From Saccharothrix deserti (GTDB lineage: Bacteria; Actinomycetota; Actinomycetes; Mycobacteriales; Pseudonocardiaceae), in NCBI RefSeq assembly GCF_009769385.1, contig NZ_VKAB01000021.1:124001-188000 (forward strand): a stretch of DNA of 64,000 bases. Reading direction: 5' to 3'. The position numbers and the translations under genes are program-made. The notes beneath the pieces are model-generated. The model was not told where the DNA came from and searched no databases. It worked only from the letters and a program-made list of their open reading frames with translations. Shown here one piece after another: positions 1 to 64,000 of this stretch. Each line of letters begins with the position of its first letter. Position 1 is the stretch's first letter.

Positions 1-1
1 G

Positions 2-430
2 TTGATCCGGGCCGGGGTGGTGACCAGCGTCGACGAGGCGTTCGCCCGCTACCTGACCGGCGGGCGCTACTACGTGCCGCGCACCGACACGCCCGTGGCG
101 CGGGCCATCGAGATGATCACCGAGGCCGGTGGGGTGACCGTGCTCGCACACCCTTTTGCCACGTCGCGGGGCCCGATCGTCACCGACGAGGTGGTGGCGG
201 ACCTCGCCGCCCAGGGACTGGCCGGCGTCGAGGTCGACCACCCCGACCACGACCTCGAGACGCGCGCGCGGCTGCGCGGGCTGGCGGGGGAGCTGGGCCT
301 GCTGACCACCGGCTCCAGCGACTACCACGGCACGAACAAGACCGTGCGGCTCGGCGCGGAGACCACCTCGCCGGACGTCCTGGACGCACTGGCCGACAGA
401 GCAACCGGCTGCAAGGTCCTGGTCGGCTAA
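2..430 (+). CDS. PHP-domain phosphoesterase, C-terminal part (gene enters from outside the window)
   Basis: The reading frame is open from the first bases and ends with TAA at 428-430, so only the last 142 residues are seen. Two stretches are typical of the second half of a PHP metal-dependent phosphoesterase of the TrpH/YciV type: TVLAHPF near residue 46, and SSDYHG near residue 105, where the His and Asp residues are metal ligands. Between them lies GVEVDHPDH. Related enzymes release nucleotides or phosphate from short nucleic acids or nucleoside 3',5'-bisphosphates; the substrate here cannot be told. The true start lies upstream of the window. Confidence 0.85.
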   Translation: MIRAGVVTSVDEAFARYLTGGRYYVPRTDTPVARAIEMITEAGGVTVLAHPFATSRGPIVTDEVVADLAAQGLAGVEVDHPDHDLETRARLRGLAGELGLLTTGSSDYHGTNKTVRLGAETTSPDVLDALADRATGCKVLVG

Positions 431-490
431 CCCCACCTGCGCCCGCCGGCCACGGGACCACCACGCGTGTCCTGGTCGCCGACCCGTCCC

Positions 491-626
491 CGCGAGGTCG
501 CCGTCGATCGTTTGCGACTCATTTCCCGGCGATCACGCTCTTCGATCGTCGGGAAATCAGGCGCGAGCGGTCGACCTCCCGGGCGACCGAGCCGCCGTCT
601 GCGGAGCAGCGGCAATCCGACACTGT
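491..626 (+). repeat. Palindromic interspersed repeat, copy 1
   Basis: This 136-bp element begins CGCGAGGTCGCCGTCGATCG and ends GCGGCAATCC plus about ten bases. Its core is an imperfect stem: arm 521-534 (ATTTCCCGGCGATC) pairs with 544-557 (GATCGTCGGGAAAT) around a nine-base loop, and GAGGTCG/CGACCTC lie further out. Copy 3 (29151-29286) differs at only about three positions. Copy 2 is inverted at 13871-14002 and a shortened copy 4 lies at 53462-53520. It fills most of the 220-bp gap between the PHP gene and the RecB-type nuclease. Confidence 0.85.
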
Positions 627-639
627 CGGACCCTCTCGG

Positions 640-645
640 TAGCGT
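640..645 (+). promoter_or_regulatory. -10 element TAGCGT of a leaderless promoter
   Basis: TAGCGT lies six bases before the GTG at 652, the spacing expected when transcription starts at the start codon. There is no good Shine-Dalgarno sequence. The same arrangement recurs at 1489, 6704, 15552, 37157, 45391, 47380, 60227 and (minus strand) 60196. Confidence 0.55.
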
Positions 646-651
646 GGGGGT

Positions 652-1491
652 GTGCAGGAGCAGCTTGGGTTCGACTTCGGCGCGATGCCGAAGAAGCTGG
701 TGCGGGTGACGCCGGCGAAACTGGCCACGTGGGCGGACTGCCCGCGTCGGTTTCGCATGGCCTACCTCGACCGGCCGACACCACCGCGCGGCGGTGCGTG
801 GGCGCACAACACCCTCGGCGCGGTCGTGCACAACGCGTTGAAGGCGCTGTTCGACCTGCCGGCCCAGCGGCGCAGCCCGGAGCAAGCGGTGGCGCTGCTG
901 CACCGGCAGTGGAAGAACGAGGGCTTCCGGGACGCCGAGCAGGCGGCCGTCTACCGGGACCGCGCGGTCGGGTGGGTGCGCGACTACGTCGCCGAGCTGG
1001 ACACGTCGATCGAGCCGGTCGGGATCGAGCGGTGGGTGTCCACGCCCACGTCGAAGATCGTCGCCGAGGGCCGGGTCGACCGCATCGACCTGCGCGACGG
1101 CGAGCTGGTGATCGTGGACTACAAGACCGGGCGGCACGTGCTCACCGTGGACGACGCGCGTGGCTCGCAGGCGTTGGCGCTGTACGCGCTGGCGGCGCGG
1201 CGGACGTTGCGCAAGCCGTGCCACCGGGTGGAGCTGCACCACCTGCCGTCGGGCACGGTCGCGGCATGGGAGCACACCGAGGAGAGCCTGGCGCGGCACG
1301 TGTCGCGGGCCGAGGAGGCGGCGGACGAGTTGGCGCTGGCCACGGACACCCTCGCCGCGGGCGGTGACCCGGAGATCCTGTTCCCGCCGCGCACCGGCAA
1401 GCAGTGCACGTGGTGTGACTTCCGCCGCTCCTGCCCGGAAGGCCGGCAGGCGGCGCCGACGATCGACCCGTGGGCGTTGCTCGCGCCGTAG
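652..1491 (+). CDS. RecB-family PD-(D/E)XK nuclease with iron-sulfur cysteines
   Basis: This 279-residue protein is a stand-alone RecB-type exonuclease of the Cas4/AddB-C-terminal kind. The nuclease core is GRVDRIDLRDGELVIVDYKTG near residues 141-162, giving the D...(D/E)-X-K metal site. A cysteine near the start (WADCPRRF) and a C-terminal trio (CTWCDFRRSC) form the usual four-cysteine 4Fe-4S ligand pattern. It lacks a helicase domain, so it probably processes DNA ends alone or with a separate motor. The GTG at 652 is favoured because TAGCGT lies six bases upstream; an ATG at 685 would cut off 11 residues before the first conserved block. Confidence 0.9.
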   Translation: MQEQLGFDFGAMPKKLVRVTPAKLATWADCPRRFRMAYLDRPTPPRGGAWAHNTLGAVVHNALKALFDLPAQRRSPEQAVALLHRQWKNEGFRDAEQAAVYRDRAVGWVRDYVAELDTSIEPVGIERWVSTPTSKIVAEGRVDRIDLRDGELVIVDYKTGRHVLTVDDARGSQALALYALAARRTLRKPCHRVELHHLPSGTVAAWEHTEESLARHVSRAEEAADELALATDTLAAGGDPEILFPPRTGKQCTWCDFRRSCPEGRQAAPTIDPWALLAP

Positions 1492-1494
1492 AGT
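1489..1494 (+). promoter_or_regulatory. -10 element TAGAGT of a leaderless promoter
   Basis: TAGAGT overlaps the stop codon of the nuclease gene and lies seven bases before the GTG at 1502. It suggests that the small membrane protein gene has its own start site. Confidence 0.4.
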
Positions 1495-1501
1495 TGGCCG
1501 A

Positions 1502-1804
1502 GTGACGATGGTGGACAGCAGACGCGAACCACTCCTGGCCAGGGTGTGGCGCGGCGTCAGTGGTGCCTTTGCCGTCGGCTTGGTGCTGTTGGCGTTGGCC
1601 ATGATCGGCGTGCAGGTCTACGCGCGCACCCACGAGTTGCCAGGTCCGGGGCTGGACGTGGTGGCGGGGCACATCGGAACGGCAGTGGCCGCGGTGGTGG
1701 CCCAGATCGTCGCGGACCGCCGCAAGGGCTGGGTCGTGGCCGTGTGCGGCCTGGTGGTCGTGCTGCTGGTGGCGTTGACCCTGTGGATCTACTGGTGGGC
1801 GTGA
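1502..1804 (+). CDS. Small membrane protein of unknown function
   Basis: This 100-residue protein has three hydrophobic segments: about 18-40 (AFAVGLVLLALAMIGVQVY), 50-66 and 75-98. A short basic stretch (ADRRKGW) precedes the last segment. No family was recognised. The GTG at 1502 is chosen for its position after TAGAGT; the ATG at 1508 is the alternative and removes two residues. It follows the RecB-type nuclease by ten bases and faces the hydrolase gene that ends at 1814. Confidence 0.7.
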   Translation: MTMVDSRREPLLARVWRGVSGAFAVGLVLLALAMIGVQVYARTHELPGPGLDVVAGHIGTAVAAVVAQIVADRRKGWVVAVCGLVVVLLVALTLWIYWWA

Positions 1805-1813
1805 GTCTTCGAC

Positions 1814-2686
1814 TCAGCTGAGCCAGGCGCGCCAGGTCGGCAGGAGCGTGGCCAGCAGGGCGTCCGGGGCTTCGGTGTTCGGTGAGTGCATGACGCCGGT
1901 CAGCACGGCGAAGTCGGCGTCGAGGCGTTCGGCCATGTCCCGCTGGCTCGCCGCGGACCAGGCGTCGTCCAGTTCGCCGCACACCACCAGGCAGGAGATG
2001 CCCGCCGAACGCGTGACGCGGGCCAGTTTGGCGACCAGGTCCGGTTCGGTGCGCAGCGCCTGGCCCATGCCGAGCAGACCGGCGGGTGAGGAGCGGACGA
2101 ACCGTTCGCGGTAGAAGTCCTTCAGCTCCTGCGGGATCATCTGCCAGCGCGGGGTCAGCGCTTGGCGGGTCTCGTGGACCTGCTGCGATGCCTCGACGCC
2201 CTGTTCGCGCAGGACGATCTCGCCGTAGTCGAGGGCGGTGCGGCGTTCGCCCGGCGGCAGCTCGGACGGGCCGGACGCGAGGAGCGTCAACCCGGACACC
2301 GGCGCGCCGGCCAGCACCGCGCCACGGGCGACCAGGCCGCCGAACGAGTGGCCGAGCAGGAGGACGCGCCTGCCTTCGGCGGCCAGCTTCGCGACCAGTT
2401 CGGCCATCACCGCACCCAGGACGGCGGGCCGGTAGTCGGATTCCGCGATCGGGCCGACCGATTCGTACTGGCCGGGCAGGTCGACGGCGACGACTTCCAG
2501 GCCGGCGTCGGCGATCGGGTCGATCAGGGGTGCGAAGTCCTCTTTGGACCCGGTGTAGCCGGGGATCAGCAGCGCGGTGGCGCCGAGGTCATGCCCGGCG
2601 GCGGGCGCGCGGAGGGCCGCGATCGGGCCGTGCCGGCCGGGCAGGCCCACGCGTTCCGCGCGGTGCGGGCTGAACTGCGAGTGCAC
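1814..2686 (-). CDS. Alpha/beta hydrolase
   Basis: The 290-residue product has the alpha/beta-hydrolase fold. ALLIPGYTGSKEDF gives the oxyanion region. The nucleophile elbow is LLGHSFGG (Ser near residue 112), the acid is probably the Asp in CGELDD, and the catalytic His is in GVMHSPNTE near the end. The preference could be a lipid or small ester; the sequence does not decide. The GTG at 2686 is the first start that keeps the N-terminal strand without the unlikely arginine-rich upstream extension. It lies 95 bp downstream of the beta-propeller gene on the same strand, so the two may be co-transcribed. Confidence 0.82.
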   Translation of the reverse strand: MHSQFSPHRAERVGLPGRHGPIAALRAPAAGHDLGATALLIPGYTGSKEDFAPLIDPIADAGLEVVAVDLPGQYESVGPIAESDYRPAVLGAVMAELVAKLAAEGRRVLLLGHSFGGLVARGAVLAGAPVSGLTLLASGPSELPPGERRTALDYGEIVLREQGVEASQQVHETRQALTPRWQMIPQELKDFYRERFVRSSPAGLLGMGQALRTEPDLVAKLARVTRSAGISCLVVCGELDDAWSAASQRDMAERLDADFAVLTGVMHSPNTEAPDALLATLLPTWRAWLS

Positions 2687-2781
2687 GTCTCGCAGTCTGC
2701 CCCACTCGCCGCGCGGGCGCTGGTGCTTGTCGCAGTCGCCGCGTTCACCGCAGGTACGGCAGTGATCGTGAGCGATCGTGG

Positions 2782-4101
2782 CTACCGGAGTGCGACGAGC
2801 GTGCCACCCCGCTGCTCCAGCACGATCGGCCCTTCGGTGGCCATCTCGATCGGGCCGGTGTAGCCGTTGCGGTTGATCTGGATCGAAGCGGCTTCCGCGC
2901 CGGTGACCTGGTCGAGCACCTTCAGCCCGTCCGCGACCGGAACCAGCAGCCGGCCGACGAGCGTGGTGCCCGGACCGAGGGTGTTGTTCGCGGTCCACAG
3001 CGGGTTCAGGTCGGACAGCGACAGCGCCACCGTCTTCGACCCGGTGAACCAGTAGATGTTCGCGGTGCTGGTGAAGGTCGACACCACCCGGCCGGGCGGG
3101 TCGCCCGCCAGTTCCTCGGCGGTGACGTCGACCGGGTAGTTCGCGACCAGGCCACCGGTCTCGGAGTCGAACACGACGATCCGGCCCGGCGCGGCCACCG
3201 CGACCCGGTTGGCGGTCACCGCGATCACCCGGGCGTTCTTCTCCCCGATCACCGCGGTGCTGATGACCTGCGGCTCGTCGGACTTCTCGGGGTTCGGCTT
3301 GAGCACGGTGAGCCGGTCGGACGGGTCCTGCGTGGGGCAGCGCTCGATCAACGCGATCTTGCCGCCGGTGACCGCGAACGAGCCGTACGTGCAGTTGGTG
3401 CGCGGCTGCTTGTTCGGGTTCACGATGGCGCGCAGTTGGCCGTACTCCATCGAGCGGACCAGGTCGTCTCGGCGGTAGACCTCGGCGAACGTCTCGCCGG
3501 TGGTGAGGACGTGTGAGCCCTCGTTCAGCAGGCGGGTGCCGAGTTCGGCGTCGCCGTTGCGCTGCGGGCCGCGCTTGCCGGAGGCGGTGTCGAGGGTGGT
3601 GACCTCGGAGCAGTTGGTGTCCTTGCGGTGCACCGCGAACACCCGGCCCCAGGCCGTGGAGACGGTGCACAGGGGCCAGTCGCGGGCGTAGCGCCAGCGG
3701 ACGTCGCCGGTCAGCGCGTCGTGGCCGACGACCTCGCCACCGTCACCCGTGACCACGATCGAGTCGAGGTTCACCGGAACGGGGGTCGCACTGCTGGGCG
3801 CACGCCAGATCTCGGAGAGCGACGGCGGCAGCGTGGTCAACGGTTGCAGCGGGGTGATCTGGGACGGGCCGGTCTGGCTGGTGGTGTTGCGGGCGTCGCT
3901 GGTGAGCCACACGACCAGGCTCGCCACCAGCACCCCGACCACGACCAGCGTCAGGCCGATGAAATCGCCCTTGGTGCGCCACGACCGGGCGGGCGGCGGC
4001 TCCGCGGGGTCGTCGTCGTCCTGCGGCTCGATGGGCTCGGCCAGGACGTCCTCGTCCAGCACGACCTGCCCGTTCGACTCCGCCTGCTCCGGCTGGCCCA
4101 C
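2782..4101 (-). CDS. Membrane-anchored PQQ-like beta-propeller protein
   Basis: The 439-residue protein has an acidic cytoplasmic head (EPIEPQDDDDPAEPP), one membrane helix at about 54-75 (FIGLTLVVVGVLVASLVVWL) and an outer domain of repeated beta-blade sequences such as VTGDGGEVVGHDALTGDVRW, typical of PQQ-like propellers. It resembles the protein beside RhlE in mycobacteria (Rv3212, from memory), whose function is not established. A scaffold or sensor role at the cell envelope is plausible. GTG 4101 is preferred because GGGAG lies about eight bases upstream. The frame stays open to 4497, but that extension is a Pro/Arg-rich run without family character. Confidence 0.8.
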   Translation of the reverse strand: MGQPEQAESNGQVVLDEDVLAEPIEPQDDDDPAEPPPARSWRTKGDFIGLTLVVVGVLVASLVVWLTSDARNTTSQTGPSQITPLQPLTTLPPSLSEIWRAPSSATPVPVNLDSIVVTGDGGEVVGHDALTGDVRWRYARDWPLCTVSTAWGRVFAVHRKDTNCSEVTTLDTASGKRGPQRNGDAELGTRLLNEGSHVLTTGETFAEVYRRDDLVRSMEYGQLRAIVNPNKQPRTNCTYGSFAVTGGKIALIERCPTQDPSDRLTVLKPNPEKSDEPQVISTAVIGEKNARVIAVTANRVAVAAPGRIVVFDSETGGLVANYPVDVTAEELAGDPPGRVVSTFTSTANIYWFTGSKTVALSLSDLNPLWTANNTLGPGTTLVGRLLVPVADGLKVLDQVTGAEAASIQINRNGYTGPIEMATEGPIVLEQRGGTLVALR

Positions 4102-4695
4102 TGCCCGGCTCCCGATGGTCGGTGATCTATCGCGTTCGGTCTGGCGACATGCTGCCACCACTGGGAAGAGGTCGGTGTGAGGGCGGCCGAAGTCGCCGCC
4201 GCCGCACACACCGCACGCGCGTTCGGTGGCTCGCCGGGGCCCGTTCCGCGCCGACGTCCAGGACCATGCCTGGGCCGGTCCGCGCCGCGGTCGGGGCCTG
4301 CGCCGACGTCCGGGGCCGGAGCTGGGTCCGGTCCGCGCGGGGGCCGTCTGTGCTGGTCGCGTCCGCGCCGAGTCCGGCTGGCCCGAGTCCGGCTGGCCCA
4401 AGTCTGGTCGTGGGGCCCGCCGAGCCCGGGTCAGAGTCCGCCGGCCAGGTCGTGGGCCGGTCGTGGGCCGTGTCCGGCTGGGGCCGGGCTTCTTCACTTC
4501 TTCGCGACCCCGAGTGTCATCCCGGCGGGTGGGGAGTTGCGGGGTGCCGGGGTGGTTCGGGGGCGCCTCGTTTTAACCGACGTTCGAAGTGCTTGATAAC
4601 GGCGTTATCCGTACATCGTCGGGCCATGATCACCCGATTGTGTTGCTACCGGGCCGGGCAGCGCTCGAGGTCGCGCTGCCCACCACGATTGTTCC
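4102..4695. other. Long gap without a convincing gene; GC-skewed with short direct repeats
   Basis: No frame here has normal protein character; all reading frames are Arg/Pro/Gly-rich. The segment 4230-4480 is strongly G-rich on the plus strand and carries a 15-bp tandem pair, GAGTCCGGCTGGCCC at 4370-4384 and 4385-4399, plus several GGTCGTGGGCC-like repeats. Near the helicase end, GATAACGGCGTTATC at 4595-4609 is a perfect 15-bp palindrome around a central G in an unusually AT-rich stretch, and could be an operator. Confidence 0.5.
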
Positions 4696-6468
4696 CTACT
4701 CCGCCGGTGCGGACTCGCCTGACTCGCCGCCGCCGGTCGTGCGGCGACGCCTGCGCCTGCGCGGGCGCTCGCCCTCGGCGGACGACGGCGCGGTACCGGT
4801 GGACGCCGACTCCGGCGCACCCGCGGTGACCTCGGCCGATGCCTCGGACGCCTGACCGTTCTCGCTCGCCGCGACACCCGCACGGCTGCGGCGGCGACGG
4901 CGTGGGCGGGTGCCGCCTTCCTCACCCGAGCCGGAGCCGGTGGTGCTGCTACCGCTGCCGGCGTTCGAGCTGGTCTCCGGCGCCGGTGCGGCGTCGCCGC
5001 CCGCACGGCCGGTGCGGCGGCGCTTGCGCGTCTTCTTCTCGCCCTTCAGGTTCTCCTCCGGCTCGGCGTCGAGGCCCGCGCGCGTGCGCTGACCCAACGG
5101 CAGCCGACCGGTCGAACCCGACGGGATGTCGAGTTCCGCGAACAGGTGGTCCGACGTCGAGTACGTCTCCACCGGCTCAGGCTTGCCCAGGTTGAGCGCG
5201 TCGCTGATCATCTTCCAGCGCGGCATCTCGTCCCAGTCCACCAGCGTGACCGCGACACCCGTGCGCCCCGCGCGACCCGTGCGGCCGATGCGGTGCACGT
5301 AGGTCTTCTCGTCCTCGGGGCACTGGTAGTTGATGACGTGCGTGACGCCCTCGACGTCGATACCGCGCGCCGCCACGTCGGTCGCCACCAGCACGTCGAT
5401 CTTGCCGGACCGGAACGCCCGCAGCGCCTGCTCACGCGCGCCCTGACCGAGGTCGCCGTGCACGGCCGCCGCCGCGAAACCGCGTTCGACCAGCTCGTCC
5501 GCCACCTTCTGCGCGGTGCGCTTGGTGCGGGTGAAGACCATGGACAGGCCGCGCTCGCGGGCCTGCAGCGCGCGCGCCAGCAGCTCCGACTTGTCGAGCG
5601 CGTGCGCCCGGTAGACGAACTGCTCGGTGCGCTCGTGGATGGCGCCCGCGTCGTTCTCCTCGGCCCGCACGTGCGTGGGCTGGTTGAGGAACGTCCGCGC
5701 CAGCGTGATGATCGGGCCGGGCATGGTCGCCGAGAACAGCATGGTCTGCCGCTCGTCCGGCACCATGCGCAGGATCCGCTCGATGTCCGGCAGGAAGCCC
5801 AGGTCGAGCATCTCGTCGGCCTCGTCGAGCACCAGGCTGCGCACCTTGCCGAGCACCAGGTGGCGCTGTTCGGCCAGGTCCAGCAGTCGGCCCGGGGTGC
5901 CGACGACCACGTCGACGCCCTTGCGGAGCGCCGCGATCTGCGGCTCGTACGGCCGGCCGCCGTAGATGGCCAGCACCCGCACACCGAGGTGCTTCGCCGC
6001 GTCGGTCAGGTCGTGGGTGACCTGGAGGCACAGCTCACGCGTCGGGACGACGACCAGCGCCTGCGGCGTGCCGTCACCCGGAACGGTGATGCGCTGGAGC
6101 AGCGGGATGCCGAAGCCCAGGGTCTTGCCGGTGCCCGTGCGGGCCTGGCCGATGACGTCGTCGCCGGCCAACGCCAGCGGCAGGGTCAGCTCCTGGATGG
6201 CGAACGTGCGGTGGATGCCCGCCTCGGCCAGCGCGCGCACGATCTCCTCGCGCACGCCCAGCTCGCCGAAGGTGGGCGAATCGGGTTTGACCGGGGCGTC
6301 GGCCACGAGCGGGTGGGAGGTGTCCTCGGCGGGCACACCCGCCTCGCTGTGTTCCAAGGCCACCGGGTCGATATGGGTCTCTTCGTTCGTCGCGGTCAGG
6401 GTGATCGCCTCTCTCGTACCAGCGCGCACGGCCTGTACGGGCCGCTCGACCGCGTCACCGCCGGTCAC
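4696..6468 (-). CDS. rhlE: DEAD-box ATP-dependent RNA helicase
   Basis: All helicase motifs are present in order: a Q motif (FAIQELTLP), motif I (ARTGTGKT), Ia (PTRELC), Ib (TPGRLLDL), II (DEAD), III (SAT), V ([10 protein letters not shown]) and VI ([10 protein letters not shown]). After about residue 430 follows a low-complexity tail of Arg/Lys clusters ([11 protein letters not shown]) alternating with Ser/Glu/Gly, probably an RNA-binding tail. It likely unwinds RNA in ribosome assembly or mRNA decay. Its neighbours match the mycobacterial rhlE locus. The start is uncertain: GTG 6468 is the longest option and GTG 6429 would remove 13 residues; neither has a strong ribosome-binding site. Confidence 0.9.
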
Positions 6469-6703
6469 AGGCCACCGCTAGGGGCCAGGGCGGGTCGCGG
6501 GAGGGCCAGCGAGGTATGCGCGCACCCTCTCCTGGCGGCACGGTGCCGCCGCAGTTCAGCCTTCGGCACCGCTGCGAGCCCCCACTGGGCCGCGCCGCGC
6601 CGGGCGTCAACTATCGAGTCTACCCGGCGACTAGGCCGATCGGGCTGGAACACGAGGTCGAGTGCGGTTTCGCGTGCCTGGGGTGTTGTGAACGACACGC
6701 GAC

Positions 6704-6709
6704 TAGGCT
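6704..6709 (+). promoter_or_regulatory. -10 element TAGGCT of a leaderless promoter
   Basis: TAGGCT lies seven bases before the ATG at 6717. No Shine-Dalgarno sequence precedes that ATG, so a leaderless transcript is likely. The 248-bp gap 6469-6716 otherwise serves as the divergent promoter region between the helicase and the ferritin-like gene. Confidence 0.5.
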
Positions 6710-6716
6710 TTCTGCC

Positions 6717-7415
6717 ATGAGCGACCCGGGAGTGGATCGAGCGGCTGGTCAGGCGGTTGCCGTGGGTGAAGGGGACCAGGTGGCCGAGGGGGTCGTGGAC
6801 CTCCTGGGCGCGCTCGCGTACGGCGAGCTTTCCGCGTTCGACCGGATGGCGGAGGACGCGCGCACCGCGCCCACGCTGGCCGGGCGCGCCGCGTTGGCGC
6901 AGATGGCGGCGGCCGAGATCGGTCACTTCACGCTGATCGAGCAGTACCTGGCCGACCGGGGCCACTCGCTCGAGGAGGCCATGCGGCCGTTCGCCGCGGG
7001 CTTCGACGCGTTCCACACCTCGACCGCGCCGAGGTCGTGGCTGGAGTCGTTGGTCAAGGTCTACGTCGGGGACGGTCTGGCGGCCGACTTCTACCGCGAG
7101 GTCGCCGAGTGGCTGGACGCGCCGACCAAGGAGCTGGTGCTCGCGGTGCTGGCGGACACGGGGCACTCGGCGTTCGCCGAACGCGAAGTCCGGGCCGCCT
7201 GCGGCACCGACCCGAAACTGCGCGACCGGCTCACGTTGTGGGGTCGCCGGCTGCTCGGCGAGGCGTTGACGCAGGCCCAGTACGTGGTGGCGGAGCGGGA
7301 CGGGCTCGCCGAGCTCATCGTGCGCGGCTCCGGCGACCTGGCGGGCATCGCGGCGCTGTTCCGCCGCCTCCAGCAGAGCCACACGCGGCGCATGACGACG
7401 CTCGGGCTCGGCTAG
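6717..7415 (+). CDS. Ferritin-like (MiaE-type) helical di-iron protein
   Basis: The 232-residue protein is a four-helix-bundle ferritin-like protein of the actinobacterial family related to the tRNA hydroxylase MiaE. Candidate iron ligands are seen in AYGELSAF (Glu), AAAEIGHF (Glu and His), and in later helices FYREVAEW and [13 protein letters not shown]. The family's function in actinobacteria is not settled, so tRNA hydroxylation is only one possibility. It is divergent from the helicase and followed by the DUF3107 gene 41 bp downstream, an arrangement conserved in mycobacteria (Rv3210c-Rv3208A, from memory). Confidence 0.8.
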
Positions 7416-7456
7416 GGTTGGGTTTCGAAAGCCATCAACGCCGCACGGAGGTCAGC

Positions 7457-7687
7457 GTGGAGGTCAGGGTCGGGATCGCGGACAGCCCGCGGGAGCTCGT
7501 GGTGTCCAGCGGGCTCACCCCCGAAGAGGTCGAGGCTCAGGTCGCGGACGCTCTGAAGGCGGGCACCGGCCAGCTCGTGCTGGTCGACACGAAGGGCGCC
7601 CGTTACGTGGTGCCCGCGGCGCGCATCGCGTACGTGGAGATCGGTCCGAGCGACCAGCGCCGGGTCGGTTTCGTCTCGGGCGACTGA
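7457..7687 (+). CDS. DUF3107 small protein
   Basis: This 76-residue protein matches DUF3107 (TB9.4 in M. tuberculosis, from memory). It starts EVRVGIADSPRELVV, has an alternating strand/helix pattern and ends near YVEIGPSDQRRVGF. The function is unknown. GTG 7457 is preceded by GGAGG at 7447-7451, which decides the start. TAGGGT overlaps the previous stop codon at about 7414 and may give it a promoter of its own. Confidence 0.88.
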   Translation: MEVRVGIADSPRELVVSSGLTPEEVEAQVADALKAGTGQLVLVDTKGARYVVPAARIAYVEIGPSDQRRVGFVSGD

Positions 7688-7748
7688 GGCGACGGGACTG
7701 AGGCGACGGATCGGGCGACCGGGTTCCGCCGAGAACGTCGAACGCCGG

Positions 7749-7784
7749 AAGGGGCACCCGATCGGGTGCCCCTTCTGCGTTTTT
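7749..7784. terminator. Rho-independent terminator between convergent genes
   Basis: A perfect 12-bp stem (AAGGGGCACCCG at 7749-7760 with CGGGTGCCCCTT at 7763-7774) has a two-base centre and is followed by CTGCGTTTTT on the plus strand. On the minus strand a short A/T stretch flanks the other side. It separates DUF3107 (ends 7687) from DUF4873 (ends 7793). Confidence 0.9.
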
Positions 7785-7792
7785 CGCCCCTG

Positions 7793-8095
7793 TCAGCCGA
7801 CCGTGAACGGCGGGGTCGAGACGCCCGCCACCCGGTAGCGCCGCCAGGGGTCGGGGTCGGTCAACGACCCGGTCGCCGTGCCGTCGGGCGTGCGCAGCAG
7901 CGCGGTCCGCGCACCACCCTCCACCAGCTCGGTGACCTGCTCGTTCGCGCCGACCCGGCCGTACCAGTGGTAGCGGCCGTCGATGGGCTGGAAGTAGCCG
8001 CGCAGCTCGACGTCCACCGGCACCTCCCGTTCGTCGAACACCAGCACGGCCGCGCCGGTGTACCCCTCTTCGCCGTGCTCGTGCTCCTCCGACAT
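7793..8095 (-). CDS. DUF4873 protein
   Basis: The 100-residue product fits DUF4873, small actinobacterial proteins often found beside flavin or di-iron oxygenases. Recognisable stretches are GYTGAAVLVFDEREVPVDVE and PIDGRYHWYGRV. No catalytic residues are evident; it may bind a small hydrophobic molecule, but that is a guess. Its ATG at 8095 overlaps the TGA of the upstream TetR gene (TGATG), so the two are translationally coupled. A GTG one codon earlier is possible. Confidence 0.8.
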   Translation of the reverse strand: MSEEHEHGEEGYTGAAVLVFDEREVPVDVELRGYFQPIDGRYHWYGRVGANEQVTELVEGGARTALLRTPDGTATGSLTDPDPWRRYRVAGVSTPPFTVG

Positions 8096-8838
8096 CACGC
8101 CTCCTCGGCCTTGACGTCGACGAGCCGCAACCGGGGCTCACCCGACGGGTCCGTTTCGCTGAAGCCGGTGGTCAGCGGCGCGTCCGGGTCGAGTTCCACG
8201 CCCGCGGAGCGGAGCGGGCCGTCGATGGCGTGCCAGATGATCGTGGTCAGGTAGTCGCTCAGGCTCGCCCGCGTCATCGACTGCCGGTCGAGCCACCAGT
8301 CACCCGCGTTCTGCACCATGCCGACCAGCGCGTGCGCCCACGGCTCGGCGCCGCCGGAGTCCATCCCGAACCCGCGCAGGTAGTCGCCGAGCAGCCGGGC
8401 CAGGGCCGCCGCGATCATCTGCTTGTCCTCGTTGACCACGTCCTGCTCGACCGGCCGGTCGGTGAACGACTTGCGCACCACGAACCGGTACAGGTTGGGG
8501 TGCTCCTCGATCACCGACAGGTAGGCGTCGACGATCCGCTTGATCCGCGTGCGGATGGGCCCTTCCTGGCTGATGGCGGGTCCGAGCCGGTCCATCAGCA
8601 TCTCGGTGCCGCGCTGCCCGACCGCGAGGTAGAGGTCGGACTTGTCCACGAAGTGCCGGTAGAGCACCGGTTTGCTGACGCCCGCCTCGGCGGCGATCTC
8701 GTCCATGCCCACGTCCGGGCCGTGTTGGGCGACGGCGCGGATGGTCGCCTCCACGAACTCGGCGCGCCGCGCCTCGCGGTGCCCCTTCCACCGTTCTCGG
8801 CGCGCGTCCGTGCCGCCGGCCTTGACAGTTCGAGCCAT
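8095..8838 (-). CDS. TetR-family transcriptional regulator
   Basis: This 247-residue regulator has a TetR helix-turn-helix at about residues 29-72 (ATIRAVAQHG ... MDEIAAEAGVSKPVLYRHF) and a long helical ligand domain. It is divergent from the di-iron oxygenase gene, with a GTAAC/GTTAC palindrome between them, so it most likely represses that gene and itself. The ligand is unknown; related regulators of this length bind fatty acids, acyl-CoAs or alkanes. ATG 8838 is taken as the start; a GTG at 8847 would add three residues. Confidence 0.9.
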   Translation of the reverse strand: MARTVKAGGTDARRERWKGHREARRAEFVEATIRAVAQHGPDVGMDEIAAEAGVSKPVLYRHFVDKSDLYLAVGQRGTEMLMDRLGPAISQEGPIRTRIKRIVDAYLSVIEEHPNLYRFVVRKSFTDRPVEQDVVNEDKQMIAAALARLLGDYLRGFGMDSGGAEPWAHALVGMVQNAGDWWLDRQSMTRASLSDYLTTIIWHAIDGPLRSAGVELDPDAPLTTGFSETDPSGEPRLRLVDVKAEEA

Positions 8839-8857
8839 GTGACGCACGCTACCAGAA

Positions 8858-8882
8858 GTAACCGTTACCTCAAGTTACAGAT
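8858..8882. promoter_or_regulatory. Candidate TetR operator
   Basis: GTAACCGTTAC at 8858-8868 is a perfect palindrome around a central C, followed by the further half-sites GTTAC and ATAACT. It sits in the 66-bp gap between the divergent TetR gene and the di-iron oxygenase gene, the expected place for an autoregulatory operator. Confidence 0.6.
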
Positions 8883-8904
8883 AACTGGACCGGGGAGGGA
8901 CCCG

Positions 8905-9804
8905 ATGACGAAGACCTTGAAGGTCGCGGATCGCGAGAAGACCGCCGAACGTCTGCTCAACTCCTCGGCCGACAAGTTCTACGACCCCGAGGTCGACATC
9001 GACTGGTCCGCACCGCTGGTGGACGGCCTGCGGTACACCCCGGAGCACCGGTGCTCGCTCTACGGCACGCAGCTGTGGGACCGGATGAGCGCGGAGCAGC
9101 GCATCGACCTGTCGCGGCACGAGGTCGCCAGCGTGGCCAGCGTCGGCCTGTGGTTCGAGATCCTGCTGATGCAGATGCTGCTCAAGGAGGTCTACCGCTC
9201 GGACCCGACGACCAAGCACGCCCAGTACGCGCTGACCGAGGTCGCCGACGAGTGCCGGCACTCCACGATGTTCGCCCGCATGGTCGAGCGGATCGGCTGC
9301 CCGCCCTACGGCCCCCGCCAGTACACCTACCAGCTGGGCAAACTGCTCCCGGTGATCGGCTACGGGCCCGCGCTGTACGGGTCGATCCTGGTCGCCGAGG
9401 AGGTCCTGGACCGGCTGCAGCGCGAGACGATGGCCGACGAGACCGTGCAGCCGCTGGTGCGCATGGTCAACCGGATCCACGTGCTCGAAGAGGCCCGGCA
9501 CGTGCGGTTCGCGCGGGAGGAGGTCGTCCGCGGCATGGAGGGGCTGACCCGGAAGGAGCTGCCCTACCAGCGGTGGCTCATCGCGACGACGTCCATGTTC
9601 ATCACCCGGTCGCTCATCAACCCGGACGTGTACTCGGCCGTCGGGCTGGACCAGGACGAGGCGCACAAGGTCGCGCTGGGCAACCCGCACTGGCAGGAGA
9701 CGATCCGCTGGTCGGGCGAGCGGATCATGAAGTTCCTGGACGAGGTCGGGCTGGTCGGCAAGCCGGGGATGCGGGCGTGGCGTCGGTCGTTCCTGCTCGG
9801 ATGA
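8905..9804 (+). CDS. AurF-like di-iron oxygenase
   Basis: The 299-residue product matches the family of AurF, the di-iron p-aminobenzoate N-oxygenase. The carboxylate/His ligands are spread over four helices: RHEVASVASVGLWFE, TEVADECRHSTMF, LVAEEVLDRL and HVLEEARHVRF. AurF oxidises amines, but most homologues are uncharacterised, so the substrate is open. GGGGAGGGA precedes the ATG at 8905. The next gene starts inside its stop codon (ATGA), so it is co-expressed with an alpha/beta hydrolase, and a divergent TetR gene probably controls both. Confidence 0.87.
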   Translation: MTKTLKVADREKTAERLLNSSADKFYDPEVDIDWSAPLVDGLRYTPEHRCSLYGTQLWDRMSAEQRIDLSRHEVASVASVGLWFEILLMQMLLKEVYRSDPTTKHAQYALTEVADECRHSTMFARMVERIGCPPYGPRQYTYQLGKLLPVIGYGPALYGSILVAEEVLDRLQRETMADETVQPLVRMVNRIHVLEEARHVRFAREEVVRGMEGLTRKELPYQRWLIATTSMFITRSLINPDVYSAVGLDQDEAHKVALGNPHWQETIRWSGERIMKFLDEVGLVGKPGMRAWRRSFLLG

Positions 9805-10721
9805 GCGGCCGGACGAGTGCGCCGCCCGTCGGCAGGGCCGGCAATCGGGCGCGAGGGGCCGATCACCGGTTCGTGACCTCGGACGGCACCGCGTTGCGCG
9901 TCGTGGACAGCGGGCCTCGGGACGCGGGTACGACCACCGTGCTGCTGCACGGCTGGACGTTGGACCACACGTCGTGGGACCTGGTGGCGTCCGGTCTGCC
10001 GGGGCGCGTGCTGCGGTACGACCACCGGGGGCACGGCGGCTCGGCGCCCGCGCCGGTCGGGACGGCGACCATCGCGCGGTGTGCGGACGACCTGGCCGAG
10101 GTGATCGCGGCACGGGTGCCCACCGGGCGGATCGTGCTGGTCGGGCACTCGATGGGCGGCATGATGATCATGGCGTTGGCCGAGCAGCACCCCTCGCTGC
10201 TCGACCGCGTCGCCGGCGTCGTGCTGGTGGCCACCTCTTCGGGTGAACTTGCGGGGGCGACGCTGGGGCTGCCCGGCGCGTTCGGGCGGGCGTTGGCGGC
10301 GGGGGAGAAGGCGGTCAACCGGCGGATCGCCCGGTTGCGGCGGGCGGAGCTGCTCCGCCGCACGGAGGTCGCCCGGCCGGGGCTGAGGTGGCTGCTGTTC
10401 GGCAAGCGGCCGCCGTGGCGGTACGTCGCGATGACCGCCGCCATGGTCGGCCGGTGCCACCCGGTGAGCATGGTCGGGTTCCGCGACTCGCTGGACGCGC
10501 ACGACCGGCGCAAGGCGCTGGCCGAGTTCGCCTGCATCCCGTCGGTGGTGCTGGCGGGCGCGGAGGACCGGCTCACGCCGTTGCGGCACGCGCGGGTGCT
10601 CGCCGACGAACTACCGCACGCCGAGCTGGTGATCTACCCGGGCGCAGGCCACATGCTGCCTTTGGAGAGGGCCAACGAGGTCGCGGCACACATCACCGCA
10701 ATCGCCCGTGGCCGCCGTTGA
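9801..10721 (+). CDS. Alpha/beta hydrolase
   Basis: The 306-residue hydrolase has an oxyanion region VLLHGWTLDHTSW, nucleophile elbow VGHSMGG (Ser near residue 117), acid in AGAEDRLTPL and catalytic His in GAGHMLPLE. Its ATG overlaps the TGA of the AurF-like gene by one base, tying it to the same transcript. It may hydrolyse an ester linked to the oxygenase product; this is inference from context. Confidence 0.87.
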   Translation: MSGRTSAPPVGRAGNRARGADHRFVTSDGTALRVVDSGPRDAGTTTVLLHGWTLDHTSWDLVASGLPGRVLRYDHRGHGGSAPAPVGTATIARCADDLAEVIAARVPTGRIVLVGHSMGGMMIMALAEQHPSLLDRVAGVVLVATSSGELAGATLGLPGAFGRALAAGEKAVNRRIARLRRAELLRRTEVARPGLRWLLFGKRPPWRYVAMTAAMVGRCHPVSMVGFRDSLDAHDRRKALAEFACIPSVVLAGAEDRLTPLRHARVLADELPHAELVIYPGAGHMLPLERANEVAAHITAIARGRR

Positions 10722-10724
10722 CCC

Positions 10725-10884
10725 AGGGTCCCCCCGGCAAGGGGAACCCTTGTTTTGATCCTGCCGGCTCGCACCGACAATCACGCGCGGTCGCGCCCGG
10801 CCTGTGGACAACGAGCGCCGCTGTGGACAACCGGGCGCCGCGGTGGACGACGAGTGGGGCCGTGTCGGGGGGACGGCCCCACTC
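10725..10884 (+). repeat. Composite repeat, copy A: terminator-like stem plus hairpin
   Basis: The element starts with a GGGTCCCC...GGGGAACCC stem followed by TTGTTTTGATCCTGCC, then CCTGTGGACAAC, then a 12-bp perfect inverted repeat (10852-10863 GAGTGGGGCCGT with 10873-10884). Copy B at 15301-15440 has the same order of parts. It lies between a plus-strand hydrolase and a minus-strand TetR gene and probably ends transcription, at least from the left. Confidence 0.7.
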
Positions 10885-10900
10885 GCCTGCTCGATGCCGA

Positions 10901-10990
10901 GCTCGGCAACTCAGTGCCGCGACTCGGTGCCGCAACGACTCAGCGCCGCGACTCAGTGCCGCAACTCAGCGCCGCAACGACGTCAGTGCT
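10901..10990. repeat. Short degenerate tandem repeat (ACTCAGTGCCGCA-type)
   Basis: About six imperfect units of CGACTCAGYGCCGCAA follow one another directly up to and just into the 3' end of the TetR gene at 10983. No coding frame fits. The unit differs from the other repeat families in the window. Confidence 0.7.
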
Positions 10991-11630
10991 GCAGCGGGAA
11001 GCCGCCGCCGATGCCCCGCCAAGCCAGGTTGGAGATCAGCGCCACCGCGTCTTCCTTCGCCAGCTTCCGGTCGTCCGCCAGCCACGCCCGTGCCGTCACC
11101 TGGCTCAAGCCGACCAAACCCACCGCCAGCAGCCGGGCGCGGTGCTCGTCCAGGCCGGCGTCGGAGGTGATCGTGTCGGTGATCGCGTCCACGCTGTCCG
11201 TCGTCGCCCGCTCCACGGCGCGCGCCACCGCGGGCTCGCCGCGCAGGTCCGATTCGAACACCATCCGGAACGCCTGGCCCTCGCCGTCCACGAAGTCGTA
11301 GAACGCGGCGACCGCGGCCTTGACCCGCTGCTTGTTGTCCGTGGTGGACGCCAGCGCACCGCGAACGCGGTTCACCAACTCGTCCACGTGGGACTCCAGC
11401 AGCGCCATGTACAGCTCGAGCTTGCCGGGGAAGTGCTGGTAGAGCACCGGCTTGCTGACCCCGGCGCGCTCGGCGATCTCGTCCATCGCGGCGGCGTGGT
11501 AGCCGTTGGTCACGAACACGTCCTGCGCCGCGGCCAGCAACTGGGCACGTCGAGCGGTGCGTGGGAGTCGTACACCCCGCCCCGCCGCGCCGCCGTGGTG
11601 CCCGACCGCAGTCTGGGCCGTCTCCGTCAT
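10983..11630 (-). CDS. TetR-family transcriptional regulator
   Basis: This 215-residue regulator has an N-terminal helix-turn-helix (LLAAAQDVFVTNGYHAAAMD ... AERAGVSKPVLYQHF, residues about 28-72) and a helical effector domain. ATG 11630 is preceded by GGAGG five bases upstream, which decides it over an in-frame start at 11645. It faces an alpha/beta hydrolase gene across a 134-bp gap and may be the counterpart of the TetR gene beside DUF3107 in mycobacteria (Rv3208, from memory). Confidence 0.9.
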   Translation of the reverse strand: MTETAQTAVGHHGGAAGRGVRLPRTARRAQLLAAAQDVFVTNGYHAAAMDEIAERAGVSKPVLYQHFPGKLELYMALLESHVDELVNRVRGALASTTDNKQRVKAAVAAFYDFVDGEGQAFRMVFESDLRGEPAVARAVERATTDSVDAITDTITSDAGLDEHRARLLAVGLVGLSQVTARAWLADDRKLAKEDAVALISNLAWRGIGGGFPLQH

Positions 11631-11669
11631 GGTGCCTCCAGCCAACCAATCATCACGGAACCGGAAAGG

Positions 11670-11696
11670 GGTTGCCCTTCCGGCTCGTCGGCAACC
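11670..11696. promoter_or_regulatory. Candidate operator: GGTTGCC/GGCAACC inverted repeat
   Basis: GGTTGCC at 11670-11676 and GGCAACC at 11690-11696 form perfect 7-bp arms 13 bases apart in the gap between the divergent TetR and hydrolase genes. The spacing is long for TetR proteins, so this is a tentative call. Confidence 0.35.
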
Positions 11697-11764
11697 TTAC
11701 TCGCTGGTAGCAGCGTTTCGGGAAAGCTTCTCGTTTCACCGGACGTCCGAGCAGGCATCCTGGA

Positions 11765-12751
11765 GTGGTGACCGACATCCTGGAGGCGCGCCGAACCGCC
11801 ATCACCCACGTGCCGCTGTCCTCCGCGTCGCTGCCTGCCCTGGACACAACGATCCAGCCGTGGCCAGGTGACTACGTCCAGGTCGGCGGGCACAGCATGC
11901 ACGTCCGGCGCACACCCGGACCGGCCGGGTCGACGGCCGTCTACGTGCACGGGCTGGGCGGTTCGGCGACGAACTGGACCGACCTGGCCGCGCAGCTCTC
12001 CGAGCACGTCGAGGGTCACGCGCTGGACCTGCCGGGGTTCGGCCGGTCGGAGCCGATCGACGGCTACGACTTCCGGATGGCCACCCACGCGCGGGTCGTC
12101 ATCGAGTACATCGAGTCGCTCGGCTCACACCCCGTGCACCTGTTCGGCAACTCGATGGGCGGCGCGATCACGTTGATGGTCGCCTCCACCCGGCCCGACC
12201 TGGTGCGCACCCTGACGCTGATCTCGCCCGCCGTGCCCGACCTGCGGCCGAGCCTGCGCCGGGTGTCCGACCGGCGGCTGCCGCTGGCGTTCCTGCCGGT
12301 CGTGGGCCCGCGGGTGCGGGAGCAGCTGGCCGCCGTGTCGCCGCGTGAGCGCACCCACCAGATGCTCCGGCTGTGCTTCGCGAACCCCCACTCGGTGCCG
12401 GCGAACCGGATCGAGCAGAGCGAGGAGGAGTACACCGAGCGGTCCGCGCAGGCGTGGGCGGGCAACGCGCTGAGCCGCAGCACGATCGACCTGATCCGCA
12501 CCTGGCTGGTGCCGCGGTCGAAGTCGATGTGGCTGCTGCCGCCGAAGATCACCGCGCCGACGCTGGTCGTGTGGGGCACCGAGGACCGGCTGGTCAGCGT
12601 GCGCAAGGCGCCGAGGGTGGCCCGGCTGATCCCGCGCGGTCGGCTGCTCGTGCTGCCGCGGACCGGGCACGTGGCGCAGATGGAGCGGCCGGTGTCCGTG
12701 GCCCGCGCGGTGCTGGGCATGTGGGAGGCGGTCGAGCGGCGGGAGTGGTGA
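11765..12751 (+). CDS. Alpha/beta hydrolase
   Basis: The 328-residue hydrolase has YVHGLGGSATNW as its oxyanion region, the nucleophile elbow LFGNSMGG, an acid in WGTEDRLVSV and the His in RTGHVAQME. Two adjacent GTG codons (11765 and 11768) could start it and no strong ribosome-binding site separates them. It is divergent from a TetR gene and 81 bp upstream of DUF3152 on the same strand. The substrate is unknown. Confidence 0.85.
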   Translation: MVTDILEARRTAITHVPLSSASLPALDTTIQPWPGDYVQVGGHSMHVRRTPGPAGSTAVYVHGLGGSATNWTDLAAQLSEHVEGHALDLPGFGRSEPIDGYDFRMATHARVVIEYIESLGSHPVHLFGNSMGGAITLMVASTRPDLVRTLTLISPAVPDLRPSLRRVSDRRLPLAFLPVVGPRVREQLAAVSPRERTHQMLRLCFANPHSVPANRIEQSEEEYTERSAQAWAGNALSRSTIDLIRTWLVPRSKSMWLLPPKITAPTLVVWGTEDRLVSVRKAPRVARLIPRGRLLVLPRTGHVAQMERPVSVARAVLGMWEAVERREW

Positions 12752-12832
12752 CGTGGATCGGTTCAGCCGGTCGGTGACGCGCAGGTCACCTGCGCTCCGC
12801 TGTAGGGGGGAGGTTGTGGCACCCTGGTTGCC

Positions 12833-13867
12833 GTGAACCGGACGTCGCAGGGCGAGCGTGACACGGCGCCGTCCTCTGATGACCGACCGCCGCTGTCCGA
12901 AGAGCGCTACCGCCGCGGCACGCGCCGCACGGGCGCGGAGCCGCTGGCGGCGTCCTGGGAACCGGCCGGCCGGAAGCACCGCAAGCGTCGCAGGGGCGTG
13001 AAAGGCCTGATCGCGAGCTACGGCTGGCGCATCTACGCCATTCCCGTGCTGCTCGTGCTCACCGCCTTGGTGGTGCTGGACACCGCCGTGCCGACGAAGA
13101 TCGGCGAGACGGGCGCAGGCACCGACACGGCCACCGGTGCGACGGCGGCGGCGACGTCCTCCACCGGTCCTCCCGCGGCCACCGAGAAGCCGCCGGTCGA
13201 CGTGGACCTGAAGAACTTCCCGACCGCGCAGCTGCCGGACGGGCCGAAGTACTCCGAGCAGGGCGCCGGCACGTGGGCGGTCGTCCCCGGCGGCACTCCG
13301 CAGGCCGGCACCGGCAAGCTGTACAAGTACGCGATCGCCATCGAGGACGGCGTCGAGCCGGCCGACTACGGCGGCGACCGGGACGCGTTCGCCCGGACCG
13401 TCGACGGGTTCCTGTCCGACCCGCGCAGCTGGATCGGCACCGGCCAGGTGGCCGTGCAGCGGGTCGAGGGCGGCCCGGTCGACTTCACCGTGAGCTTGAC
13501 CACCACGAACACCACGCACGCCCTGTGCGGGTTCCAGATCCAGTTCGAGTCGTCGTGCTGGCACCGGCTCACCAAGCGGGTCATCATCAACACCGCCCGG
13601 TGGGTGCGGGGCGCCAAGGTGTACGGCAGCGACCTGGGCGCGTACCGGAACTACGCGATCAACCACGAGGTCGGCCACGTGCTCGACATCCAGCACGAAG
13701 GCTGCAAGGAGAACGGCAAGGCCGCGCCGGTGATGATGCAGCAGTCGTTCGGGGTCGCCAACGACTACGTCGCCCAGCTGAACTCGGTGGACTCGTCCAA
13801 CCGCTACGCGGTGGAGGCCAACGGCCTGGTGTGCACACCCAACCCGTTCCCCGTCGCACCCCAGTAG
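12833..13867 (+). CDS. DUF3152 membrane-anchored protein with HExxH motif
   Basis: The 344-residue protein has a long basic cytoplasmic N-terminus, one membrane helix at about 67-85, a Thr/Ala/Pro linker and an outer DUF3152 domain. HEVGHVLDIQHEGC at 278-291 reads as an extended zinc-metalloprotease motif (HExxHxxxxxH), and two cysteines (about 226 and 236) precede it. It is therefore probably an envelope metallopeptidase, though the activity of DUF3152 has not been shown to my knowledge. In mycobacteria the homologue also lies next to moeZ (Rv3207c, from memory). The palindromic repeat begins four bases after its stop. Confidence 0.85.
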   Translation: MNRTSQGERDTAPSSDDRPPLSEERYRRGTRRTGAEPLAASWEPAGRKHRKRRRGVKGLIASYGWRIYAIPVLLVLTALVVLDTAVPTKIGETGAGTDTATGATAAATSSTGPPAATEKPPVDVDLKNFPTAQLPDGPKYSEQGAGTWAVVPGGTPQAGTGKLYKYAIAIEDGVEPADYGGDRDAFARTVDGFLSDPRSWIGTGQVAVQRVEGGPVDFTVSLTTTNTTHALCGFQIQFESSCWHRLTKRVIINTARWVRGAKVYGSDLGAYRNYAINHEVGHVLDIQHEGCKENGKAAPVMMQQSFGVANDYVAQLNSVDSSNRYAVEANGLVCTPNPFPVAPQ

Positions 13868-13870
13868 CTG

Positions 13871-14002
13871 TGTTGGATTGCGCCGCCTCCGGCGTCGCGG
13901 GCCCGGTCGCCCGGGAGGTCGGTCGCTCGCGCCTGATTTTCCGACGGTCGAAGAGCGTGATCGCCGGAAAATGAGTCGCGAACGACCGACGGCGACCTCG
14001 CG
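13871..14002 (-). repeat. Palindromic interspersed repeat, copy 2 (inverted)
   Basis: Read on the minus strand, this matches copies 1 and 3 along nearly its whole length. Its stem carries ATTTTCCGGCGATC and GACCGTCGGAAAAT, whereas the other copies have ATTTCCC and GGGAAAT, so both arms changed together. It fills the space between DUF3152 and moeZ. Confidence 0.85.
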
Positions 14003-14115
14003 GGGGTGGCGAGCTGGGCGTCCCGCGCCTTGGGACGACTTCCCATCGGGGAAGACGGACGGGCAGGCTGGTGTTGTCCGTCGGTAGAGGACATGTTTCG
14101 TCGAGGAGGACTCAG

Positions 14116-15288
14116 ATGGCGCTTCCGCCGCTCGTGGAGCCCGCAGCGGAGCTGACCAAGGAAGAGGTCGCGCGGTACAGCCGCCACCTGATCATCCCGG
14201 ATGTCGGGGTCGACGGGCAGAAGCGGCTGAAGAACGCGAAGGTGCTGGTCGTCGGGGCCGGTGGCCTGGGCAGCCCGGCCCTGCTCTACCTGGCCGCGGC
14301 GGGCGTCGGCACGCTGGGCGTGGTCGACTTCGACATCGTCGACGAGTCGAACCTCCAGCGTCAGGTCATCCACGGTCAGTCCGACATCGGCAAGCCGAAG
14401 GCGGAGTCCGCGCGCGACTCGGTGGCCGAGATCAACCCGTTCGTGAAGGTGGTGCTGCACCAGACCCACCTGAACTCGGAGAACGTGCTCGACATCTTCC
14501 GGGACTACGACCTGATCCTGGACGGCACGGACAACTTCGCCACCCGGTACCTGGTCAACGACGCGGCCGTGCTGCTCGGCAAGCCGTACGTGTGGGGCTC
14601 GATCTTCCGGTTCGAGGGCCAGGTCAGCGTCTTCTGGGAGGACGCGCCGGACGGCCAGGGCCTGAACTACCGCGACCTCTACCCCGAGCCGCCGCCGCCC
14701 GGCATGGTGCCGTCGTGCGCGGAGGGTGGCGTGCTGGGCGTGCTGTGCGCGTCGATCGGCTCGATCATGGTGACCGAGGCGATCAAGCTGCTGACCGGCA
14801 TCGGCGACCCGCTGCTCGGCCGGCTCATGGTGTACGACGCCCTGGAGATGTCCTACCGGACCATCAAGATCCGCAAGGACCCGGAGAGCGTCAAGATCAC
14901 CGAGCTGATCGACTACGACGCGTTCTGCGGTGTGGTGTCCGACGACGCCCAGCAGGCCGCGGCGGGCAACACGATCACGCCGCTGGAGCTGAAGCAGAAG
15001 CAGGACGCCGGCGACGACTTCCTGCTGGTGGACGTCCGCGAGCCGCACGAGTACGAGATCGTGAAGATCCCCGGCTCGGTGCTGATCCCGAAGGACCGCA
15101 TCCTGTCGGGCGAGGCGTTCGCGGAGCTGCCGCAGGACAAGCCGCTGGTGCTGCACTGCAAGTCCGGCGCCCGTTCGGCGGAGGCGCTGGCCGCCCTGCA
15201 CCGGGCCGGGTTCAAGGACGCCGTGCACGTGGGCGGCGGCGTGCTGGCGTGGGCCCGCGAGGTCGACCCCTCGCTGCCGACCTACTGA
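14116..15288 (+). CDS. moeZ: Molybdopterin-synthase adenylyltransferase/sulfurtransferase MoeZ
   Basis: The 390-residue protein joins a ThiF/MoeB-type adenylyltransferase to a rhodanese domain. The nucleotide loop is GAGGLGSP at 47-54, with conserved DNFATRYL and the SCAEGGVLG region. The C-terminal rhodanese has its active Cys348 in HCKSGARS. It activates and sulfurates small carrier proteins for molybdopterin, thiamine or cysteine synthesis. GAGGAGGA stands just before the ATG at 14116. MoeZ is needed for molybdenum cofactor, which the nitrate reductase about 1.2 kb downstream also requires. Confidence 0.95.
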   Translation: MALPPLVEPAAELTKEEVARYSRHLIIPDVGVDGQKRLKNAKVLVVGAGGLGSPALLYLAAAGVGTLGVVDFDIVDESNLQRQVIHGQSDIGKPKAESARDSVAEINPFVKVVLHQTHLNSENVLDIFRDYDLILDGTDNFATRYLVNDAAVLLGKPYVWGSIFRFEGQVSVFWEDAPDGQGLNYRDLYPEPPPPGMVPSCAEGGVLGVLCASIGSIMVTEAIKLLTGIGDPLLGRLMVYDALEMSYRTIKIRKDPESVKITELIDYDAFCGVVSDDAQQAAAGNTITPLELKQKQDAGDDFLLVDVREPHEYEIVKIPGSVLIPKDRILSGEAFAELPQDKPLVLHCKSGARSAEALAALHRAGFKDAVHVGGGVLAWAREVDPSLPTY

Positions 15289-15300
15289 ACCGACGCTTCG

Positions 15301-15440
15301 CAGGGGTCCCCGCCAGGGGATCCCCTGATCTTGATCCTGCCAGGCAGGGCGGACGGTCCGCGACGGTCGAACGCCCGCCTGTGGACAACTGCGAAGTCAC
15401 CCGGGGCCGTCTCGTTCGCGAGGCGGCCCCGGGTGACTTC
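15301..15440 (+). repeat. Composite repeat, copy B, ending in a UUCG-capped hairpin
   Basis: The element repeats copy A (10725-10884): a GGGGTCCCC/GGGGATCCCC stem, CTTGATCCTGCC, then CCTGTGGACAAC. It ends in a strong hairpin at 15393-15440: GAAGTCACCCGGGGCCG pairs perfectly with CGGCCCCGGGTGACTTC, and inside it CTCG-TTCG-CGAG closes a UUCG tetraloop. No T-run follows. It lies between moeZ and the TIGR02569 gene, which run in the same direction. Confidence 0.75.
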
Positions 15441-15551
15441 TGTCACTGTGACCTGGACTTCACGCTGAGACCGCACTTTTGCGGACAGGTCGAAGGTGTG
15501 GACACCACATGTTCGGGGTCCGAGGTCCACCAACACCGCGCCGAGTGCAGG

Positions 15552-15557
15552 TAGCGT
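15552..15557 (+). promoter_or_regulatory. -10 element TAGCGT of a leaderless promoter
   Basis: TAGCGT lies six bases before the GTG at 15564, as at 640-645 before the RecB-type nuclease gene. Confidence 0.5.
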
Positions 15558-15563
15558 GCCGGC

Positions 15564-16361
15564 GTGACCTCGACTCCGGAGCCGCCACCGTCGCACGTGC
15601 GTGCTGCGTTCGGCGCGCGGGACGCCGAGCCGGAGTTGATCGACGGTGGTCCGGTGTGGCGGTGCGGTGACGCGGCCATCCGCCCGGCGGGCAAGCCGGC
15701 CGAGGCCACCTGGGTCGCCAAGACCCTCGACACGCTCGAAGTCGACAACCTCCGCGTCGCCAGACCCCTGCGCTCCACCGACGGCCGGTACGTCGTGGGC
15801 GGCTGGGCGGCGACCAAGTACCTGTCCGGCCGGGCCGAGCCGAGGCACGACGAGGTCGTGGACGTCGCCGTCAAGCTCCACCGGGCGACCGCCGAGCTGA
15901 CCAGACCGCGGTTCCTGGACGCGCGCACCGACCTGTTCGCCACGGCCGACCGCTGCGCGTGGGACGAGGAGAAGGTCGACCTCGACCCCGACCTGGGCGG
16001 TCGGTTGTTCGAGCTGTGCGCGGGCTACCGCAAGCCCGTCCAGCTCAAGCCGCAGGTCGTGCACGGCGACCTGTTCGGCAACGTGCTGTTCGCGGGTGAC
16101 GCGGCCCCCGCGATCATCGACTTCGTCGCCTACTGGCGTCCTGGCACGTACGGCGCGGCGGTCGTCGTGGTCGACGCGCTCGCCTGGGGTGGCGCGGATC
16201 ACGGCATCCTCCGGCGCTGGGCGCACCTGGACGAGTGGCCGCAGATCCTCCTGCGGGCGACCCTGTTCCGCCTCGCGGTCCACGCACTGCACCCCCGGTC
16301 GAGCCCACAATCTCTCGTCGGGCTCGAGCGAACGGCCGCACGGGTCGTCGAACTGCTGTGA
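15564..16361 (+). CDS. TIGR02569 family protein (kinase-like fold)
   Basis: The 265-residue protein has the features of the TIGR02569 family, remote relatives of aminoglycoside phosphotransferases. VVHGDLFGNVLF near residue 172 resembles the kinase catalytic loop and AIIDFVAYWRP near residue 190 the metal-binding Asp. The family is characteristic of actinobacteria and commonly sits beside moeZ, as here; its substrate is unknown. It is unlikely to be a resistance gene. Confidence 0.85.
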   Translation: MTSTPEPPPSHVRAAFGARDAEPELIDGGPVWRCGDAAIRPAGKPAEATWVAKTLDTLEVDNLRVARPLRSTDGRYVVGGWAATKYLSGRAEPRHDEVVDVAVKLHRATAELTRPRFLDARTDLFATADRCAWDEEKVDLDPDLGGRLFELCAGYRKPVQLKPQVVHGDLFGNVLFAGDAAPAIIDFVAYWRPGTYGAAVVVVDALAWGGADHGILRRWAHLDEWPQILLRATLFRLAVHALHPRSSPQSLVGLERTAARVVELL

Positions 16362-16427
16362 CCTCACCCTCATCGCAGGCGTGCTGAGCAGTCAAGTTCC
16401 CCTGGATGAAACATTCCACGTTCTGCC

Positions 16428-16449
16428 GTTAACAGGCCTTTCTTACCGT
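16428..16449 (+). promoter_or_regulatory. Promoter of the nitrate reductase gene with shared TAAC-N6-TTCTTAC motif
   Basis: TAAC, six bases, then TTCTTACCGT ends seven bases before the GTG at 16457, so TACCGT may be the -10 of a leaderless promoter. The same TAAC-N6-TTCTTAC pattern stands before narK at 19974-19990. It could include part of a GlnR or similar nitrogen-control site, but the match to the known GlnR consensus is weak. Confidence 0.45.
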
Positions 16450-16456
16450 CGGACGC

Positions 16457-18487
16457 GTGACCGACTCCCCCAGAATCGACACGCACTGTCCGTACTGCGC
16501 GCTCCAGTGCGCGATGTCCATCGACAACGGCAGGGTGTCGCCGCGGGAGTTCCCGACCAACCGCGGCGGCCTGTGCCAGAAGGGCTGGACGTCGGCAGAG
16601 CTGCTGACCTCGCCCCACCGGCTGACCACGCCCCTGGTCCGCCGGGACGGTGAGCTGCGCCCGGCCACGTGGGGCGAGGCCCTCGACCTGATCGCCGACA
16701 AGCTCCGGGACCTGCGGGAGACCCACGGCCCCGACTCGGTCGGCGTGTTCGGCGGCGGCGGGCTGACCAACGAGAAGTCGTACCTGCTCGGCAAGTTCGC
16801 CCGGGTCGCGCTGGGCACCTCGCAGATCGACTACAACGGCCGGTTCTGCATGTCGAGCGCCGCGGCGGCGGGCATGAAGGCGTTCGGGCTGGACCGCGGC
16901 ATGCCGTTCCCGGTCACCGACCTGGACCACGCGAACGCGATCCTGCTGGTCGGCGGCAACCCGGCGGAGACCATGCCGCCGTTCGTGCAGCACCTGAGGA
17001 ACGCCGAACTGATCGTCATCGACCCCCGCCGCACGGCCACCGCCGAACTCGCCACCCTGCACCTGCAACCGGCGCCCGGCACGGACCTGGCGCTGGCCCT
17101 GGGCCTGCTGCACACCGCCGTCGCCGACAGCCACCTGGACAAGGAGTACCTGGCCGAGCGCACCACCGGCTTCGACGACGCGTGGCGCATCGCCGCGACG
17201 TGGTGGCCGGAACGGGTCGAGCGGGTCACCGGCGTGCCGGTCGCCGACCAGCGCGCGGCCGTGCGCATCCTGGCCGAGGCCCACAACGCCTACATCCTCA
17301 CCGGCCGCGGCACCGAGCAGCACGCCAGCGGCGCGGACACCGTCTCGGCGTGGATCAACCTGGCCCTCGCGCTCGGCCTGCCCGGGACCAAGGGCTCCGG
17401 CTACGGCTGCCTCACCGGCCAGGGCAACGGCCAGGGCGGGCGTGAGCACGGTCAGAAGGCCGACCAGCTCCCCGGCTACCGCAAGATCGACGACCCGGCG
17501 GCCCGCGACCACATCATGAACATCTGGGGCGTGGACGACCTGCCCGGACCGGGTCGTTCGGCGTACGAGCTCCTCGACGCCCTCGGCCAGCCGAACGGCC
17601 CGAAGGCGCTGCTGGTGTTCGGCAGCAACGTCATCGTCTCCGCACCGCGCTCCCAGCACGTCGCCGACCGGCTCAAGGCGCTGGACCTGCTGGTCGTGGC
17701 GGACCTGGTGCTGTCGGAGACGGCCGCGGTCGCCGACGTCGTGCTGCCGATCACGCAGTGGGCGGAGGAGAGCGGCACGATGACCAACCTCGAAGGCCGC
17801 ATCCTGCTGCGCCAGGTGGCCGTGGCCCCGCCCGAGGGCGTGCGCAGCGACCTCGACGTGCTGCAGGGCCTCGCCACCCGCCTCGGCCAGCCCGCCGAGC
17901 GGTTCCCGACCGAGCCCGAGGTGGTGTTCGAGGAGCTGCGCCGGGCGTCCAAGGGCGGTGCGGCCGACTACTCCGGCGTCACCTACGAACGCCTGCGCCA
18001 GGGCGAGGCCCTGCACTGGCCCGTGGTCGGGGAGAGCACGCCGCGCAACTTCCTGGACCGCTTCGCCCACCCGGACGGCCTGGCCAGGTTCATCCCGGTC
18101 GAGCACCGCGGACCGGCGGAGATGCCGGACGCCGACTACCCGTTGCAGGCCACCACCGGCCGGGTGCTCCAGCACTACCAGTCCGGCGCGCAGACCCGGC
18201 TCGTGGGCGAGCTGAACCGGGCCGAGCCGGAGGCGTACGTGGAGGTGCACCCGGACACCGCCACCAGGGCCGGTCTCGACAACGGCCAGCTGGCCGCCGT
18301 GGTGTCCCGGCGCGGGCGGACCTTGGCGCGGGTGCGCTGCGTGCCGTCGATGCGGATCGACGTCGTGTTCCTGCCCTTCCACTACGCGGGCGAGGGCCGG
18401 GCCAACCTGCTGACCAACCCGGTGCTGGACCCCACCAGCCGGATGCCCGAGTTCAAGGTGTGCGCGGTCCGATTGGAGTCGGTATGA
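16457..18487 (+). CDS. Assimilatory nitrate reductase catalytic subunit (molybdopterin)
   Basis: The 676-residue enzyme belongs to the NapA/NasA group of bis-MGD oxidoreductases. Cys11, Cys14, Cys18 and Cys40 bind an N-terminal 4Fe-4S cluster; Cys131 in NGRFCMSS is the likely molybdenum ligand. Cofactor-binding stretches such as GGNPAETMPP, VIDPRRTATAEL and GSGYGCLTGQGNGQGGREHG follow, and the C-terminal MopB-binding domain begins near residue 560. There is no signal peptide, so it is cytoplasmic and assimilatory. It reduces nitrate to nitrite and probably takes electrons from the flavoprotein whose ATG overlaps its stop. Confidence 0.92.
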   Translation: MTDSPRIDTHCPYCALQCAMSIDNGRVSPREFPTNRGGLCQKGWTSAELLTSPHRLTTPLVRRDGELRPATWGEALDLIADKLRDLRETHGPDSVGVFGGGGLTNEKSYLLGKFARVALGTSQIDYNGRFCMSSAAAAGMKAFGLDRGMPFPVTDLDHANAILLVGGNPAETMPPFVQHLRNAELIVIDPRRTATAELATLHLQPAPGTDLALALGLLHTAVADSHLDKEYLAERTTGFDDAWRIAATWWPERVERVTGVPVADQRAAVRILAEAHNAYILTGRGTEQHASGADTVSAWINLALALGLPGTKGSGYGCLTGQGNGQGGREHGQKADQLPGYRKIDDPAARDHIMNIWGVDDLPGPGRSAYELLDALGQPNGPKALLVFGSNVIVSAPRSQHVADRLKALDLLVVADLVLSETAAVADVVLPITQWAEESGTMTNLEGRILLRQVAVAPPEGVRSDLDVLQGLATRLGQPAERFPTEPEVVFEELRRASKGGAADYSGVTYERLRQGEALHWPVVGESTPRNFLDRFAHPDGLARFIPVEHRGPAEMPDADYPLQATTGRVLQHYQSGAQTRLVGELNRAEPEAYVEVHPDTATRAGLDNGQLAAVVSRRGRTLARVRCVPSMRIDVVFLPFHYAGEGRANLLTNPVLDPTSRMPEFKVCAVRLESV

Positions 18488-19926
18488 GGAACGTTGTCAT
18501 CGTGGGCTACGGCATGGCCGGCGCCAGGCTGGCCGACGAGATCCGCCGCCGCGATCCGAAGGCGGAACGGGTCTCGGTGACCGTGTTGGGCGACGAGTCG
18601 CACCCCGCGTACAACCGGGTGCTGCTGTCCAGCGTGGTGGCCGGGTCGCTGACGCCGGACGCCGTGCGCCTGCACGGCACGGACTGGGCCGCCAAGCACG
18701 ACGTGGACCTGCGGCTGGGCGGCACCGTCACCAAGATCGACCGGACCCGCCGGGTCGTGCACGTGGACGACACCGAGGTGCCGTACGACGCGTTGGTGCT
18801 GGCCACCGGTTCGCGGTCGTGGGTGCCGCCGACCGACGGCCTGCTCAACGGCAACGGCGACCTGGCGCCCGGCGTGGTGGCGTTCCGCTCGCTGGACGAC
18901 TGCGCCCAAATCGTGGAGAAGGCGTCACCGGGCACGCCGGTCGCGGTGATCGGCGGCGGGCTGCTCGGCCTGGAGGCCGCCCGCGGCCTGGCCGGCCGTG
19001 GCTGCCTGGTCACCGTGGTGCACCCGGTCAAGCACCTGATGGAACGGCAGCTCGACGCGGGCGCGGGCCGGGTGCTGGCGACGACGTTGCGGGGTCTGGG
19101 CATCGAGTTCCGGCTCGGCGTGCTGGCCACCAAGTACACGCCCGGCGAGGGCCTGGAGCTCAACGACGGCACGCACGTGCCCGCGGACTTCGTCGTCGTC
19201 TCGGCGGGCGTGCGCGCGGAGACCGGGCTGGCCGAGCAGTCGGGCATCGAGGTCGACCGCGGGATCCTGGTCGACGACGCGCTGCGCACCAGCGACCCCA
19301 GGGTGCACGCCATCGGCGACTGCGCCCAGCACGTCGGCACGGTGTCCGGCCTGGTCCAACCCGCGTGGGAGCAGGCAGCCGTGCTCGCCGACCGGCTCAC
19401 CGGCGTCGCGCCGGCCGCCCGTTACGCCGGCACCACCGTCGTGACCAGGCTCAAGGCGCGTGACGTCGACCTGGCCGCGTTGGGCGACGTGCACGTCGAC
19501 GTCGACTCGGTGGACGACGAGGTGCTGTGCTTCCAGGACCCGGCGCGCGGCCGGTACGCCAAGCTCGTGCTGCGCGACGACAAGGTCACCGGCGCGATCG
19601 TGCTGGGCGCGCCGGACGCGGCGGCGGCCATCACCCAGCTGTTCGACCGCGGCCTGCCCGCGCCGACCGACCGGCTCGCGCTGCTGCTGGGACGCGCGCT
19701 GCCCGGCGAGAGCACCGCCAGCCCGGCCGACCTGCCCGCGTCCGCGGTGGTCTGCCGGTGCAACACGGTCAGCAAGGGACAACTGGTCAGCGCCTGGCGC
19801 GGGGGCGCGACCACGATCTCGGCGATCGCGGAGGTCACCCGCGCGAGCACGGGCTGTGGCGGCTGCAAGGACGCCGTGTGCGGCATCGTCGACTGGCTCG
19901 CCGCCTCACAGCCCCAGTCGGCCTGA
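18484..19926 (+). CDS. FAD-dependent electron-transfer subunit for nitrate reductase (NasB/NirB-N-terminal-like)
   Basis: The 480-residue protein has an N-terminal FAD site (VIVGYGMAGARLADE), a central NAD-binding site (AVIGGGLLGLEAARGL) and a C-terminal BFD-like [2Fe-2S] domain with Cys424, Cys426, Cys458 and Cys461 (CRC and CGGC). It resembles the first half of NirB but lacks the siroheme domains, so it probably passes electrons from NAD(P)H to the nitrate reductase. Its ATG overlaps the previous TGA by four bases. The order reductase-flavoprotein matches other assimilatory nas operons. Confidence 0.85.
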   Translation: MRNVVIVGYGMAGARLADEIRRRDPKAERVSVTVLGDESHPAYNRVLLSSVVAGSLTPDAVRLHGTDWAAKHDVDLRLGGTVTKIDRTRRVVHVDDTEVPYDALVLATGSRSWVPPTDGLLNGNGDLAPGVVAFRSLDDCAQIVEKASPGTPVAVIGGGLLGLEAARGLAGRGCLVTVVHPVKHLMERQLDAGAGRVLATTLRGLGIEFRLGVLATKYTPGEGLELNDGTHVPADFVVVSAGVRAETGLAEQSGIEVDRGILVDDALRTSDPRVHAIGDCAQHVGTVSGLVQPAWEQAAVLADRLTGVAPAARYAGTTVVTRLKARDVDLAALGDVHVDVDSVDDEVLCFQDPARGRYAKLVLRDDKVTGAIVLGAPDAAAAITQLFDRGLPAPTDRLALLLGRALPGESTASPADLPASAVVCRCNTVSKGQLVSAWRGGATTISAIAEVTRASTGCGGCKDAVCGIVDWLAASQPQSA

Positions 19927-19971
19927 TGTGCGGCGGAGTTGCCGTCGGCGACACGTCTGTGCACCCAAGCA

Positions 19972-19993
19972 GGTAACTCGCCGTTCTTACGGT
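19972..19993 (+). promoter_or_regulatory. narK promoter region with shared TAAC-N6-TTCTTAC motif
   Basis: TAAC, six bases and TTCTTACGGT recur here as before the nitrate reductase gene at 16428-16449. CTGCGCAAC follows at about 19994-20002 and also appears before nirB (21422-21430). The motif ends about 33 bases before the narK ATG. Confidence 0.45.
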
Positions 19994-20025
19994 CTGCGCA
20001 ACGAAAACGTGGTCCAGGAGGTCCG

Positions 20026-21378
20026 ATGAGCACGATGGTGGACACTGACAGCCCTGCACCGCAGGCGAAGCGCGGCGGCCGGTGGATCGACCACTGGGAG
20101 CCGGAAGACCCGCAGTTCTGGGAGAGCACCGGCAAGAAGGTGGCCCGGAAGAACCTGATCTTCTCGATCCTCGCGGAGAACCTGGGCTTCACCGTGTGGA
20201 GCCTGATGAGCATCGTGGTCGTCAGCCTCGGCTCGGTCGGCTTCAACTTCAGCGTCGGCCAGACGTTCTGGCTGCTGATCGTGCCGAACCTGGTCGGCGC
20301 GGTGCTGCGCATCCCCTACACGTTCGCGGTGCCGAAGTTCGGCGGGAGGGCGTGGACCACGGTCAGCGCGGGCCTGCTGCTGATCCCCTGCACGATGCTG
20401 ATCATCGCGGTGACGAACTCCGGCACGCCGTACTGGTTCTTCCTGCTCACGTCGGCCGCGATGGGCTTCGGCGGCGGCAACTTCTCGTCCTCCATGGCGA
20501 ACATCTCGTTCTTCTACCCGGAGGGCAAGAAGGGCCTGGCGCTCGGCCTCAACGCGGCGGGCGGCAACCTCGGCGTGGCGATGGTGCAGCTGGTCGTGCC
20601 GATCGTGATCTCCATCGGCACCGGCGTGCACCTGGCCTACGCGGCGCTGTTCTGGATCCCGTTCGTCGTGTTCGCCACCGCGTGCGCGTGGTTCTTCATG
20701 GACAGCCTCACCCAGGCCAAGCCGGACGGCACGTCGTACAAGAAGGCGATGTCGAACAAGCACACGTGGGTGATGTCGTTCCTCTACATCGGCACGTTCG
20801 GCTCGTTCATCGGCTTCTCGTTCGCGTTCCCGTCGCTGATCAAGCTGAGCTTCGTGGACTACAAGAGCTTCGTCGGCCTGGCGTTCCTGGGCGCTCTCAT
20901 CGGCTCGGTGAGCAGGCCGTTCGGCGGGTGGCTGTCCGACCGGTTCGGCGGCGCGCGGATCACGCTGATGACGTTCGTCGGTCTCGGGATCGGCACGACC
21001 GGCCTGCTGGTGAGCCTGGACATCCGCAGCTTCACGCTGTTCTTCGGCTCGTTCATCGCGCTGTTCGTGCTGGCGGGCGTCGGCAACGGCTCGACCTACC
21101 GGATGATCCCGGCGATCTTCGCGGCCCAGAGCGACGACGTGGCGTCGGCCAAGCGGCAGGCCGCCGCGGTGGTCGGCATCGCGGGCGCGGTCGGCGCGTT
21201 CGGCGGTGTGCTGGTGAACCTGGTGTTCAAGTTCTCGCTGGAGGGCAGCAAGACGTTGGTTCCGGCGCTGACCGCGTTCCTGGTCTTCTACGGCCTGTGC
21301 GTGGTCACCACGTGGTGGTTCTACATGCGCCGCCGGGTCCTCGCGAGCCGGCCGAGCCTCGCCTACGCCGGTGTGTGA
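20026..21378 (+). CDS. narK: Nitrate/nitrite transporter of the major facilitator superfamily
   Basis: This 450-residue membrane protein has about twelve hydrophobic segments. It carries both nitrate signatures of the NarK/NasA/NrtP family: GFGGGNFSSSMANISFFYP near 147-165 and GVGNGSTYRMIP near 352. It imports nitrate, possibly exporting or exchanging nitrite. CAGGAGG precedes the ATG. It sits between the nitrate and nitrite reductase genes, so uptake and both reduction steps are grouped. Confidence 0.95.
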   Translation: MSTMVDTDSPAPQAKRGGRWIDHWEPEDPQFWESTGKKVARKNLIFSILAENLGFTVWSLMSIVVVSLGSVGFNFSVGQTFWLLIVPNLVGAVLRIPYTFAVPKFGGRAWTTVSAGLLLIPCTMLIIAVTNSGTPYWFFLLTSAAMGFGGGNFSSSMANISFFYPEGKKGLALGLNAAGGNLGVAMVQLVVPIVISIGTGVHLAYAALFWIPFVVFATACAWFFMDSLTQAKPDGTSYKKAMSNKHTWVMSFLYIGTFGSFIGFSFAFPSLIKLSFVDYKSFVGLAFLGALIGSVSRPFGGWLSDRFGGARITLMTFVGLGIGTTGLLVSLDIRSFTLFFGSFIALFVLAGVGNGSTYRMIPAIFAAQSDDVASAKRQAAAVVGIAGAVGAFGGVLVNLVFKFSLEGSKTLVPALTAFLVFYGLCVVTTWWFYMRRRVLASRPSLAYAGV

Positions 21379-21413
21379 CGCACACAACCCTCTGAAGTGC
21401 GGCGTGAGGCTGC

Positions 21414-21432
21414 TTTAACACCTGCGCAACAT
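21414..21432 (+). promoter_or_regulatory. Candidate GlnR-like site before nirB
   Basis: TTAAC, six bases and GCAAC resemble the actinobacterial GlnR half-site pair (GTNAC-N6-GNAAC). CTGCGCAAC within it is also present before narK. The site is about 65 bases upstream of the nirB start at 21497. Confidence 0.35.
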
Positions 21433-21496
21433 TCGCGACCTGTGCACGACACGGTGCCCGGTGAGCATTGACCGGGCAGAAGGAGGGATTGGTCCC

Positions 21497-24016
21497 ATGA
21501 CGCGAACGCTTGTGATCGTCGGTCACGGAATGGTCGGACACCGGCTCGTGGAGGCTCTCCGCGAGAAGGACGTCACCGACCAGTGGCGGATCGTCGTGTT
21601 CGCCGAGGAGACCCGCCCCGCCTACGACCGGGTCGCCCTGTCGTCCTATGTGGACAACTGGGACGCGGACTCGCTGAGCCTCGCGCCGCACGACGACGAC
21701 GCCGTGGAGCTGCACCTGAACGACCAGGTGGTGCACATCGACCGGGACAACAAGGTCGTGCGCACCACGAGCGGTCGGGTGCAGTCCTACGACGCGCTGG
21801 TCCTGGCCACCGGCTCGGTGCCGTTCGTGCCGCCGGTGCCCGGCCGTGACCTCCCCGGATGTCACGTCTACCGGACCATCGAGGACCTCGACGGCATCCG
21901 CGCCACCGTGGAGGCGGCGCACAGCAGCGGACGGCACGCGGGCATGGTGCTCGGCGGCGGCCTGCTCGGGCTGGAGGCCGCGAACGCGTTGCGCGGCATG
22001 GGCATCTCGCCGCACGTGGTCGAGCTCGGACCGCGCCTGATGCCGCTGCAGGTCGACGAAGGCGGCGCCGGGCTGCTCAAGCGCCTGGTGGAGAAGCTGG
22101 ACCTGACCATCCACACCGGCACGTCCGCGTCCTCCATCGAGCGGGACGGCGACCGGCTCATCGCCAAGCTGTCCAACGGCGTCGAACTCGACCTGGACGT
22201 CGTCGTGTTCTCCGCGGGCATCCGGCCGCGCGACGAGCTCGCCCGCTCCTTCGGCCTGCAGGTCGGCGAGCGCGGCGGGATCATCGTCGACCAGGCCTGC
22301 CGCACGTCCGACGAGAACATCTACGCCATCGGCGAGTGCGCCAATCTGGGCGGAATGGTGTACGGACTCGTCGCCCCGGGGTACTCCATGGCCGAAGTGG
22401 TGGCCGACCGCCTGCTCGGCGGTGAAGCGGAATTCCCCGGAGCCGACATGTCCACCAAGCTCAAGCTCCTCGGCGTCGACGTCGCCTCCTTCGGCGACGC
22501 GCACGCCAAGGAGGAGGGCGCGCTGGAGGTCGTGGTCAACGACGCCGTGGCCGGCACGTACGCCAAGGTCGTGGTGTCCGACGACGCGAAGACCCTGCTC
22601 GGCGGCATCCTCGTCGGCGACGCGACCAAGTACCCGATGCTGCGGCCGCTGGTCGGCAGGCCCGTGCCCGGCGACCCGGTGGCGTTGATCGGACCGGCGG
22701 GCGGCGGCCCCGAGCTGACGTTGCCGCACGACGCGCAGGTGTGCTCCTGCCACGCGGTGATCAAGCAGGACATCGTCGACGTGATCAACTCCGGTGAGGC
22801 CGTCGACGTGCCGGGCATCAAGGCCTGCACCAAGGCGGGCACCGGCTGCGGTTCCTGCGTGCCGCTGCTGAAGAAGCTACTGTCCGAGTGCGGCGTCGAG
22901 CAGTCCCGCGCGCTGTGCGAGCACTTCGACCACTCGCGCGCCGACCTGTTCGAGATCGTCCGCTCGACCGGCATCACCACGTTCTCCGAGCTGATCTCGC
23001 GGCACGGCCGCGGTCGCGGCTGCGACCTGTGCAAGCCCGCCATCGCCTCCATCCTGGCTTCGCTGGACAACGGGCACGTGCTGGAGGGCGAGCAGGCCAC
23101 GCTCCAGGACACCAACGACCGCTTCCTGGCCAACCTCCAGCGCAACGGCACCTACTCGGTCGTGCCGCGCATCCCCGGCGGCGAGATCACGCCGGAGAAG
23201 CTGATCGTCATCGGCGAGGTCGCCCGCGACTTCGGCCTCTACACCAAGATCACCGGCGGACAGCGCATCGACCTGTTCGGCGCGACCGTCGACCAGTTGC
23301 CGCAGATCTGGAAGCGCCTGGTGGACGCCGGGTTCGAATCCGGCCACGCCTACGGCAAGGCGTTGCGCACGGTGAAGTCGTGCGTCGGCACCACGTGGTG
23401 CCGGTACGGCGTGCAGGACTCGGTGTCGCTGGCCATCGAACTGGAACTGCGCTACCGCGGCCTGCGGTCGCCGCACAAGCTCAAGTCCGCCGTGTCCGGC
23501 TGCGCGCGCGAGTGCGCGGAGGCGCGCGGCAAGGACTTCGGTGTCATCGCCACCGAGAACGGCTGGAACCTCTACGTCGGCGGCAACGGCGGCTTCACGC
23601 CGCGGCACGCGGACCTGATCGCGTCCGATGTGGACACCGAGACGCTGATCAAGCTGATCGACCGGTTCCTGATGTTCTACATCCGCACGGCGGACCGGTT
23701 GCAGCGCACCTCGACCTGGATCGAGTCGTTGGAAGGTGGGTTGGACCACCTGCGCGCGGTCATCGTGGACGACAGCCTCGGCATCTGCGCCGACCTGGAG
23801 GCCGCGATGGCCAAGCACGTGGACAACTACGCCGACGAGTGGCGTGGCGTGCTGGAGGACCCGGAGAAGCTGGCCCGGTTCACCTCGTTCGTCAACGCAC
23901 CCGGCACGCCGGACCCGACCATCTCCTTCCGCGAAGAGCGCGGCCAGAAGGTGCCCGTTCTGCTGGGGGTACCTTCCTTCAGCGGAGCGGAAAATCAGGC
24001 GGAGGTTTCCCGATGA
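21497..24016 (+). CDS. nirB: NAD(P)H-dependent nitrite reductase, large subunit
   Basis: The 839-residue protein has the full NirB layout: FAD domain (VIVGHGMVGHRLVEAL), NAD domain (MVLGGGLLGLEAANAL), BFD-type [2Fe-2S] domain (Cys416, Cys418 and CGSC near 451), a second Cys pair in GCDLC near 512, a ferredoxin-like half domain and the siroheme/4Fe-4S domain with Cys629, Cys635, Cys669 and Cys673. It reduces nitrite to ammonium in the cytoplasm. AGGAGGGA precedes the ATG at 21497. Its stop overlaps the nirD start. Siroheme genes follow in the same operon. Confidence 0.96.
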   Translation: MTRTLVIVGHGMVGHRLVEALREKDVTDQWRIVVFAEETRPAYDRVALSSYVDNWDADSLSLAPHDDDAVELHLNDQVVHIDRDNKVVRTTSGRVQSYDALVLATGSVPFVPPVPGRDLPGCHVYRTIEDLDGIRATVEAAHSSGRHAGMVLGGGLLGLEAANALRGMGISPHVVELGPRLMPLQVDEGGAGLLKRLVEKLDLTIHTGTSASSIERDGDRLIAKLSNGVELDLDVVVFSAGIRPRDELARSFGLQVGERGGIIVDQACRTSDENIYAIGECANLGGMVYGLVAPGYSMAEVVADRLLGGEAEFPGADMSTKLKLLGVDVASFGDAHAKEEGALEVVVNDAVAGTYAKVVVSDDAKTLLGGILVGDATKYPMLRPLVGRPVPGDPVALIGPAGGGPELTLPHDAQVCSCHAVIKQDIVDVINSGEAVDVPGIKACTKAGTGCGSCVPLLKKLLSECGVEQSRALCEHFDHSRADLFEIVRSTGITTFSELISRHGRGRGCDLCKPAIASILASLDNGHVLEGEQATLQDTNDRFLANLQRNGTYSVVPRIPGGEITPEKLIVIGEVARDFGLYTKITGGQRIDLFGATVDQLPQIWKRLVDAGFESGHAYGKALRTVKSCVGTTWCRYGVQDSVSLAIELELRYRGLRSPHKLKSAVSGCARECAEARGKDFGVIATENGWNLYVGGNGGFTPRHADLIASDVDTETLIKLIDRFLMFYIRTADRLQRTSTWIESLEGGLDHLRAVIVDDSLGICADLEAAMAKHVDNYADEWRGVLEDPEKLARFTSFVNAPGTPDPTISFREERGQKVPVLLGVPSFSGAENQAEVSR

Positions 24017-24333
24017 CACCTGTGTGCGAGTTGAGCGTCCTCCAGCCCGACCGCGGGGTGGCTGCCCTGCTCCCCGACGGGTCCCAGGTGGCGGTGTTCC
24101 TCACCTCCGCCGGGACGGTGCACGCTCTGGGCAACATCGATCCGTTCAGCGGGGCGGCGGTGCTGTCGCGCGGGATCGTCGGCGACCGGGGCGGCGTGCC
24201 CGTGGTCGTGTCGCCCGTCTACAAGGAGGCGTTCGAGCTGACCACCGGCAAGTGCCTGGACGACCCCTCGACCGGGGTGCCGGTGTACCCCGTGGTCGTG
24301 ATCGACGGCGTCGTCCAGGTCGGGTCGCCGTGA
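24013..24333 (+). CDS. nirD: Nitrite reductase small subunit NirD
   Basis: This 106-residue protein has the Rieske-like fold of NirD, recognisable from HALGNIDPFSGAAVLSRGIVG and SPVYKEAFELTTGKCLDD. As in other NirD proteins, the paired Cys/His ligands of true Rieske proteins are absent, so it binds no cluster. It partners NirB. The ATG overlaps the nirB TGA and GGAGG lies seven bases upstream; its own TGA overlaps the GTG of the next gene. Confidence 0.94.
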   Translation: MTPVCELSVLQPDRGVAALLPDGSQVAVFLTSAGTVHALGNIDPFSGAAVLSRGIVGDRGGVPVVVSPVYKEAFELTTGKCLDDPSTGVPVYPVVVIDGVVQVGSP

Positions 24334-25445
24334 ACGCCGCCCCGCTGGCCGGGTACACGGTAGGTGTGACCGCCGCCCGGCGGGCCGACGAGCTCTCCGC
24401 TCTGCTGGAACGCAAGGGCGCGACCGTGCTGCACGGTCCCGCCATCCGGATCGTGCCGCTGCCCGACGACGCGGAGCTGCTGGCCGCGACCCGGACCGTG
24501 GTGGAGGAACCGGTGGACGTCGTCGTGGCGACCACCGGCATCGGCTTCCGCGGCTGGGTCGAGGCGGCCGAGGGCTGGGGTCTGGGCGCCCGGCTGCTGT
24601 CCCGGCTGTCCGGGGCGCAGGTGCTGGCGCGCGGGCCCAAGGCCCGGGGCGCGGTGCGTGCCGCCGGGCTGGTGGAGGCGTGGTCGCCGGAGGGTGAGAG
24701 CAACGCGGAGTTGCTGGACCACCTGCTCCGGTCCGGTGTCTCCGGTCTGCGCATCGCCGTGCAGCTGCACGGCGAGCCGCTGCCGGAGTTCACGTCGGCG
24801 CTGCGTGCGGCCGGTGCGGACGTCGTGTCGGTCCCCGTCTACCGGTGGACCGGCCCGTCCGACCCCGCGCCGTTGGAACGCCTGCTGGAGGCCGTGCTGG
24901 CGGGCCAGGTGGACGCGCTGACGTTCACCAGCGCCCCCGCCGCGGCCTCCGTGCTGCGCGTCGCGGGCGCCATGGGCAAGCTGCCCGAGCTGGTCTCCTT
25001 GCTGCGGCAGGAAGTCCTGGTGGTCGGCGTCGGCTCGATCACCGCCGGACCGCTGGTGGCGGCCGGGATCCCGGTCGTCCAGCCCGCCCGCGCCCGGATC
25101 GGCGCGTTGGCGCGCGAGCTGACCCTCGAACTGCCCGCCAGGGCGACCCGGCTCCGGATCGCCGCCCGTGACATCGAACTGCGCGGCCAGGCCGTCGTGG
25201 TGGACGGCGAGCTGCGGCCCGTCCCGCCCGCCCCGATGGCCGTGCTGCGCGTGCTGGCCGCCGCCCGTGGTCGGGTGGTGTCCCGTCGTGACCTGTTGGC
25301 GGCCCTGCCCAGCGGTGGCGAGGAGCACGCCGTGGAAACCGCGATCGGCCGCCTGCGCACCGCTCTCGGTGAGCCCCGGATGGTCGCCACGGTCGTGAAG
25401 CGCGGCTACCGACTGGCCATGGACCCCGCCGGAGTGGCTGTATGA
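24330..25445 (+). CDS. Uroporphyrinogen-III synthase domain fused to a winged-helix DNA-binding domain
   Basis: The 371-residue protein has an N-terminal HemD-like domain (about 1-260; TSAPAAASVLRVAG is a typical stretch) and a C-terminal OmpR-type winged helix (about 275-365; LRVLAAARGRVVSRRDLL ... HAVETAIGRLRTAL ... VKRGYRL). Such fusions are known beside actinobacterial nitrite reductase genes. It may make uroporphyrinogen III for siroheme, act as a regulator of the nir genes that senses a tetrapyrrole, or both. It overlaps nirD by GTGA and the next gene by ATGA. Confidence 0.88.
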   Translation: MNAAPLAGYTVGVTAARRADELSALLERKGATVLHGPAIRIVPLPDDAELLAATRTVVEEPVDVVVATTGIGFRGWVEAAEGWGLGARLLSRLSGAQVLARGPKARGAVRAAGLVEAWSPEGESNAELLDHLLRSGVSGLRIAVQLHGEPLPEFTSALRAAGADVVSVPVYRWTGPSDPAPLERLLEAVLAGQVDALTFTSAPAAASVLRVAGAMGKLPELVSLLRQEVLVVGVGSITAGPLVAAGIPVVQPARARIGALARELTLELPARATRLRIAARDIELRGQAVVVDGELRPVPPAPMAVLRVLAAARGRVVSRRDLLAALPSGGEEHAVETAIGRLRTALGEPRMVATVVKRGYRLAMDPAGVAV

Positions 25446-26107
25446 CACTGGTTCTCGTCGCGCACGGCACCCGTGACCCCGCCGGGGCCGTCGTGATCGA
25501 AGAGATCGCGTCCCTCGTCCGCGCCCGGCTGGGTGGCGTGCCCGTGCGGGTCGCCTACGCCGACGTGCGGCAGCCGGACGTCACCTCGGTCCTGTCCTCC
25601 GTCTCGGGCCCGGCGGTCGTGGTCCCGGCGTTCCTGGCCGCCGGCTACCACGTCCGGGTGGACATCCCGGCGCAGGTCGAGGCGTCCGGGCACCCCGACG
25701 CGGTGATCACCGACCCCATCGGCCCGGCCCTCCTGCCGGCACTCCTGGCGCGCCTCACCGAGGCCGGCTGGACGCTGGGCGACTCGGTCGTCCTGGCGGC
25801 GGCGGGCTCCTCCGACCCGCGTGCGCTGGCCGATGTCCGAGCGGTCGCCACCGCGCTGTCCCGTCGCGTGGGCCCGGTGACCGTCGGCTACGCCGCCACC
25901 GCCACACCGCACATCTCGGACGTGGTCGCCTCCGCCTCCGGCCGCGTGGCCGTCGCCTCCTGGCTCCTCGCACCCGGCCTCTTCCACCAGGCCGTAGCCG
26001 CCTCCGGCGCCGCCGTGGTAGCCGCACCCATCGGCGCCCACCTGCGCGTGGTGGAAGCCGTCCTCCTCCGCTACTACGAAGCCCGCTGCTTCCAAGACGT
26101 CGCCTGA
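25442..26107 (+). CDS. Sirohydrochlorin chelatase-like protein (CbiX/SirB)
   Basis: The 221-residue protein has the CbiX/SirB fold. AHGTRDP near residue 8 holds the first metal-binding His and AGYHVRVDIP near 62-71 the second His. It contains two half-domains, the size expected for SirB-type enzymes. It probably inserts Fe(II) into sirohydrochlorin to give siroheme for NirB. It is the last gene of the overlapping series from nirB onward. Confidence 0.9.
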   Translation: MTLVLVAHGTRDPAGAVVIEEIASLVRARLGGVPVRVAYADVRQPDVTSVLSSVSGPAVVVPAFLAAGYHVRVDIPAQVEASGHPDAVITDPIGPALLPALLARLTEAGWTLGDSVVLAAAGSSDPRALADVRAVATALSRRVGPVTVGYAATATPHISDVVASASGRVAVASWLLAPGLFHQAVAASGAAVVAAPIGAHLRVVEAVLLRYYEARCFQDVA

Positions 26108-26116
26108 CCCCGCGAA

Positions 26117-26303
26117 CGCAGAACTCACCCCACCTGAACGTTCGACACACCCCGCGCGAATGTAGGACACACGCGTGTGTCCTACATTCGCGCAAGGTGT
26201 GTCCTACCTCCAGACCGCGTGAGTCCTACGTTCAGACCGCGAGAGTCGAACGTTCAGAGCGCGTGAGTCGAACGTTCAGGTGCCGCGAGTTCAACGCTCA
26301 GGT
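26117..26303. repeat. Tandem GAGTCGAACGTTCAG-type repeat array with opposed halves
   Basis: Units of roughly 23 bp vary around GCGYGAGTCSWACRTTCAG. Units left of 26173 run in reverse orientation and those to the right run forward, which creates a perfect 40-bp palindrome at the junction (26154-26193). At least three reverse and five forward units are seen. The array ends about 90 bp before the pirin gene. Related units occur in frame inside adnB at 35299-35364. Confidence 0.85.
26154..26193. terminator. Perfect 40-bp palindrome, possible terminator
   Basis: GCGCGAATGTAGGACACACG is followed at once by its exact reverse complement. On RNA it could fold into a hairpin of up to about 18 bp 47 bases after the chelatase gene stop. 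No T-run follows, so factor-independent termination is not certain. Confidence 0.5.
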
Positions 26304-26396
26304 GTGGGCTGGACCGCGACGGAATAGTTGAGGGTTAAACTAGGTTGAGGCAGGCGAGACCGCTGAACCCGGGCGGTCACGCCGAAGGAGGCAGTC

Positions 26397-27356
26397 ATGC
26401 CCGCCGTCACCGCCGACACCCTCACCCTCCCGCGCCTCCCCGAGCTGCCCGAAACCACCACGGCGTGGCGCAAGGTGCAGCGGGTCGTGCCGGCGCGCAG
26501 GTTCCTCGAAGGCGAAGGCTTCCAGGTCCGCCGCCCCTTCCCGGGCGTCGACCTCGCCCTCGCGGACCCGTTCCTGCTCCTCGACCACATGGGCGCCGTC
26601 GAGTACGGCCCCGGTGAGGCGAAGGGCGCGCCCTGGCACCCGCACCGCGGCTTCGAGACCGTCACCTACCTGATCGACGGCGTGTTCGAGCACCAGGACT
26701 CGGCCGGCGGCGGTGGGGTGATCACCAACGGCGGCACGCAGTGGATGACGGCGGGCGCGGGCGTCCTGCACTCGGAGCTGCCCTCCCAGGAACTGGTGGC
26801 CAAGGGCGGCCTGTTCCACGGCGTGCAGCTGTGGGTCAACCTCCCGAAGGCCGACAAGTGGGCGCCACCCCGCTACCAGGACATCGCGCCCGGCGACACC
26901 AAGCTGCTGTCCAGCGACGACGGCGGCGCGCTGGTCCGCGTCATCGCCGGTGACGTGGCGGGCTACCGAGGCCCCGGCATGACGTACACGCCGATCACCT
27001 ACCTGCACGCCACGCTCAGCCCGCACGCCCGCCTCACCCTGCCCTGGCCGGAGGACTTCAACGCGATGGTCTACGTGCTGTCCGGCCGCGGCACGACCGG
27101 CGCCGAGCACCGCCCGCTCGAAGAAGGCCAACTGGCCGTGTTCGACCGGGGCCAAGCGCTCACCATGCAAGCCGACACGACGTGGGACGTCCTGATCCTG
27201 GGCGGACTCCCGCTCAACGAGCCCGTCGCGCGCTACGGGCCGTTCGTGATGAACACGCGCGCCGAGATCCTGCAAGCCATCGAGGACTTCCAAGCCGGGC
27301 GACTGGGCGTGACGCAGGTCCCGCACGTCACCTCGGCGGATGAGGAGCTGTCATGA
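26397..27356 (+). CDS. Pirin family protein
   Basis: The 319-residue protein is a bicupin of the pirin family. The metal site is formed by HPHRGFET (two His, near residues 81-83) and GVLHSELP (His and Glu near 123-125). Bacterial pirins may be quercetinase-like dioxygenases or redox-linked regulators; the function here is open. GGAGG stands eight bases before the ATG. It overlaps the TPR gene by ATGA. Confidence 0.92.
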   Translation: MPAVTADTLTLPRLPELPETTTAWRKVQRVVPARRFLEGEGFQVRRPFPGVDLALADPFLLLDHMGAVEYGPGEAKGAPWHPHRGFETVTYLIDGVFEHQDSAGGGGVITNGGTQWMTAGAGVLHSELPSQELVAKGGLFHGVQLWVNLPKADKWAPPRYQDIAPGDTKLLSSDDGGALVRVIAGDVAGYRGPGMTYTPITYLHATLSPHARLTLPWPEDFNAMVYVLSGRGTTGAEHRPLEEGQLAVFDRGQALTMQADTTWDVLILGGLPLNEPVARYGPFVMNTRAEILQAIEDFQAGRLGVTQVPHVTSADEELS

Positions 27357-27751
27357 CCGACGTCCTGGAGCTGCTGGCCAAGGGCCGCGAGTTCCGCGCG
27401 GCCGGCGACCCCAGCAGCGCCGCCCGTTACCTCGCCGAGGCGGCGGAGCAGGCGCCGCAGGACCGGACCGTGCTGACCGAACTCGCGTTGGCGCACTTCC
27501 AGTCCGCCGCGCTGGGCAAGGCCGAAGGCGTGCTCAACGCCCTCGTCGACCTCGACCCGTCGGACGGCTACACGCGCCTGCTCCTCGGCCGCACGCTCAG
27601 CCGGCAGAGCAGGCACGCCGAGGCGCTGCCCCAGCTGCGCCTGGCCGCCGCGCTGACCCGCGACCCCGAGGTCGAGACCGAGGTGGCCCGCGTGCAGGCG
27701 CGGGTCGCCCCGGAGGTCAGAACAGAGCGGGAGGCTCCTCCTTCTCCTTGA
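27353..27751 (+). CDS. Small tetratricopeptide-repeat protein
   Basis: The 132-residue protein consists mainly of about three TPR-like helix pairs (for example AAGDPSSAARYLAEAAEQAP and SRQSRHAEALPQLRLAAALT). It is probably a protein-binding adaptor. Its start overlaps the pirin stop and its last 35 bases overlap the convergent alkyltransferase-like gene. No partner is evident beyond pirin. Confidence 0.8.
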   Translation: MTDVLELLAKGREFRAAGDPSSAARYLAEAAEQAPQDRTVLTELALAHFQSAALGKAEGVLNALVDLDPSDGYTRLLLGRTLSRQSRHAEALPQLRLAAALTRDPEVETEVARVQARVAPEVRTEREAPPSP

Positions 27752-28046
27752 CCGCGTCCTCCCAGCGGTACGTGCGCAGGTCGACCTTGCCCCCGTCGGC
27801 CACCACACCCTCCTCGCGCAGCCGTTGCAGCTGCTCGTCGGCGATGTGTGGCGCGCACGTGCCGTTGGCGCGCAGCACCCGGTGCCACGGCAGGTCGTGC
27901 CCGTCCTGGTTCAGGACCTGCCCGACCAGCCGCGGCGACGGTGCGCGGGCGATGTCGGCGACGTCACCGTAGGTGGCCACCCGGCCCGGCGGGATCCTGC
28001 GCACGACCTCGCGGACCAATTCGTGCAACTGTTCGTCCACCCGCAC
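27717..28046 (-). CDS. Alkyltransferase-like protein (ATL), Trp in place of the MGMT cysteine
   Basis: The 109-residue protein matches the DNA-binding domain of O6-alkylguanine-DNA alkyltransferase: a helix-turn-helix (RVATYGDVADIA), GQVLNQDGHDLPWHRV and the later GVVADGGKVDLRTYRW. The active Cys of MGMT (PCHR) is replaced by Trp54 in PWHR, the mark of ATL proteins, which bind alkylated bases and hand them to nucleotide excision repair. The homologue lies in the same neighbourhood in M. tuberculosis (Rv3204, from memory). Confidence 0.92.
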   Translation of the reverse strand: MRVDEQLHELVREVVRRIPPGRVATYGDVADIARAPSPRLVGQVLNQDGHDLPWHRVLRANGTCAPHIADEQLQRLREEGVVADGGKVDLRTYRWEDAVKEKEEPPALF

Positions 28047-28071
28047 AGCTTTTCACGTCATCGGGTGCAGC

Positions 28072-29025
28072 TCATCCGGTGTAGCCCGCCACGATCCGGG
28101 TGAACTCGTAACTGCCCTGGTTGGTGCCGCTGCAATCGCTGCTCGACCCGCCGCAGCCGCCCTTGTCGCGGTTGCTCGCCCAGAACGTGAAGCGGGACAG
28201 GTTCCTGCCCGCCGCCCAGTCCCGGATCGCCCGGAAGTTCGCCGGCGTGACCGTTTCACCCGTGTCGGTGATCCCGTTCATCGACGACAGACCGCTGCGC
28301 CGGTACGCCGCGTCGTCGCTGAGCCCGAACGTGGACTTGATGTGGTTCTTCAACCCGTCCACCGACGTCTTGGTGCCCGCCACCACGTCGCTGGGCCCAC
28401 CCCAGTTGAACGGCATGACCGACCACACGTCGATCGGGACGGAAAGTTCCTTCGACCGGGTGATCAGCCGCCGTCCCCACGAGTTCGGGCCGGACCGGTC
28501 CGTCGGCATGGTGATCACCGTCCGGATGCCCGCGTTGTTCTGCTCCACGATCTTCAACGCCCCGAGCACGCGGTCCTGCACGGTGGCGTTCTCGAACTCG
28601 GCGGCCTCGATGTCGATGTCGATCGCCTTGAGCTGGTAGGCGTTGATCACCTTCTGGTAGGCGCCCGCCAGCGCGCTCGCCGACGAGCAGTACTGGCCGA
28701 GCTTGCGCCCCGACCAGCCGCCGAACGACGGGATCACGTCACCGCCCGCCGCGCGGATGTTCTTGATCAGCGTCGCGTCGCTCCCGGTCAACGACCGGCT
28801 GCCGTCCCACGCCGGGTTGCACCCGCCGTCGGACAGGACGAACGCGAGGGTGAACGACTTGACCCCGGTCTGGTTCATCACGGTCACCGGGTTGGGTTTG
28901 GCGCCCCACTGGTAGAGGTACGGGGACGCGAGCACCGGGTCGGGCGCGGCCTGCGCGTGGGGTGCGAGCGTCAGGGCTGTAGCCGCCGCGACCAGCGGGA
29001 TCAGGATCCGCCGCAGGGGTTTCAT
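28072..29025 (-). CDS. Secreted GH18 chitinase
   Basis: The 317-residue protein has a signal peptide (about 1-27, ending HAQA-A) and one GH18 catalytic domain of the small bacterial type. The catalytic DxDxE is seen in AIDIDIE (Asp136, Asp138, Glu140); the substrate-cleft stretch SVMPFNWGG follows. No chitin-binding module is present. It probably cleaves chitin outside the cell. ATG 29025 is chosen because GGAGG lies just upstream. A DasR-type box at 29071-29082 points to N-acetylglucosamine control. Confidence 0.9.
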   Translation of the reverse strand: MKPLRRILIPLVAAATALTLAPHAQAAPDPVLASPYLYQWGAKPNPVTVMNQTGVKSFTLAFVLSDGGCNPAWDGSRSLTGSDATLIKNIRAAGGDVIPSFGGWSGRKLGQYCSSASALAGAYQKVINAYQLKAIDIDIEAAEFENATVQDRVLGALKIVEQNNAGIRTVITMPTDRSGPNSWGRRLITRSKELSVPIDVWSVMPFNWGGPSDVVAGTKTSVDGLKNHIKSTFGLSDDAAYRRSGLSSMNGITDTGETVTPANFRAIRDWAAGRNLSRFTFWASNRDKGGCGGSSSDCSGTNQGSYEFTRIVAGYTG

Positions 29026-29070
29026 CGGGTCCTCCAAGTGGCAGGGAACCGGCGGCGGCGCGTCCCAAAA

Positions 29071-29082
29071 TGGCCTAGACCA
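29071..29082. promoter_or_regulatory. DasR-responsive element (dre) candidate before the chitinase gene
   Basis: TGGCCTAGACCA matches the palindromic core TGGTCTAGACCA of the Streptomyces DasR operator with one difference. It ends 46 bases upstream of the chitinase ATG, a usual place for repression by DasR. Confidence 0.65.
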
Positions 29083-29150
29083 CCCGAATTTGTCAAGAAC
29101 TCGTACGAACTAGGTCCCCGCGAGGTCGCGTCGATCGACGGCGACCACCA

Positions 29151-29286
29151 CGCGAGGTCGCCGTCGATCGTTCGCGACTCATTTCCCGGCGGTCACGCTC
29201 TTCGATCGTCGGGAAATCAGGCGCGAGCGGTCGACCTCCCGGGCGACCGAGCCGCCGTCTGCGGAGCAGCGGCAATCCAACACTGT
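29151..29286 (+). repeat. Palindromic interspersed repeat, copy 3
   Basis: This 136-bp copy differs from copy 1 (491-626) at about three bases and lies directly before the adnA start at 29293. An extra fragment of its left end (CGCGAGGTCGCGTCGATCG) stands just upstream at about 29119-29138. The adnA promoter must lie within or overlap the element. Confidence 0.88.
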
Positions 29287-29292
29287 GGTTCC

Positions 29293-32200
29293 ATGCTCCC
29301 CGTGGCAGTGAACAGGGCGCCGTTGCTGGTGCGCCGGGTGCGGCAGGAGGAGCCCCGGCGCGACTGGGACGCGCCCGCGCGCGCCGTGTTCGAGCACGCC
29401 GGCGGGCCGTTGCGGGTGCTCGGCGGCCCCGGCACGGGCAAGACGACGCTGCTGGCCGAGGTGGTGGCGGACCGGGTGCTGCGCGGCGGCGTGCACCCGG
29501 AGAACGTGCTGGTGCTCACCGCGAACCGGCGGGCGGCGGAGGCGATGCGCGCCCACATCACCCGGCTGTTAACCGGCGCGAGGGCCGACGGCGTGCTGCC
29601 GACCACGCAGGAACCGCTGGTCAGAACGGTGCACTCGTACGCGTTCGCGGTGCTGCGGGCGCAGGCGGTGCTGAACGGGGAGCCCACGCCCCGGCTGCTG
29701 TCCGGGCCGGAGCAGGACGCGGTGGTGCGCGAACTGCTGGCGGGTGACGTGAGCATGGGCGCGCCGAAGTGGCCGGAACGGCTGCGACCCGCGTTGACGC
29801 TGCCCGGGTTCGCCCAGGAGCTGCGCGACCTGATGCTGCGTGCGCTGGAACGCGGCCTCGCCCCGGAGGACCTGACCGAGTTGGGCCGCAAGCACGCACG
29901 CGAGGAGTGGGTGGCGGCCGGGTTGTTCGCCACCCAGTACGAGCAGGTGAACCTGCTGGCCAGCAGCGGTCAGGGGCACGCGCCGTCGTTCGACGCGGCG
30001 GAGCTGGTCGGCAGCGCGTTGCTGGCGTTCGAGACGGAGCCGGACGTGCTGGCGGGGGAGCGGCGGCGGGTGCGGCACCTGCTGGTGGACGACGCGCAGC
30101 ACCTCGACCCGCTGCAGTTCGAGTTCATCCGGGTGCTGGGTGGGGCCGCGCAGGAATTCATCCTGGCGGGTGATCCCGATCAGGCGGTGTTCTCGTTCCG
30201 GGGCGCCGATCCGACGATCCTGGCCGAGGCGGACGGGCCGGCGGTGGTGCTGCGCCGGGGTTACCGGATGGCGCCGGAGATCCGGGCCGCGGTGGGCCGG
30301 CTCGCGGCACGGCTGCCGGGCGCGTCGCCGACCCGCGAGGTGTCGCCCGTGGACGGCACGGGGAACGTGCAGGTGCGGCTGTTCGCGTCGGCGGCGCAGG
30401 AGGCGAGCTGGGTGGCGGACCAGCTGCGCCGGGCACACTTGATCGACGAGGTGTCGTGGTCGCAGATGGCGGTGGTGGCGCGGTCGGCTACGAGGTCGTT
30501 GCCGGTGCTGCAACGGGCGCTGCTGGCGGCGGGCGTGCCGGTGGCGGTGCCGCGCGACGAGCTGCCGTTGGCGCGGCAGCCCGCCGTGATGCCGTTCCTG
30601 GCGTTGCTGCGGTGCGCGGCCGTGCCGGGCAGCCTGGACGAGGACACGGCGGCGATGCTGCTGTCGTCACCGCTGGGTGGCGCGGATCCGTTGGCGCTGC
30701 GGCGGTTGCGGCGCGGTCTGCGCAGGCTGGAGCTGGCCGCGGGCCGTGACCGGCCGAGCGGCGAGCTGCTGGTCGAGGTGATCGAGTCCGACGACCGGCT
30801 GGCCGCGCTGGAAGACGCCGAGGCGCAGCCCGCGCGGCGGATCGCCGGGCTGTTGCGCAAGGCGCGCAAGGGGATCGCGGACGGGCTCACCGTCGAGCAG
30901 GTGCTGTGGGAGCTGTGGCAGACCACCGGCCTGGAGCTGCGGTGGGTGGCGCAGTCCGCGCGGCACGGCACCGTCGGCATGCAGGCGGACCGGGATCTGG
31001 ACGCGATCGTGGCGTTGTTCGAGGCGGCGGCGAAGTACGTGGACCGGCTGCCCGGCTCCGGGGCCGAGGGTTTCGCCGATTACCTGGCCGCGCAGCAGAT
31101 CGTTGGCGACACGCTGGCGGCGTCCGCGCCGGTCGGCGAGGCGGTGTCGGTGCTCACCGCGCACGCCGCCGCAGGTCGCGAGTGGACGGTCGTGGCGGTG
31201 CCGGGCGTGCAGGAGGGCAGCTGGCCCGATCTGCGGCTGCGCGGGTCGCTGCTCGGCGTCGAGCGGATGGTCGACGTGGTGGCGGGCGTGTCGACCGAGA
31301 CGGTGTCCGCGGTCGCGCCGATCCTGGCCGAGGAACGGCGGCTGCTGCTCGTCGCGGCGAGCCGGGCGCGGCAGACGTTGCTGGTCAGCGCGGTGCGCGG
31401 GGAGGACGAGCAGCCGTCGCGGTTCCTGGACGAGATCGAGGAGCTGTCCACCGACTCCCCGGAGCGGCCGACGTTCACCCCCGAGCGCGGGCTGGTGCTG
31501 GCCGAGTTGGTCGGCGAGCTGCGACGGGTGGTGTGCTCGGACGACGAGCCGGCCGAACGCCGTGAGCGTGCGGCGGTCCAACTGGCCCGGTTGGCGGCCG
31601 AGGGCGTGCCGGGCGCGCACCCCGATTCGTGGTACGGCTTGGCGGACGTGACCACGGATAGTCCTTTGTGGACCGAGGAGCACACGGTGAGCGTGTCGCC
31701 GTCCACGGTGGAGATCCTGGCGAAGTGCCCGCTGCGGTGGGTCGTGGAGCGGCACGGCGGGCAGGACCCTGCCGAGCTGGCGTCCATCACCGGCACCCTC
31801 GTGCACGCGCTGGCGCAGGCCGCCGCGACCGGCGCGGACGAGAAGGAGCTGCGGGTCAGGCTGGACGAGGCGTGGGCGGCGGTGGACGCGGGCGCGCCGT
31901 GGTTCTCCCGGCGCGAGCGGATCCGGGTGGAGCGGATGCTCGACACGTTCCTGGCGTGGCTGGCGTCCAGCCGCGCCCAGCTCACCCAGGTCGCGGTCGA
32001 GGAGGAGATCTCGGTCGAAGTGCCCAAACAGGACGGTGGGCCGTTCCTGCGGGTGCGCGGCCGGGTCGACCGGCTGGAGACCGACCGGGACGGGCGGCCG
32101 GTCGTGGTCGACGTGAAGACCGGCAAGAACCCGGTCACCAAGGAGGAGGCCCGGCAGCACCCGCAGCTCGCGGTCTACCAGCTGGCGTCGGCGCTCGGCG

Positions 32201-32466
32201 GCTTCACGCACCTCGGCCTCGGCACCGATCCTGGCGGCGCGCGGCTGCTGTACGTGGCCAAGGAGAACAAGAAGACCGGCGCGACCGAACTGGAGCAGGC
32301 GCCGCTGGACGAGCAGGGCGTCCGGGTGTGGCTGGAGGCCGTGCAGCTGGCGGCCGGGTCGAGCGTCGGGCCGCAGTACCGGGCGGCGGAGAACGCGGAC
32401 TGTGATCGCTGCCCGGCCCGCACGTCGTGCCCGGTGCACTCGTCCGGCCGGCAGGTGAGCCAATGA
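29293..32466 (+). CDS. adnA: Helicase-nuclease subunit AdnA
   Basis: The 1057-residue protein combines a UvrD-like motor and a C-terminal RecB-type nuclease. The Walker A motif is GGPGTGKTTLL at 44-54; the Walker B position reads LLVDDAQHLD, a DDAQ variant of the usual DEXQ. Motif III resembles AGDPDQAVFSFRGA. The nuclease site is GRVDRLETDRDGRPVVVDVK, and CDRCPARTSC plus an earlier Cys (ILAKCPLRW) form the iron-sulfur ligands. With AdnB it resects double-strand breaks in actinobacteria, in place of RecBCD. The length matches mycobacterial AdnA. Confidence 0.93.
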   Translation: MLPVAVNRAPLLVRRVRQEEPRRDWDAPARAVFEHAGGPLRVLGGPGTGKTTLLAEVVADRVLRGGVHPENVLVLTANRRAAEAMRAHITRLLTGARADGVLPTTQEPLVRTVHSYAFAVLRAQAVLNGEPTPRLLSGPEQDAVVRELLAGDVSMGAPKWPERLRPALTLPGFAQELRDLMLRALERGLAPEDLTELGRKHAREEWVAAGLFATQYEQVNLLASSGQGHAPSFDAAELVGSALLAFETEPDVLAGERRRVRHLLVDDAQHLDPLQFEFIRVLGGAAQEFILAGDPDQAVFSFRGADPTILAEADGPAVVLRRGYRMAPEIRAAVGRLAARLPGASPTREVSPVDGTGNVQVRLFASAAQEASWVADQLRRAHLIDEVSWSQMAVVARSATRSLPVLQRALLAAGVPVAVPRDELPLARQPAVMPFLALLRCAAVPGSLDEDTAAMLLSSPLGGADPLALRRLRRGLRRLELAAGRDRPSGELLVEVIESDDRLAALEDAEAQPARRIAGLLRKARKGIADGLTVEQVLWELWQTTGLELRWVAQSARHGTVGMQADRDLDAIVALFEAAAKYVDRLPGSGAEGFADYLAAQQIVGDTLAASAPVGEAVSVLTAHAAAGREWTVVAVPGVQEGSWPDLRLRGSLLGVERMVDVVAGVSTETVSAVAPILAEERRLLLVAASRARQTLLVSAVRGEDEQPSRFLDEIEELSTDSPERPTFTPERGLVLAELVGELRRVVCSDDEPAERRERAAVQLARLAAEGVPGAHPDSWYGLADVTTDSPLWTEEHTVSVSPSTVEILAKCPLRWVVERHGGQDPAELASITGTLVHALAQAAATGADEKELRVRLDEAWAAVDAGAPWFSRRERIRVERMLDTFLAWLASSRAQLTQVAVEEEISVEVPKQDGGPFLRVRGRVDRLETDRDGRPVVVDVKTGKNPVTKEEARQHPQLAVYQLASALGGFTHLGLGTDPGGARLLYVAKENKKTGATELEQAPLDEQGVRVWLEAVQLAAGSSVGPQYRAAENADCDRCPARTSCPVHSSGRQVSQ

Positions 32467-32536
32467 GGGAGGTCTGACCAGGGAATATGGTTGCGGCCCG
32501 CGGGTCGCCGCAGGCAGCTCGGCCCGACAACGGAGA

Positions 32537-35500
32537 ATGCGGGATGTGGTCGTGCCGGGCGGGGTCGAACGTGCGGGTGAGCCGGTGGCGCTCGCCAGCC
32601 CGTTCGAGGTCGCCGAAGCACTCGGCCTGCCCAAACCCACCCCCGAGCAGGCCGCGGTCGTCGCCGCGCCCACCGCGCCCGCGCTCGTCGTGGCCGGCGC
32701 CGGTGCGGGCAAGACCGAGACGATGGCCGCCCGCGTGGTGTACCTGGTGGCCAACGGCTTCGTCACCCCCGACCGGGTCCTCGGCCTGACGTTCACCCGC
32801 AAGGCCGCGCGCCAGCTGTCCGACCGCGTCCGGGCCCGGCTGCGCAGGCTGGGCGGGTCGCCGTTGCTGGACCGGCTCGACCCGAGCGGTGAACGGCGTG
32901 CCGCGGTGCTGACCACCGAACCGGTGATCCTCACCTACCACGCGTACGCGGGCAGGCTCGTCGGCGAGCACGGCCTGCGGCTGCCCGTGGAGCCGGGCGT
33001 GCGGCTGCTCACCGAGACCGCGGCGTGGCAGCTCGCGCACCGCGTGGTGTCGACGTGGGCGGAGGACATCGACACCGACAAGGTGCCCGCGACCGTCACC
33101 GGCTACCTGCTCGCGCTGGCCGGTGAGCTGGGTGAGCACCTGGTCGAGCCGACCGCGTTGCGCAAGCACGCCGAGTGGCTGTGCACGATCATCGAGTCCG
33201 CGCCGAAGACGAAGCGGCAGGGTGACGGTCTGCCGCAGTCGTTGCAGGCGGTGATCAACGCCCAACGCCTGCGCGTCAACCTCCTCCCGCTGCTGGAGGC
33301 CTACCAGGCGCGCAAGCGGCGGGAAGCGGCGATGGACTTCGCCGACCAGATGTCGCTGGCCGCACGGCTCGCGTCCGAGCACCCGGAGGTCGTGCGCGGC
33401 GAACGTGAGCGCTACGGCGCGGTGCTGCTGGACGAGTACCAGGACACCGGCCACGCGCAACGCGTGCTGCTGCGTTCCCTGTTCGGGCGGGGCGAGCCGA
33501 TGCCCGTGACGTCGGTGGGCGACCCGGCGCAGGCGATCTACGGCTGGCGCGGCGCGTCGGCGGCGAACCTGCCCAGGTTCGTGCACGACTTCCCGCCCGC
33601 GAAGAAGTACGGCCTGCTCACCAGCTTCCGCAACCCGCCGGAAGTGCTGGCCCTGGCCAACGCCGTCTCCGCGCCGCTGCGCGCCATGGGCCTGGACGTG
33701 GACGAACTGCGCGCCCGTGACGGCGCCGGACCGGGTGACGTGCGGGTGGCGCTGTTCAACGACGTGCGCGAAGAGCTGGACTGGCTGGCCGACACCGTCG
33801 CCGCGCAGTGGGAAGCGCACCTCGACACCAGCGACGAGCCGCCGACCGCGGCCGTGCTGGTGCGCCGCCGTTCGGACATGGCGAACATCGCGGCGGCGTT
33901 GCGTGAACGCGGCCTGCCGGTGGAGGTCGTGGGTCTGGGCGGTCTGCTCGACGAGCCGGAGGTGCGCGACCTGTCGAGCGCCCTGCGGGTCCTGGTCGAC
34001 CCCCTGGCCGGCACCGCCGCCGCCCGCCTCCTCACCGGCTCCCGCTGGCGGATCGCCGCGTACGACCTGGCGGCGCTGTGGACGCGGGCGCGTGACCTGG
34101 CCGGCGCGCCCAGCCGTCAAGCCGTGGCGGACGACCCGCTCGCCGTGCTGGCCGACGCCCTACCGGGTGAACACGCCGAACAGGCCGGTCTCGCGGACGC
34201 GTTGGACGACCCCGGTGACCCGACCGCGTACTCCGCCGAGGGGTACCGCCGGATCCGCAGGCTGGGCGCCGAGCTGTCGGCGTTGCGCCGACGCCTGGAC
34301 CAGCCGTTGCCCGAACTCGTCGCCGACGTCGAACGCACCCTGCTGCTGGACATCGAGGCGATGGCCCGACCGGGTGGCGTCGGTCGGGCGCACCTGGACG
34401 CGTTCGCCGACGTGGTCAACGACTTCGCCGCGGCCAGCCCGTCGGCCACCCTGCCCGCGCTGCTCGACTACCTCTACACCGCCGAACAGGCCGAGGACGG
34501 CCTCGAACCCGGTGAGGTGGAGGTCGCCGAGAACCGGGTGCAGGTGCTGACCATGCACTCGGCGAAGGGCCTGGAGTGGCACATCGTCGCCGTGCCGCAC
34601 GTGGTGAAGGACGTGTTCCCGGGGCGGAAGAAGTCGTCCAGCTGGCTGCGTTCGGTGGCCGAGCTGCCCGCCGACCTGCGTGGCGACGCCGAGGACCTGC
34701 CGAAGCTCCGCATCGCGCCCGACGCCAACCGCAAGGAGGTGGAGGAGGCGCTGGTCCGGCACGAGGACGATTTCGACGCGCGGAGGCTGGTGGAGGAGCG
34801 TCGGCTGCTGTACGTCGCGCTGACCAGGTCCGAGCACAGCCTGCTGGTGTCGGGGCACTGGTGGGGCGAGACGGGCGACAAGCCCAAGGGGCCGTCGGCG
34901 TTCCTGACCGAGATCCGGGAATCGGTGCTGGCCGCCGACCACCCGCCCGCCGACATCGCCCACTGGGCGCCCAGGCCTGCCGACGACGACCCCAACCCCC
35001 TCGCGTCGCAGACGAAGACGGCCCAGTGGCCCACCGATCCGCTGGGCAAGCGCCGCGCGGCCGTGGCCGAGGGCGCGGAGCTGGTCCTGGCCGCCCTGGA
35101 ACGCCACCTGGCCCAGCCGCCGACCCCCGCGACCCCTCAACCCACCGATCAAGACCTGCCCCCCGAGCCGCCGGACGACTTCCCGCCGGACCCGCTGGAC
35201 TCCTTCGACCCCTCCGACCCACTGGACTCGTTGCCGTCACCGGAGCCGCCGGACGAGCCGGACTTCGAGCCACCGCCCGACCCCCTGGACGACGACCCCC
35301 GCGAGTCGAACACTCAGGTCCCGAGAGTCGAACCTCCAGGGGCCCCGAGTTCTACATTCGCGTCGCACATCGCCGACGCCGCCGAGCCGGAACCCGAGTC
35401 CGGCCACGCCGTCGTCGAGCCCGATCTCATCGAGCAGTCGGACGATCCCGAGGGCTGGGCACGGGACGTCGACGTGCTGCTGGCCGAACGCGCCGCCGCG

Positions 35501-36118
35501 GCCGACCGCCGTGAACGCGTCGTCCTGCCCGACCACCTGTCGGTCAGCCAACTGGTCGAACTGGCCGCCGACCCGGACCTCCTCGCCCGCCGCCTGCGCC
35601 GCCCCCTGCCGTTCCCGCCGAACCCGCTGGCCCGCCGGGGCACCGCGTTCCACACCTGGCTGGAACAGCGGTTCGGCGCGAGCCGGCTCTTCGACCTGGA
35701 CGAACTCCCCGGCGCGGCCGACGAGGGCGCGGCGCCGGACGCCGACCTCACCCGCCTGCAGGAGGCGTTCCTGGCCAGCGGCTGGGCCGACCGCGTCCCG
35801 CACGACGTCGAGGTGCCGTTCGAAGCGGAGATCGACGGCCTGTCCGTGCGCGGCCGGATGGACGCCGTGTTCGCCGACGACGACGGCGGCTGGACCGTGG
35901 TCGACTGGAAGACCGGCGCCGTGCCGGACGGAGACCGGCTGCCCGCGCTGTCGGTGCAGCTCGCGGCGTACCGGTTGGCGTGGGCGGCACTGACCGGCAC
36001 GCCGGTGGAGAAGGTGCGGGCGGCGTTCCACTACGTCCGCCAGGACCACACGCTGCGCCCGGCGGACCTGCTGGACGTGGACGGCCTGCGCGAGCTGATC
36101 CGCTCGATCCCGAACTAG
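32537..36118 (+). CDS. adnB: Helicase-nuclease subunit AdnB
   Basis: The 1193-residue partner of AdnA has a full set of motor motifs: Walker A AGAGAGKT at 53-60, TFTRKAARQL, Walker B VLLDEYQDTG, GDPAQAIYGWRGA, TMHSAKGLEW and VALTRSEHSLLV. The C-terminal nuclease site is GRMDAVFADDDGGWTVVDWK. Between motor and nuclease (about 858-960) lies a Pro/Asp-rich linker that makes it longer than mycobacterial AdnB. A repeat of the 26117-26303 family is embedded there in frame (35299-35364). The ATG at 32537 has only a very close CGGAG, so the exact start is uncertain. Confidence 0.92.
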   Translation: MRDVVVPGGVERAGEPVALASPFEVAEALGLPKPTPEQAAVVAAPTAPALVVAGAGAGKTETMAARVVYLVANGFVTPDRVLGLTFTRKAARQLSDRVRARLRRLGGSPLLDRLDPSGERRAAVLTTEPVILTYHAYAGRLVGEHGLRLPVEPGVRLLTETAAWQLAHRVVSTWAEDIDTDKVPATVTGYLLALAGELGEHLVEPTALRKHAEWLCTIIESAPKTKRQGDGLPQSLQAVINAQRLRVNLLPLLEAYQARKRREAAMDFADQMSLAARLASEHPEVVRGERERYGAVLLDEYQDTGHAQRVLLRSLFGRGEPMPVTSVGDPAQAIYGWRGASAANLPRFVHDFPPAKKYGLLTSFRNPPEVLALANAVSAPLRAMGLDVDELRARDGAGPGDVRVALFNDVREELDWLADTVAAQWEAHLDTSDEPPTAAVLVRRRSDMANIAAALRERGLPVEVVGLGGLLDEPEVRDLSSALRVLVDPLAGTAAARLLTGSRWRIAAYDLAALWTRARDLAGAPSRQAVADDPLAVLADALPGEHAEQAGLADALDDPGDPTAYSAEGYRRIRRLGAELSALRRRLDQPLPELVADVERTLLLDIEAMARPGGVGRAHLDAFADVVNDFAAASPSATLPALLDYLYTAEQAEDGLEPGEVEVAENRVQVLTMHSAKGLEWHIVAVPHVVKDVFPGRKKSSSWLRSVAELPADLRGDAEDLPKLRIAPDANRKEVEEALVRHEDDFDARRLVEERRLLYVALTRSEHSLLVSGHWWGETGDKPKGPSAFLTEIRESVLAADHPPADIAHWAPRPADDDPNPLASQTKTAQWPTDPLGKRRAAVAEGAELVLAALERHLAQPPTPATPQPTDQDLPPEPPDDFPPDPLDSFDPSDPLDSLPSPEPPDEPDFEPPPDPLDDDPRESNTQVPRVEPPGAPSSTFASHIADAAEPEPESGHAVVEPDLIEQSDDPEGWARDVDVLLAERAAAADRRERVVLPDHLSVSQLVELAADPDLLARRLRRPLPFPPNPLARRGTAFHTWLEQRFGASRLFDLDELPGAADEGAAPDADLTRLQEAFLASGWADRVPHDVEVPFEAEIDGLSVRGRMDAVFADDDGGWTVVDWKTGAVPDGDRLPALSVQLAAYRLAWAALTGTPVEKVRAAFHYVRQDHTLRPADLLDVDGLRELIRSIPN
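35299..35364 (+). repeat. In-frame GAGTCGAAC-type repeat units inside adnB
   Basis: Three units (GAGTCGAACACTCAGG, GAGTCGAACCTCCAGG, GAGTTCTACATTCGCG) match the intergenic array at 26117-26303. They encode about 22 residues (ESNTQVPRVEPPGAPSSTFA) within the unstructured linker and do not break the frame. Confidence 0.8.
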
Positions 36119-36651
36119 GTGGTCACCCGCGCCTCGGCGGGCACTTCCTTCAGCACCCGGTCGTAGAGCACTTCCAGCAGCCAACGCCCGAACAGCGACG
36201 GCCCGAACTCGGTCGACCGGTCCTCCGGCGGCACCATCAGCTCGGCCGCGCCCGCGGCGTCCACCGCGACCACGCCGATGCCGTAGTAGTCCAGCTCGAT
36301 CAGCGGCCACGACTGCGCGCCCTGCGGCGCGGGCAGCACGACCGAGCAGGGCGCGAGCGTCATCAACGTCCCGCACGACTGCAACGCGCGGTCCACCGTG
36401 GACTCACCCACCAGCACACCGACCAGTTCGACCGCGGGAACGGGCAGCTGGTCGTGCGCGGCCGGCTCGAACCACGAGCGGAACCACGACGGGTCCGCCT
36501 GCGGCGGCCAGCCGTTCGCGCTGCGCCACTCGTGCACATCGGCACGAACCCGCACGACAGCCGACACCTGGTGGCCCAGCACGGCGACGTCGGGAACGAC
36601 GATGCCGCGCCAACCCAGCGCCGACGCGGCATGGTGGAGGAGCGGTTGCAC
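36115..36651 (-). CDS. Hypothetical protein
   Basis: This 178-residue protein has no recognised domain. It is mostly alpha/beta in character, with hydrophobic strands (VELVGVLVGE, LDYYGIGVVAVDAAGAAEL) and a C-terminal helix (FGRWLLEVLYDRVLKE). No signal peptide or membrane helix is seen. Its stop overlaps the convergent adnB stop by four bases. GTG 36651 is the first start in frame. Confidence 0.65.
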   Translation of the reverse strand: MQPLLHHAASALGWRGIVVPDVAVLGHQVSAVVRVRADVHEWRSANGWPPQADPSWFRSWFEPAAHDQLPVPAVELVGVLVGESTVDRALQSCGTLMTLAPCSVVLPAPQGAQSWPLIELDYYGIGVVAVDAAGAAELMVPPEDRSTEFGPSLFGRWLLEVLYDRVLKEVPAEARVTT

Positions 36652-36730
36652 TCGGGCATCCTAGGACTGGTTGCGGTTTCAATGACAGCCCCTCGGCCGC
36701 GCTGGGTGTCGAACCCAGTGCCGAGAGTGA

Positions 36731-37111
36731 TCAGGAAGTTGAGCGTCCCACGCGCAAGGCCCACAGGATGAGCGGCACCTGGAGCGGCAACCGGCCGTAG
36801 GCGACGGCCTTCACCCTGGGTGACTTCGTGCGGTAGTCGTAGGCCATCTTGACGTTGGCCGGGAACACCGCGGCGAAGAACCCGGCCGCCAGTTTCCCGC
36901 CGAGGCTGCGCGTGCGCGGCACGGCGACCGCCGCGGCCAACGCCACCTCGACGGCCCCGGACAGGTAGGTCCAGGTCCGAGGCTTGCCCGGCAGCGCACG
37001 CGGCACGATCGCGTCGTACGGCTTCGGCTTCGCGAAGTGCGTGACCCCGGCCGTGCCGAGCAGCCCGGCCAGCGCGAGCGCCGACCAGGATCGGGAACGA
37101 GTGGGTTCCAT
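36731..37111 (-). CDS. DoxX-like membrane protein
   Basis: The 126-residue protein has four hydrophobic stretches and the DoxX-family pattern GTAGVTHFAKPKPYDAIVPRAL near the start and LSGAVEVALAAAVAVP in the second helix. It is an integral membrane protein of the kind linked to thiol or redox balance in mycobacteria; the precise role is unknown. It is divergent from the M20 peptidase gene, 59 bp away. Confidence 0.82.
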   Translation of the reverse strand: MEPTRSRSWSALALAGLLGTAGVTHFAKPKPYDAIVPRALPGKPRTWTYLSGAVEVALAAAVAVPRTRSLGGKLAAGFFAAVFPANVKMAYDYRTKSPRVKAVAYGRLPLQVPLILWALRVGRSTS

Positions 37112-37156
37112 AGGACCCACCCTGTCATGTCGGCCGCCGCCCGGCGCTCCCAGGGT

Positions 37157-37162
37157 TATCCT
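37157..37162 (+). promoter_or_regulatory. -10 element TATCCT of a leaderless promoter
   Basis: TATCCT lies eight bases before the GTG at 37171 with no Shine-Dalgarno sequence between. Confidence 0.5.
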
Positions 37163-37170
37163 CCCGCACC

Positions 37171-38583
37171 GTGAGCGGTGATTCTGAAAATCCCGAACAT
37201 GCGGAACGGGTGGCAGTCGCCGCGCTCGTCGACGACTTCCTGGTCGGTCTGCGCGAATGGCTGGCCATCCCGTCGATCGGCGGCGACCCGGCGCACCACG
37301 TCGACGTCGACGCCTCCGCGCGCTGGCTCGCCGAGACGTTGCGCGGTGACGGCTGGCCCGACGTCCGGGTCTGGGACGAAGGGCCCGCGCTGCCCGCCGT
37401 GTACGCGTGCTGGCCCGCCGCCGACCCCGACGCGCCGACCGTGCTGGTCTACGGCCACCACGACGTGCAGCCGGTCGACCCGGTGGAGCAGTGGCAACAC
37501 CCGCCGTTCGAGGCGACGTTGGTCGGCGAAGAGCTGTTCGGACGGGGTGCCAGCGACGACAAGGGGCAGGTCGCGATGCACCTGCTCGGCGTCAAGGCGC
37601 ACCTCGCGGCGACCGGTGCGGCACAGCCGGCGGTGACGCTCAAGTTGTTCGTCGAAGGCGAGGAGGAGTCCGGTTCGCCGCACCTGACCCGGCTCCTCGA
37701 CGCGCACCGCGACGAGCTCGCGTGCGACCTGGTCGTGTTCACCGACACACCGCTGTACGGGCGCGACGCGCCGACGATCTGCACCGGCCAGCGCGGCGTG
37801 TACGGCGCGGAGGTCGTGTTCACCGGTGGCACGTCCGACGTGCACTCCGGTCGTGCGGGCGGCAGCGTCCCCAACCCGGCGACCGCCATCGCCCGACTCG
37901 TGGCCGCGCTCCACGACTCCGACGGACGCGTGCGGCTGCGCGACTTCTACACCGACGTGACGGAACCCACTGCGGCCGAACGCGCCGACTACGCCGCGTT
38001 GCCGTTCGACGAGGCGGTGTGGCTCGCGAACGCGGGCGGTGCGCAGGGCCTGGCCGGCGAGCCCGGCTGGTCGACTTTGGAACGCGTGTGGGTGCGCCCG
38101 ACCGCCGAGGTCAACGGCATCCACGGCGGCTACACCGGGCCCGGCCTGAAGACCATCGTGCCCGCGCAGGCGTCGGTGAAGCTGTCGTTCCGGCTCGTGC
38201 CCGACCAGCGGCCCGAACGGGTCGCCGACGCGTTGCGCGAGTTCGTCGTCAAGCACACCCCTGCCGGGCTGCACGCCGAGGTGATCGCACGCGGTGACGG
38301 CGTGCCGCCCTATGCGGTGGATGTGTCACACCCGGCGGTGGGCGCGGTCCGTGATGCGGTGCAGGCCGCGTTCGAGCAGCCGGTGAGGTTCAGCCGAACG
38401 GGTGGCTCCGGCCCCGCGGCCCTGCTGCACGGCTGGCTCGGTGTGCCCGTTGTGTACCTCGGTGCGACGTTGCCGGATGATCGGATCCACGCGCCCAACG
38501 AGCGCGTCGTCGTGCCGCTGCTGCTCCGCGGCGCCGAGGCCGCCGCACGGCTGTGGCGGCTACTCCCGGAGAGGTTGTCATGA
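37171..38583 (+). CDS. M20-family metallodipeptidase
   Basis: The 470-residue enzyme belongs to the CNDP/ArgE/DapE superfamily. Zinc ligands and catalytic residues are seen in YGHHDVQP (His96 or 97, Asp98), GASDDKGQ (Asp129), EGEEESGS (Glu164 and Glu165), VFTDTP and IHAPNE (His near 437). A lid domain interrupts the catalytic domain from about 205 to 320. It probably hydrolyses dipeptides or aminoacyl amides in the cytoplasm. Its stop overlaps the channel gene start (ATGA). Confidence 0.9.
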   Translation: MSGDSENPEHAERVAVAALVDDFLVGLREWLAIPSIGGDPAHHVDVDASARWLAETLRGDGWPDVRVWDEGPALPAVYACWPAADPDAPTVLVYGHHDVQPVDPVEQWQHPPFEATLVGEELFGRGASDDKGQVAMHLLGVKAHLAATGAAQPAVTLKLFVEGEEESGSPHLTRLLDAHRDELACDLVVFTDTPLYGRDAPTICTGQRGVYGAEVVFTGGTSDVHSGRAGGSVPNPATAIARLVAALHDSDGRVRLRDFYTDVTEPTAAERADYAALPFDEAVWLANAGGAQGLAGEPGWSTLERVWVRPTAEVNGIHGGYTGPGLKTIVPAQASVKLSFRLVPDQRPERVADALREFVVKHTPAGLHAEVIARGDGVPPYAVDVSHPAVGAVRDAVQAAFEQPVRFSRTGGSGPAALLHGWLGVPVVYLGATLPDDRIHAPNERVVVPLLLRGAEAAARLWRLLPERLS

Positions 38584-39647
38584 TCCGCCACTTCCGCCCG
38601 GGTGAAACGCTGGCCGACCGGCCCGGACATTCACTCGTCGGTGTGATCAGGATGCCGGACGTGGTGCAGAGCCCGGTCCGCGCGATCCTGAAACGGGTCA
38701 TCGGCGCGCTCACCGCGCTGTTCGCCGCCGTCCTGATCGTGTACCTCGACCGTGACGGTTACCGCGATGTCAACGGTGACGGACTGTCCTTGCTGGACGC
38801 CATCTACTACGCCACCGTGTCGTTGTCGACCACCGGATACGGTGACATCGCCCCGGCCAGCTCCTCGGCCCGGCTGGTCAACGTCCTGGTGATCACCCCG
38901 TTGCGGGTGCTGTTCCTCATCGTCCTGGTCGGTACGACCCTCGAAGTGCTCACCGAGCGTTCGCGACAGGCGCTGCGCATCCAAAAGTGGAGGACCAAGG
39001 TGCGGGACCACGTGGTCGTCATCGGGTACGGCACGAAAGGCCGGTCCGCCGTCAGTGCCCTGATGGGCGACGGTGTGGAAGCGGGCTCGATCGTCGTGGT
39101 CGACACCGCCCAGGACTCCCTCGACGCGGCGTCGGCCATCGGCCTGGTCACCGTGCACGGTTCGGGAACGAGCAACGACGTCCTCCGCGTAGCAGGCGTT
39201 CCCCGTGCGCGGGCGGTGGTCGTAGCGGCGAACCGGGACGACACAGCGGTCCTGGTAACCCTCACCGCTCGCGAGTTGGCGCCGAAGGCCCAGATCGTCG
39301 CGTCGGTCCGGGAGCGCGAGAACGAGCACTTGCTGCGCCAGTCCGGCGCCGACTCGGTGGTGGTGTCCAGCGAGACCGCAGGCCGCTTGCTGGGCATGGC
39401 CACCGCCACCCCGTCCGTGGTCGACATGGTGGAGGACCTGCTGACTCCCGACGCAGGCCTCTCCATCGCGGAACGCGACGTCGAACCGTCCGAGATCGGC
39501 GGCTCACCCCGCCACCTGCCGGACATCGTGCTGGGCGTGGTGCGCGACGGCACCCTGTACCGGGTGGACGCCCCGGAGGCCGACGCCGTAGAAGCGGGCG
39601 ACCGCCTCCTCTACGTCAAAAAGGTAACCCCGCCAAAGGAAGCCTGA
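38580..39647 (+). CDS. Potassium channel with TrkA-N (RCK) domain
   Basis: The 355-residue protein has two membrane helices (about 39-56 and 100-120) flanking a pore loop with the selectivity filter TTGYGD at 84-89. A cytoplasmic TrkA-N domain with the nucleotide-binding motif VVVIGYGTKGRSAV and a TrkA-C-like tail follow. It should form a tetrameric potassium channel gated by ligand or nucleotide. In M. tuberculosis the homologue lies beside adnB (Rv3200c, from memory); here a peptidase, DoxX and a hypothetical gene intervene. Confidence 0.93.
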   Translation: MIRHFRPGETLADRPGHSLVGVIRMPDVVQSPVRAILKRVIGALTALFAAVLIVYLDRDGYRDVNGDGLSLLDAIYYATVSLSTTGYGDIAPASSSARLVNVLVITPLRVLFLIVLVGTTLEVLTERSRQALRIQKWRTKVRDHVVVIGYGTKGRSAVSALMGDGVEAGSIVVVDTAQDSLDAASAIGLVTVHGSGTSNDVLRVAGVPRARAVVVAANRDDTAVLVTLTARELAPKAQIVASVRERENEHLLRQSGADSVVVSSETAGRLLGMATATPSVVDMVEDLLTPDAGLSIAERDVEPSEIGGSPRHLPDIVLGVVRDGTLYRVDAPEADAVEAGDRLLYVKKVTPPKEA

Positions 39648-39677
39648 CCCACTCCCACCTCCGCCCGCGCCACACGC

Positions 39678-41309
39678 TCAATCCACCAACGGAATCCGCG
39701 CCTCGAACGCGGCCCCGGAAACCCTCACGCCTGCCGGCCCCGTCACGTCCGCACCGACCGCGTCCGCCGGCCCCGACAGCCCCGCCGTCTCTGCCATCGC
39801 GACGCGCGCGACGGGTGCATCCGTCGCCATGCCGGACGCGCCTGCCACGTGCGGGCCGCCGACCCCGGCTGCAGTCGGCTCGCCGCCGATCGCATCTGCT
39901 GTCGGCTCGCCGCCGATCCCGCCTGCCGTCGGCTCGCTGTCCGTCGCACTCGCCGTCGGTGCGCTGCGGTGGCCGCCGGAGGTCGCGCCGGTGGGTTTCG
40001 CGCCGCTGGGCCTGGTGGTGTCGGCGGGCTTCGTGACGGGCGGGGCGAAGTGGTTGTGGCTCTGGCCGTGGCTGCGTCGTGCCTCGGCGGGGTCGATGCA
40101 CGACAGCTCCCCGCCGTGCGCCCGCACCACGCCACGGGCGATCGGCAGCCCGAGGCCCGACCCGCCGGAGCGCTCGTCCCGAGCCTCGTCGAGCCGCACC
40201 AACCGGTCGAAGATCCGTTCACGGTCCTCCGGCAGGACACCCGGCCCGTTGTCGGACACGACCAGCAGCGCGAAGCTGCCGGCCTTCGACACCCGCAGCC
40301 GCACCCGGCCCGACGGCCCGGTGGCCTGGCGAGCGTTGTCGGCAAGGTTGGCCAGCACCTGCGCCAACCGCTGCGGATCGCCCGAGACGAACGCCGACTC
40401 ACCTTCGGCCGCGATGTCGAAGTCGGGCGCGAGCAACCGCGTCCGCCCCACCTCGGCCTCGGCCAACGCCAGCAGGTCCACCCGTTCCCGGTACAGCTCG
40501 AGTCCCGCCTCGATCCTCGCCAACGCCAGCAGGTCGTCCACCAGCCGCCCGGCCCGTCGCGACTCCCGCACCAGCAGCAGGTTCAACCGCTCCCGCTCCT
40601 CGGCACTGGCGGTCTGCATCAAGGCCTCGGCGACCGCCTGCACACCCGCGATGGGCGTCCGCAGCTCGTGCGCCGCGTCGGCCACGAACCGTTTCGTCCG
40701 CTCCTCTGATCCCTCCAACGAGTCCAACATGTCGTCGAACGCGGCCGCCGTCCGACCGAGTTCGTTGTCCGCCTGCGACGGGTTGAGCCGGTATCCCCGG
40801 TGACCTCGGGCGATCGAACGGGCCAGCGTGGTCATCGTGTCCAGAGGCGCCAAGGCCCGCCGGACCACCCACACCATCGCCACCGCCGTCACCGCCAACG
40901 CACCGATGCCGACCAGCAGCAACAACCGCCGCAACCGCGCCTGCGCGGCCGTGATCACCGACGACTCGGCGTACACCGTGATCTTCGACCCGTCGACCAA
41001 TTCCCGACTGACCTCGTTCGCCACCTCCTCATCCGGTGCTTTCCCGAACACCGTCCCGTCCGGCATGACCAGCCGGACCTCTACACCCCGGCCATCCAGC
41101 CGGTTCACCAGATCCGCCCCGCGCACCCGCTGCTTGACCAGCTGCTGCGCGACCCGCGACTTCTCCAGCAACGCGGTGTCGACATCCCGCTTGGACTGGG
41201 CCGCGAACAGCGCGTCCACCAACAACACGACCCCGATCAGCACCACGCCGAGCACGCCGATCGCGGAGAGCGTGACCCGTCGGCGCAGCGAGACGGTCCG
41301 CAGGCTCAC
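39678..41309 (-). CDS. Sensor histidine kinase with a repetitive insertion in the ATPase domain
   Basis: The 543-residue kinase has two membrane helices (about 14-36 and 130-149) around a small outer sensor domain, a HAMP domain, the H-box with His214 (DAAHELRTP), N-box near 321 (NLADNARQ) and G-boxes DNGPG near 353 and GGSGLGLPI near 382. After GGELSCID near 406, the ATPase domain is interrupted by about 120 residues rich in Ala, Gly, Pro and Thr with repeated GGEPTA units. The final strand (GAAFEARIPLV) returns only at the end. Its GTG overlaps the regulator stop. Confidence 0.9.
   Translation of the reverse strand: MSLRTVSLRRRVTLSAIGVLGVVLIGVVLLVDALFAAQSKRDVDTALLEKSRVAQQLVKQRVRGADLVNRLDGRGVEVRLVMPDGTVFGKAPDEEVANEVSRELVDGSKITVYAESSVITAAQARLRRLLLLVGIGALAVTAVAMVWVVRRALAPLDTMTTLARSIARGHRGYRLNPSQADNELGRTAAAFDDMLDSLEGSEERTKRFVADAAHELRTPIAGVQAVAEALMQTASAEERERLNLLLVRESRRAGRLVDDLLALARIEAGLELYRERVDLLALAEAEVGRTRLLAPDFDIAAEGESAFVSGDPQRLAQVLANLADNARQATGPSGRVRLRVSKAGSFALLVVSDNGPGVLPEDRERIFDRLVRLDEARDERSGGSGLGLPIARGVVRAHGGELSCIDPAEARRSHGQSHNHFAPPVTKPADTTRPSGAKPTGATSGGHRSAPTASATDSEPTAGGIGGEPTADAIGGEPTAAGVGGPHVAGASGMATDAPVARVAMAETAGLSGPADAVGADVTGPAGVRVSGAAFEARIPLVD
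39874..39960. repeat. 27-bp tandem repeat inside the histidine kinase gene
   Basis: Three units starting GTCGGCTCGCCGCCGATC at 39874, 39901 and (diverged) 39928, plus the start of a fourth, encode the GGEPTA-type repeats on the minus strand. The period of nine codons keeps the frame. Confidence 0.8.
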
Positions 41310-41983
41310 GTCTCGTCCGCCCTGAGCACGTAACCGAGGCCGCGCACCGTGTGCAGCAACCGCGGACCGTGCTCCTCCAACTTCCGGCGCAGGGCGCTGA
41401 CGTGCACCTCCACCAGATTCGGGTCGTAGTCCTCGTACCCCCACACCGCGGTGAGGATCTGCGTCTTGCCCACCACCCGCCCCCGCTGCGCGGCCAGGTA
41501 GCGCAGCAGACGCAGCTCGGTGGCGGTCAACTCGACCGGCACGTCGCCCCGCATCACCACCGCGGAGTCGGCGTCCACCACCAGGTCGCCGATCTGCACG
41601 GTCGACGGCGTCCGCCCCAGCCGCCGCAACACCGCACTCACCCGGGCGACCAGCTCGGCCAGCACGAACGGCTTCACCACGTAGTCGTCCGCACCCCGAT
41701 CGAGCCCACGCAGCCGATCGGACACCCCGTCCCGGGCGGTCAACATCACCACCCCGGCCCCACTGGTCCGCCGGATGACCTCCAGGAGCATGAAGCCGTC
41801 CCGACCCGGCAGCATCACGTCGAGCACCACCAGATCCGGGCGGAACCGGGCCAACTCGCCTTCCAGATCACGGCCGTCCGGGCGTACCTGCACCTGGTAA
41901 CCCGCATCCCGCAGGGCGGAGCTCACCGCGGCGCCAATCGCCTCCGCGTCCTCGATCACCAGCACCCTGGCAGCAGTCGACAC
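41306..41983 (-). CDS. OmpR-family response regulator
   Basis: The 225-residue regulator has a receiver domain with phospho-acceptor Asp55 in LDVMLPG, the acidic pair at EDAE near residue 11 and Lys near 105 in VVKPF. The winged helix follows (LTATELRLLRYLA ... VEVHVSALRRKL ... VRGLGYVL). It overlaps its kinase by GTGA. GTG 41983 abuts GAGGAG, so the real start could lie slightly up- or downstream. It is divergent from the broken DUF5666-like gene. Confidence 0.9.
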   Translation of the reverse strand: MSTAARVLVIEDAEAIGAAVSSALRDAGYQVQVRPDGRDLEGELARFRPDLVVLDVMLPGRDGFMLLEVIRRTSGAGVVMLTARDGVSDRLRGLDRGADDYVVKPFVLAELVARVSAVLRRLGRTPSTVQIGDLVVDADSAVVMRGDVPVELTATELRLLRYLAAQRGRVVGKTQILTAVWGYEDYDPNLVEVHVSALRRKLEEHGPRLLHTVRGLGYVLRADET

Positions 41984-42156
41984 CTCCTCATTCTGCGTCC
42001 CGGCGTGCGTCACGGAGGTGAGGCCGCGACAAGCGTGAACAAATCCCAACCATGGCCGGACATGCCCTCCTCACAGCCCGCGAGCAGCCGCTGACATCCC
42101 GCCGGCGTCCAGCCCGCGTCGCCATGCTCGTCACGGGTGGCGCGGCCGCGACGAGC

Positions 42157-42200
42157 CTGAACAACCGTGCCGCTGAACAACCGTGCCGCTGAACAGCGGC
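42157..42200. repeat. 16-bp tandem repeat
   Basis: CTGAACAACCGTGCCG occurs twice in tandem at 42157-42172 and 42173-42188, with a third partial unit (CTGAACAGCGGC). It lies in the gap between the response regulator and the broken gene. Confidence 0.8.
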
Positions 42201-42273
42201 ACCGCCCGGCACTGGTGGCATCGCGGCCCTTCGGCGCCCCGGTGCGGGCGGACGGCGCGTCGAAGGTCGGGCG

Positions 42274-42591
42274 ATGCGGCGGGCACTGCGTTCCTGGGCG
42301 GGTGTGATGGGTGGCTGGGCTGGTGCGTGGCCAGGTGGATGCGTGGCCAGGTGGGTGCGGGTCGAGGACGGCAAGGCGCTCACGGTGGCCGTGCCCTGGG
42401 CGCGCGATCGAGGCACGGTGACCGCGCTGGGCGGAGACCGGGCCACCGGGGTCGCGACCGACGGCTCCACTCGCGCCCTGGATCTCTAAGCCGTGGCGGA
42501 CAAGCCCAAGGTCGGAGATCTCGTCGCCGTGCGCGGTACGGCATCCGGCGATGTGCTCGCGGTCGAACGGTTTCGGTGGGTTTCGCGGTGA
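42274..42591 (+). pseudogene. Broken DUF5666-like gene with an in-frame stop
   Basis: Two parts of one reading frame resemble a DUF5666 domain: RGTVTALGGDRATGVATDGS ends at a TAA (42487-42489) and resumes in the same frame as VADKPKVGDLVAVRGTASGD, closing at TGA 42591. The stop splits a strand-turn-strand unit that normally runs on. Upstream sequence from ATG 42274 is low-complexity and carries a 16-bp duplication at 42324-42355, so the signal peptide is lost. DUF5666 proteins often lie beside OmpR-type two-component systems, as here. The identification rests on motif memory only. Confidence 0.5.
42324..42355. repeat. 16-bp tandem duplication
   Basis: TGCGTGGCCAGGTGG occurs at 42324-42338 and again at 42340-42354, with period 16. 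It lies inside the broken DUF5666-like gene and shifts its frame. Confidence 0.8.
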
Positions 42592-42609
42592 GGTTCATGG
42601 GGACTAGTT

Positions 42610-42625
42610 TCGAACACGAGTTCGA
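42610..42625. promoter_or_regulatory. LexA (SOS) box
   Basis: TCGAAC-ACGA-GTTCGA matches exactly the mycobacterial LexA consensus TCGAAC-N4-GTTCGA. It lies 95 bp before the GTG of the membrane protein gene at 42721 (or 29 bp before a possible TTG start at 42655). Confidence 0.8.
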
Positions 42626-42720
42626 GGGTGTGCAAGATCACGATCAGGTGATGTTTGGCGGTGGAGAACACCCATCGGCCCCCACGACAACCAACCACTC
42701 CGTCTGCGACCATCCACGAT

Positions 42721-43158
42721 GTGGCGGTTCCGCGAAGCCCGGTCAGATGGGCGCTGGTCCTGCTGGTCGTGGGGCCGGTAGGCGTCGCGGCAGCGGTCGC
42801 GTTGTGGTGGCCGCGCACATCAACCGAGGTCGAACGGGTCGCCGCCACCGTCGTCGCCCCCGCCTCCTGCGGCGGTGCGGAAGCCTACGACCGGGTCGAA
42901 CTGAAGATCGGTGACGAGACCCACACCGCGAAACTCGACGGCTGCGGCCATCAGCAGAACGAGGTGGTGGAAGTCGTCGTCCCCGCCGACACCAGCGGCG
43001 AGTTCATCGTCCAAGACGCCGCCAGCACCCCCGTCGGCATGCCGTTCGACGCCAGGCTGACCACGATGCTGATGTGCCTGAGCGGCCTCGCCGGCGGTCT
43101 CTACGCCTACCTGCTGACCAGGCGCGCTCAGCCGACGGCGTCCGCCGGAGCCGCATAG
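42721..43158 (+). CDS. Small membrane protein, probably SOS-regulated
   Basis: The 145-residue protein has a membrane helix near the start (about 9-29, ALVLLVVGPVGVAAAVALWW), an outer domain of about 75 residues with two cysteines (near 48 and 73) that could pair, and a second helix (about 114-133) followed by RRAQP. No family is recognised with confidence; it has the general build of DUF3592-like proteins. The LexA box upstream suggests induction by DNA damage. Small SOS-induced membrane proteins can block division (SidA, DivS), but nothing here proves that. Its end overlaps the convergent peptidase gene by 31 bp. Confidence 0.7.
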   Translation: MAVPRSPVRWALVLLVVGPVGVAAAVALWWPRTSTEVERVAATVVAPASCGGAEAYDRVELKIGDETHTAKLDGCGHQQNEVVEVVVPADTSGEFIVQDAASTPVGMPFDARLTTMLMCLSGLAGGLYAYLLTRRAQPTASAGAA

Positions 43159-44027
43159 GTGTTGCACGACGACGTGACGCCCGCCGTGAACCCCTGCGAC
43201 GCCCACTCCGCCTGGTTGACCGGGCTGCCGTGCGAGTTCTTGTCCTGCGGCTCCTCCACGGCGTACTGGAAGTCGTCCGCCGCCTCCTGAGCCAACCCGG
43301 TCCCGATCGATTCGGACGCCGCCACCAGGAACATCCCGGCGAAGCAGTTGGCCTGCAGCTCGATCCGCCGCGACATCTCCAGCCCCGCCGGCGACTCCTC
43401 GCCCGCGGCCACGATCTTGCTGTCCGCCGCCCGCAGCATCCCCGTCAACGCCTGCACGTGGTGCCCGTACTCGTGCGCCAACGTCGCCAGGTGCGACCCC
43501 GCGCGCTCACCACCACCGTTGTCACGCAGCCGCCGCGTCGGCATGTAGATGGTCCTGTTGCGCCCGCAGTAGTACGCGACCGCCTCACTCTCCGCGGGCG
43601 CCGAACCGCACGGGCCCTCGGCCAGGTCCGGCGACGTGTCCAGCGCGGGCGGGTCGAACGGCAGGTTCGCCTGCTCCAGCACCGGCTGCCACGCGTTGTT
43701 CAGGCACGCCACCCCGGCCTCGTAGTACGCCGACAGCTCCGAATCCGACACCCCGAACCCCGGCAACGGGCACGCCACCGCGGGCAGCCGCGCGGGCGTC
43801 GTGAGCAGCGGGTGGTCGGCCAGCCGGTGCACCGCGCGCGGCCTGGGCGGCTCGGTCTCCGCGGGCTGGATGACGGGCGCGCCGGACACCGCCACCGCCC
43901 GGCCGCTGATCCGCTGGGACGTTTCGAGTTGCGTGATGCCCCCGAGACCCAGCACGCACAACACGATCATCGAGAACACGCCGATGAGGACGATCGGGTT
44001 GTTCTTGGGCTCCCCGGGCGTGTGCAC
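43128..44027 (-). CDS. Neutral zinc metallopeptidase, membrane-anchored
   Basis: The 299-residue protein has an N-terminal membrane helix (about 12-32) and an outer domain of the YpfJ-type putative neutral zinc metallopeptidase family. The zinc motif HEYGHH starts at His185, and RIELQANCFAG supplies the third ligand region, with its Glu near 221. Cysteines near 86, 106, 139 and 152 may form disulfides. GGAGG precedes the GTG at 44027. It follows a second, related peptidase by 15 bp, so the two form an operon. Confidence 0.88.
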   Translation of the reverse strand: MHTPGEPKNNPIVLIGVFSMIVLCVLGLGGITQLETSQRISGRAVAVSGAPVIQPAETEPPRPRAVHRLADHPLLTTPARLPAVACPLPGFGVSDSELSAYYEAGVACLNNAWQPVLEQANLPFDPPALDTSPDLAEGPCGSAPAESEAVAYYCGRNRTIYMPTRRLRDNGGGERAGSHLATLAHEYGHHVQALTGMLRAADSKIVAAGEESPAGLEMSRRIELQANCFAGMFLVAASESIGTGLAQEAADDFQYAVEEPQDKNSHGSPVNQAEWASQGFTAGVTSSCNTYAAPADAVG

Positions 44028-44042
44028 GGTCCTCCAGTCGGG

Positions 44043-45329
44043 TCAGCTGACGTCCGCCGCGCTCGCCACCCAAGTGTTGCACGCGCTCGTCACGTTGTTC
44101 TTGAAGCCGTGGTCCACCCACGCGGCGTTCCGCTCGGGCGCGCCGTGGTCCCGGTTGGGGTAGATCGGGTAGTCACCGCGGTTTCCCGCGTCCGTCAACG
44201 CCACCGAGATCACGTCGGCGGGAATCGCGCCGTGCGACAGGGGCGCCAGCGTCATCCCGCCGAAGCACGTCGCCTGGAGCTCCTTGCGCCGGTTGAGGTC
44301 GAGGCCTTCCGGGGTGTCCCAGCCGCCCTTCTCGTACTGCGCCTGGCCGGACGCCCGCAGGATGCCGGACAGCCACTGGATGTGGTGGCCGTACTCGTGC
44401 GCGAGCTGCCCCAGGTACTTGCCGGGGTGGTTCGGGTTCGCCGCGCCCTGCTCGTTGGCGTAGTGGTTCGGCGTCCAGTAGATCGTGCCGTCGCAGTACA
44501 TGGCGGTGCGGTCCGGGCCCATGGAGCCGCACGTGTTGGTGATCTGAGAGGTCACCATGACCAGCTCGACCGGCTGGTAGGGCAGGTTCGCGCGCTCGAA
44601 CGACGGCTTCCACATCGCCTCGATGCACGGCAGCGCGGCCCTCAGGAACTGGTCCTGACCGGCGGGCGAGTAGTCCATGGACGGCAGCGGGCAGCCATCG
44701 ATGTTGAACGCGCCCAGGCCCGCCGCGTGGATCGGGTTGTCGCCCAGGGCGATGACGGCCTTCGGGCCGGACTTCGGCGTGCTGGTCGACGTGGACCGCG
44801 TGCTGCTCTCGGTCGTGGTCGTCGTCGTGGTGGTGGTCTCCGTCGTCGGTTCCGGCGTGTACGTGTAGCTCGCGTACCCGGCGTTGCCCGAATCGCTCGC
44901 CTCCTTGGAACCGCTGGTCGCGGCCACGATGCCGATCGTGACGACACCGAGCACGAGGAAGCCGACCAGCAGCACCGCCACCAGCGGGCCCTTGCTCTTC
45001 TTGTGCGGCAGCGGCGGGTACGGCATCGGCGCCGGACCCCAGCCCGGAGGCGATCCGGGCGGCGGACCCCAGTTCGCGGGCGGCGGCTGCGGCGCGCCCA
45101 CAGGCGGGGGCGCGGCCATCGGGGGCGGCATCACGGGGGCCTGCTGCGGCCACGACTGCCGAGGTTGCGGACCGGTCGGCGGGGCCTGCGCCGGCGGCGG
45201 CTGCTGCGCCGGCCACTGGCGGGTCGGCTGGGGCTGCTGGGGTTGTCGGGGGTTCAGCGGGGCGGGCATCGGCGGCGGTCCGACCGGTCGTGGTGGCGGC
45301 CAGCCACCCGGCGGCGGTGGTTGCGTCAT
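44043..45329 (-). CDS. Neutral zinc metallopeptidase with proline-rich cytoplasmic head
   Basis: The 428-residue paralogue of the next gene has a cytoplasmic head of about 110 residues that is mostly Pro, Gln and Gly, one membrane helix (about 116-138), a Thr/Ser/Glu spacer and the peptidase domain. HEYGHH begins at His311 and RRKELQATCFGG follows with the third ligand region. The Pro-rich head may bind other envelope or division proteins. It faces the DUF2207 gene across 75 bp. Confidence 0.88.
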   Translation of the reverse strand: MTQPPPPGGWPPPRPVGPPPMPAPLNPRQPQQPQPTRQWPAQQPPPAQAPPTGPQPRQSWPQQAPVMPPPMAAPPPVGAPQPPPANWGPPPGSPPGWGPAPMPYPPLPHKKSKGPLVAVLLVGFLVLGVVTIGIVAATSGSKEASDSGNAGYASYTYTPEPTTETTTTTTTTTESSTRSTSTSTPKSGPKAVIALGDNPIHAAGLGAFNIDGCPLPSMDYSPAGQDQFLRAALPCIEAMWKPSFERANLPYQPVELVMVTSQITNTCGSMGPDRTAMYCDGTIYWTPNHYANEQGAANPNHPGKYLGQLAHEYGHHIQWLSGILRASGQAQYEKGGWDTPEGLDLNRRKELQATCFGGMTLAPLSHGAIPADVISVALTDAGNRGDYPIYPNRDHGAPERNAAWVDHGFKNNVTSACNTWVASAADVS

Positions 45330-45390
45330 CGCTGGTGGTCCCCCATATCGCGGATGCCCGAATCAGCACAAGAGCTTAGGCGAACTCCGC

Positions 45391-45396
45391 TATCCT
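45391..45396 (+). promoter_or_regulatory. -10 element TATCCT of a leaderless promoter
   Basis: TATCCT lies eight bases before the GTG at 45405, as before the M20 peptidase gene. Confidence 0.5.
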
Positions 45397-45404
45397 CCGC
45401 GGCC

Positions 45405-47054
45405 GTGTTGAAAAACTGGGGAGCGGCGGCCATCTGCGCGGTCGCGCTGTGCGCGGGTGCCGGCACAGCGTTGGCGCAGCCGAGCGGCACAGCCGGTCTG
45501 CCCGGAACGGTCGGCGCCGACGTGCGGCTCAAACTGGAGCGCGACGGCAGGCTGACCGTGACCGAGGTGGTCACCGTCCCCGAGGGCAGGACGGCCACGA
45601 GGGTCGTTCCGCTGCGCGTCTCCGTCGGCGCCGACCGCGACCGGGTGTTCCAGGTCAGCGACGTGGCCGTGGAGGGCAAGGGCACGGCTTCGGCATCGGC
45701 CGACGAGCTGACGATCGCGCTGCAGGCGGGCACGTCCACGGTCAAGTACGCCGTGGTGGGCACCGTCGCGAAGATCGGTGACACCCTGGAGGTGCGCTGG
45801 CAGCCCGCGAGCGGCTGGGACACCGCGCTCGACTCGGTGAAGGTCTCCGTGATCACGCCGGACGCGCCCAGGTCGGTGAACTGCCTGGCCGGCGAGCCGG
45901 GCACGGCCAAGCCGTGCACCAGCGCGGAGCTGGGCGACGGCCGCGGCGTGCGGGCGACCGAGATCAGCCTGGCCGCCGGTGAGCGGATCGACGTGGCGGT
46001 CGGGCTGCAGGAGGGCGCCGCGCCGGCCAACGCGCTGGTCGAGGAGACCTCCGGGCTGGCGGCGGCGTTCGCGCTGACCCCCGCGACCGGCGCCGGACTC
46101 GGTGGGCTGGTCCTGCTGCTGCTCGGCGGCGGGTTGTCGTTGTGGTACCTCCGCGGACGTGACGCGCGGGCGTTGGCCGGTGACGTCGGGCCGGTGAACG
46201 TGCTGGTCACCGACGGTTCCGGGCGGATGGCGTTCGCCTCGCCGGACGGGGTGCTGCCCGGTCAGGTCGGGACCGTGGTGGACGAGCACGTGGACGTGGT
46301 CGACGTGACCGCGACGATCGTGGACCTCGCGGTGCGCAACTACGTGTGGATCGAGGAGGTCGACGGGCACGACTGGCGGTTCGTGCGGCGCAACCCGGCC
46401 GACCCTTCGCTGTCCGGGTACGAGCGCGCGGTGTACGACGCCTTGTTGCCCGACGGAGTGGACGCGGTGCTGTTGTCCGAGCTCAGGGGCAGGCGGATCG
46501 ACCTGTCTCGCGTGCGGGACGAGTTGTACGCCGACGTGGTGGCCAAGAACTGGTTCGCCCGGCGGCCGGACGCCGAGCGCAGCCTGTGGTGGTGGGCCGG
46601 GGGCGCGCTGGGGCTGGTCGGTGTGGTGCTGACGGTGGTGTTGGCGCTGGTCGGCGGGGCGGCGTTGTTCGGATTGGCGGTCGTGGTGGCCGGTGTGGCG
46701 CTGGCCGTGGGCGCGCGTTCCATGCCCGCTCGGACCAAGCGCGGCAGTGCCTTGTTGGAGCACGTGCGGGGGTTGCGCGGGTATCTGCACACGGCGACGC
46801 CCCAGGACATCCCTGATTCCGATCGGGAGATGGTGTTCTCGCGGTCGCTGCCCTACGCGGTCGTGCTGGGGGAGACGGAGCGGTGGCTGGCGACGTTCGC
46901 CGGCACGCGGCCGGGGCTGTACTGGTTCGGCGAGGCCGAGGAGGGCGGAGAGAGCGGGGACCTGCGGCGGTTCGCGCAGCGGTTCCCGGCGTTCCTCGGT
47001 GCGCTGGACGGTGTGCTGGCACAGGCCGGCCACCTGCGGTCGCTGCGGGGCTGA
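45405..47054 (+). CDS. DUF2207 membrane protein
   Basis: The 549-residue protein has a signal peptide (about 1-25, ending TALA-Q), an outer beta-rich domain typical of DUF2207, a membrane helix near 229-249, a cytoplasmic domain, two further helices near 391-432 and a C-terminal cytoplasmic domain (MVFSRSLPYAVVLGETERWL). The function of DUF2207 is unknown. GTG 45405 is followed at once by TTG, which could also start it. It is divergent from the zinc-peptidase operon. Confidence 0.85.
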   Translation: MLKNWGAAAICAVALCAGAGTALAQPSGTAGLPGTVGADVRLKLERDGRLTVTEVVTVPEGRTATRVVPLRVSVGADRDRVFQVSDVAVEGKGTASASADELTIALQAGTSTVKYAVVGTVAKIGDTLEVRWQPASGWDTALDSVKVSVITPDAPRSVNCLAGEPGTAKPCTSAELGDGRGVRATEISLAAGERIDVAVGLQEGAAPANALVEETSGLAAAFALTPATGAGLGGLVLLLLGGGLSLWYLRGRDARALAGDVGPVNVLVTDGSGRMAFASPDGVLPGQVGTVVDEHVDVVDVTATIVDLAVRNYVWIEEVDGHDWRFVRRNPADPSLSGYERAVYDALLPDGVDAVLLSELRGRRIDLSRVRDELYADVVAKNWFARRPDAERSLWWWAGGALGLVGVVLTVVLALVGGAALFGLAVVVAGVALAVGARSMPARTKRGSALLEHVRGLRGYLHTATPQDIPDSDREMVFSRSLPYAVVLGETERWLATFAGTRPGLYWFGEAEEGGESGDLRRFAQRFPAFLGALDGVLAQAGHLRSLRG

Positions 47055-47088
47055 CCCGCTTTTCACTCGAAAGTGATCTTGCCATCCA

Positions 47089-47104
47089 TCGAACGCCAGT
47101 TCGA
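47089..47104. promoter_or_regulatory. LexA (SOS) box
   Basis: TCGAAC-GCCA-GTTCGA is a second exact match to the mycobacterial LexA consensus. It lies 35 bp after the DUF2207 stop and about 290 bp before the M16 gene, so the target is not obvious. A small unannotated transcript could begin here. Confidence 0.7.
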
Positions 47105-47379
47105 CAACTGAGCCGTCCCCAGAACGCAAGCCCGCGGGCGGCAGGCGAGGGTTCCGAGGACGTAGGCCGAAACCACCCCGGTGTCCACACGCGCCGGCTC
47201 CACCGGGTGGGTGGTCTGTTGAGACGGGCAGTGGTCCGGGCCGGGCACGGCGTGTTCCCGGTACCGGATCGACCGTCGACGCGCTGGTCGGCCGGTCCGA
47301 ACCCGGTCGGTTCGCGTTGGGCGTAGCAGGGGGTCGTCGCGGGTGGGCGACCATCGAGCCCGGTGGTGGTGTGAACCCG

Positions 47380-47385
47380 TAGGCT
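47380..47385 (+). promoter_or_regulatory. -10 element TAGGCT of a leaderless promoter
   Basis: TAGGCT lies six bases before the ATG at 47392, the first gene of the M16-M16-NudC operon. Confidence 0.55.
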
Positions 47386-47391
47386 GCGTTC

Positions 47392-48690
47392 ATGGCGCTA
47401 CCCGAACTGCACAGGTTCACGCTTCCCAACGGTCTGCGGGTGGTGCTCGCACCCGACCGCAGCGCCCCGGTCGTCGGGGTGAGCGTGCACTACGACGTGG
47501 GCTTCCGCTCCGAGCCCGAGGGGCGGACGGGGTTCGCTCACCTCTTCGAGCACCTCATGTTCCAGGGCAGCGAGAGCCTGGAGAAGCTGGCCCACTTCCG
47601 GCACGTGCAGTCCTCGGGCGGCACGTTCAACGGGTCCACGCACCCCGACTACACCGACTACTACCAGGTGCTGCCGTCGGCGGCCCTGGAGCGGGCTCTG
47701 TTCCTCGAGGCGGACCGCATGCGGGCGCCCAAGATCACCGAAGAGAACCTGCGCAACCAGATCGACGTGGTGAAGGAGGAGATTCGACTCAACGTGCTGA
47801 ACCGGCCGTACGGGGGGTTCCCGTGGATCCTCCTGCCACCGGTCCTGTTCCAGACCTTCCCGAACGCGCACAACGGCTACGGCGACTTCACCGACCTGGA
47901 GAACGCCACCGTGGACGACTGCGCCGCGTTCTTCGACACCTACTACGCGCCGGGCAACGCCGTGCTGACGGTGGCGGGCGACTTCGACCCCGAAGGGGCG
48001 AAGGCACTCGTCGAGAAGCACTTCGGTGACGTGCCCGCCCGTCCGGTGCCGCCCCGGCCGTCGTTCGCCGAGGCAGCGCCGAAGGGCGAGCTGCGCGCCG
48101 AGCACACCGACAAGCACGCGCCGATGCCCGCCATCGCCCTGGGCTACCGCATCCCGGACCCGGTGACCGAGGTGGAGGGCTACCTCACCTACCTGGTGCT
48201 GGCCGGTGTGCTGACCGACGGCGACGGGTCGCGGCTCCAGCAGCGGCTGGTGCACCGCGACGCGATCGTGGTGGACGTCGGCGCCGGGTGCGGTCTGTTC
48301 GGGCCGTTGGAGGCGCGCGACCCCGACACGTTCAGCATCACCGCGATCCACCCGCCGGAGGTCACCTCCGAGGACGTCATCGCGGCGGTGGACGAGGAGC
48401 TGCTGAAGTTGGCCGAGGAAGGGCCGACGGAGCAGGAACTGGCGAAGGTCACCGCCCGCTGGGTGTCCACCATGCACCGCGAGCACGACCGGCTGACCAG
48501 CCGGACGCTGGGTCTCGGGTCGGCCGAGCTGCTGTTCGGGCGGGCCGAGCTGCTCTACGACCTGCCGGAGAAGCTGTCCCGCATCACCACCGACGAGGTC
48601 GCCGCGGCGGCCAAGGCGCTGCGGCCGGACTCGCGCGCCGTCCTGATCCTCAACCCTGCTGACACCGCTGTTGACGGAGGTACCGAGTGA
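47392..48690 (+). CDS. M16-family zinc peptidase, catalytic subunit
   Basis: The 432-residue protein carries the inverted zinc motif HLFEH (His50, Glu53, His54), with a further Glu ligand in the VVKEEIRLN helix near 130. It has the two homologous halves of about 220 residues expected of M16B peptidases. It likely works with the next gene product as a heterodimer that degrades or trims peptides. No signal peptide is present, so it should be cytoplasmic. Its stop overlaps the partner start (GTGA). Confidence 0.92.
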   Translation: MALPELHRFTLPNGLRVVLAPDRSAPVVGVSVHYDVGFRSEPEGRTGFAHLFEHLMFQGSESLEKLAHFRHVQSSGGTFNGSTHPDYTDYYQVLPSAALERALFLEADRMRAPKITEENLRNQIDVVKEEIRLNVLNRPYGGFPWILLPPVLFQTFPNAHNGYGDFTDLENATVDDCAAFFDTYYAPGNAVLTVAGDFDPEGAKALVEKHFGDVPARPVPPRPSFAEAAPKGELRAEHTDKHAPMPAIALGYRIPDPVTEVEGYLTYLVLAGVLTDGDGSRLQQRLVHRDAIVVDVGAGCGLFGPLEARDPDTFSITAIHPPEVTSEDVIAAVDEELLKLAEEGPTEQELAKVTARWVSTMHREHDRLTSRTLGLGSAELLFGRAELLYDLPEKLSRITTDEVAAAAKALRPDSRAVLILNPADTAVDGGTE

Positions 48691-50075
48691 GCGCCCCGAC
48701 CAAGCACCGCAGTGCCGAGGAGATCGGCCGCACGGCGCTCGGGCCTCGCCCGTTCCCCGAGCTGGGCGAGCAGCGGGCGGCCGCGGACCTGGACACCGTC
48801 GACACGACGCTGGCCAACGGCCTGCGCGTGATCGCGGTGCGCCGGTCGTCGGTGCCGCTGGTGGAAGTGCGGCTGCGGATCCCGTTCGGCGACCCGGCGT
48901 CGACCAGCGTCGGCTCGACGCACTCGGCGCGCGCCGAGGTGCTGGCGAACACCGTGCTCACCGGCACGTCGACCCGCAGCCGGGTCGACGTGGACACCGA
49001 GCTGGCGCTCGTCGGCGGCGAGCTGGACGCGGTGGTCGACCCGGAGCGGCTGGCGTTCTCCGGCAACGCGCTGGTGTCCGGTTTCGGCACCGTGCTGGAC
49101 GTGCTGCGCGACGTGCTCACCGGCGCGACCTACCCGGTCGAGGAGGTCGAGCGGGAGCGGGCGCGGCTGGTGGAGCGGATCCGGCTGGCGCGGTCGCAGC
49201 CGAACGTGATCGCGCGGGAGGCGCTGCAGCGCCACCTGTACGGCGACCACCCGTTCGCCAAGGAGATGCCCGAGGCGGACGAGGTCGCGGCGGTGACGCG
49301 GGACGACGTGCTCGCGCTGCACTCGTCGGCCGTGCTGCCGCGCGGGTCGGTGCTGGTCGTCGTGGGCGACGTGGAGCCGGACGCGGCGGTGCGCGCGGTC
49401 GAGGGCGCGCTGGGCGGCTGGACCGGTGACGGCACCGCGGTCACGTTGTCGCCGCTGCCGGTCGTGCAGGGCGGCGACGTGCTGCTGGTGCACCGGCCCG
49501 GCGCCGTGCAGTCGCAGATCCGGCTCGCCGGGCGCGGCTTGGAGCGCACCGACGAGCGGTACCCGGCGTTGCAGCTGGCGAACCTGGTGTTCGGCGGGTT
49601 CTTCTCCTCCCGGCTGGTGGAGAACATCCGCGAGGACAAGGGCTACACCTACAGCGCCCGGTCGCACCCGGAGTTCACGCCGGGTGGGGCGACGCTGCTG
49701 GTGGACGCCGACACGGCGAGCGAGGTGACCGCGGCGGCGCTGCTGGAGACCCGGTACGAGCTGGGTCGGCTGGGCCTGGTGCCGCCGTCGGACTCCGAGG
49801 TCGACACCGCGCGCCGGTACGCGATCGGGTCGCTGCTGACCGCGACCTCGTCGCAGGGCGGGTTGGCGTCGTTCCTGGTGAACCTCGCCGGCCTGGGGTT
49901 GGGCGTGGAGTGGTTCCTCGGGCACCCGGAACGGCTGGCGCAGGTCACCGTCGAGCAGGTCACCGAGGTGGCGCTGGAGTTCTTCGCGCCGAGTTCGTTC
50001 ACCGGCGTGCTGGTGGGCGACGCGGAACTGCTGGCCCCGCAGCTGCGGGCGCTGGGCGGTGTGACCCTGCCGTGA
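48687..50075 (+). CDS. M16-family peptidase-like protein, non-catalytic partner
   Basis: The 462-residue protein has the M16 fold, but at the place of HxxEH it reads SARAEVLAN, so zinc cannot be bound. It keeps the C-terminal substrate-binding R/Y region (DKGYTYSARSHPE near 315-330). Bacterial M16 pairs of one active and one inactive subunit are known. It overlaps both neighbours by GTGA, which supports balanced production with the active subunit. Confidence 0.9.
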   Translation: MSAPTKHRSAEEIGRTALGPRPFPELGEQRAAADLDTVDTTLANGLRVIAVRRSSVPLVEVRLRIPFGDPASTSVGSTHSARAEVLANTVLTGTSTRSRVDVDTELALVGGELDAVVDPERLAFSGNALVSGFGTVLDVLRDVLTGATYPVEEVERERARLVERIRLARSQPNVIAREALQRHLYGDHPFAKEMPEADEVAAVTRDDVLALHSSAVLPRGSVLVVVGDVEPDAAVRAVEGALGGWTGDGTAVTLSPLPVVQGGDVLLVHRPGAVQSQIRLAGRGLERTDERYPALQLANLVFGGFFSSRLVENIREDKGYTYSARSHPEFTPGGATLLVDADTASEVTAAALLETRYELGRLGLVPPSDSEVDTARRYAIGSLLTATSSQGGLASFLVNLAGLGLGVEWFLGHPERLAQVTVEQVTEVALEFFAPSSFTGVLVGDAELLAPQLRALGGVTLP

Positions 50076-51022
50076 GCTTCGAGCTGGTGGAACTGCCGGC
50101 CCTGTCGAGGTTCACCGTGGACCGCCGGGAGCCGTTGCGCGGCGACGCGCAGCGCATCGCGCAGTTGTGGCCGAAGGCGCGTGTCCTCACGGTGGACGCG
50201 CACGGTCGGACGTTGGTGGCCGACCAGGCATCGCGCCTGGTCGACCGCCCCGCCACCGAGTTCGGTGACGGTCCGCCGGACACCGCCGTGCTGCTCGGCG
50301 AGCAGGACGGCGTGGCGTACTGGGCGGTTCCGCTGACCGAGGACGAGACGGACGTCTCGGCGCCCACCGGTCGGGCCTGGTTCAACCCGGAGCTGACGGA
50401 CGAGCCGCAGTGGCTCGACCTGCGGGCGTGCGGCGCGTTGCTGGACGACACCGGCGCGGGCCTGTTCACGTCGGCGGTGTCGTTGTTCCACTGGCACCGG
50501 TCGGCGAGGTTCTGCGCGGCGTGCGGCGGGCCGACGGAGTCGGTCAAGGCGGGTTGGACGCGGGTCTGCGCGCAGTGCGGACGCGAGGAGTACCCGCGCA
50601 CCGACGCGGCGGTGATCTGCCTGGTCCACGACGGCGCGGACCAGGTGCTGCTCGCCCGCGGCGAGGGGTGGCCCGAGGGGCGTTACTCGGTGCTGGCCGG
50701 GTTCGTCGAGGCCGGCGAGTCGCTGGAGGCGTGCGTGGCGCGGGAGATCGTGGAGGAGGTCGGCGTCGAGGTCAGCGGTATCCGCTACCTCGGGAGCCAG
50801 CCGTGGCCGTTCCCGCGGTCGTTGATGGTGGGGTTCGAGGCGGTGGCCGACCCGACCGACCCGTTGCGGCTCGCGGACGGTGAGATCGCCCAGGCCAGGT
50901 GGGTCAGTCGGGCCGACGTGCGGCGGGCGCTCGCCGAGCCGGGCAGCGTGCCGGACCTGCTGCTCGCGCCGGGGGCGTCCATCGCCTACCGGATGATCCA
51001 GTCGTGGGCCGCCGTCGGCTGA
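50072..51022 (+). CDS. nudC: NAD(+) diphosphatase / RNA decapping hydrolase NudC
   Basis: The 316-residue enzyme has an N-terminal beta domain, a zinc ribbon with Cys148, Cys151, Cys166 and Cys169, and a Nudix box at about 210-232 (GFVEAGESLEACVAREIVEE). The NudC signature SQPWPFPRS follows near 245. It hydrolyses NADH/NAD and removes NAD caps from RNA. The homologue also lies downstream of the channel gene in mycobacteria (Rv3199c, from memory). It overlaps the M16 gene stop by GTGA. Confidence 0.95.
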   Translation: MSFELVELPALSRFTVDRREPLRGDAQRIAQLWPKARVLTVDAHGRTLVADQASRLVDRPATEFGDGPPDTAVLLGEQDGVAYWAVPLTEDETDVSAPTGRAWFNPELTDEPQWLDLRACGALLDDTGAGLFTSAVSLFHWHRSARFCAACGGPTESVKAGWTRVCAQCGREEYPRTDAAVICLVHDGADQVLLARGEGWPEGRYSVLAGFVEAGESLEACVAREIVEEVGVEVSGIRYLGSQPWPFPRSLMVGFEAVADPTDPLRLADGEIAQARWVSRADVRRALAEPGSVPDLLLAPGASIAYRMIQSWAAVG

Positions 51023-51031
51023 CCCGGCTGG

Positions 51032-51847
51032 TCAGGCGGGTTGTGCCTGGAGCAGTTCCGGCCAGGCCAACCCGCGCACGAAGTCCGCGTAGCGGTGCCA
51101 GGTGATCTCCGGCAGTTCGGCGTGCAGCCGGGGTAGGTCGATGTCGGTGCCCACCTCGGTGAAGTAGCCGAACATCGCGGCCAGGTCCGCCGAGTAGCGC
51201 GCCACCACGTCCAACGGCGGGCAGTGGTGGCGGATCGGGTGGCCGATGGCGGCCGTCAGCGCTTCGGCCATGGCCGCCGGGGTGAGGGTTTCACCGGCCA
51301 GGTCGAGGCGCCTGCCCGCGAAGCGGTCGGGTTGTTCCAGTGCCAGGGCCGCGACGTCGGCGATGTCGCGCACGGCGACCAGGTGCAGTTCGCGGTCGGA
51401 CGGCAGGGGCAGGTGGAACGTGCCCTCGCGGAGGCCGTTCAGCGTCCAGTCGCCGAACTTGTCGTCGATGAACGCCGCCGGTCCGAGAACCGTCCACCGC
51501 GGACCGGCGGTGACCAGGTGTTCCTCGATGCGCTGCTTGCTGTCGAAGTGCGGGATGCCCGTGCCGCGGTCGGCGTTGGACGCCGAGGTGAACACGATGT
51601 GCTCCACGTCCCGGGCGGCGTCGATCAGAGCGATGCCGTGGCGGGTCTCGGCGTCTGTGTCGGTGCCGAACGGTGTGGTGACGGCGAAGACCGAGCGGAC
51701 GCCGTGCAGCGCCGTGCGCAGTGAGGTCGGGTCCTCGAAGTCGCCGTGCGCGATGTCCGCTCCCAGGCGCTGGAGTTCTTGTGCGGCAGGGCTTTGCGGG
51801 TTGCGGGTGAGGGCATGGAACAGCGGATCGAGGCCGTGGCCGGGTGT
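51032..51847 (-). pseudogene. NmrA-like NAD(P)-binding oxidoreductase lacking its N-terminus
   Basis: The frame encodes a recognisable NmrA/SDR sequence from HALTRNPQSPAAQELQRLGA on, through VEHIVFTSASNAD and the tail FVRGLAWPELLQ. The first 30-35 residues, which should hold the GxTGxxG nucleotide loop, are missing: only about ten unrelated codons precede HALTRN before a TGA at 51848-51850. No ATG, GTG or TTG is available before GTG 51607, which would give a 191-residue fragment. The break falls exactly where the divergent MarR gene begins, so a deletion probably removed both 5' ends. Confidence 0.75.
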
Positions 51848-52210
51848 TCACTGCTCGAACACGAGGCCCTGTACCGGATCGACATGAACGGGCGCCTGCT
51901 GATGTCCGAGTTGTCGGACCTGCTCGCGGTCAGCCCCAGCGGTGTCACACGATTGATCGAACGGCTGGTCCGGCGCGGCTGGGTCGCGCGTGAGCAGCCG
52001 CCGGAGAACCGCCGGGTCGTGTACGCGGTGCTGACCGACGACGGGCGGCGGGTGTTGGCCGCCACGAGCGCCCCCGCGTACCGCGAGTCGGTGGCCGAGG
52101 AGTTCGCCGCGCCGCTGAGTGACCGCGATGTCACGGATCTGAAGCGCATCGGGCGGAAACTGTTGGAGGCGCACGGCAAATGGGACACCAAGCGGTTCGC
52201 GACCGACTAA
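51815..52210 (+). CDS. MarR-family transcriptional regulator, N-terminus shortened
   Basis: The 131-residue product has the MarR winged helix: LLMSELSDLLAVSPSGVTRL as the recognition region, GWVAREQPPENRRVVYAVLTDDG as the wing and C-terminal dimer helices. The usual first helix is reduced; homology begins at MEQRIEAVAG, with ATG 51815 opposite the His codon where the NmrA-like gene starts. It may still bind DNA but could dimerise poorly. A longer in-frame start at 51746 would run through NmrA coding sequence. Confidence 0.75.
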   Translation: MEQRIEAVAGCSLLEHEALYRIDMNGRLLMSELSDLLAVSPSGVTRLIERLVRRGWVAREQPPENRRVVYAVLTDDGRRVLAATSAPAYRESVAEEFAAPLSDRDVTDLKRIGRKLLEAHGKWDTKRFATD

Positions 52211-52271
52211 CGTCGGCAGTCCGACCCGCCCGTGTGGCGGCCGTGGTCCTACTCGCCCGTTGGGGGTCGCC

Positions 52272-53462
52272 GTGCACCGCAAGCTGACCGTGCGCGACCT
52301 GCGTGCCGGTAACCGGGCGCGGGTGTTGCGCGCGCTGTACTTCGACCAGCCGCGCAGCCGGCAGGAACTCGCGGGCATCACCGGGCTGAGCCAGGCGTCG
52401 GTCAGCAACGTCGTCGGCGAGCTCATCTCCGACGGTGTCGTGGTCGAAGCCGGACAGGTCGACTCGGACGGCGGGCGACCGCGCGTCCTGCTGCGGGTCA
52501 ACCCGGCCTACGCGGCGGTGGTGGGCGTCGACGTCGGCGAGACGCACGTGCTGGTCGAGGTGTTCGACCTGACGTTGCAGCGCCTGGCGGAGGCGACGTT
52601 CCCGATGGTGCCGGACGTGCACTCGATCGACGACGTGGCGCGGCGCGTTCTCGAAGGGCTCGATCGGTGCCTCGCGGACAGCGGGGTCGGTGACGTGCTC
52701 GGGGTCGGCATCGGTGTGCCCGGCCAGGTCGAGCACGGGCTGGTGTACGCGCAGACCGTCGGCTGGCACGGCGTCGCGCTCGAACAGCTGCTCAGGACCG
52801 GCACCGACCTGCCGCTGTTCCTGGACAACGGCGCGAACACGTTGGGGCAGGCGGAGGTGTGGTTCGGCGCGGGCCGCGGCACGGGTGACGCGGTGGTCGC
52901 GTTGATCGGGTCGGGTGTCGGCGCGAGCGTCATCGCGGGCGGCGTGCTGTACCGCGGTTCGTCGGGCGGTGCCGGGGAGTGGGGCCACACGACGATCGCG
53001 TTGGACGGTCGCGCGTGCCGGTGCGGTGCGCACGGGTGCCTGGAGGCGTACATCGGCGCGTCGGGCGTGGTCGACCGGTATCGCGCGGTCAAGGCCGATG
53101 CGCCGGCCGAGCAGGAGGCGGCGTTGGCGGCGCTGGTCGCCGACGACTCGCCGGAAGCGCGGGACGTGCTCGCCGAGACCGCCCGGTACGCCGGGGCCGG
53201 CATCGCGAACCTGATCAACCTGTTCAACCCGTCGCAGGTGATCGTCGGTGGTTGGGCCGGGTTGTTGCTGGGCGCGCGGATCCTGGACGACGTGCGCGCC
53301 GAGGCCGCCCGCCACGCGCTGCACCGGCCGTTCGAGCAGGCGTCGATCAGCTTGTGCGAACTGGGGCCGGAGTCGGTCGCCCTCGGCGCGGCCACGTTGC
53401 CGGTCGCCGCGTTCCTGGCCGCGGGCGGTGTGCGCCGCCGCACGGCCAGTCCCGTCGTCTAG
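52272..53462 (+). CDS. ROK-family transcriptional regulator
   Basis: The 396-residue protein has an N-terminal winged helix (SRQELAGITGLSQASVSNVV, about 28-48) and a ROK kinase-like sugar-binding domain with VVGVDVGETHVLVEV, GVGIGVPGQVEHG and the zinc motif CRCGAHGCLEAY near 249-260. It probably represses sugar-use genes, none of which is adjacent. The GTG at 52272 is preferred; a TTG at 52260 is in frame. Its stop codon touches the start of the shortened palindromic repeat. Confidence 0.88.
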   Translation: MHRKLTVRDLRAGNRARVLRALYFDQPRSRQELAGITGLSQASVSNVVGELISDGVVVEAGQVDSDGGRPRVLLRVNPAYAAVVGVDVGETHVLVEVFDLTLQRLAEATFPMVPDVHSIDDVARRVLEGLDRCLADSGVGDVLGVGIGVPGQVEHGLVYAQTVGWHGVALEQLLRTGTDLPLFLDNGANTLGQAEVWFGAGRGTGDAVVALIGSGVGASVIAGGVLYRGSSGGAGEWGHTTIALDGRACRCGAHGCLEAYIGASGVVDRYRAVKADAPAEQEAALAALVADDSPEARDVLAETARYAGAGIANLINLFNPSQVIVGGWAGLLLGARILDDVRAEAARHALHRPFEQASISLCELGPESVALGAATLPVAAFLAAGGVRRRTASPVV

Positions 53463-53520
53463 CGAGGTCGCGTACGACCGACTTCCGGGCGACCTCGCCG
53501 CCGTCTGCGGAGCAGCGGCC
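53462..53520 (+). repeat. Palindromic interspersed repeat, copy 4 (internally deleted)
   Basis: This 59-bp copy keeps the left end (GCGAGGTCGCGTACGACCG) and right end (GCCGCCGTCTGCGGAGCAGC) of the element but lacks about 75 bp of central stem. It is all that separates the ROK gene from the end of jetC, where the jetD gene would be expected. Confidence 0.8.
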
Positions 53521-53523
53521 AGG

Positions 53524-56500
53524 TCACGGGTCGATGCGGTCCAGTGCCGCGCCGTCCCACGTCGTCTGCGTGCACGCCACACCGCGCCCGTTCTTGGGGC
53601 GCAGCACGTCGTAGATGTGCATGCGGGGGATCTTGTCGGACACGCCCCAGCCGCTGGGCCAGGTGATCACCCAGTCCATGTCGAGGTCCACGAGCAGGCC
53701 GAGCATGCGCGCGATGGTCGGGTCGTCCAGCCGCTCGAACGCCTCGTCCAGCAGCACCAGCCGCAACGGCGAGAACTCGCCGCTCACCGCGTCGTAGAAC
53801 GAGGCCGCGGCGGCGAACAGCGTGACGTACGAGATCAGCCGCGTCTCACCGGACGACAGCTGCCGAAGCCGGCGTTCACGCGGTCCGCCGTCCGGGCCGG
53901 TGTCGGCGACCGTGACGGTGAACTGGTGCCACGTCCGGTAGTCCAGCGCGCGGGACAGGATTTCCGCGTAGTTGCCGGTGTGCGCGTCGCGTTCGGCCTC
54001 GATGCGCTCGGTGAACACGCGGCGCAGCGTCGCGTCCTGCTCGGGGTCGCGTTCCGCGTACGGCAGGCGGACCAGCGCCAACGCGTCGCGCGTTTCCTCG
54101 TCCAAGGCCGCCGACGGCTTCCACGCCAGCTTCACGTGCACGCCCTGGCTGGACCGCGCCCGGCCGAGCACCTCGTTCATCCGCTTGCACAGGTCCTCGG
54201 CGACGGCGATCTGCCCGCGCAGCCACTCGGCCAGGTCGCGGATCAGGTAGTCGGCGAAGATGTTCTGGTACTGCTCGTCCAGGAAACCGCGCTGTTCGGC
54301 CAGTTTCGCCGTCACCTGCCGTGCTGCGACCGCGACCGGCCGGGCGCCTTCCTCGCCGGTGACCGTGACGGTGAGCAGGCCGACGTGCTGCTCGGCGGCG
54401 ATGTCGTGGCTGCCCGCCAGCGAGGTCTGCAACGCCTGGAGTTTCGTGATGACGGTCGCCTCACCCGCGCCGCGCCGGTCGGACGCCATCAGCGCCGCGC
54501 GGACCGACGTGACGTCCTCCGGCACGTCCGGCAACGCGGCCACGAGGATCCCCGGAGCCTGCACGGTCGCCTTGAAGTGCTCGGCCGCGCGGGCCAGGGC
54601 GTCACGGGCGGAGGTGAGTAGTTCGGCCGACGTCTCCAGTTGCGCGCTCAGCTTCGCGGCCTGTTCGCGTGCCGACGCGACCTCTTCGCGCACACCCCTG
54701 AGCTCGTCGCGCATCCCGCGCCGGGAACGCTCCAAACTGGACAGCTGGTCGGCGATTTCCCTTGCCTCGCCGCCGATCGCGTCGGTCAGCTCGGCCAACG
54801 TCGAGGCCTGCGACGCGTAGTCCACGCACCGCGCCTCGGCGTCGGACTCCGCCGCGACCCTATCCTCCACCGCCGCGTGGTACCGGTGGGTCGCGTCGGT
54901 CAGGTCGGTCACGGTGCTCTGGCACTGGCGGCGCAGCACGTCACCCAGCCGGTCGGCGGTGCGCTGGGCCTCGGCGGCGGCCTGTTGGGCCTGTTGCAGG
55001 CCCTCGGTGGTGGCGGGCAGGCCGGCGTCACCGGCTTGGCGCACGACTTCGGCGGCGGCGGCCTCGCCCCGGGCCTGGGCGGTGGCGAGTTCTTCGCGCA
55101 GCTCCTCGGCGCGGCGGGCGGCGCGGTCGGCGGATTCCTGGGCCGCCTGGAGGCGTCCGTGCCGGGCGACCAACTCGCGGTCGGCGGGGAAGCGTTCGAG
55201 GTGGGCTTCCCACTGCTCGACCAAGCCGTGCGCGGCGGCCAGATCGGCTTCCGCCACGCCGAGGTCCGCGCGCAGGGCGGCCAGTTCGTCCTCGAGTTCC
55301 GCGATCCGGCGCCGGCGGGCGGCTTCGCGGGCTCCGGCGCCGATGAACTCCGCCGCGTCCTTGCGCCACGCGCCCGCCAGCACGCCCGCCTGCCAGTGGC
55401 CGTCGGGGGACACCGCGAACGCGCCGGACTCCAGCGACACCGACGCCAGCAGGTCGGCCACCACCGCGGCGGACACCGGTGAACTCGGCTCAACGGCCGG
55501 TACCAGCACGGACGCCAGGGACGGGCCGTCCACCGGAGTGCCGGGCACGGTCAGCACATCGTGTGCTGTGTGCTCGCCGGTCGTGGTCACCCAGGCGTCC
55601 AGCAGGCCGGATGCCTCCAGCGCCGCCTCCAGACCCGCCCGCGCCGCGCCGTCCACACCGGGTTGGAAGTCGACCAGGCGGTAGAACGGCGCCCCTGACG
55701 AAGCATCCCGCGAAGCCGACACGAACCGGCCCGGCTCGGGCACCTGCGCCGTCCCCGACCGCAGCCCGGCCAGCTCAGCGTCCAACGCGTTGATCGACGC
55801 CGCCAACTCCGCCCGCCGCCGCACGACCGCGTGCGCACCGTCCCGCGCGGCCGTCACCAAGGGGCCGACCCACTCGCGCGCGGCACTCGCCAGGGACCGT
55901 GCCGCCGCGGGGTCCACCGACGCGGGCACCGCCAAGGGCGAATCCGGCCGGACCTCGGACAACGGCCCGGACGTGCGCCAAGCCTCCACGTCCGCGAGCC
56001 ACGCCTGCGCGACCTCGGCCAGCTCCTGCGCCTCCTGGTTGCGCAACGCCGCCGCCTCGGTCGCCGCGTGCTGCGCGTCCCGCGCGGTCTGGCGGAGGGC
56101 GTCCACCTGTCGTTGCGCGGAGTCCAGCTCGGCCGCCTGCGCGGCCAGCGCGAGCGCCAAAGCCCCGCGCTGCCGCGCCGACGACGCGATCGACGACGTC
56201 CGCGCCACCGCCGGCTCCAACGCCATCTCCTCGACCGCGGGCGGCACGCGGCGTTCGATGGGCAACGGCTCGGCCTCGGGATCGGGCTTCGCCCGCACGG
56301 ACTCCGTCCGAACCAGAGCATCCAAAGTGGACACACGCGGGACGTCCGGCACCGAAGCCGGGTCGAGGCCGGCCACCCGCAGGTGGTGGCGCAGCGGCTC
56401 GACCATCTCCTCCGCCGCGCCGAGGTCCTCGGCCAACCGCCGCAGCAGCCGCAGCACGCCGTCGACCGCGCCGTCCTCCTGCAACCGCTGCTTGTTCGCC

Positions 56501-57540
56501 ATGTCCAACGCCGCCACGGCCGACGAACGCTTCTCCGCCACCAGCTTCTCGCGCGTCTGCAGGTCCTGGAGATCGCGGAACGCGGGCAGTTCCTTCAACG
56601 CCCCGATGGTCTCCTCGGCCTGCTGCTCACCGGCCTCCAACGACGTCAACGAGTGCTCCGCCGCCGCACGCGCCGCCAGCGTCTCCTCCAACGACGCCGA
56701 CAACCGAGCCGACGCACGCTCCAGCTTCCGCACCCCGTCCTCGGCCGCGCCCAACCGATCGGCCGCCGCACGCAACCCGCCGAACGCGTAGTCCGAGTAC
56801 GTCTTCAGGAACGTCCCCAGCGCCACGTCGGCCGACGACAGCCGCGTGATGTTCTCCCGGATCGACTCCAGATCGTCGAACGACGTCGCCAGCTGCTCGA
56901 CGAGAGCCTGGTCCAACGGCGGCAGCGCGTCGGACAGGATCTGCTCCAGCTGCCCTTCCAGCACCTTCAGCCCGACGTCCGGGTTGCGCAGCGTGCGCTG
57001 GAGGTGCAGCAGGTCGCCGTACCGGGGCGCGGGCACGCCGTACACGGTCTCGGCCACGCGCGCCCGGAACGCGGCCTCCTCCAGCACGCAGTCCGCACCG
57101 ATGAGGTCCCGCAGCTGCGCCGGCCCCAACGGCGTGCGGTCCGACCCCACCAACGCCAGGTCGTGGCCGACCCGCAACGGCGTGATGAAGCGCCACGAGT
57201 CGGTGATCGCCTGCGAGGTCTTGGACGCCTTCACGCCCAACCCGCAGGTCAGGTACTCGCCGTCACGGCACAGCTCCACCCACGCGTACCCGATGCGGTT
57301 CGGCCCGCCGTCGTAGTCGTCGAGCATGAGCCGCCGCAGCGACACCGTGTCGAAGCCCTTCGAACCGACCTGCCGCAGGTCGCCGTCCAGGCACAACGGC
57401 AGCAGCAGCTCCAGCGTGCGCGACTTGCCGGACCCGTTGGTGCCCTGGAAGATCGCGCGCCCACCGGAGAAGTCGAACGTCTGCTCGGTGTACTGCCAGA
57501 TGTTGACGATGCCGCCCCTGTGCAGCCGCCACCTGTTCAC
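53524..57540 (-). CDS. jetC: JetC: SMC/MukB-like ATPase of a Wadjet system (TIGR02680 family)
   Basis: The 1338-residue protein has an N-terminal ATPase half with Walker A GTNGSGKS at 33-40, long coiled coils around a hinge-like region (about 560-760) and a C-terminal ATPase half with signature LSSGET at 1228-1233 and Walker B LVLLDEAFERLD at about 1260-1271. In Wadjet systems JetC forms the DNA-translocating motor with JetA and JetB, which loops small circular DNA that JetD then cuts. Its GTG overlaps the jetB stop. No jetD follows. Confidence 0.92.
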   Translation of the reverse strand: MNRWRLHRGGIVNIWQYTEQTFDFSGGRAIFQGTNGSGKSRTLELLLPLCLDGDLRQVGSKGFDTVSLRRLMLDDYDGGPNRIGYAWVELCRDGEYLTCGLGVKASKTSQAITDSWRFITPLRVGHDLALVGSDRTPLGPAQLRDLIGADCVLEEAAFRARVAETVYGVPAPRYGDLLHLQRTLRNPDVGLKVLEGQLEQILSDALPPLDQALVEQLATSFDDLESIRENITRLSSADVALGTFLKTYSDYAFGGLRAAADRLGAAEDGVRKLERASARLSASLEETLAARAAAEHSLTSLEAGEQQAEETIGALKELPAFRDLQDLQTREKLVAEKRSSAVAALDMANKQRLQEDGAVDGVLRLLRRLAEDLGAAEEMVEPLRHHLRVAGLDPASVPDVPRVSTLDALVRTESVRAKPDPEAEPLPIERRVPPAVEEMALEPAVARTSSIASSARQRGALALALAAQAAELDSAQRQVDALRQTARDAQHAATEAAALRNQEAQELAEVAQAWLADVEAWRTSGPLSEVRPDSPLAVPASVDPAAARSLASAAREWVGPLVTAARDGAHAVVRRRAELAASINALDAELAGLRSGTAQVPEPGRFVSASRDASSGAPFYRLVDFQPGVDGAARAGLEAALEASGLLDAWVTTTGEHTAHDVLTVPGTPVDGPSLASVLVPAVEPSSPVSAAVVADLLASVSLESGAFAVSPDGHWQAGVLAGAWRKDAAEFIGAGAREAARRRRIAELEDELAALRADLGVAEADLAAAHGLVEQWEAHLERFPADRELVARHGRLQAAQESADRAARRAEELREELATAQARGEAAAAEVVRQAGDAGLPATTEGLQQAQQAAAEAQRTADRLGDVLRRQCQSTVTDLTDATHRYHAAVEDRVAAESDAEARCVDYASQASTLAELTDAIGGEAREIADQLSSLERSRRGMRDELRGVREEVASAREQAAKLSAQLETSAELLTSARDALARAAEHFKATVQAPGILVAALPDVPEDVTSVRAALMASDRRGAGEATVITKLQALQTSLAGSHDIAAEQHVGLLTVTVTGEEGARPVAVAARQVTAKLAEQRGFLDEQYQNIFADYLIRDLAEWLRGQIAVAEDLCKRMNEVLGRARSSQGVHVKLAWKPSAALDEETRDALALVRLPYAERDPEQDATLRRVFTERIEAERDAHTGNYAEILSRALDYRTWHQFTVTVADTGPDGGPRERRLRQLSSGETRLISYVTLFAAAASFYDAVSGEFSPLRLVLLDEAFERLDDPTIARMLGLLVDLDMDWVITWPSGWGVSDKIPRMHIYDVLRPKNGRGVACTQTTWDGAALDRIDP

Positions 57541-58706
57541 GCGGTCTCCTCATCGAACAACGACCAGCTGGGCACTTCGGGCACGACGACCACCGGCTCG
57601 ACCTCACGTTCCGGGTCGCCGTCGGGCGATGGCAGCCACCGGTGCGCGGCGGCGTTGAGCAGCCGACCGCCGTCCGTCGACACCGCCAGCCCCATGCGGC
57701 GCAACAGCTCCAGCACCTCGTCGGTCAGCCGGTCCAGGTCGTCGGTGAACTGCTTGGACCACGCGGTCGGGTAGTCCTCCACCAACCGCGAGCACACCGA
57801 CCGCAGCTCCTCGCGGACGACCGGGTGCCGCCCGTCCGGACGCGGTTCCGAGGACAGCAGTTCCGGCAACGCCAGCAGCGCGATCCGCGCCACGGTGGAC
57901 GTGCCGGGGAAGTACAGGTCGGTCAGGTAGTCCTCGGGATCGGCCGCCAGCACGCCCTCGACCCGGCACTCGGTGTACAGGCCGAAGCACGTCTCCAGCA
58001 GCGCGGACTCCTTGCGCTGGTTGCGCCGCAACCACTCCGCCTGCTCGGGCGGGAGGTCCGCGTACAGCACCACGGGGTTCTCCACCAGCTTGCGCCGCAC
58101 GGCGTGCTCGACACCGCGCGGACCGGGCCGTGCCGCCAACTCCACCAGCCGATCAGGTGAAGAAGCCTCGGCCACCGGCCCGGTGAGCAACTGCCCGAGG
58201 AGGTCGGTGTCGATGGTGATCAACGCCTCGGCGTGCACGTCCACCGTGCCCTCGGTCTCGTGCAGCACACCCAGCGACACCAGGTGCCGCAACGCCGCCG
58301 TCAACGCGCGCCGGTCGGCCACGTCGTCCACGACGGTGATCCCGGCCTCCACCGCCGCCGCACGGATGTCCGCCACCAGCCGGGACAGCAACGTCTGCCG
58401 CCCGATCCCGGTCAGCACGGCCATCGTCAACGCCACGTACGCGTACCCGCGCGGGGACATGCCGAGCACGCCGCGCGAGTCGTCCCCACCCGGCCCGGAC
58501 TTGTAGAGCCGGGCGAACCGCCGTTCCACCACCAGCCGGTAGCCGAGCACCCGGGCGAACAGGTCCTGCAACGCGGCCCGGTGCCGGTAGACCAGCGTCA
58601 ACAGCTCGCCGTCCGGCCCGTCGGCGCGCAGCAACGGCCGCCGCAGCAGGGTGCGCGCGCAGCGCACCACGTTCGCCGCGTCGATCTCGGAGAGGTCGTC
58701 GAACAT
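57537..58706 (-). CDS. jetB: JetB: Wadjet accessory subunit (TIGR02678/DUF2398 family)
   Basis: The 389-residue protein matches TIGR02678, the MukE-like subunit of the actinobacterial Wadjet type. Typical stretches are ANVVRCARTLLRRPLL, RGYAYVALTMAVL and VEDYPTAWSKQF. It is mostly helical with winged-helix-like segments and should bridge JetA and JetC. Its ATG overlaps the jetA stop (TGATG) and its stop overlaps the jetC start (GTGA), a tightly coupled operon. Confidence 0.9.
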   Translation of the reverse strand: MFDDLSEIDAANVVRCARTLLRRPLLRADGPDGELLTLVYRHRAALQDLFARVLGYRLVVERRFARLYKSGPGGDDSRGVLGMSPRGYAYVALTMAVLTGIGRQTLLSRLVADIRAAAVEAGITVVDDVADRRALTAALRHLVSLGVLHETEGTVDVHAEALITIDTDLLGQLLTGPVAEASSPDRLVELAARPGPRGVEHAVRRKLVENPVVLYADLPPEQAEWLRRNQRKESALLETCFGLYTECRVEGVLAADPEDYLTDLYFPGTSTVARIALLALPELLSSEPRPDGRHPVVREELRSVCSRLVEDYPTAWSKQFTDDLDRLTDEVLELLRRMGLAVSTDGGRLLNAAAHRWLPSPDGDPEREVEPVVVVPEVPSWSLFDEETA

Positions 58707-60187
58707 CAGTCGAGCACCAGCGCCGAATCGTGCAGGGTCAACGTGCCCGCGGCCGAGTGGATCCGGGTCGCCTTGCCCCGGGCGTGCTCGACGGTGACCC
58801 GCAGCCCGCGCACCGGGTCCGTCGCCGAACCCGAGTCGGACGCCGTGTCGCGCTGCGCCATGGCCAGCGTCAGCAGCTCGCACAAGACCCCGAGCGCTTC
58901 ACCGGACAACGTCGTCTCGGCCAGCCGGGGAGCCGCCGCCGCCAGCTCGGCCACCGACGCCGCCCGCCGTTCGTCCGCTTCCCGTGCTTCGGCCAGCAAC
59001 GACTGCTCGGTCATCGGGTCGTCCAGGATCCTCGACGTCCGCCCGCGCGCACCGCGGTCACCACGGCTGCGCACGCTCACCTGGACGTCCACCACCGGTC
59101 CGTCCCGCCACGGCGTGCGCTCGTTGTCGCTGTCGTGCTCCGGCGCGGGGGACACGTGCCGTGCCGAGAACAGCCCGAACGCCGCCGCGTACAGCTCGTG
59201 CGCCTGCGACCGTGACGCCGAGTCGAACCACCCGGCCAGTTTCAGCAGCTCCGCGCGCCGACTCGGCAGCAGCCCGCCGCCGGACGTGGCCCGCTTCACG
59301 CTGGCCAGCAGCGACCCGATCGCCCGCGCGGTCGCCTCGCGCAACGCCGTCACCTGGCTGGGACGTCCGGGGCGGTCCACGAACCAGTCGGTCAGCTCCT
59401 GCCAGTCCGGAGCTGTTCGTCCGCGTGCCCGCTCGACCTGTTCGCCCAGGTCGGCGCGCCCCAGCAGGCGCAGCAGCTCGGACCGCGCGGAGTTCACCCG
59501 CGCCAGGGCGTCCGCGATCGCCGGGGTGTGCCGCAGCACGTCCTCCACGACCATCTGGATGTACTCGACCAGCAGGTTCCGGAACCCCGAGATCTCCTCC
59601 GGCGCCAGGTGGTGCCGCGTCACGACCTGCCCCAGGTACGCGTAGAAGTCGCGCACGGTCGCGGCCAGCTCGGCGTGCTGCAGGAACAGCGTGGTGACCT
59701 GCTCGGCCAGCACCTCGCGCGGCCGGCGCGCACCGCTGATCAACGCCTCGGACAGCGACTGCCCCAGCTGACCCAGACCGCGTTCCACGGCCGGCAGCAG
59801 CTCCCGGGACACCTCCCGCGCACCCTCGGGCACGCGCAGCAGCTCGTCCACGTCGCGCTGCACCCGGACCGCGAGCTTGCTGACCTGGTAGCGCACGCTG
59901 CCGTGCTGGAACTCGGCGATGCTGGACGCCACCACCTCGCGCCTGCCCTGCACCAGGTTGCCCCACTCGACCAGCTGCCGGAGCCGGTTGATCACGTTCT
60001 CGATGCGCGACTCGCCCGGCTCGACCCGGCCCTCCCGCTCGGCGCCGGCCAGCGCGCCCGCGACCTCGCCCGCCGACAGGTCCGCCAGCAGCGTCGACGT
60101 GAACAGCCGCATGATCGCCAGGTAGGTGCGCTGGTGGTCGCGCGCGTCCAGGTACGCGTAGAGCTTGAGGCGGCCGGCTGGTTCCAC
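58706..60187 (-). CDS. jetA: JetA: kleisin-like Wadjet subunit (TIGR02677/DUF2397 family)
   Basis: The 493-residue protein matches TIGR02677, the MukF/kleisin-like subunit. It starts EPAGRLKLYAYLDARDHQRT and contains NVINRLRQLVEWGNL, VEYIQMVVEDVLRHTPAIAD and LLKLAGWFDSASRSQAHELY. It should close the JetC ring. GTG 60187 is the first gene of jetABC; TAGGGT at 60196-60201 gives a leaderless promoter. It is divergent from cobD across 51 bp. Confidence 0.9.
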   Translation of the reverse strand: MEPAGRLKLYAYLDARDHQRTYLAIMRLFTSTLLADLSAGEVAGALAGAEREGRVEPGESRIENVINRLRQLVEWGNLVQGRREVVASSIAEFQHGSVRYQVSKLAVRVQRDVDELLRVPEGAREVSRELLPAVERGLGQLGQSLSEALISGARRPREVLAEQVTTLFLQHAELAATVRDFYAYLGQVVTRHHLAPEEISGFRNLLVEYIQMVVEDVLRHTPAIADALARVNSARSELLRLLGRADLGEQVERARGRTAPDWQELTDWFVDRPGRPSQVTALREATARAIGSLLASVKRATSGGGLLPSRRAELLKLAGWFDSASRSQAHELYAAAFGLFSARHVSPAPEHDSDNERTPWRDGPVVDVQVSVRSRGDRGARGRTSRILDDPMTEQSLLAEAREADERRAASVAELAAAAPRLAETTLSGEALGVLCELLTLAMAQRDTASDSGSATDPVRGLRVTVEHARGKATRIHSAAGTLTLHDSALVLD

Positions 60188-60195
60188 GGTGGGCC

Positions 60196-60201
60196 ACCCT
60201 A
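60196..60201 (-). promoter_or_regulatory. -10 element TAGGGT of the jetABC operon
   Basis: On the minus strand TAGGGT lies eight bases before the jetA GTG at 60187, consistent with a leaderless transcript. Its position back to back with the cobD promoter leaves little room for a large operator. Confidence 0.5.
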
Positions 60202-60226
60202 ATGCTGCGGTCCGACACGTGCGGGT

Positions 60227-60232
60227 TACCGT
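60227..60232 (+). promoter_or_regulatory. -10 element TACCGT of cobD
   Basis: TACCGT lies six bases before the GTG at 60239, again with no Shine-Dalgarno sequence. Confidence 0.45.
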
Positions 60233-60238
60233 GCCCGT

Positions 60239-61207
60239 GTGAGTCTGGGGCGCGCGGTGGGGTTGGTGCTGGGCGTGGCCGCTGATGCGGTGTTCGGCGA
60301 CCCCGAGAGGTATCACCCGGTAGCGGGATTCGGACGTGCGGCGGCGGCACTGGAGCGCAGGCTGTACCGCGACCACCAGGCGGGCGGTGTCGTCCACACG
60401 GTGGTGCTGGTCGGCGGCACGGTCCTCGCCGGTGTCGCGGTGGAACGCCTCGGCAAGCGCAGCCAGGTGCTGCAGGCCCTGACCACGGCCGCCGCGACGT
60501 GGATCGTGCTCGGCGGGTCGTCGCTGGCCGACGAGGGCACCGCGATGGGCCGCGAGCTGGACGGCGGCGACCTCGACGCGGCGCGCAATCGCCTGCCCAA
60601 CCTGTGCGGGCGTGAGCCCCAGCGGCTCGACACGCTCGGCCTGGCGAAGGCGACCGTCGAATCCGTGGCGGAGAACACGTCCGATGCCGTGGTGGCCCCG
60701 TTGTTCTGGGGTGCGGTCGCCGGCGTGCCGGGTCTGCTCGGCTACCGCGCGGCGAACACCCTGGACGCCATGGTCGGCCACCGCAACGAGCGCTACCGCC
60801 GGTTCGGCTGGGCCGCGGCCCGGCTGGACGACGTGGCGAACCTGCTGCCGTCCCGGCTGGCCGCGCTGCTCACGGCGGCGGGCGCGCCGGTCGTCGGCGG
60901 GTCGGCCGGCGAGGCGTGGCGGACGTGGCGGCGGGACGCGGCGGCTCACCCGAGTCCCAACGCCGGTCAGGTCGAGGCGGCGTTCGCGGGGGCGTTGGAG
61001 GTCCGGCTGGGCGGCCGCACGGTGTACGCGCACGGCGCGGAGGACCGGCCGGTGCTCGGGCACGGCCGCAACCCGGACGCCGGTCACGTGACGCGCGCGG
61101 TGGAGCTGTCGCGGGTGGTCGGCGCGTCGGCGGCGGCCGTGGCCGCGGTCATCGCGCTGGTGCGGCCTCGTCTTCGGCGAGCAGTTCGGCGACGGACTTC
61201 CGCCTGA
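60239..61207 (+). CDS. cobD: Adenosylcobinamide-phosphate synthase CobD/CbiB
   Basis: The 322-residue protein has the CobD/CbiB pattern: DAVFGDPERYHPVAGFGR at the start, LDTLGLAKATVESVAENTSD and FWGAVAGVPGLLGYRAANTLD in the middle and HPSPNAGQVEAAFAGAL later. Several hydrophobic helices place it in the membrane. It attaches aminopropanol to cobyrinic acid diamide during B12 synthesis. No other cob genes are adjacent. Its last 59 bases overlap the convergent SURF1 gene. Confidence 0.93.
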   Translation: MSLGRAVGLVLGVAADAVFGDPERYHPVAGFGRAAAALERRLYRDHQAGGVVHTVVLVGGTVLAGVAVERLGKRSQVLQALTTAAATWIVLGGSSLADEGTAMGRELDGGDLDAARNRLPNLCGREPQRLDTLGLAKATVESVAENTSDAVVAPLFWGAVAGVPGLLGYRAANTLDAMVGHRNERYRRFGWAAARLDDVANLLPSRLAALLTAAGAPVVGGSAGEAWRTWRRDAAAHPSPNAGQVEAAFAGALEVRLGGRTVYAHGAEDRPVLGHGRNPDAGHVTRAVELSRVVGASAAAVAAVIALVRPRLRRAVRRRTSA

Positions 61208-61967
61208 CCTTGGTCTTGCCGTCCGGGGTCTCGCCGTCCGGTTCGCGCAGCGCGCCGCCGGGGCGGATCTCGCGGACGGTGAAGTACAGCCAGCCGCCGA
61301 GCGCCATCGCGCCGAACGCGATCCACTGCAACGCGTAGGAGAAGAACGGTCCCGCGTCGAGCTTCGGCAGCGGCAGTTCCGCTTCGACGCCGGGCTGACC
61401 CTCGGTGAGCTGGAAGTACCCCGGTCGGATGTCCAGGCCCGCGGCCCGCCCGACCACGGCGGAGTTCACCGAGTAGACCTGGCGGTGCCGGTCTTCCTGG
61501 AACGCGTCGCGGGTGTCCGACTCGTCCCGGCGGACCAGCGCGGTGAGGGTCACGTCCCCGGTCGGCACGGGCTTCAGGTCGGGCACCTTGATGCCGTTGA
61601 CCGGCCGCACGTAACCCCGGTCGACCAGCACGACGGGGCCGTCGACCAGCTGGAACGGGGTCAGCACCTCGAACGCCGCCTCGCCCTGCACGGTCCGCAG
61701 CCGTGCCACCGCCTGGCCCTCGGGCAGGTAGCGGCCGGTCAGCGTGACGCGCCGCCACTCGACGTCGGCGTTCGACCGGTCGAGCAGCGTCGTGACGGGG
61801 ACCGGGTCGGTGCGGACGGACGAGGTGACCGCGTTGTTCTGCGCCTCGCGCTCCGCGTCGCGGCTGAACTGCCACGGCGCGAGCAGCGTGAAGCAGGCGC
61901 CCGCGAACACCCAGACCGCCAGCGTCAACGCCAGCCAGCCGGGCTGCAACAGGAACTTCAACCGCAC
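61149..61967 (-). CDS. SURF1-family cytochrome oxidase assembly protein
   Basis: The 272-residue protein has an N-terminal membrane helix (about 11-30, followed by the conserved LAPWQFSRDAER), the outer SURF1 domain with VLVDRGYVRP and PYFQL-like GYFQLTEG, and a second helix near 213-230. It helps assemble heme-copper oxidase. The C-terminal basic tail (KTKVRRKSVAELLAEDE) is cytoplasmic. Its 3' end overlaps cobD. Confidence 0.9.
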   Translation of the reverse strand: MRLKFLLQPGWLALTLAVWVFAGACFTLLAPWQFSRDAEREAQNNAVTSSVRTDPVPVTTLLDRSNADVEWRRVTLTGRYLPEGQAVARLRTVQGEAAFEVLTPFQLVDGPVVLVDRGYVRPVNGIKVPDLKPVPTGDVTLTALVRRDESDTRDAFQEDRHRQVYSVNSAVVGRAAGLDIRPGYFQLTEGQPGVEAELPLPKLDAGPFFSYALQWIAFGAMALGGWLYFTVREIRPGGALREPDGETPDGKTKVRRKSVAELLAEDEAAPAR

Positions 61968-61983
61968 GTGACCACGGTAAGCC

Positions 61984-62547
61984 CTAGGCCGTTGTGATCT
62001 GCACCCGGTCGAAACGCGCGGTGAAGCCGGGGCCGGTCGGTGCCGCCGCCATCACGCCCACCAGCACTTCCGCGTCGGGCGGGAGGTACGCGAGGCGCAG
62101 CATGGTCGTCGGCTCGGCGTCACCCACGCCGTAGCGGACGGTCACCGCGTCACCCTCGCGTGTGGCCGAGATCGTCACCCTTTGGATGGGGCCGCCGGGC
62201 ACGACCGACCAGTCCGAGAAGTCGCGCGTCACGACGGTGCTGACCTGGAACTCGTCGTCCACCAGTTCGACGCCCGCCTTGATCCAGTTGCGGTCGTCGA
62301 TCCACAGCGCGATGCCCGCCTGGTCGTACTGGGCGGCGTAGTCGGCGGTGAACGAGGTGGTGATGGTGAAGTCGCCGGTCACGGGGACGCCGAGGACGTG
62401 CCCGGAGTCGCGGACGTAGCCGTAGTGGGTGGTGCGCCAGAAGTCGGTGTCCGGGTCGCTGGTGATGGTCAGCCCGTCCTGGCCGCTCCAGGTGCCGGGC
62501 TCGTTGAGCCACCGCCAGTCGTCGCGGTCGAACACGGTGATCCCCAT
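61984..62547 (-). CDS. DUF1349 concanavalin-like protein
   Basis: The 187-residue protein belongs to DUF1349 (YesU-like jelly-roll). WLNEPGTWSG, YDQAGIALWIDDRNWIKAGVE and MAAAPTGPGFTARF are characteristic. It has no signal peptide and probably binds a sugar or small ligand; the function is unknown. It ends 17 bp before the SURF1 start on the same strand. Confidence 0.88.
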   Translation of the reverse strand: MGITVFDRDDWRWLNEPGTWSGQDGLTITSDPDTDFWRTTHYGYVRDSGHVLGVPVTGDFTITTSFTADYAAQYDQAGIALWIDDRNWIKAGVELVDDEFQVSTVVTRDFSDWSVVPGGPIQRVTISATREGDAVTVRYGVGDAEPTTMLRLAYLPPDAEVLVGVMAAAPTGPGFTARFDRVQITTA

Positions 62548-62554
62548 CTCGTCA

Positions 62555-63385
62555 TCATGTCAGCGAACGAGCCGCCGACAACGCCTGTTGGGCGTAGCCG
62601 CGGCCGAACAGCGCGGCGTGCACGAGCACCGGGAACAGCTGGTGCAGCGGGATTCGTTCGCGCCAGCCGTCGGCGAGCGGGGCGACCTCGTCGTAGGCGG
62701 CGACGATGCGGTCCAGGTGGGGGCAGCCGAAGAGGGCGAGCATGGCCAGGTCGCTCTCCCGGTGGCCGCCGTGCGCGGCCGGGTCGATGAGCCACGCGCG
62801 GCCGTCGGCGGCCCAGTGCACGTTGCCGTTCCACAGGTCGCCGTGGAGTCGGGCGGGCGGCTCGTCCGGGGCGTCCACCGGCACTTCTTCGATGACGGCG
62901 GCTTCGGTGTTCGTCAACGCGCCGGCGTCGACGGCCAGGCGGGCGTAGTAGGCGATGCGGTGTTCCTTGAACCAGTCCGGCCAGGTCGTGGACGGGACGT
63001 TGCGCATGGGCGCGAGCCCGATGGCGGCGTCGGCCGGTCCGTCCGGCGGGGGAGCGCCGAACGCGGGGGCGCCGGTCGCGTGGAGGGCGGCGAGCCGGCG
63101 TCCGAACTCCTCGGCGGCGTCCGGTGTGGGGTGGCCGCGTTCGACCTGGTCCATCACCAGCCAGTTCCCGCCGTGGCCGCGCACTTGAGGAACCGGTGGT
63201 CCCTCCGGCTCGGCCAGCCACTCCAGGGACGCGGCCTCGGCGAGCACCGCGTTCGGGTCGTCGTGCCGCTTGACGACCACCAGGTCGCCGTCGGCCAGGT
63301 CCACCTCGTAGACCGAACCGCCGATCTGCCTGGTTTCGACCGCCGGCACGCCGGTCAGTTCAGCCGCCGCCTCCGCCGCTGTCAC
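62555..63385 (-). CDS. Fructosamine kinase family protein
   Basis: The 276-residue protein matches the fructosamine/ketosamine-3-kinase family. ARLHGDLWNGNVHW near 187-200 holds the catalytic Asp and Asn and LIDPAAHGGHRESDLAM near 211-227 the metal-binding Asp. It phosphorylates sugar-amine adducts on proteins, leading to deglycation. Three GTG codons follow one another at 63391-63385; the last is chosen for its seven-base distance from GGGAGGA. It is downstream of the LMW phosphatase gene, a common pairing. Confidence 0.9.
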   Translation of the reverse strand: MTAAEAAAELTGVPAVETRQIGGSVYEVDLADGDLVVVKRHDDPNAVLAEAASLEWLAEPEGPPVPQVRGHGGNWLVMDQVERGHPTPDAAEEFGRRLAALHATGAPAFGAPPPDGPADAAIGLAPMRNVPSTTWPDWFKEHRIAYYARLAVDAGALTNTEAAVIEEVPVDAPDEPPARLHGDLWNGNVHWAADGRAWLIDPAAHGGHRESDLAMLALFGCPHLDRIVAAYDEVAPLADGWRERIPLHQLFPVLVHAALFGRGYAQQALSAARSLT

Positions 63386-63449
63386 CACCACTCCTCCCTT
63401 GCCCGCTGCCCGCTGCCCGCGAAGCCCTTCTCGTGGCGCGACAGGACGG

Positions 63450-63911
63450 TCACACCCGCTCGCGCACCCACGCCAGCAGCCCCGGCACGGCGGCCTCCAC
63501 CATCTCCACCACCTGGTCGAACCCGGCGTCGTCCCCGTAATACGGGTCGGGCACGTCGACGCCGTCCGCGTCCGGGTCGAACGAGCGCAGCAGCCGCACC
63601 CGCTCGGGATCGGTGACCATCCGCCGCAACGCGCGGGCGTGCCCGGTGTCCAACGCGACCAGCAGGTCCGCGTCCAGGTGGTCCTCGTCGACCTGGGCGG
63701 CGCTGTGTTCGGTCGGGTAGCCGTTGTCGGCCAACGACTTCGCCGCACGCGGGTCGGCCGGGTCGCCGACGTGCCAGCCGCCGGTGCCCGCGCTGGTCAC
63801 CTCCACAAGATCACCCAGCCCGGCACGGTGCAGGTGCTCGCGGAATATGATCGCGGCTACGGGTGAACGGCAGATGTTGCCGGTGCAGATGAACGAGACG
63901 GTGAGCGTCAC
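63450..63911 (-). CDS. Low-molecular-weight protein tyrosine phosphatase
   Basis: The 153-residue enzyme has the P-loop CTGNICRS (Cys9 nucleophile, Arg15) near the N-terminus and the general-acid loop DPYYGDD near 122-128. It dephosphorylates phosphotyrosine on proteins. GTG 63911 places the P-loop at the usual distance from the start; a start at 63983 would add an unlikely basic leader. It lies 64 bp upstream of the fructosamine kinase gene. Confidence 0.93.
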   Translation of the reverse strand: MTLTVSFICTGNICRSPVAAIIFREHLHRAGLGDLVEVTSAGTGGWHVGDPADPRAAKSLADNGYPTEHSAAQVDEDHLDADLLVALDTGHARALRRMVTDPERVRLLRSFDPDADGVDVPDPYYGDDAGFDQVVEMVEAAVPGLLAWVRERV

Positions 63912-64000
63912 GGCAGGTGAGTCTGCCAGGTTGGGCGCTCCGGGTGAGGGCGCTGGACGGCGGCGCGCCACGCGCACGACCATCGAATCGACCGGCTCTC

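Follow-up and report, generated by a model that had tools for sequence, protein, structure and literature searches.

The stretch of DNA analyzed here, referred to as the window, comprises 64,000 nucleotides of Saccharothrix deserti and carries a jetABC operon between cobD/cbiB and a gene for a ROK-family regulator (Table 1). The reading frames of all three jet genes were open, with overlaps of 1 bp between jetA and jetB and 4 bp between jetB and jetC, in agreement with the first-pass annotation, which had described them as intact and coupled. The JetA alignments of close relatives began at residue 1 of the window JetA. Pfam searches of the window proteins returned DUF2397, DUF2398, and SbcC_Walker_B with E values of 3e-127, 2e-97, and 5e-20, respectively. 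JetC contained the ATPase motifs of Wadjet type II, namely Walker A (GTNGSGKS), signature (LSSGETR), and Walker B (LLDEAFERLD). The NCBIfam models TIGR02680 and TIGR02678 scored above their cut-offs (727 and 134.5 bits), while TIGR02677 scored 161 bits on JetA, 4.9 bits short of its cut-off of 165.85. PADLOC scores for JetA2, JetB2, and JetC2 were 675, 400, and 1251 bits, respectively. The window JetC is of the TIGR02680/JetC2 type, its matches to JetC1 models being weak, and the JetC profile matched the JetC of PDB entries 9qe0 and 9qe1, presumably nvJET, with an E value of 2.8e-98. By the family membership of JetA, JetB, and JetC, the window locus is a type II Wadjet jetABC.

Table 1. Features of the jetABC locus of Saccharothrix deserti (positions in the window).
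Feature	Position	Strand	Description
ROK-family regulator gene	52260..53462	+	convergent with jetC
jetC-ROK junction	53463..53523	none	61 bp, incomplete copy of a repeat dispersed through the genome
jetC	53524..57540	-	SMC ATPase, TIGR02680, 1338 aa
jetB	57537..58706	-	KITE, DUF2398/TIGR02678, 389 aa
jetA	58706..60202	-	kleisin, DUF2397/TIGR02677-like, 498 aa, probable TTG start
cobD/cbiB	60239..61207	+	Pfam CobD_Cbib (E 3e-97), transcribed divergently from jetA, anchors the synteny of the lineage

The nuclease of a Wadjet II operon, which combines DUF3323 and DUF2399, was not found: the JetD profile gave no match across the 19-kb window locus (E <= 1), so the earlier observation that jetABC has no jetD beside it held. 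The short gap described between jetC and the ROK gene was likewise confirmed, and it is filled by the partial repeat copy. In relatives, the matching region is occupied by jetD, by what remains of it, or by other genes. The ROK gene was found at the same place in most Saccharothrix loci, in Umezawaea, and in G022 and G032.

The locus belongs to a cobD-linked lineage that Pseudonocardiaceae and their kin have inherited for the most part vertically. In a set of 80 loci, the best 80 of 138 relatives confirmed by a scan, cobD lay divergent from jetA at a distance of 37–681 bp in 75, and in a separate set of 32 loci from family genomes it was present at 31. For these 31 loci, the trees of the neighbouring genes and of JetABC had an identical main split and differed locally. 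The jetABC lineage was missing from 28 of 60 family genomes. Three genomes (G037, G042, and G048) with a high-scoring JetA but the order C-A-B-D of another lineage were dropped. A quick tree of 96 loci was then used, which includes 17 Lentzea rows and G051 and leaves out L216 (contig end), L203 (short downstream region), and the 14 of the 32 loci that duplicate the 80-locus set.

Among the 96 loci, 17 had a motif-intact JetD and 30 a JetD without the conserved active-site Glu. Another 6 kept just the N-terminal half, 1 had a TIR domain where Toprim would be (with a second such case beyond the loci of the tree), and in 42 no JetD was found; the downstream view of the 80-locus set reached at most 10 kb, hence jetD could have been relocated in those genomes. 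The lineage resembles Wadjet type II (JetABCD II; TIGR02677-02680; N. vireti nvJET) in its JetA, JetB, and JetC families and in the A-B-C-D gene order of its armed relatives, but differs in that the window has no JetD and that of most relatives is motif-broken, truncated, or not found. As a control, the profile recovered JetD in 21 of 23 loci of other lineages, and all 21 kept both E and DxD; in other families, 9 of 10 loci carried jetD with E and DxD. The E and D of JetD align with those of type I JetD, and their spacing of 43 residues is that of E236 and D279 of MksG, whose alanine mutants are reported to be drastically impaired as nucleases (PMC10123090). "Broken" here is a motif call only, from which we infer that the JetDs without Glu are inactive. 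In three Actinopolyspora and one Actinokineospora the Glu is replaced by Gln, and activity may remain. A PDB sequence search with JetD returned three ferredoxin-type matches and nothing else.

JetD was apparently disarmed several times independently across these related soil bacteria. With irreversible loss, the 96-locus tree contained 14 maximal disarmed clades, the outgroup Nocardiopsis being one of them, or 12 disarmings if Glu-to-Gln is counted as armed; with regain allowed, 5 changes suffice. A single ancestral disarming had been suggested by the 32-locus tree, in which the 7 intact loci formed one side of a branch, and was overturned by the 96 loci: A. iranica has an intact JetD inside a broken group, while the armed clade includes disarmed members, namely three Actinopolyspora, S. 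soli, and S. rectivirgula. JetD is also missing from the closest two loci of the outgroup (Nocardiopsis L228 and G270, the latter also L272), so the case for an armed ancestor depends on the JetD remnants, which are homologous, and on loci farther out. The alternative named beforehand, that jetD was never adjacent to jetABC in this lineage, is contradicted by the 17 loci in which a motif-intact jetD still follows jetC.

The median dN/dS of JetA, JetB, and JetC was 0.09, 0.21, and 0.13 in nine hand-chosen pairs without JetD, and 0.08, 0.17, and 0.12 in five hand-chosen pairs with intact JetD, respectively. CobD gave 0.14 and 0.12 in the same pairs. Some jetD-less pairs had higher values: JetB and JetC reached 0.36 and 0.33 between the window and G021, and JetB reached 0.35 between G021 and G059 at a dS of 0.02. 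The JetC ATPase motifs were complete in 95 of the 96 loci. JetABC shows no clear relaxation after the loss of JetD, its median dN/dS being similar to the values for armed relatives and for cobD.

The repeat at the jetC-ROK junction had 40 scored matches among 231 candidates, and its right half is also present in longer copies. It had been proposed that jetD was lost by recombination between copies of this repeat. Junctions were compared in 10 of 11 Saccharothrix loci fetched, as L216 ends inside jetC; the repeat had no match in these 10 loci (E <= 1e-3), and a Toprim JetD was absent from all 10. In Saccharothrix sp. ALI-22-I (L202), the closest relative, jetC directly adjoins a ROK gene that is shortened, and both the repeat and jetD are absent. 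A repeat-scar origin of the loss was rejected on the basis of these jetD-less loci without the repeat. L202 could once have had the repeat and since lost it; the absence of jetD is nevertheless common to the whole group. In the line of the window, the Glu or the Toprim domain would have been lost first, jetD would then have been deleted completely in the Saccharothrix/Actinosynnema group, with insertion of the repeat at the junction as a later step.

The retention of intact JetABC after the loss of its cutter suggests another job, and the earlier idea that jetABC was kept for another use fits the loss of jetD here together with purifying selection on JetABC. We consider it probable that the disarmed type II Wadjet has been kept as a non-cutting loop extruder, likely for chromosome organization or segregation, by analogy with MksBEF. 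The observed anatomy, synteny, series of losses, and selection show a chromosomal SMC complex of JetC ATPase, JetA kleisin, and JetB KITE that has lost its nuclease JetD. At the cobD-linked locus JetD activity would have been lost repeatedly, by replacement of the active-site Glu, truncation to the N-terminal half, or full deletion, with JetABC remaining under purifying selection meanwhile. JetABC would still load on and extrude DNA with ATP without cutting, and extrusion alone would be what it is kept for. Against this reading, the lineage is dispensable, as seen from the family genomes without it, some jetD-less pairs have the higher dN/dS values given above, and the window genome also has an armed jetDABC set.

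MksBEF of Pseudomonas aeruginosa is nuclease-less and acts in chromosome organization. The window locus, like it, is an SMC-kleisin-KITE operon without nuclease retained under selection; it differs in that its JetC is of type II and that armed, broken, truncated, and empty states occur at one locus. MksBEF, and perhaps MukBEF, have been proposed to derive from plasmid-cutting Wadjet (PMC10586767), and the disarmed locus is best read as a parallel to this origin. MksBEFG of Corynebacterium glutamicum and EptABCD of Mycobacterium smegmatis likewise have an SMC-kleisin-KITE core and are reported to act against plasmids (PMC10123090, PMC10586767); unlike the window set they carry a fourth subunit, MksG being an active nuclease.

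Immunity without cutting is a rather unlikely alternative, in which JetABC would extrude and compact small circular DNA and silence or mis-segregate plasmids, an idea also put forward for Smc5/6 acting on viral circles (PMC10586767). It would account for a circle-sensing JetABC persisting after nuclease loss, but vertical inheritance at a single chromosomal site by a biosynthetic gene is unlike a mobile defence locus.

An improbable alternative is that the N-terminal domain of JetD (DUF3323) docks varying effectors on JetABC, so that after loss of Toprim a TIR or an unlinked effector would act. In Saccharothrix sp. S26, the gene at L207:16008-17120, between jetC and ROK, encodes DUF3323 (E 1e-23) fused to TIR_2 (E 1e-24), and a 357-aa gene between jetC and this fusion encodes an FMN oxidoreductase. 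G088 (L249) has the same two domains in the order jetABC, fusion, ROK, with 89% identity and a dN/dS of 0.17; both genomes belong to the genus of the window. The fusion suggests an exchange of Wadjet effectors, and the literature searched gave no sign of an earlier description. The N-terminal halves retained in the six loci above had a dN/dS of 0.23 in the single pair measured. Lamassu (LmuABC) is described as having an SMC-like sensor whose effectors, TIR among them, can be exchanged (PMC10586767), although its SMC-like protein is different, it has no JetA or JetB, and the window has no effector. Against docking of varying effectors, there are only two fusions (1 of 150 family genomes and 1 of the 80 loci), and no DUF3323-type protein was detectable near the window jetABC or other jetD-less loci. 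A common replacement effector was rejected after clustering of the predicted genes within 3 kb downstream of jetC in 46 loci, as none was shared by most jetD-less loci; the largest groups were ROK (12 loci), homologues of the window ORF at 49910-51022 (9 loci), and another gene (6 loci). The closest neighbours of jetC in 10 loci appeared, by eye, unrelated to one another.

It is very improbable that another JetD serves the window JetABC in trans. The whole-genome search proposed earlier did recover a complete jetD that has both E and DxD (C1:628016-629134), but within a jetD-A-B-C set of its own, which shares about 30% identity with the window in JetB and JetC; a JetD N-terminal fragment lies at C8:341700-341894. 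Of 17 jetD-less genomes searched whole (E <= 0.001), 8 had some TIGR02679 match, that of G029 being a fragment with two stops, and 3 had a type I JetD_C match (PF09983). The other 9 had no TIGR02679 match and 7 of these, two from the genus of the window, had no PF09983 match either, which argues against a nuclease supplied from elsewhere. Equally far-fetched is a decaying remnant, with jetABC as a defence system disappearing in the wake of jetD: the patchy presence in family genomes and the jetC of G057, missing its Walker B end through an apparent frameshift, would suit it, but the median dN/dS, the near-complete ATPase motifs, and jetD-less clades spanning several genera (e.g., Kibdelosporangium, Crossiella, and Saccharothrix) do not.

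A non-cutting extruder may be part of a broader picture, which we offer tentatively and hold to be possible but well short of probable. JetABC II would be a general sensor of DNA circles or loops and the JetD N-terminal domain a modular adaptor; Toprim would have been discarded many times in parallel in Pseudonocardiaceae and once replaced by TIR, the bare motor becoming a second chromosomal condensin, so that the family would display a conversion from defence to housekeeping in all its stages. One orthologous locus in soil actinomycetes occurs armed, motif-broken, truncated, TIR-swapped, and empty, with similar selection on JetABC in the measured pairs; with armed to empty states at one locus, the route from immunity to chromosome management is therefore directly testable. 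Wadjet has been reported in 42% of Actinobacteria (PMC10482375), and JetABC calls made without checking JetD together with its Glu and DxD could overstate plasmid defence in this group. In type I, an IFDR motif is reported to contact JetD (PMC10586767). The N-terminal Phe or Leu of JetB was tried as a tracker of JetD loss and rejected, as Saccharothrix mostly has Phe without JetD and A. iranica has Leu with an intact JetD.

The ends of jetA, jetB and jetC overlap in the window. The encoded JetA scored 4.9 bits below the curated cut-off of TIGR02677, and both Pfam DUF2397 (E 3e-127) and PADLOC JetA2 (675 bits) matched it clearly. The cobD gene (Pfam CobD_Cbib) begins 36 bp from jetA, on the side opposite jetB and jetC. 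At the other end, an incomplete copy of a dispersed repeat fills the 61 bp that separate jetC from the ROK gene, which is convergent with it. The gene anatomy and the family scans bore out the first-pass annotation of jetABC without adjacent jetD and with a repeat at the jetC–ROK junction. JetC of the Saccharothrix loci L157, L202, L207 and L218 reads 1404–1461 amino acids, versus 1338 in the window.

Locations of the jetABC genes, repeat copies and TIR fusions
Feature	Location	Strand	Basis or source
jetA	window 58706-60202	minus	type II Wadjet family scans
jetB	window 57537-58706	minus	type II Wadjet family scans
jetC	window 53524-57540	minus	type II Wadjet family scans
Dispersed, partly palindromic repeat	window 576-613, 29236-29273, 53463-53523
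DUF3323 fused to TIR, between jetC and ROK	L207:16008-17120		Saccharothrix sp. S26
DUF3323 fused to TIR, between jetC and ROK	L249:10819-11931		G088, a genome of the window's genus

JetD is described as the effector of Wadjet, with type I the subject of most work so far (PMC10586767). For the nuclease-less MksBEF of Pseudomonas aeruginosa, which acts in chromosome organisation, an origin from a Wadjet that cut plasmids has been proposed (PMC10586767). For the N. vireti type II system nvJET, cleavage of naked circular DNA is described (PMC12647877), Wadjet is given as present in 42% of Actinobacteria (PMC10482375), and JetD active-site conservation has been addressed in clostridia (PMC12287153). 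Scores of the JetA profile PDLC00541 split 60 family genomes into a high group (35) and a low group; three of the 35 belonged to another lineage with the order C-A-B-D, leaving 32 of the 60 in the window lineage. Scanning contigs yielded 80 named loci, the best 80 of 138 relatives, from Saccharothrix, Lentzea, Umezawaea, Kibdelosporangium, Kutzneria, Crossiella, Actinokineospora, Saccharopolyspora, Actinopolyspora and others, including one Nocardiopsis.

Five states were found downstream of jetC: a full JetD carrying both the CENP-like Glu motif and the GDFD-like DxD motif; a full-length-like ORF in which R, H, A, S, T, M or Q takes the place of the Glu; an N-terminal half that ends short of Toprim; a fusion of the JetD N-domain with TIR; and no JetD. 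These accounted for 17, 30, 6, 1 and 42 loci, respectively, of a 96-locus tree combining both samples. The second Asp of DxD was also replaced in G051 and in 17 Lentzea loci (among the best 80 of 138). The tree held 14 maximal disarmed clades, including the outgroup Nocardiopsis, if activity is never regained, and 12 if Glu-to-Gln is counted as armed; with regain allowed, five changes are enough. Judged from sequence, the predicted disarming of this chromosomal Wadjet-II is recurrent and lineage-wide, wider than the first-pass annotation saw. No such series was reported among the open-access papers listed for JetD-less Wadjets, Wadjet in these genera, Wadjet with TIR and JetD, and DUF3323/DUF2399; most subscription papers and all preprints lay outside this search. 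In 11 of the 17 Lentzea loci (L154, L155, L160-L162, L164, L166-L168, L174 and L227), the Glu-less jetD begins 1.4–2.6 kb past jetC, with other DNA between and the ORF open.

Divergent cobD was found 37–681 bp from jetA in 75 of the best 80 of 138 loci, the five exceptions being four Actinophytocola and the Nocardiopsis. A neighbour-gene tree of 31 loci agreed with the JetABC tree in its main split and differed from it locally. Synteny and this concordance indicate that the locus is largely vertically inherited.

With filters off and every frame of 50 codons or more searched, the JetD profile detected JetD in 21 of the 23 loci from other Wadjet-II lineages, and all 21 proteins kept Glu and DxD; a TIGR02679 search was also negative at the two missed places. 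The same profile detected the TIR fusion of L207, and found no JetD at E <= 1 in the jetD-less loci (33 contig-scan loci among the best 80 of 138, and 17 of the 60-genome survey). Nor was JetD found in the other-lineage JetABC-like loci L143 (G054) and L148 (G051:C28), possible further disarmed cases. The Glu and Asp coincided with those of type I in a profile alignment (probability 84%, E 8e-6), and their spacing of 43 residues, counted on L250, equals that of E236 and D279 in MksG, whose alanine mutants were drastically impaired in nuclease activity (PMC10123090). Among ten loci of other families of the class, nine had jetD beside jetC or jetB with both motifs, the sole exception being L272 (G270). 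An armed ancestor is likely, given these nine loci and the JetD remnants, which are homologous and lie in the same position, although JetD is absent from both nearest outgroup loci, L272 and the Nocardiopsis L228. These two hint at disarming beyond Pseudonocardiaceae. The JetA of L272 is 54% identical to that of the window.

The first-pass annotation had also proposed a nuclease supplied from elsewhere. A whole-genome TIGR02679 search did find one full jetD in the window's genome (C1:628016-629134, 309.5 bits), but jetA and a TIGR02680 jetC come after it, placing it in another jetD-A-B-C set, distinct from the window's jetABC; JetB and JetC of the two share about 30% identity. This second type II Wadjet (C1:628016-636004; L001, L003, L139) is of a distant lineage, and Glu and DxD are intact in its JetD. 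One JetD N-terminal fragment (C8:341700-341894, L002), by eye like the C1 jetD, is probably a decayed duplicate; type I JetD_C had no match in this genome. Among the 17 jetD-less genomes of the 60 surveyed, nine had no TIGR02679 match (E <= 0.001), two of which (G031 and G055) had a type I JetD_C match. The other seven (G006, G008, G021, G023, G027, G043 and G059) matched neither, showing that JetABC can be retained where no JetD is recognisable.

Nei-Gojobori dN/dS was calculated for 21 pairs picked by hand. Median values for JetA, JetB, JetC and CobD were 0.09, 0.21, 0.13 and 0.14 in jetD-less loci (nine pairs), 0.11, 0.14, 0.17 and 0.14 with broken, Glu-less JetD (five), 0.08, 0.16, 0.21 and 0.10 with N-halves (two), and 0.08, 0.17, 0.12 and 0.12 in armed loci (five), respectively. 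The jetD-less maxima (JetB 0.36, JetC 0.33) came from the window–G021 pair; the very close pair G021–G059, outside the 21, gave 0.35 for JetB. A function of the retained JetABC is inferred. JetC ATPase motifs were complete in 95 of 96 loci. The exception, jetC of G057 (L097), has lost the Walker B end through an apparent frameshift or sequencing error, with no jetD at the locus. The low dN/dS of broken Lentzea JetD (0.17–0.40; 15 pairs, six loci), indicating constraint, and of the G001/G047 N-half (0.23) suggests that these remnants are probably still in use.

The window group (Saccharothrix, Actinosynnema, G021 and G059) comprised 13 tree rows without JetD and one with TIR, its closest row to the window being Saccharothrix sp. 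ALI-22-I (95%). Its neighbours are Umezawaea and G022, with an N-half, and Lentzea and G032, whose JetD is broken, and the order jetC–JetD or remnant–ROK persists in G032, G022 and both Umezawaea. Toprim JetD was missing from all 14 rows, and this shared absence is probably older than the window's repeat copy. The repeat has at least 40 matches genome-wide; 40 were scored among 231 candidates. Loss of jetD by recombination between repeats, with the junction copy as its scar, was ruled out when junctions of relatives were compared: in ALI-22-I jetC directly abuts a shortened ROK gene with neither repeat nor jetD, and none of ten Saccharothrix loci searched held the repeat at E <= 1e-3. In S. 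yanglingensis 25 bp lie between jetC and the ROK match, and in S. carnea, S. luteola and S26 other genes intervene.

The DUF3323-TIR fusions of S26 and G088 are 89% identical, with a dN/dS of 0.17, and are a candidate Wadjet effector swap. Across 150 family genomes, a full-length match was found only in G088, and 25 further genomes matched partially, through either the TIR portion or the N-domain of JetD.
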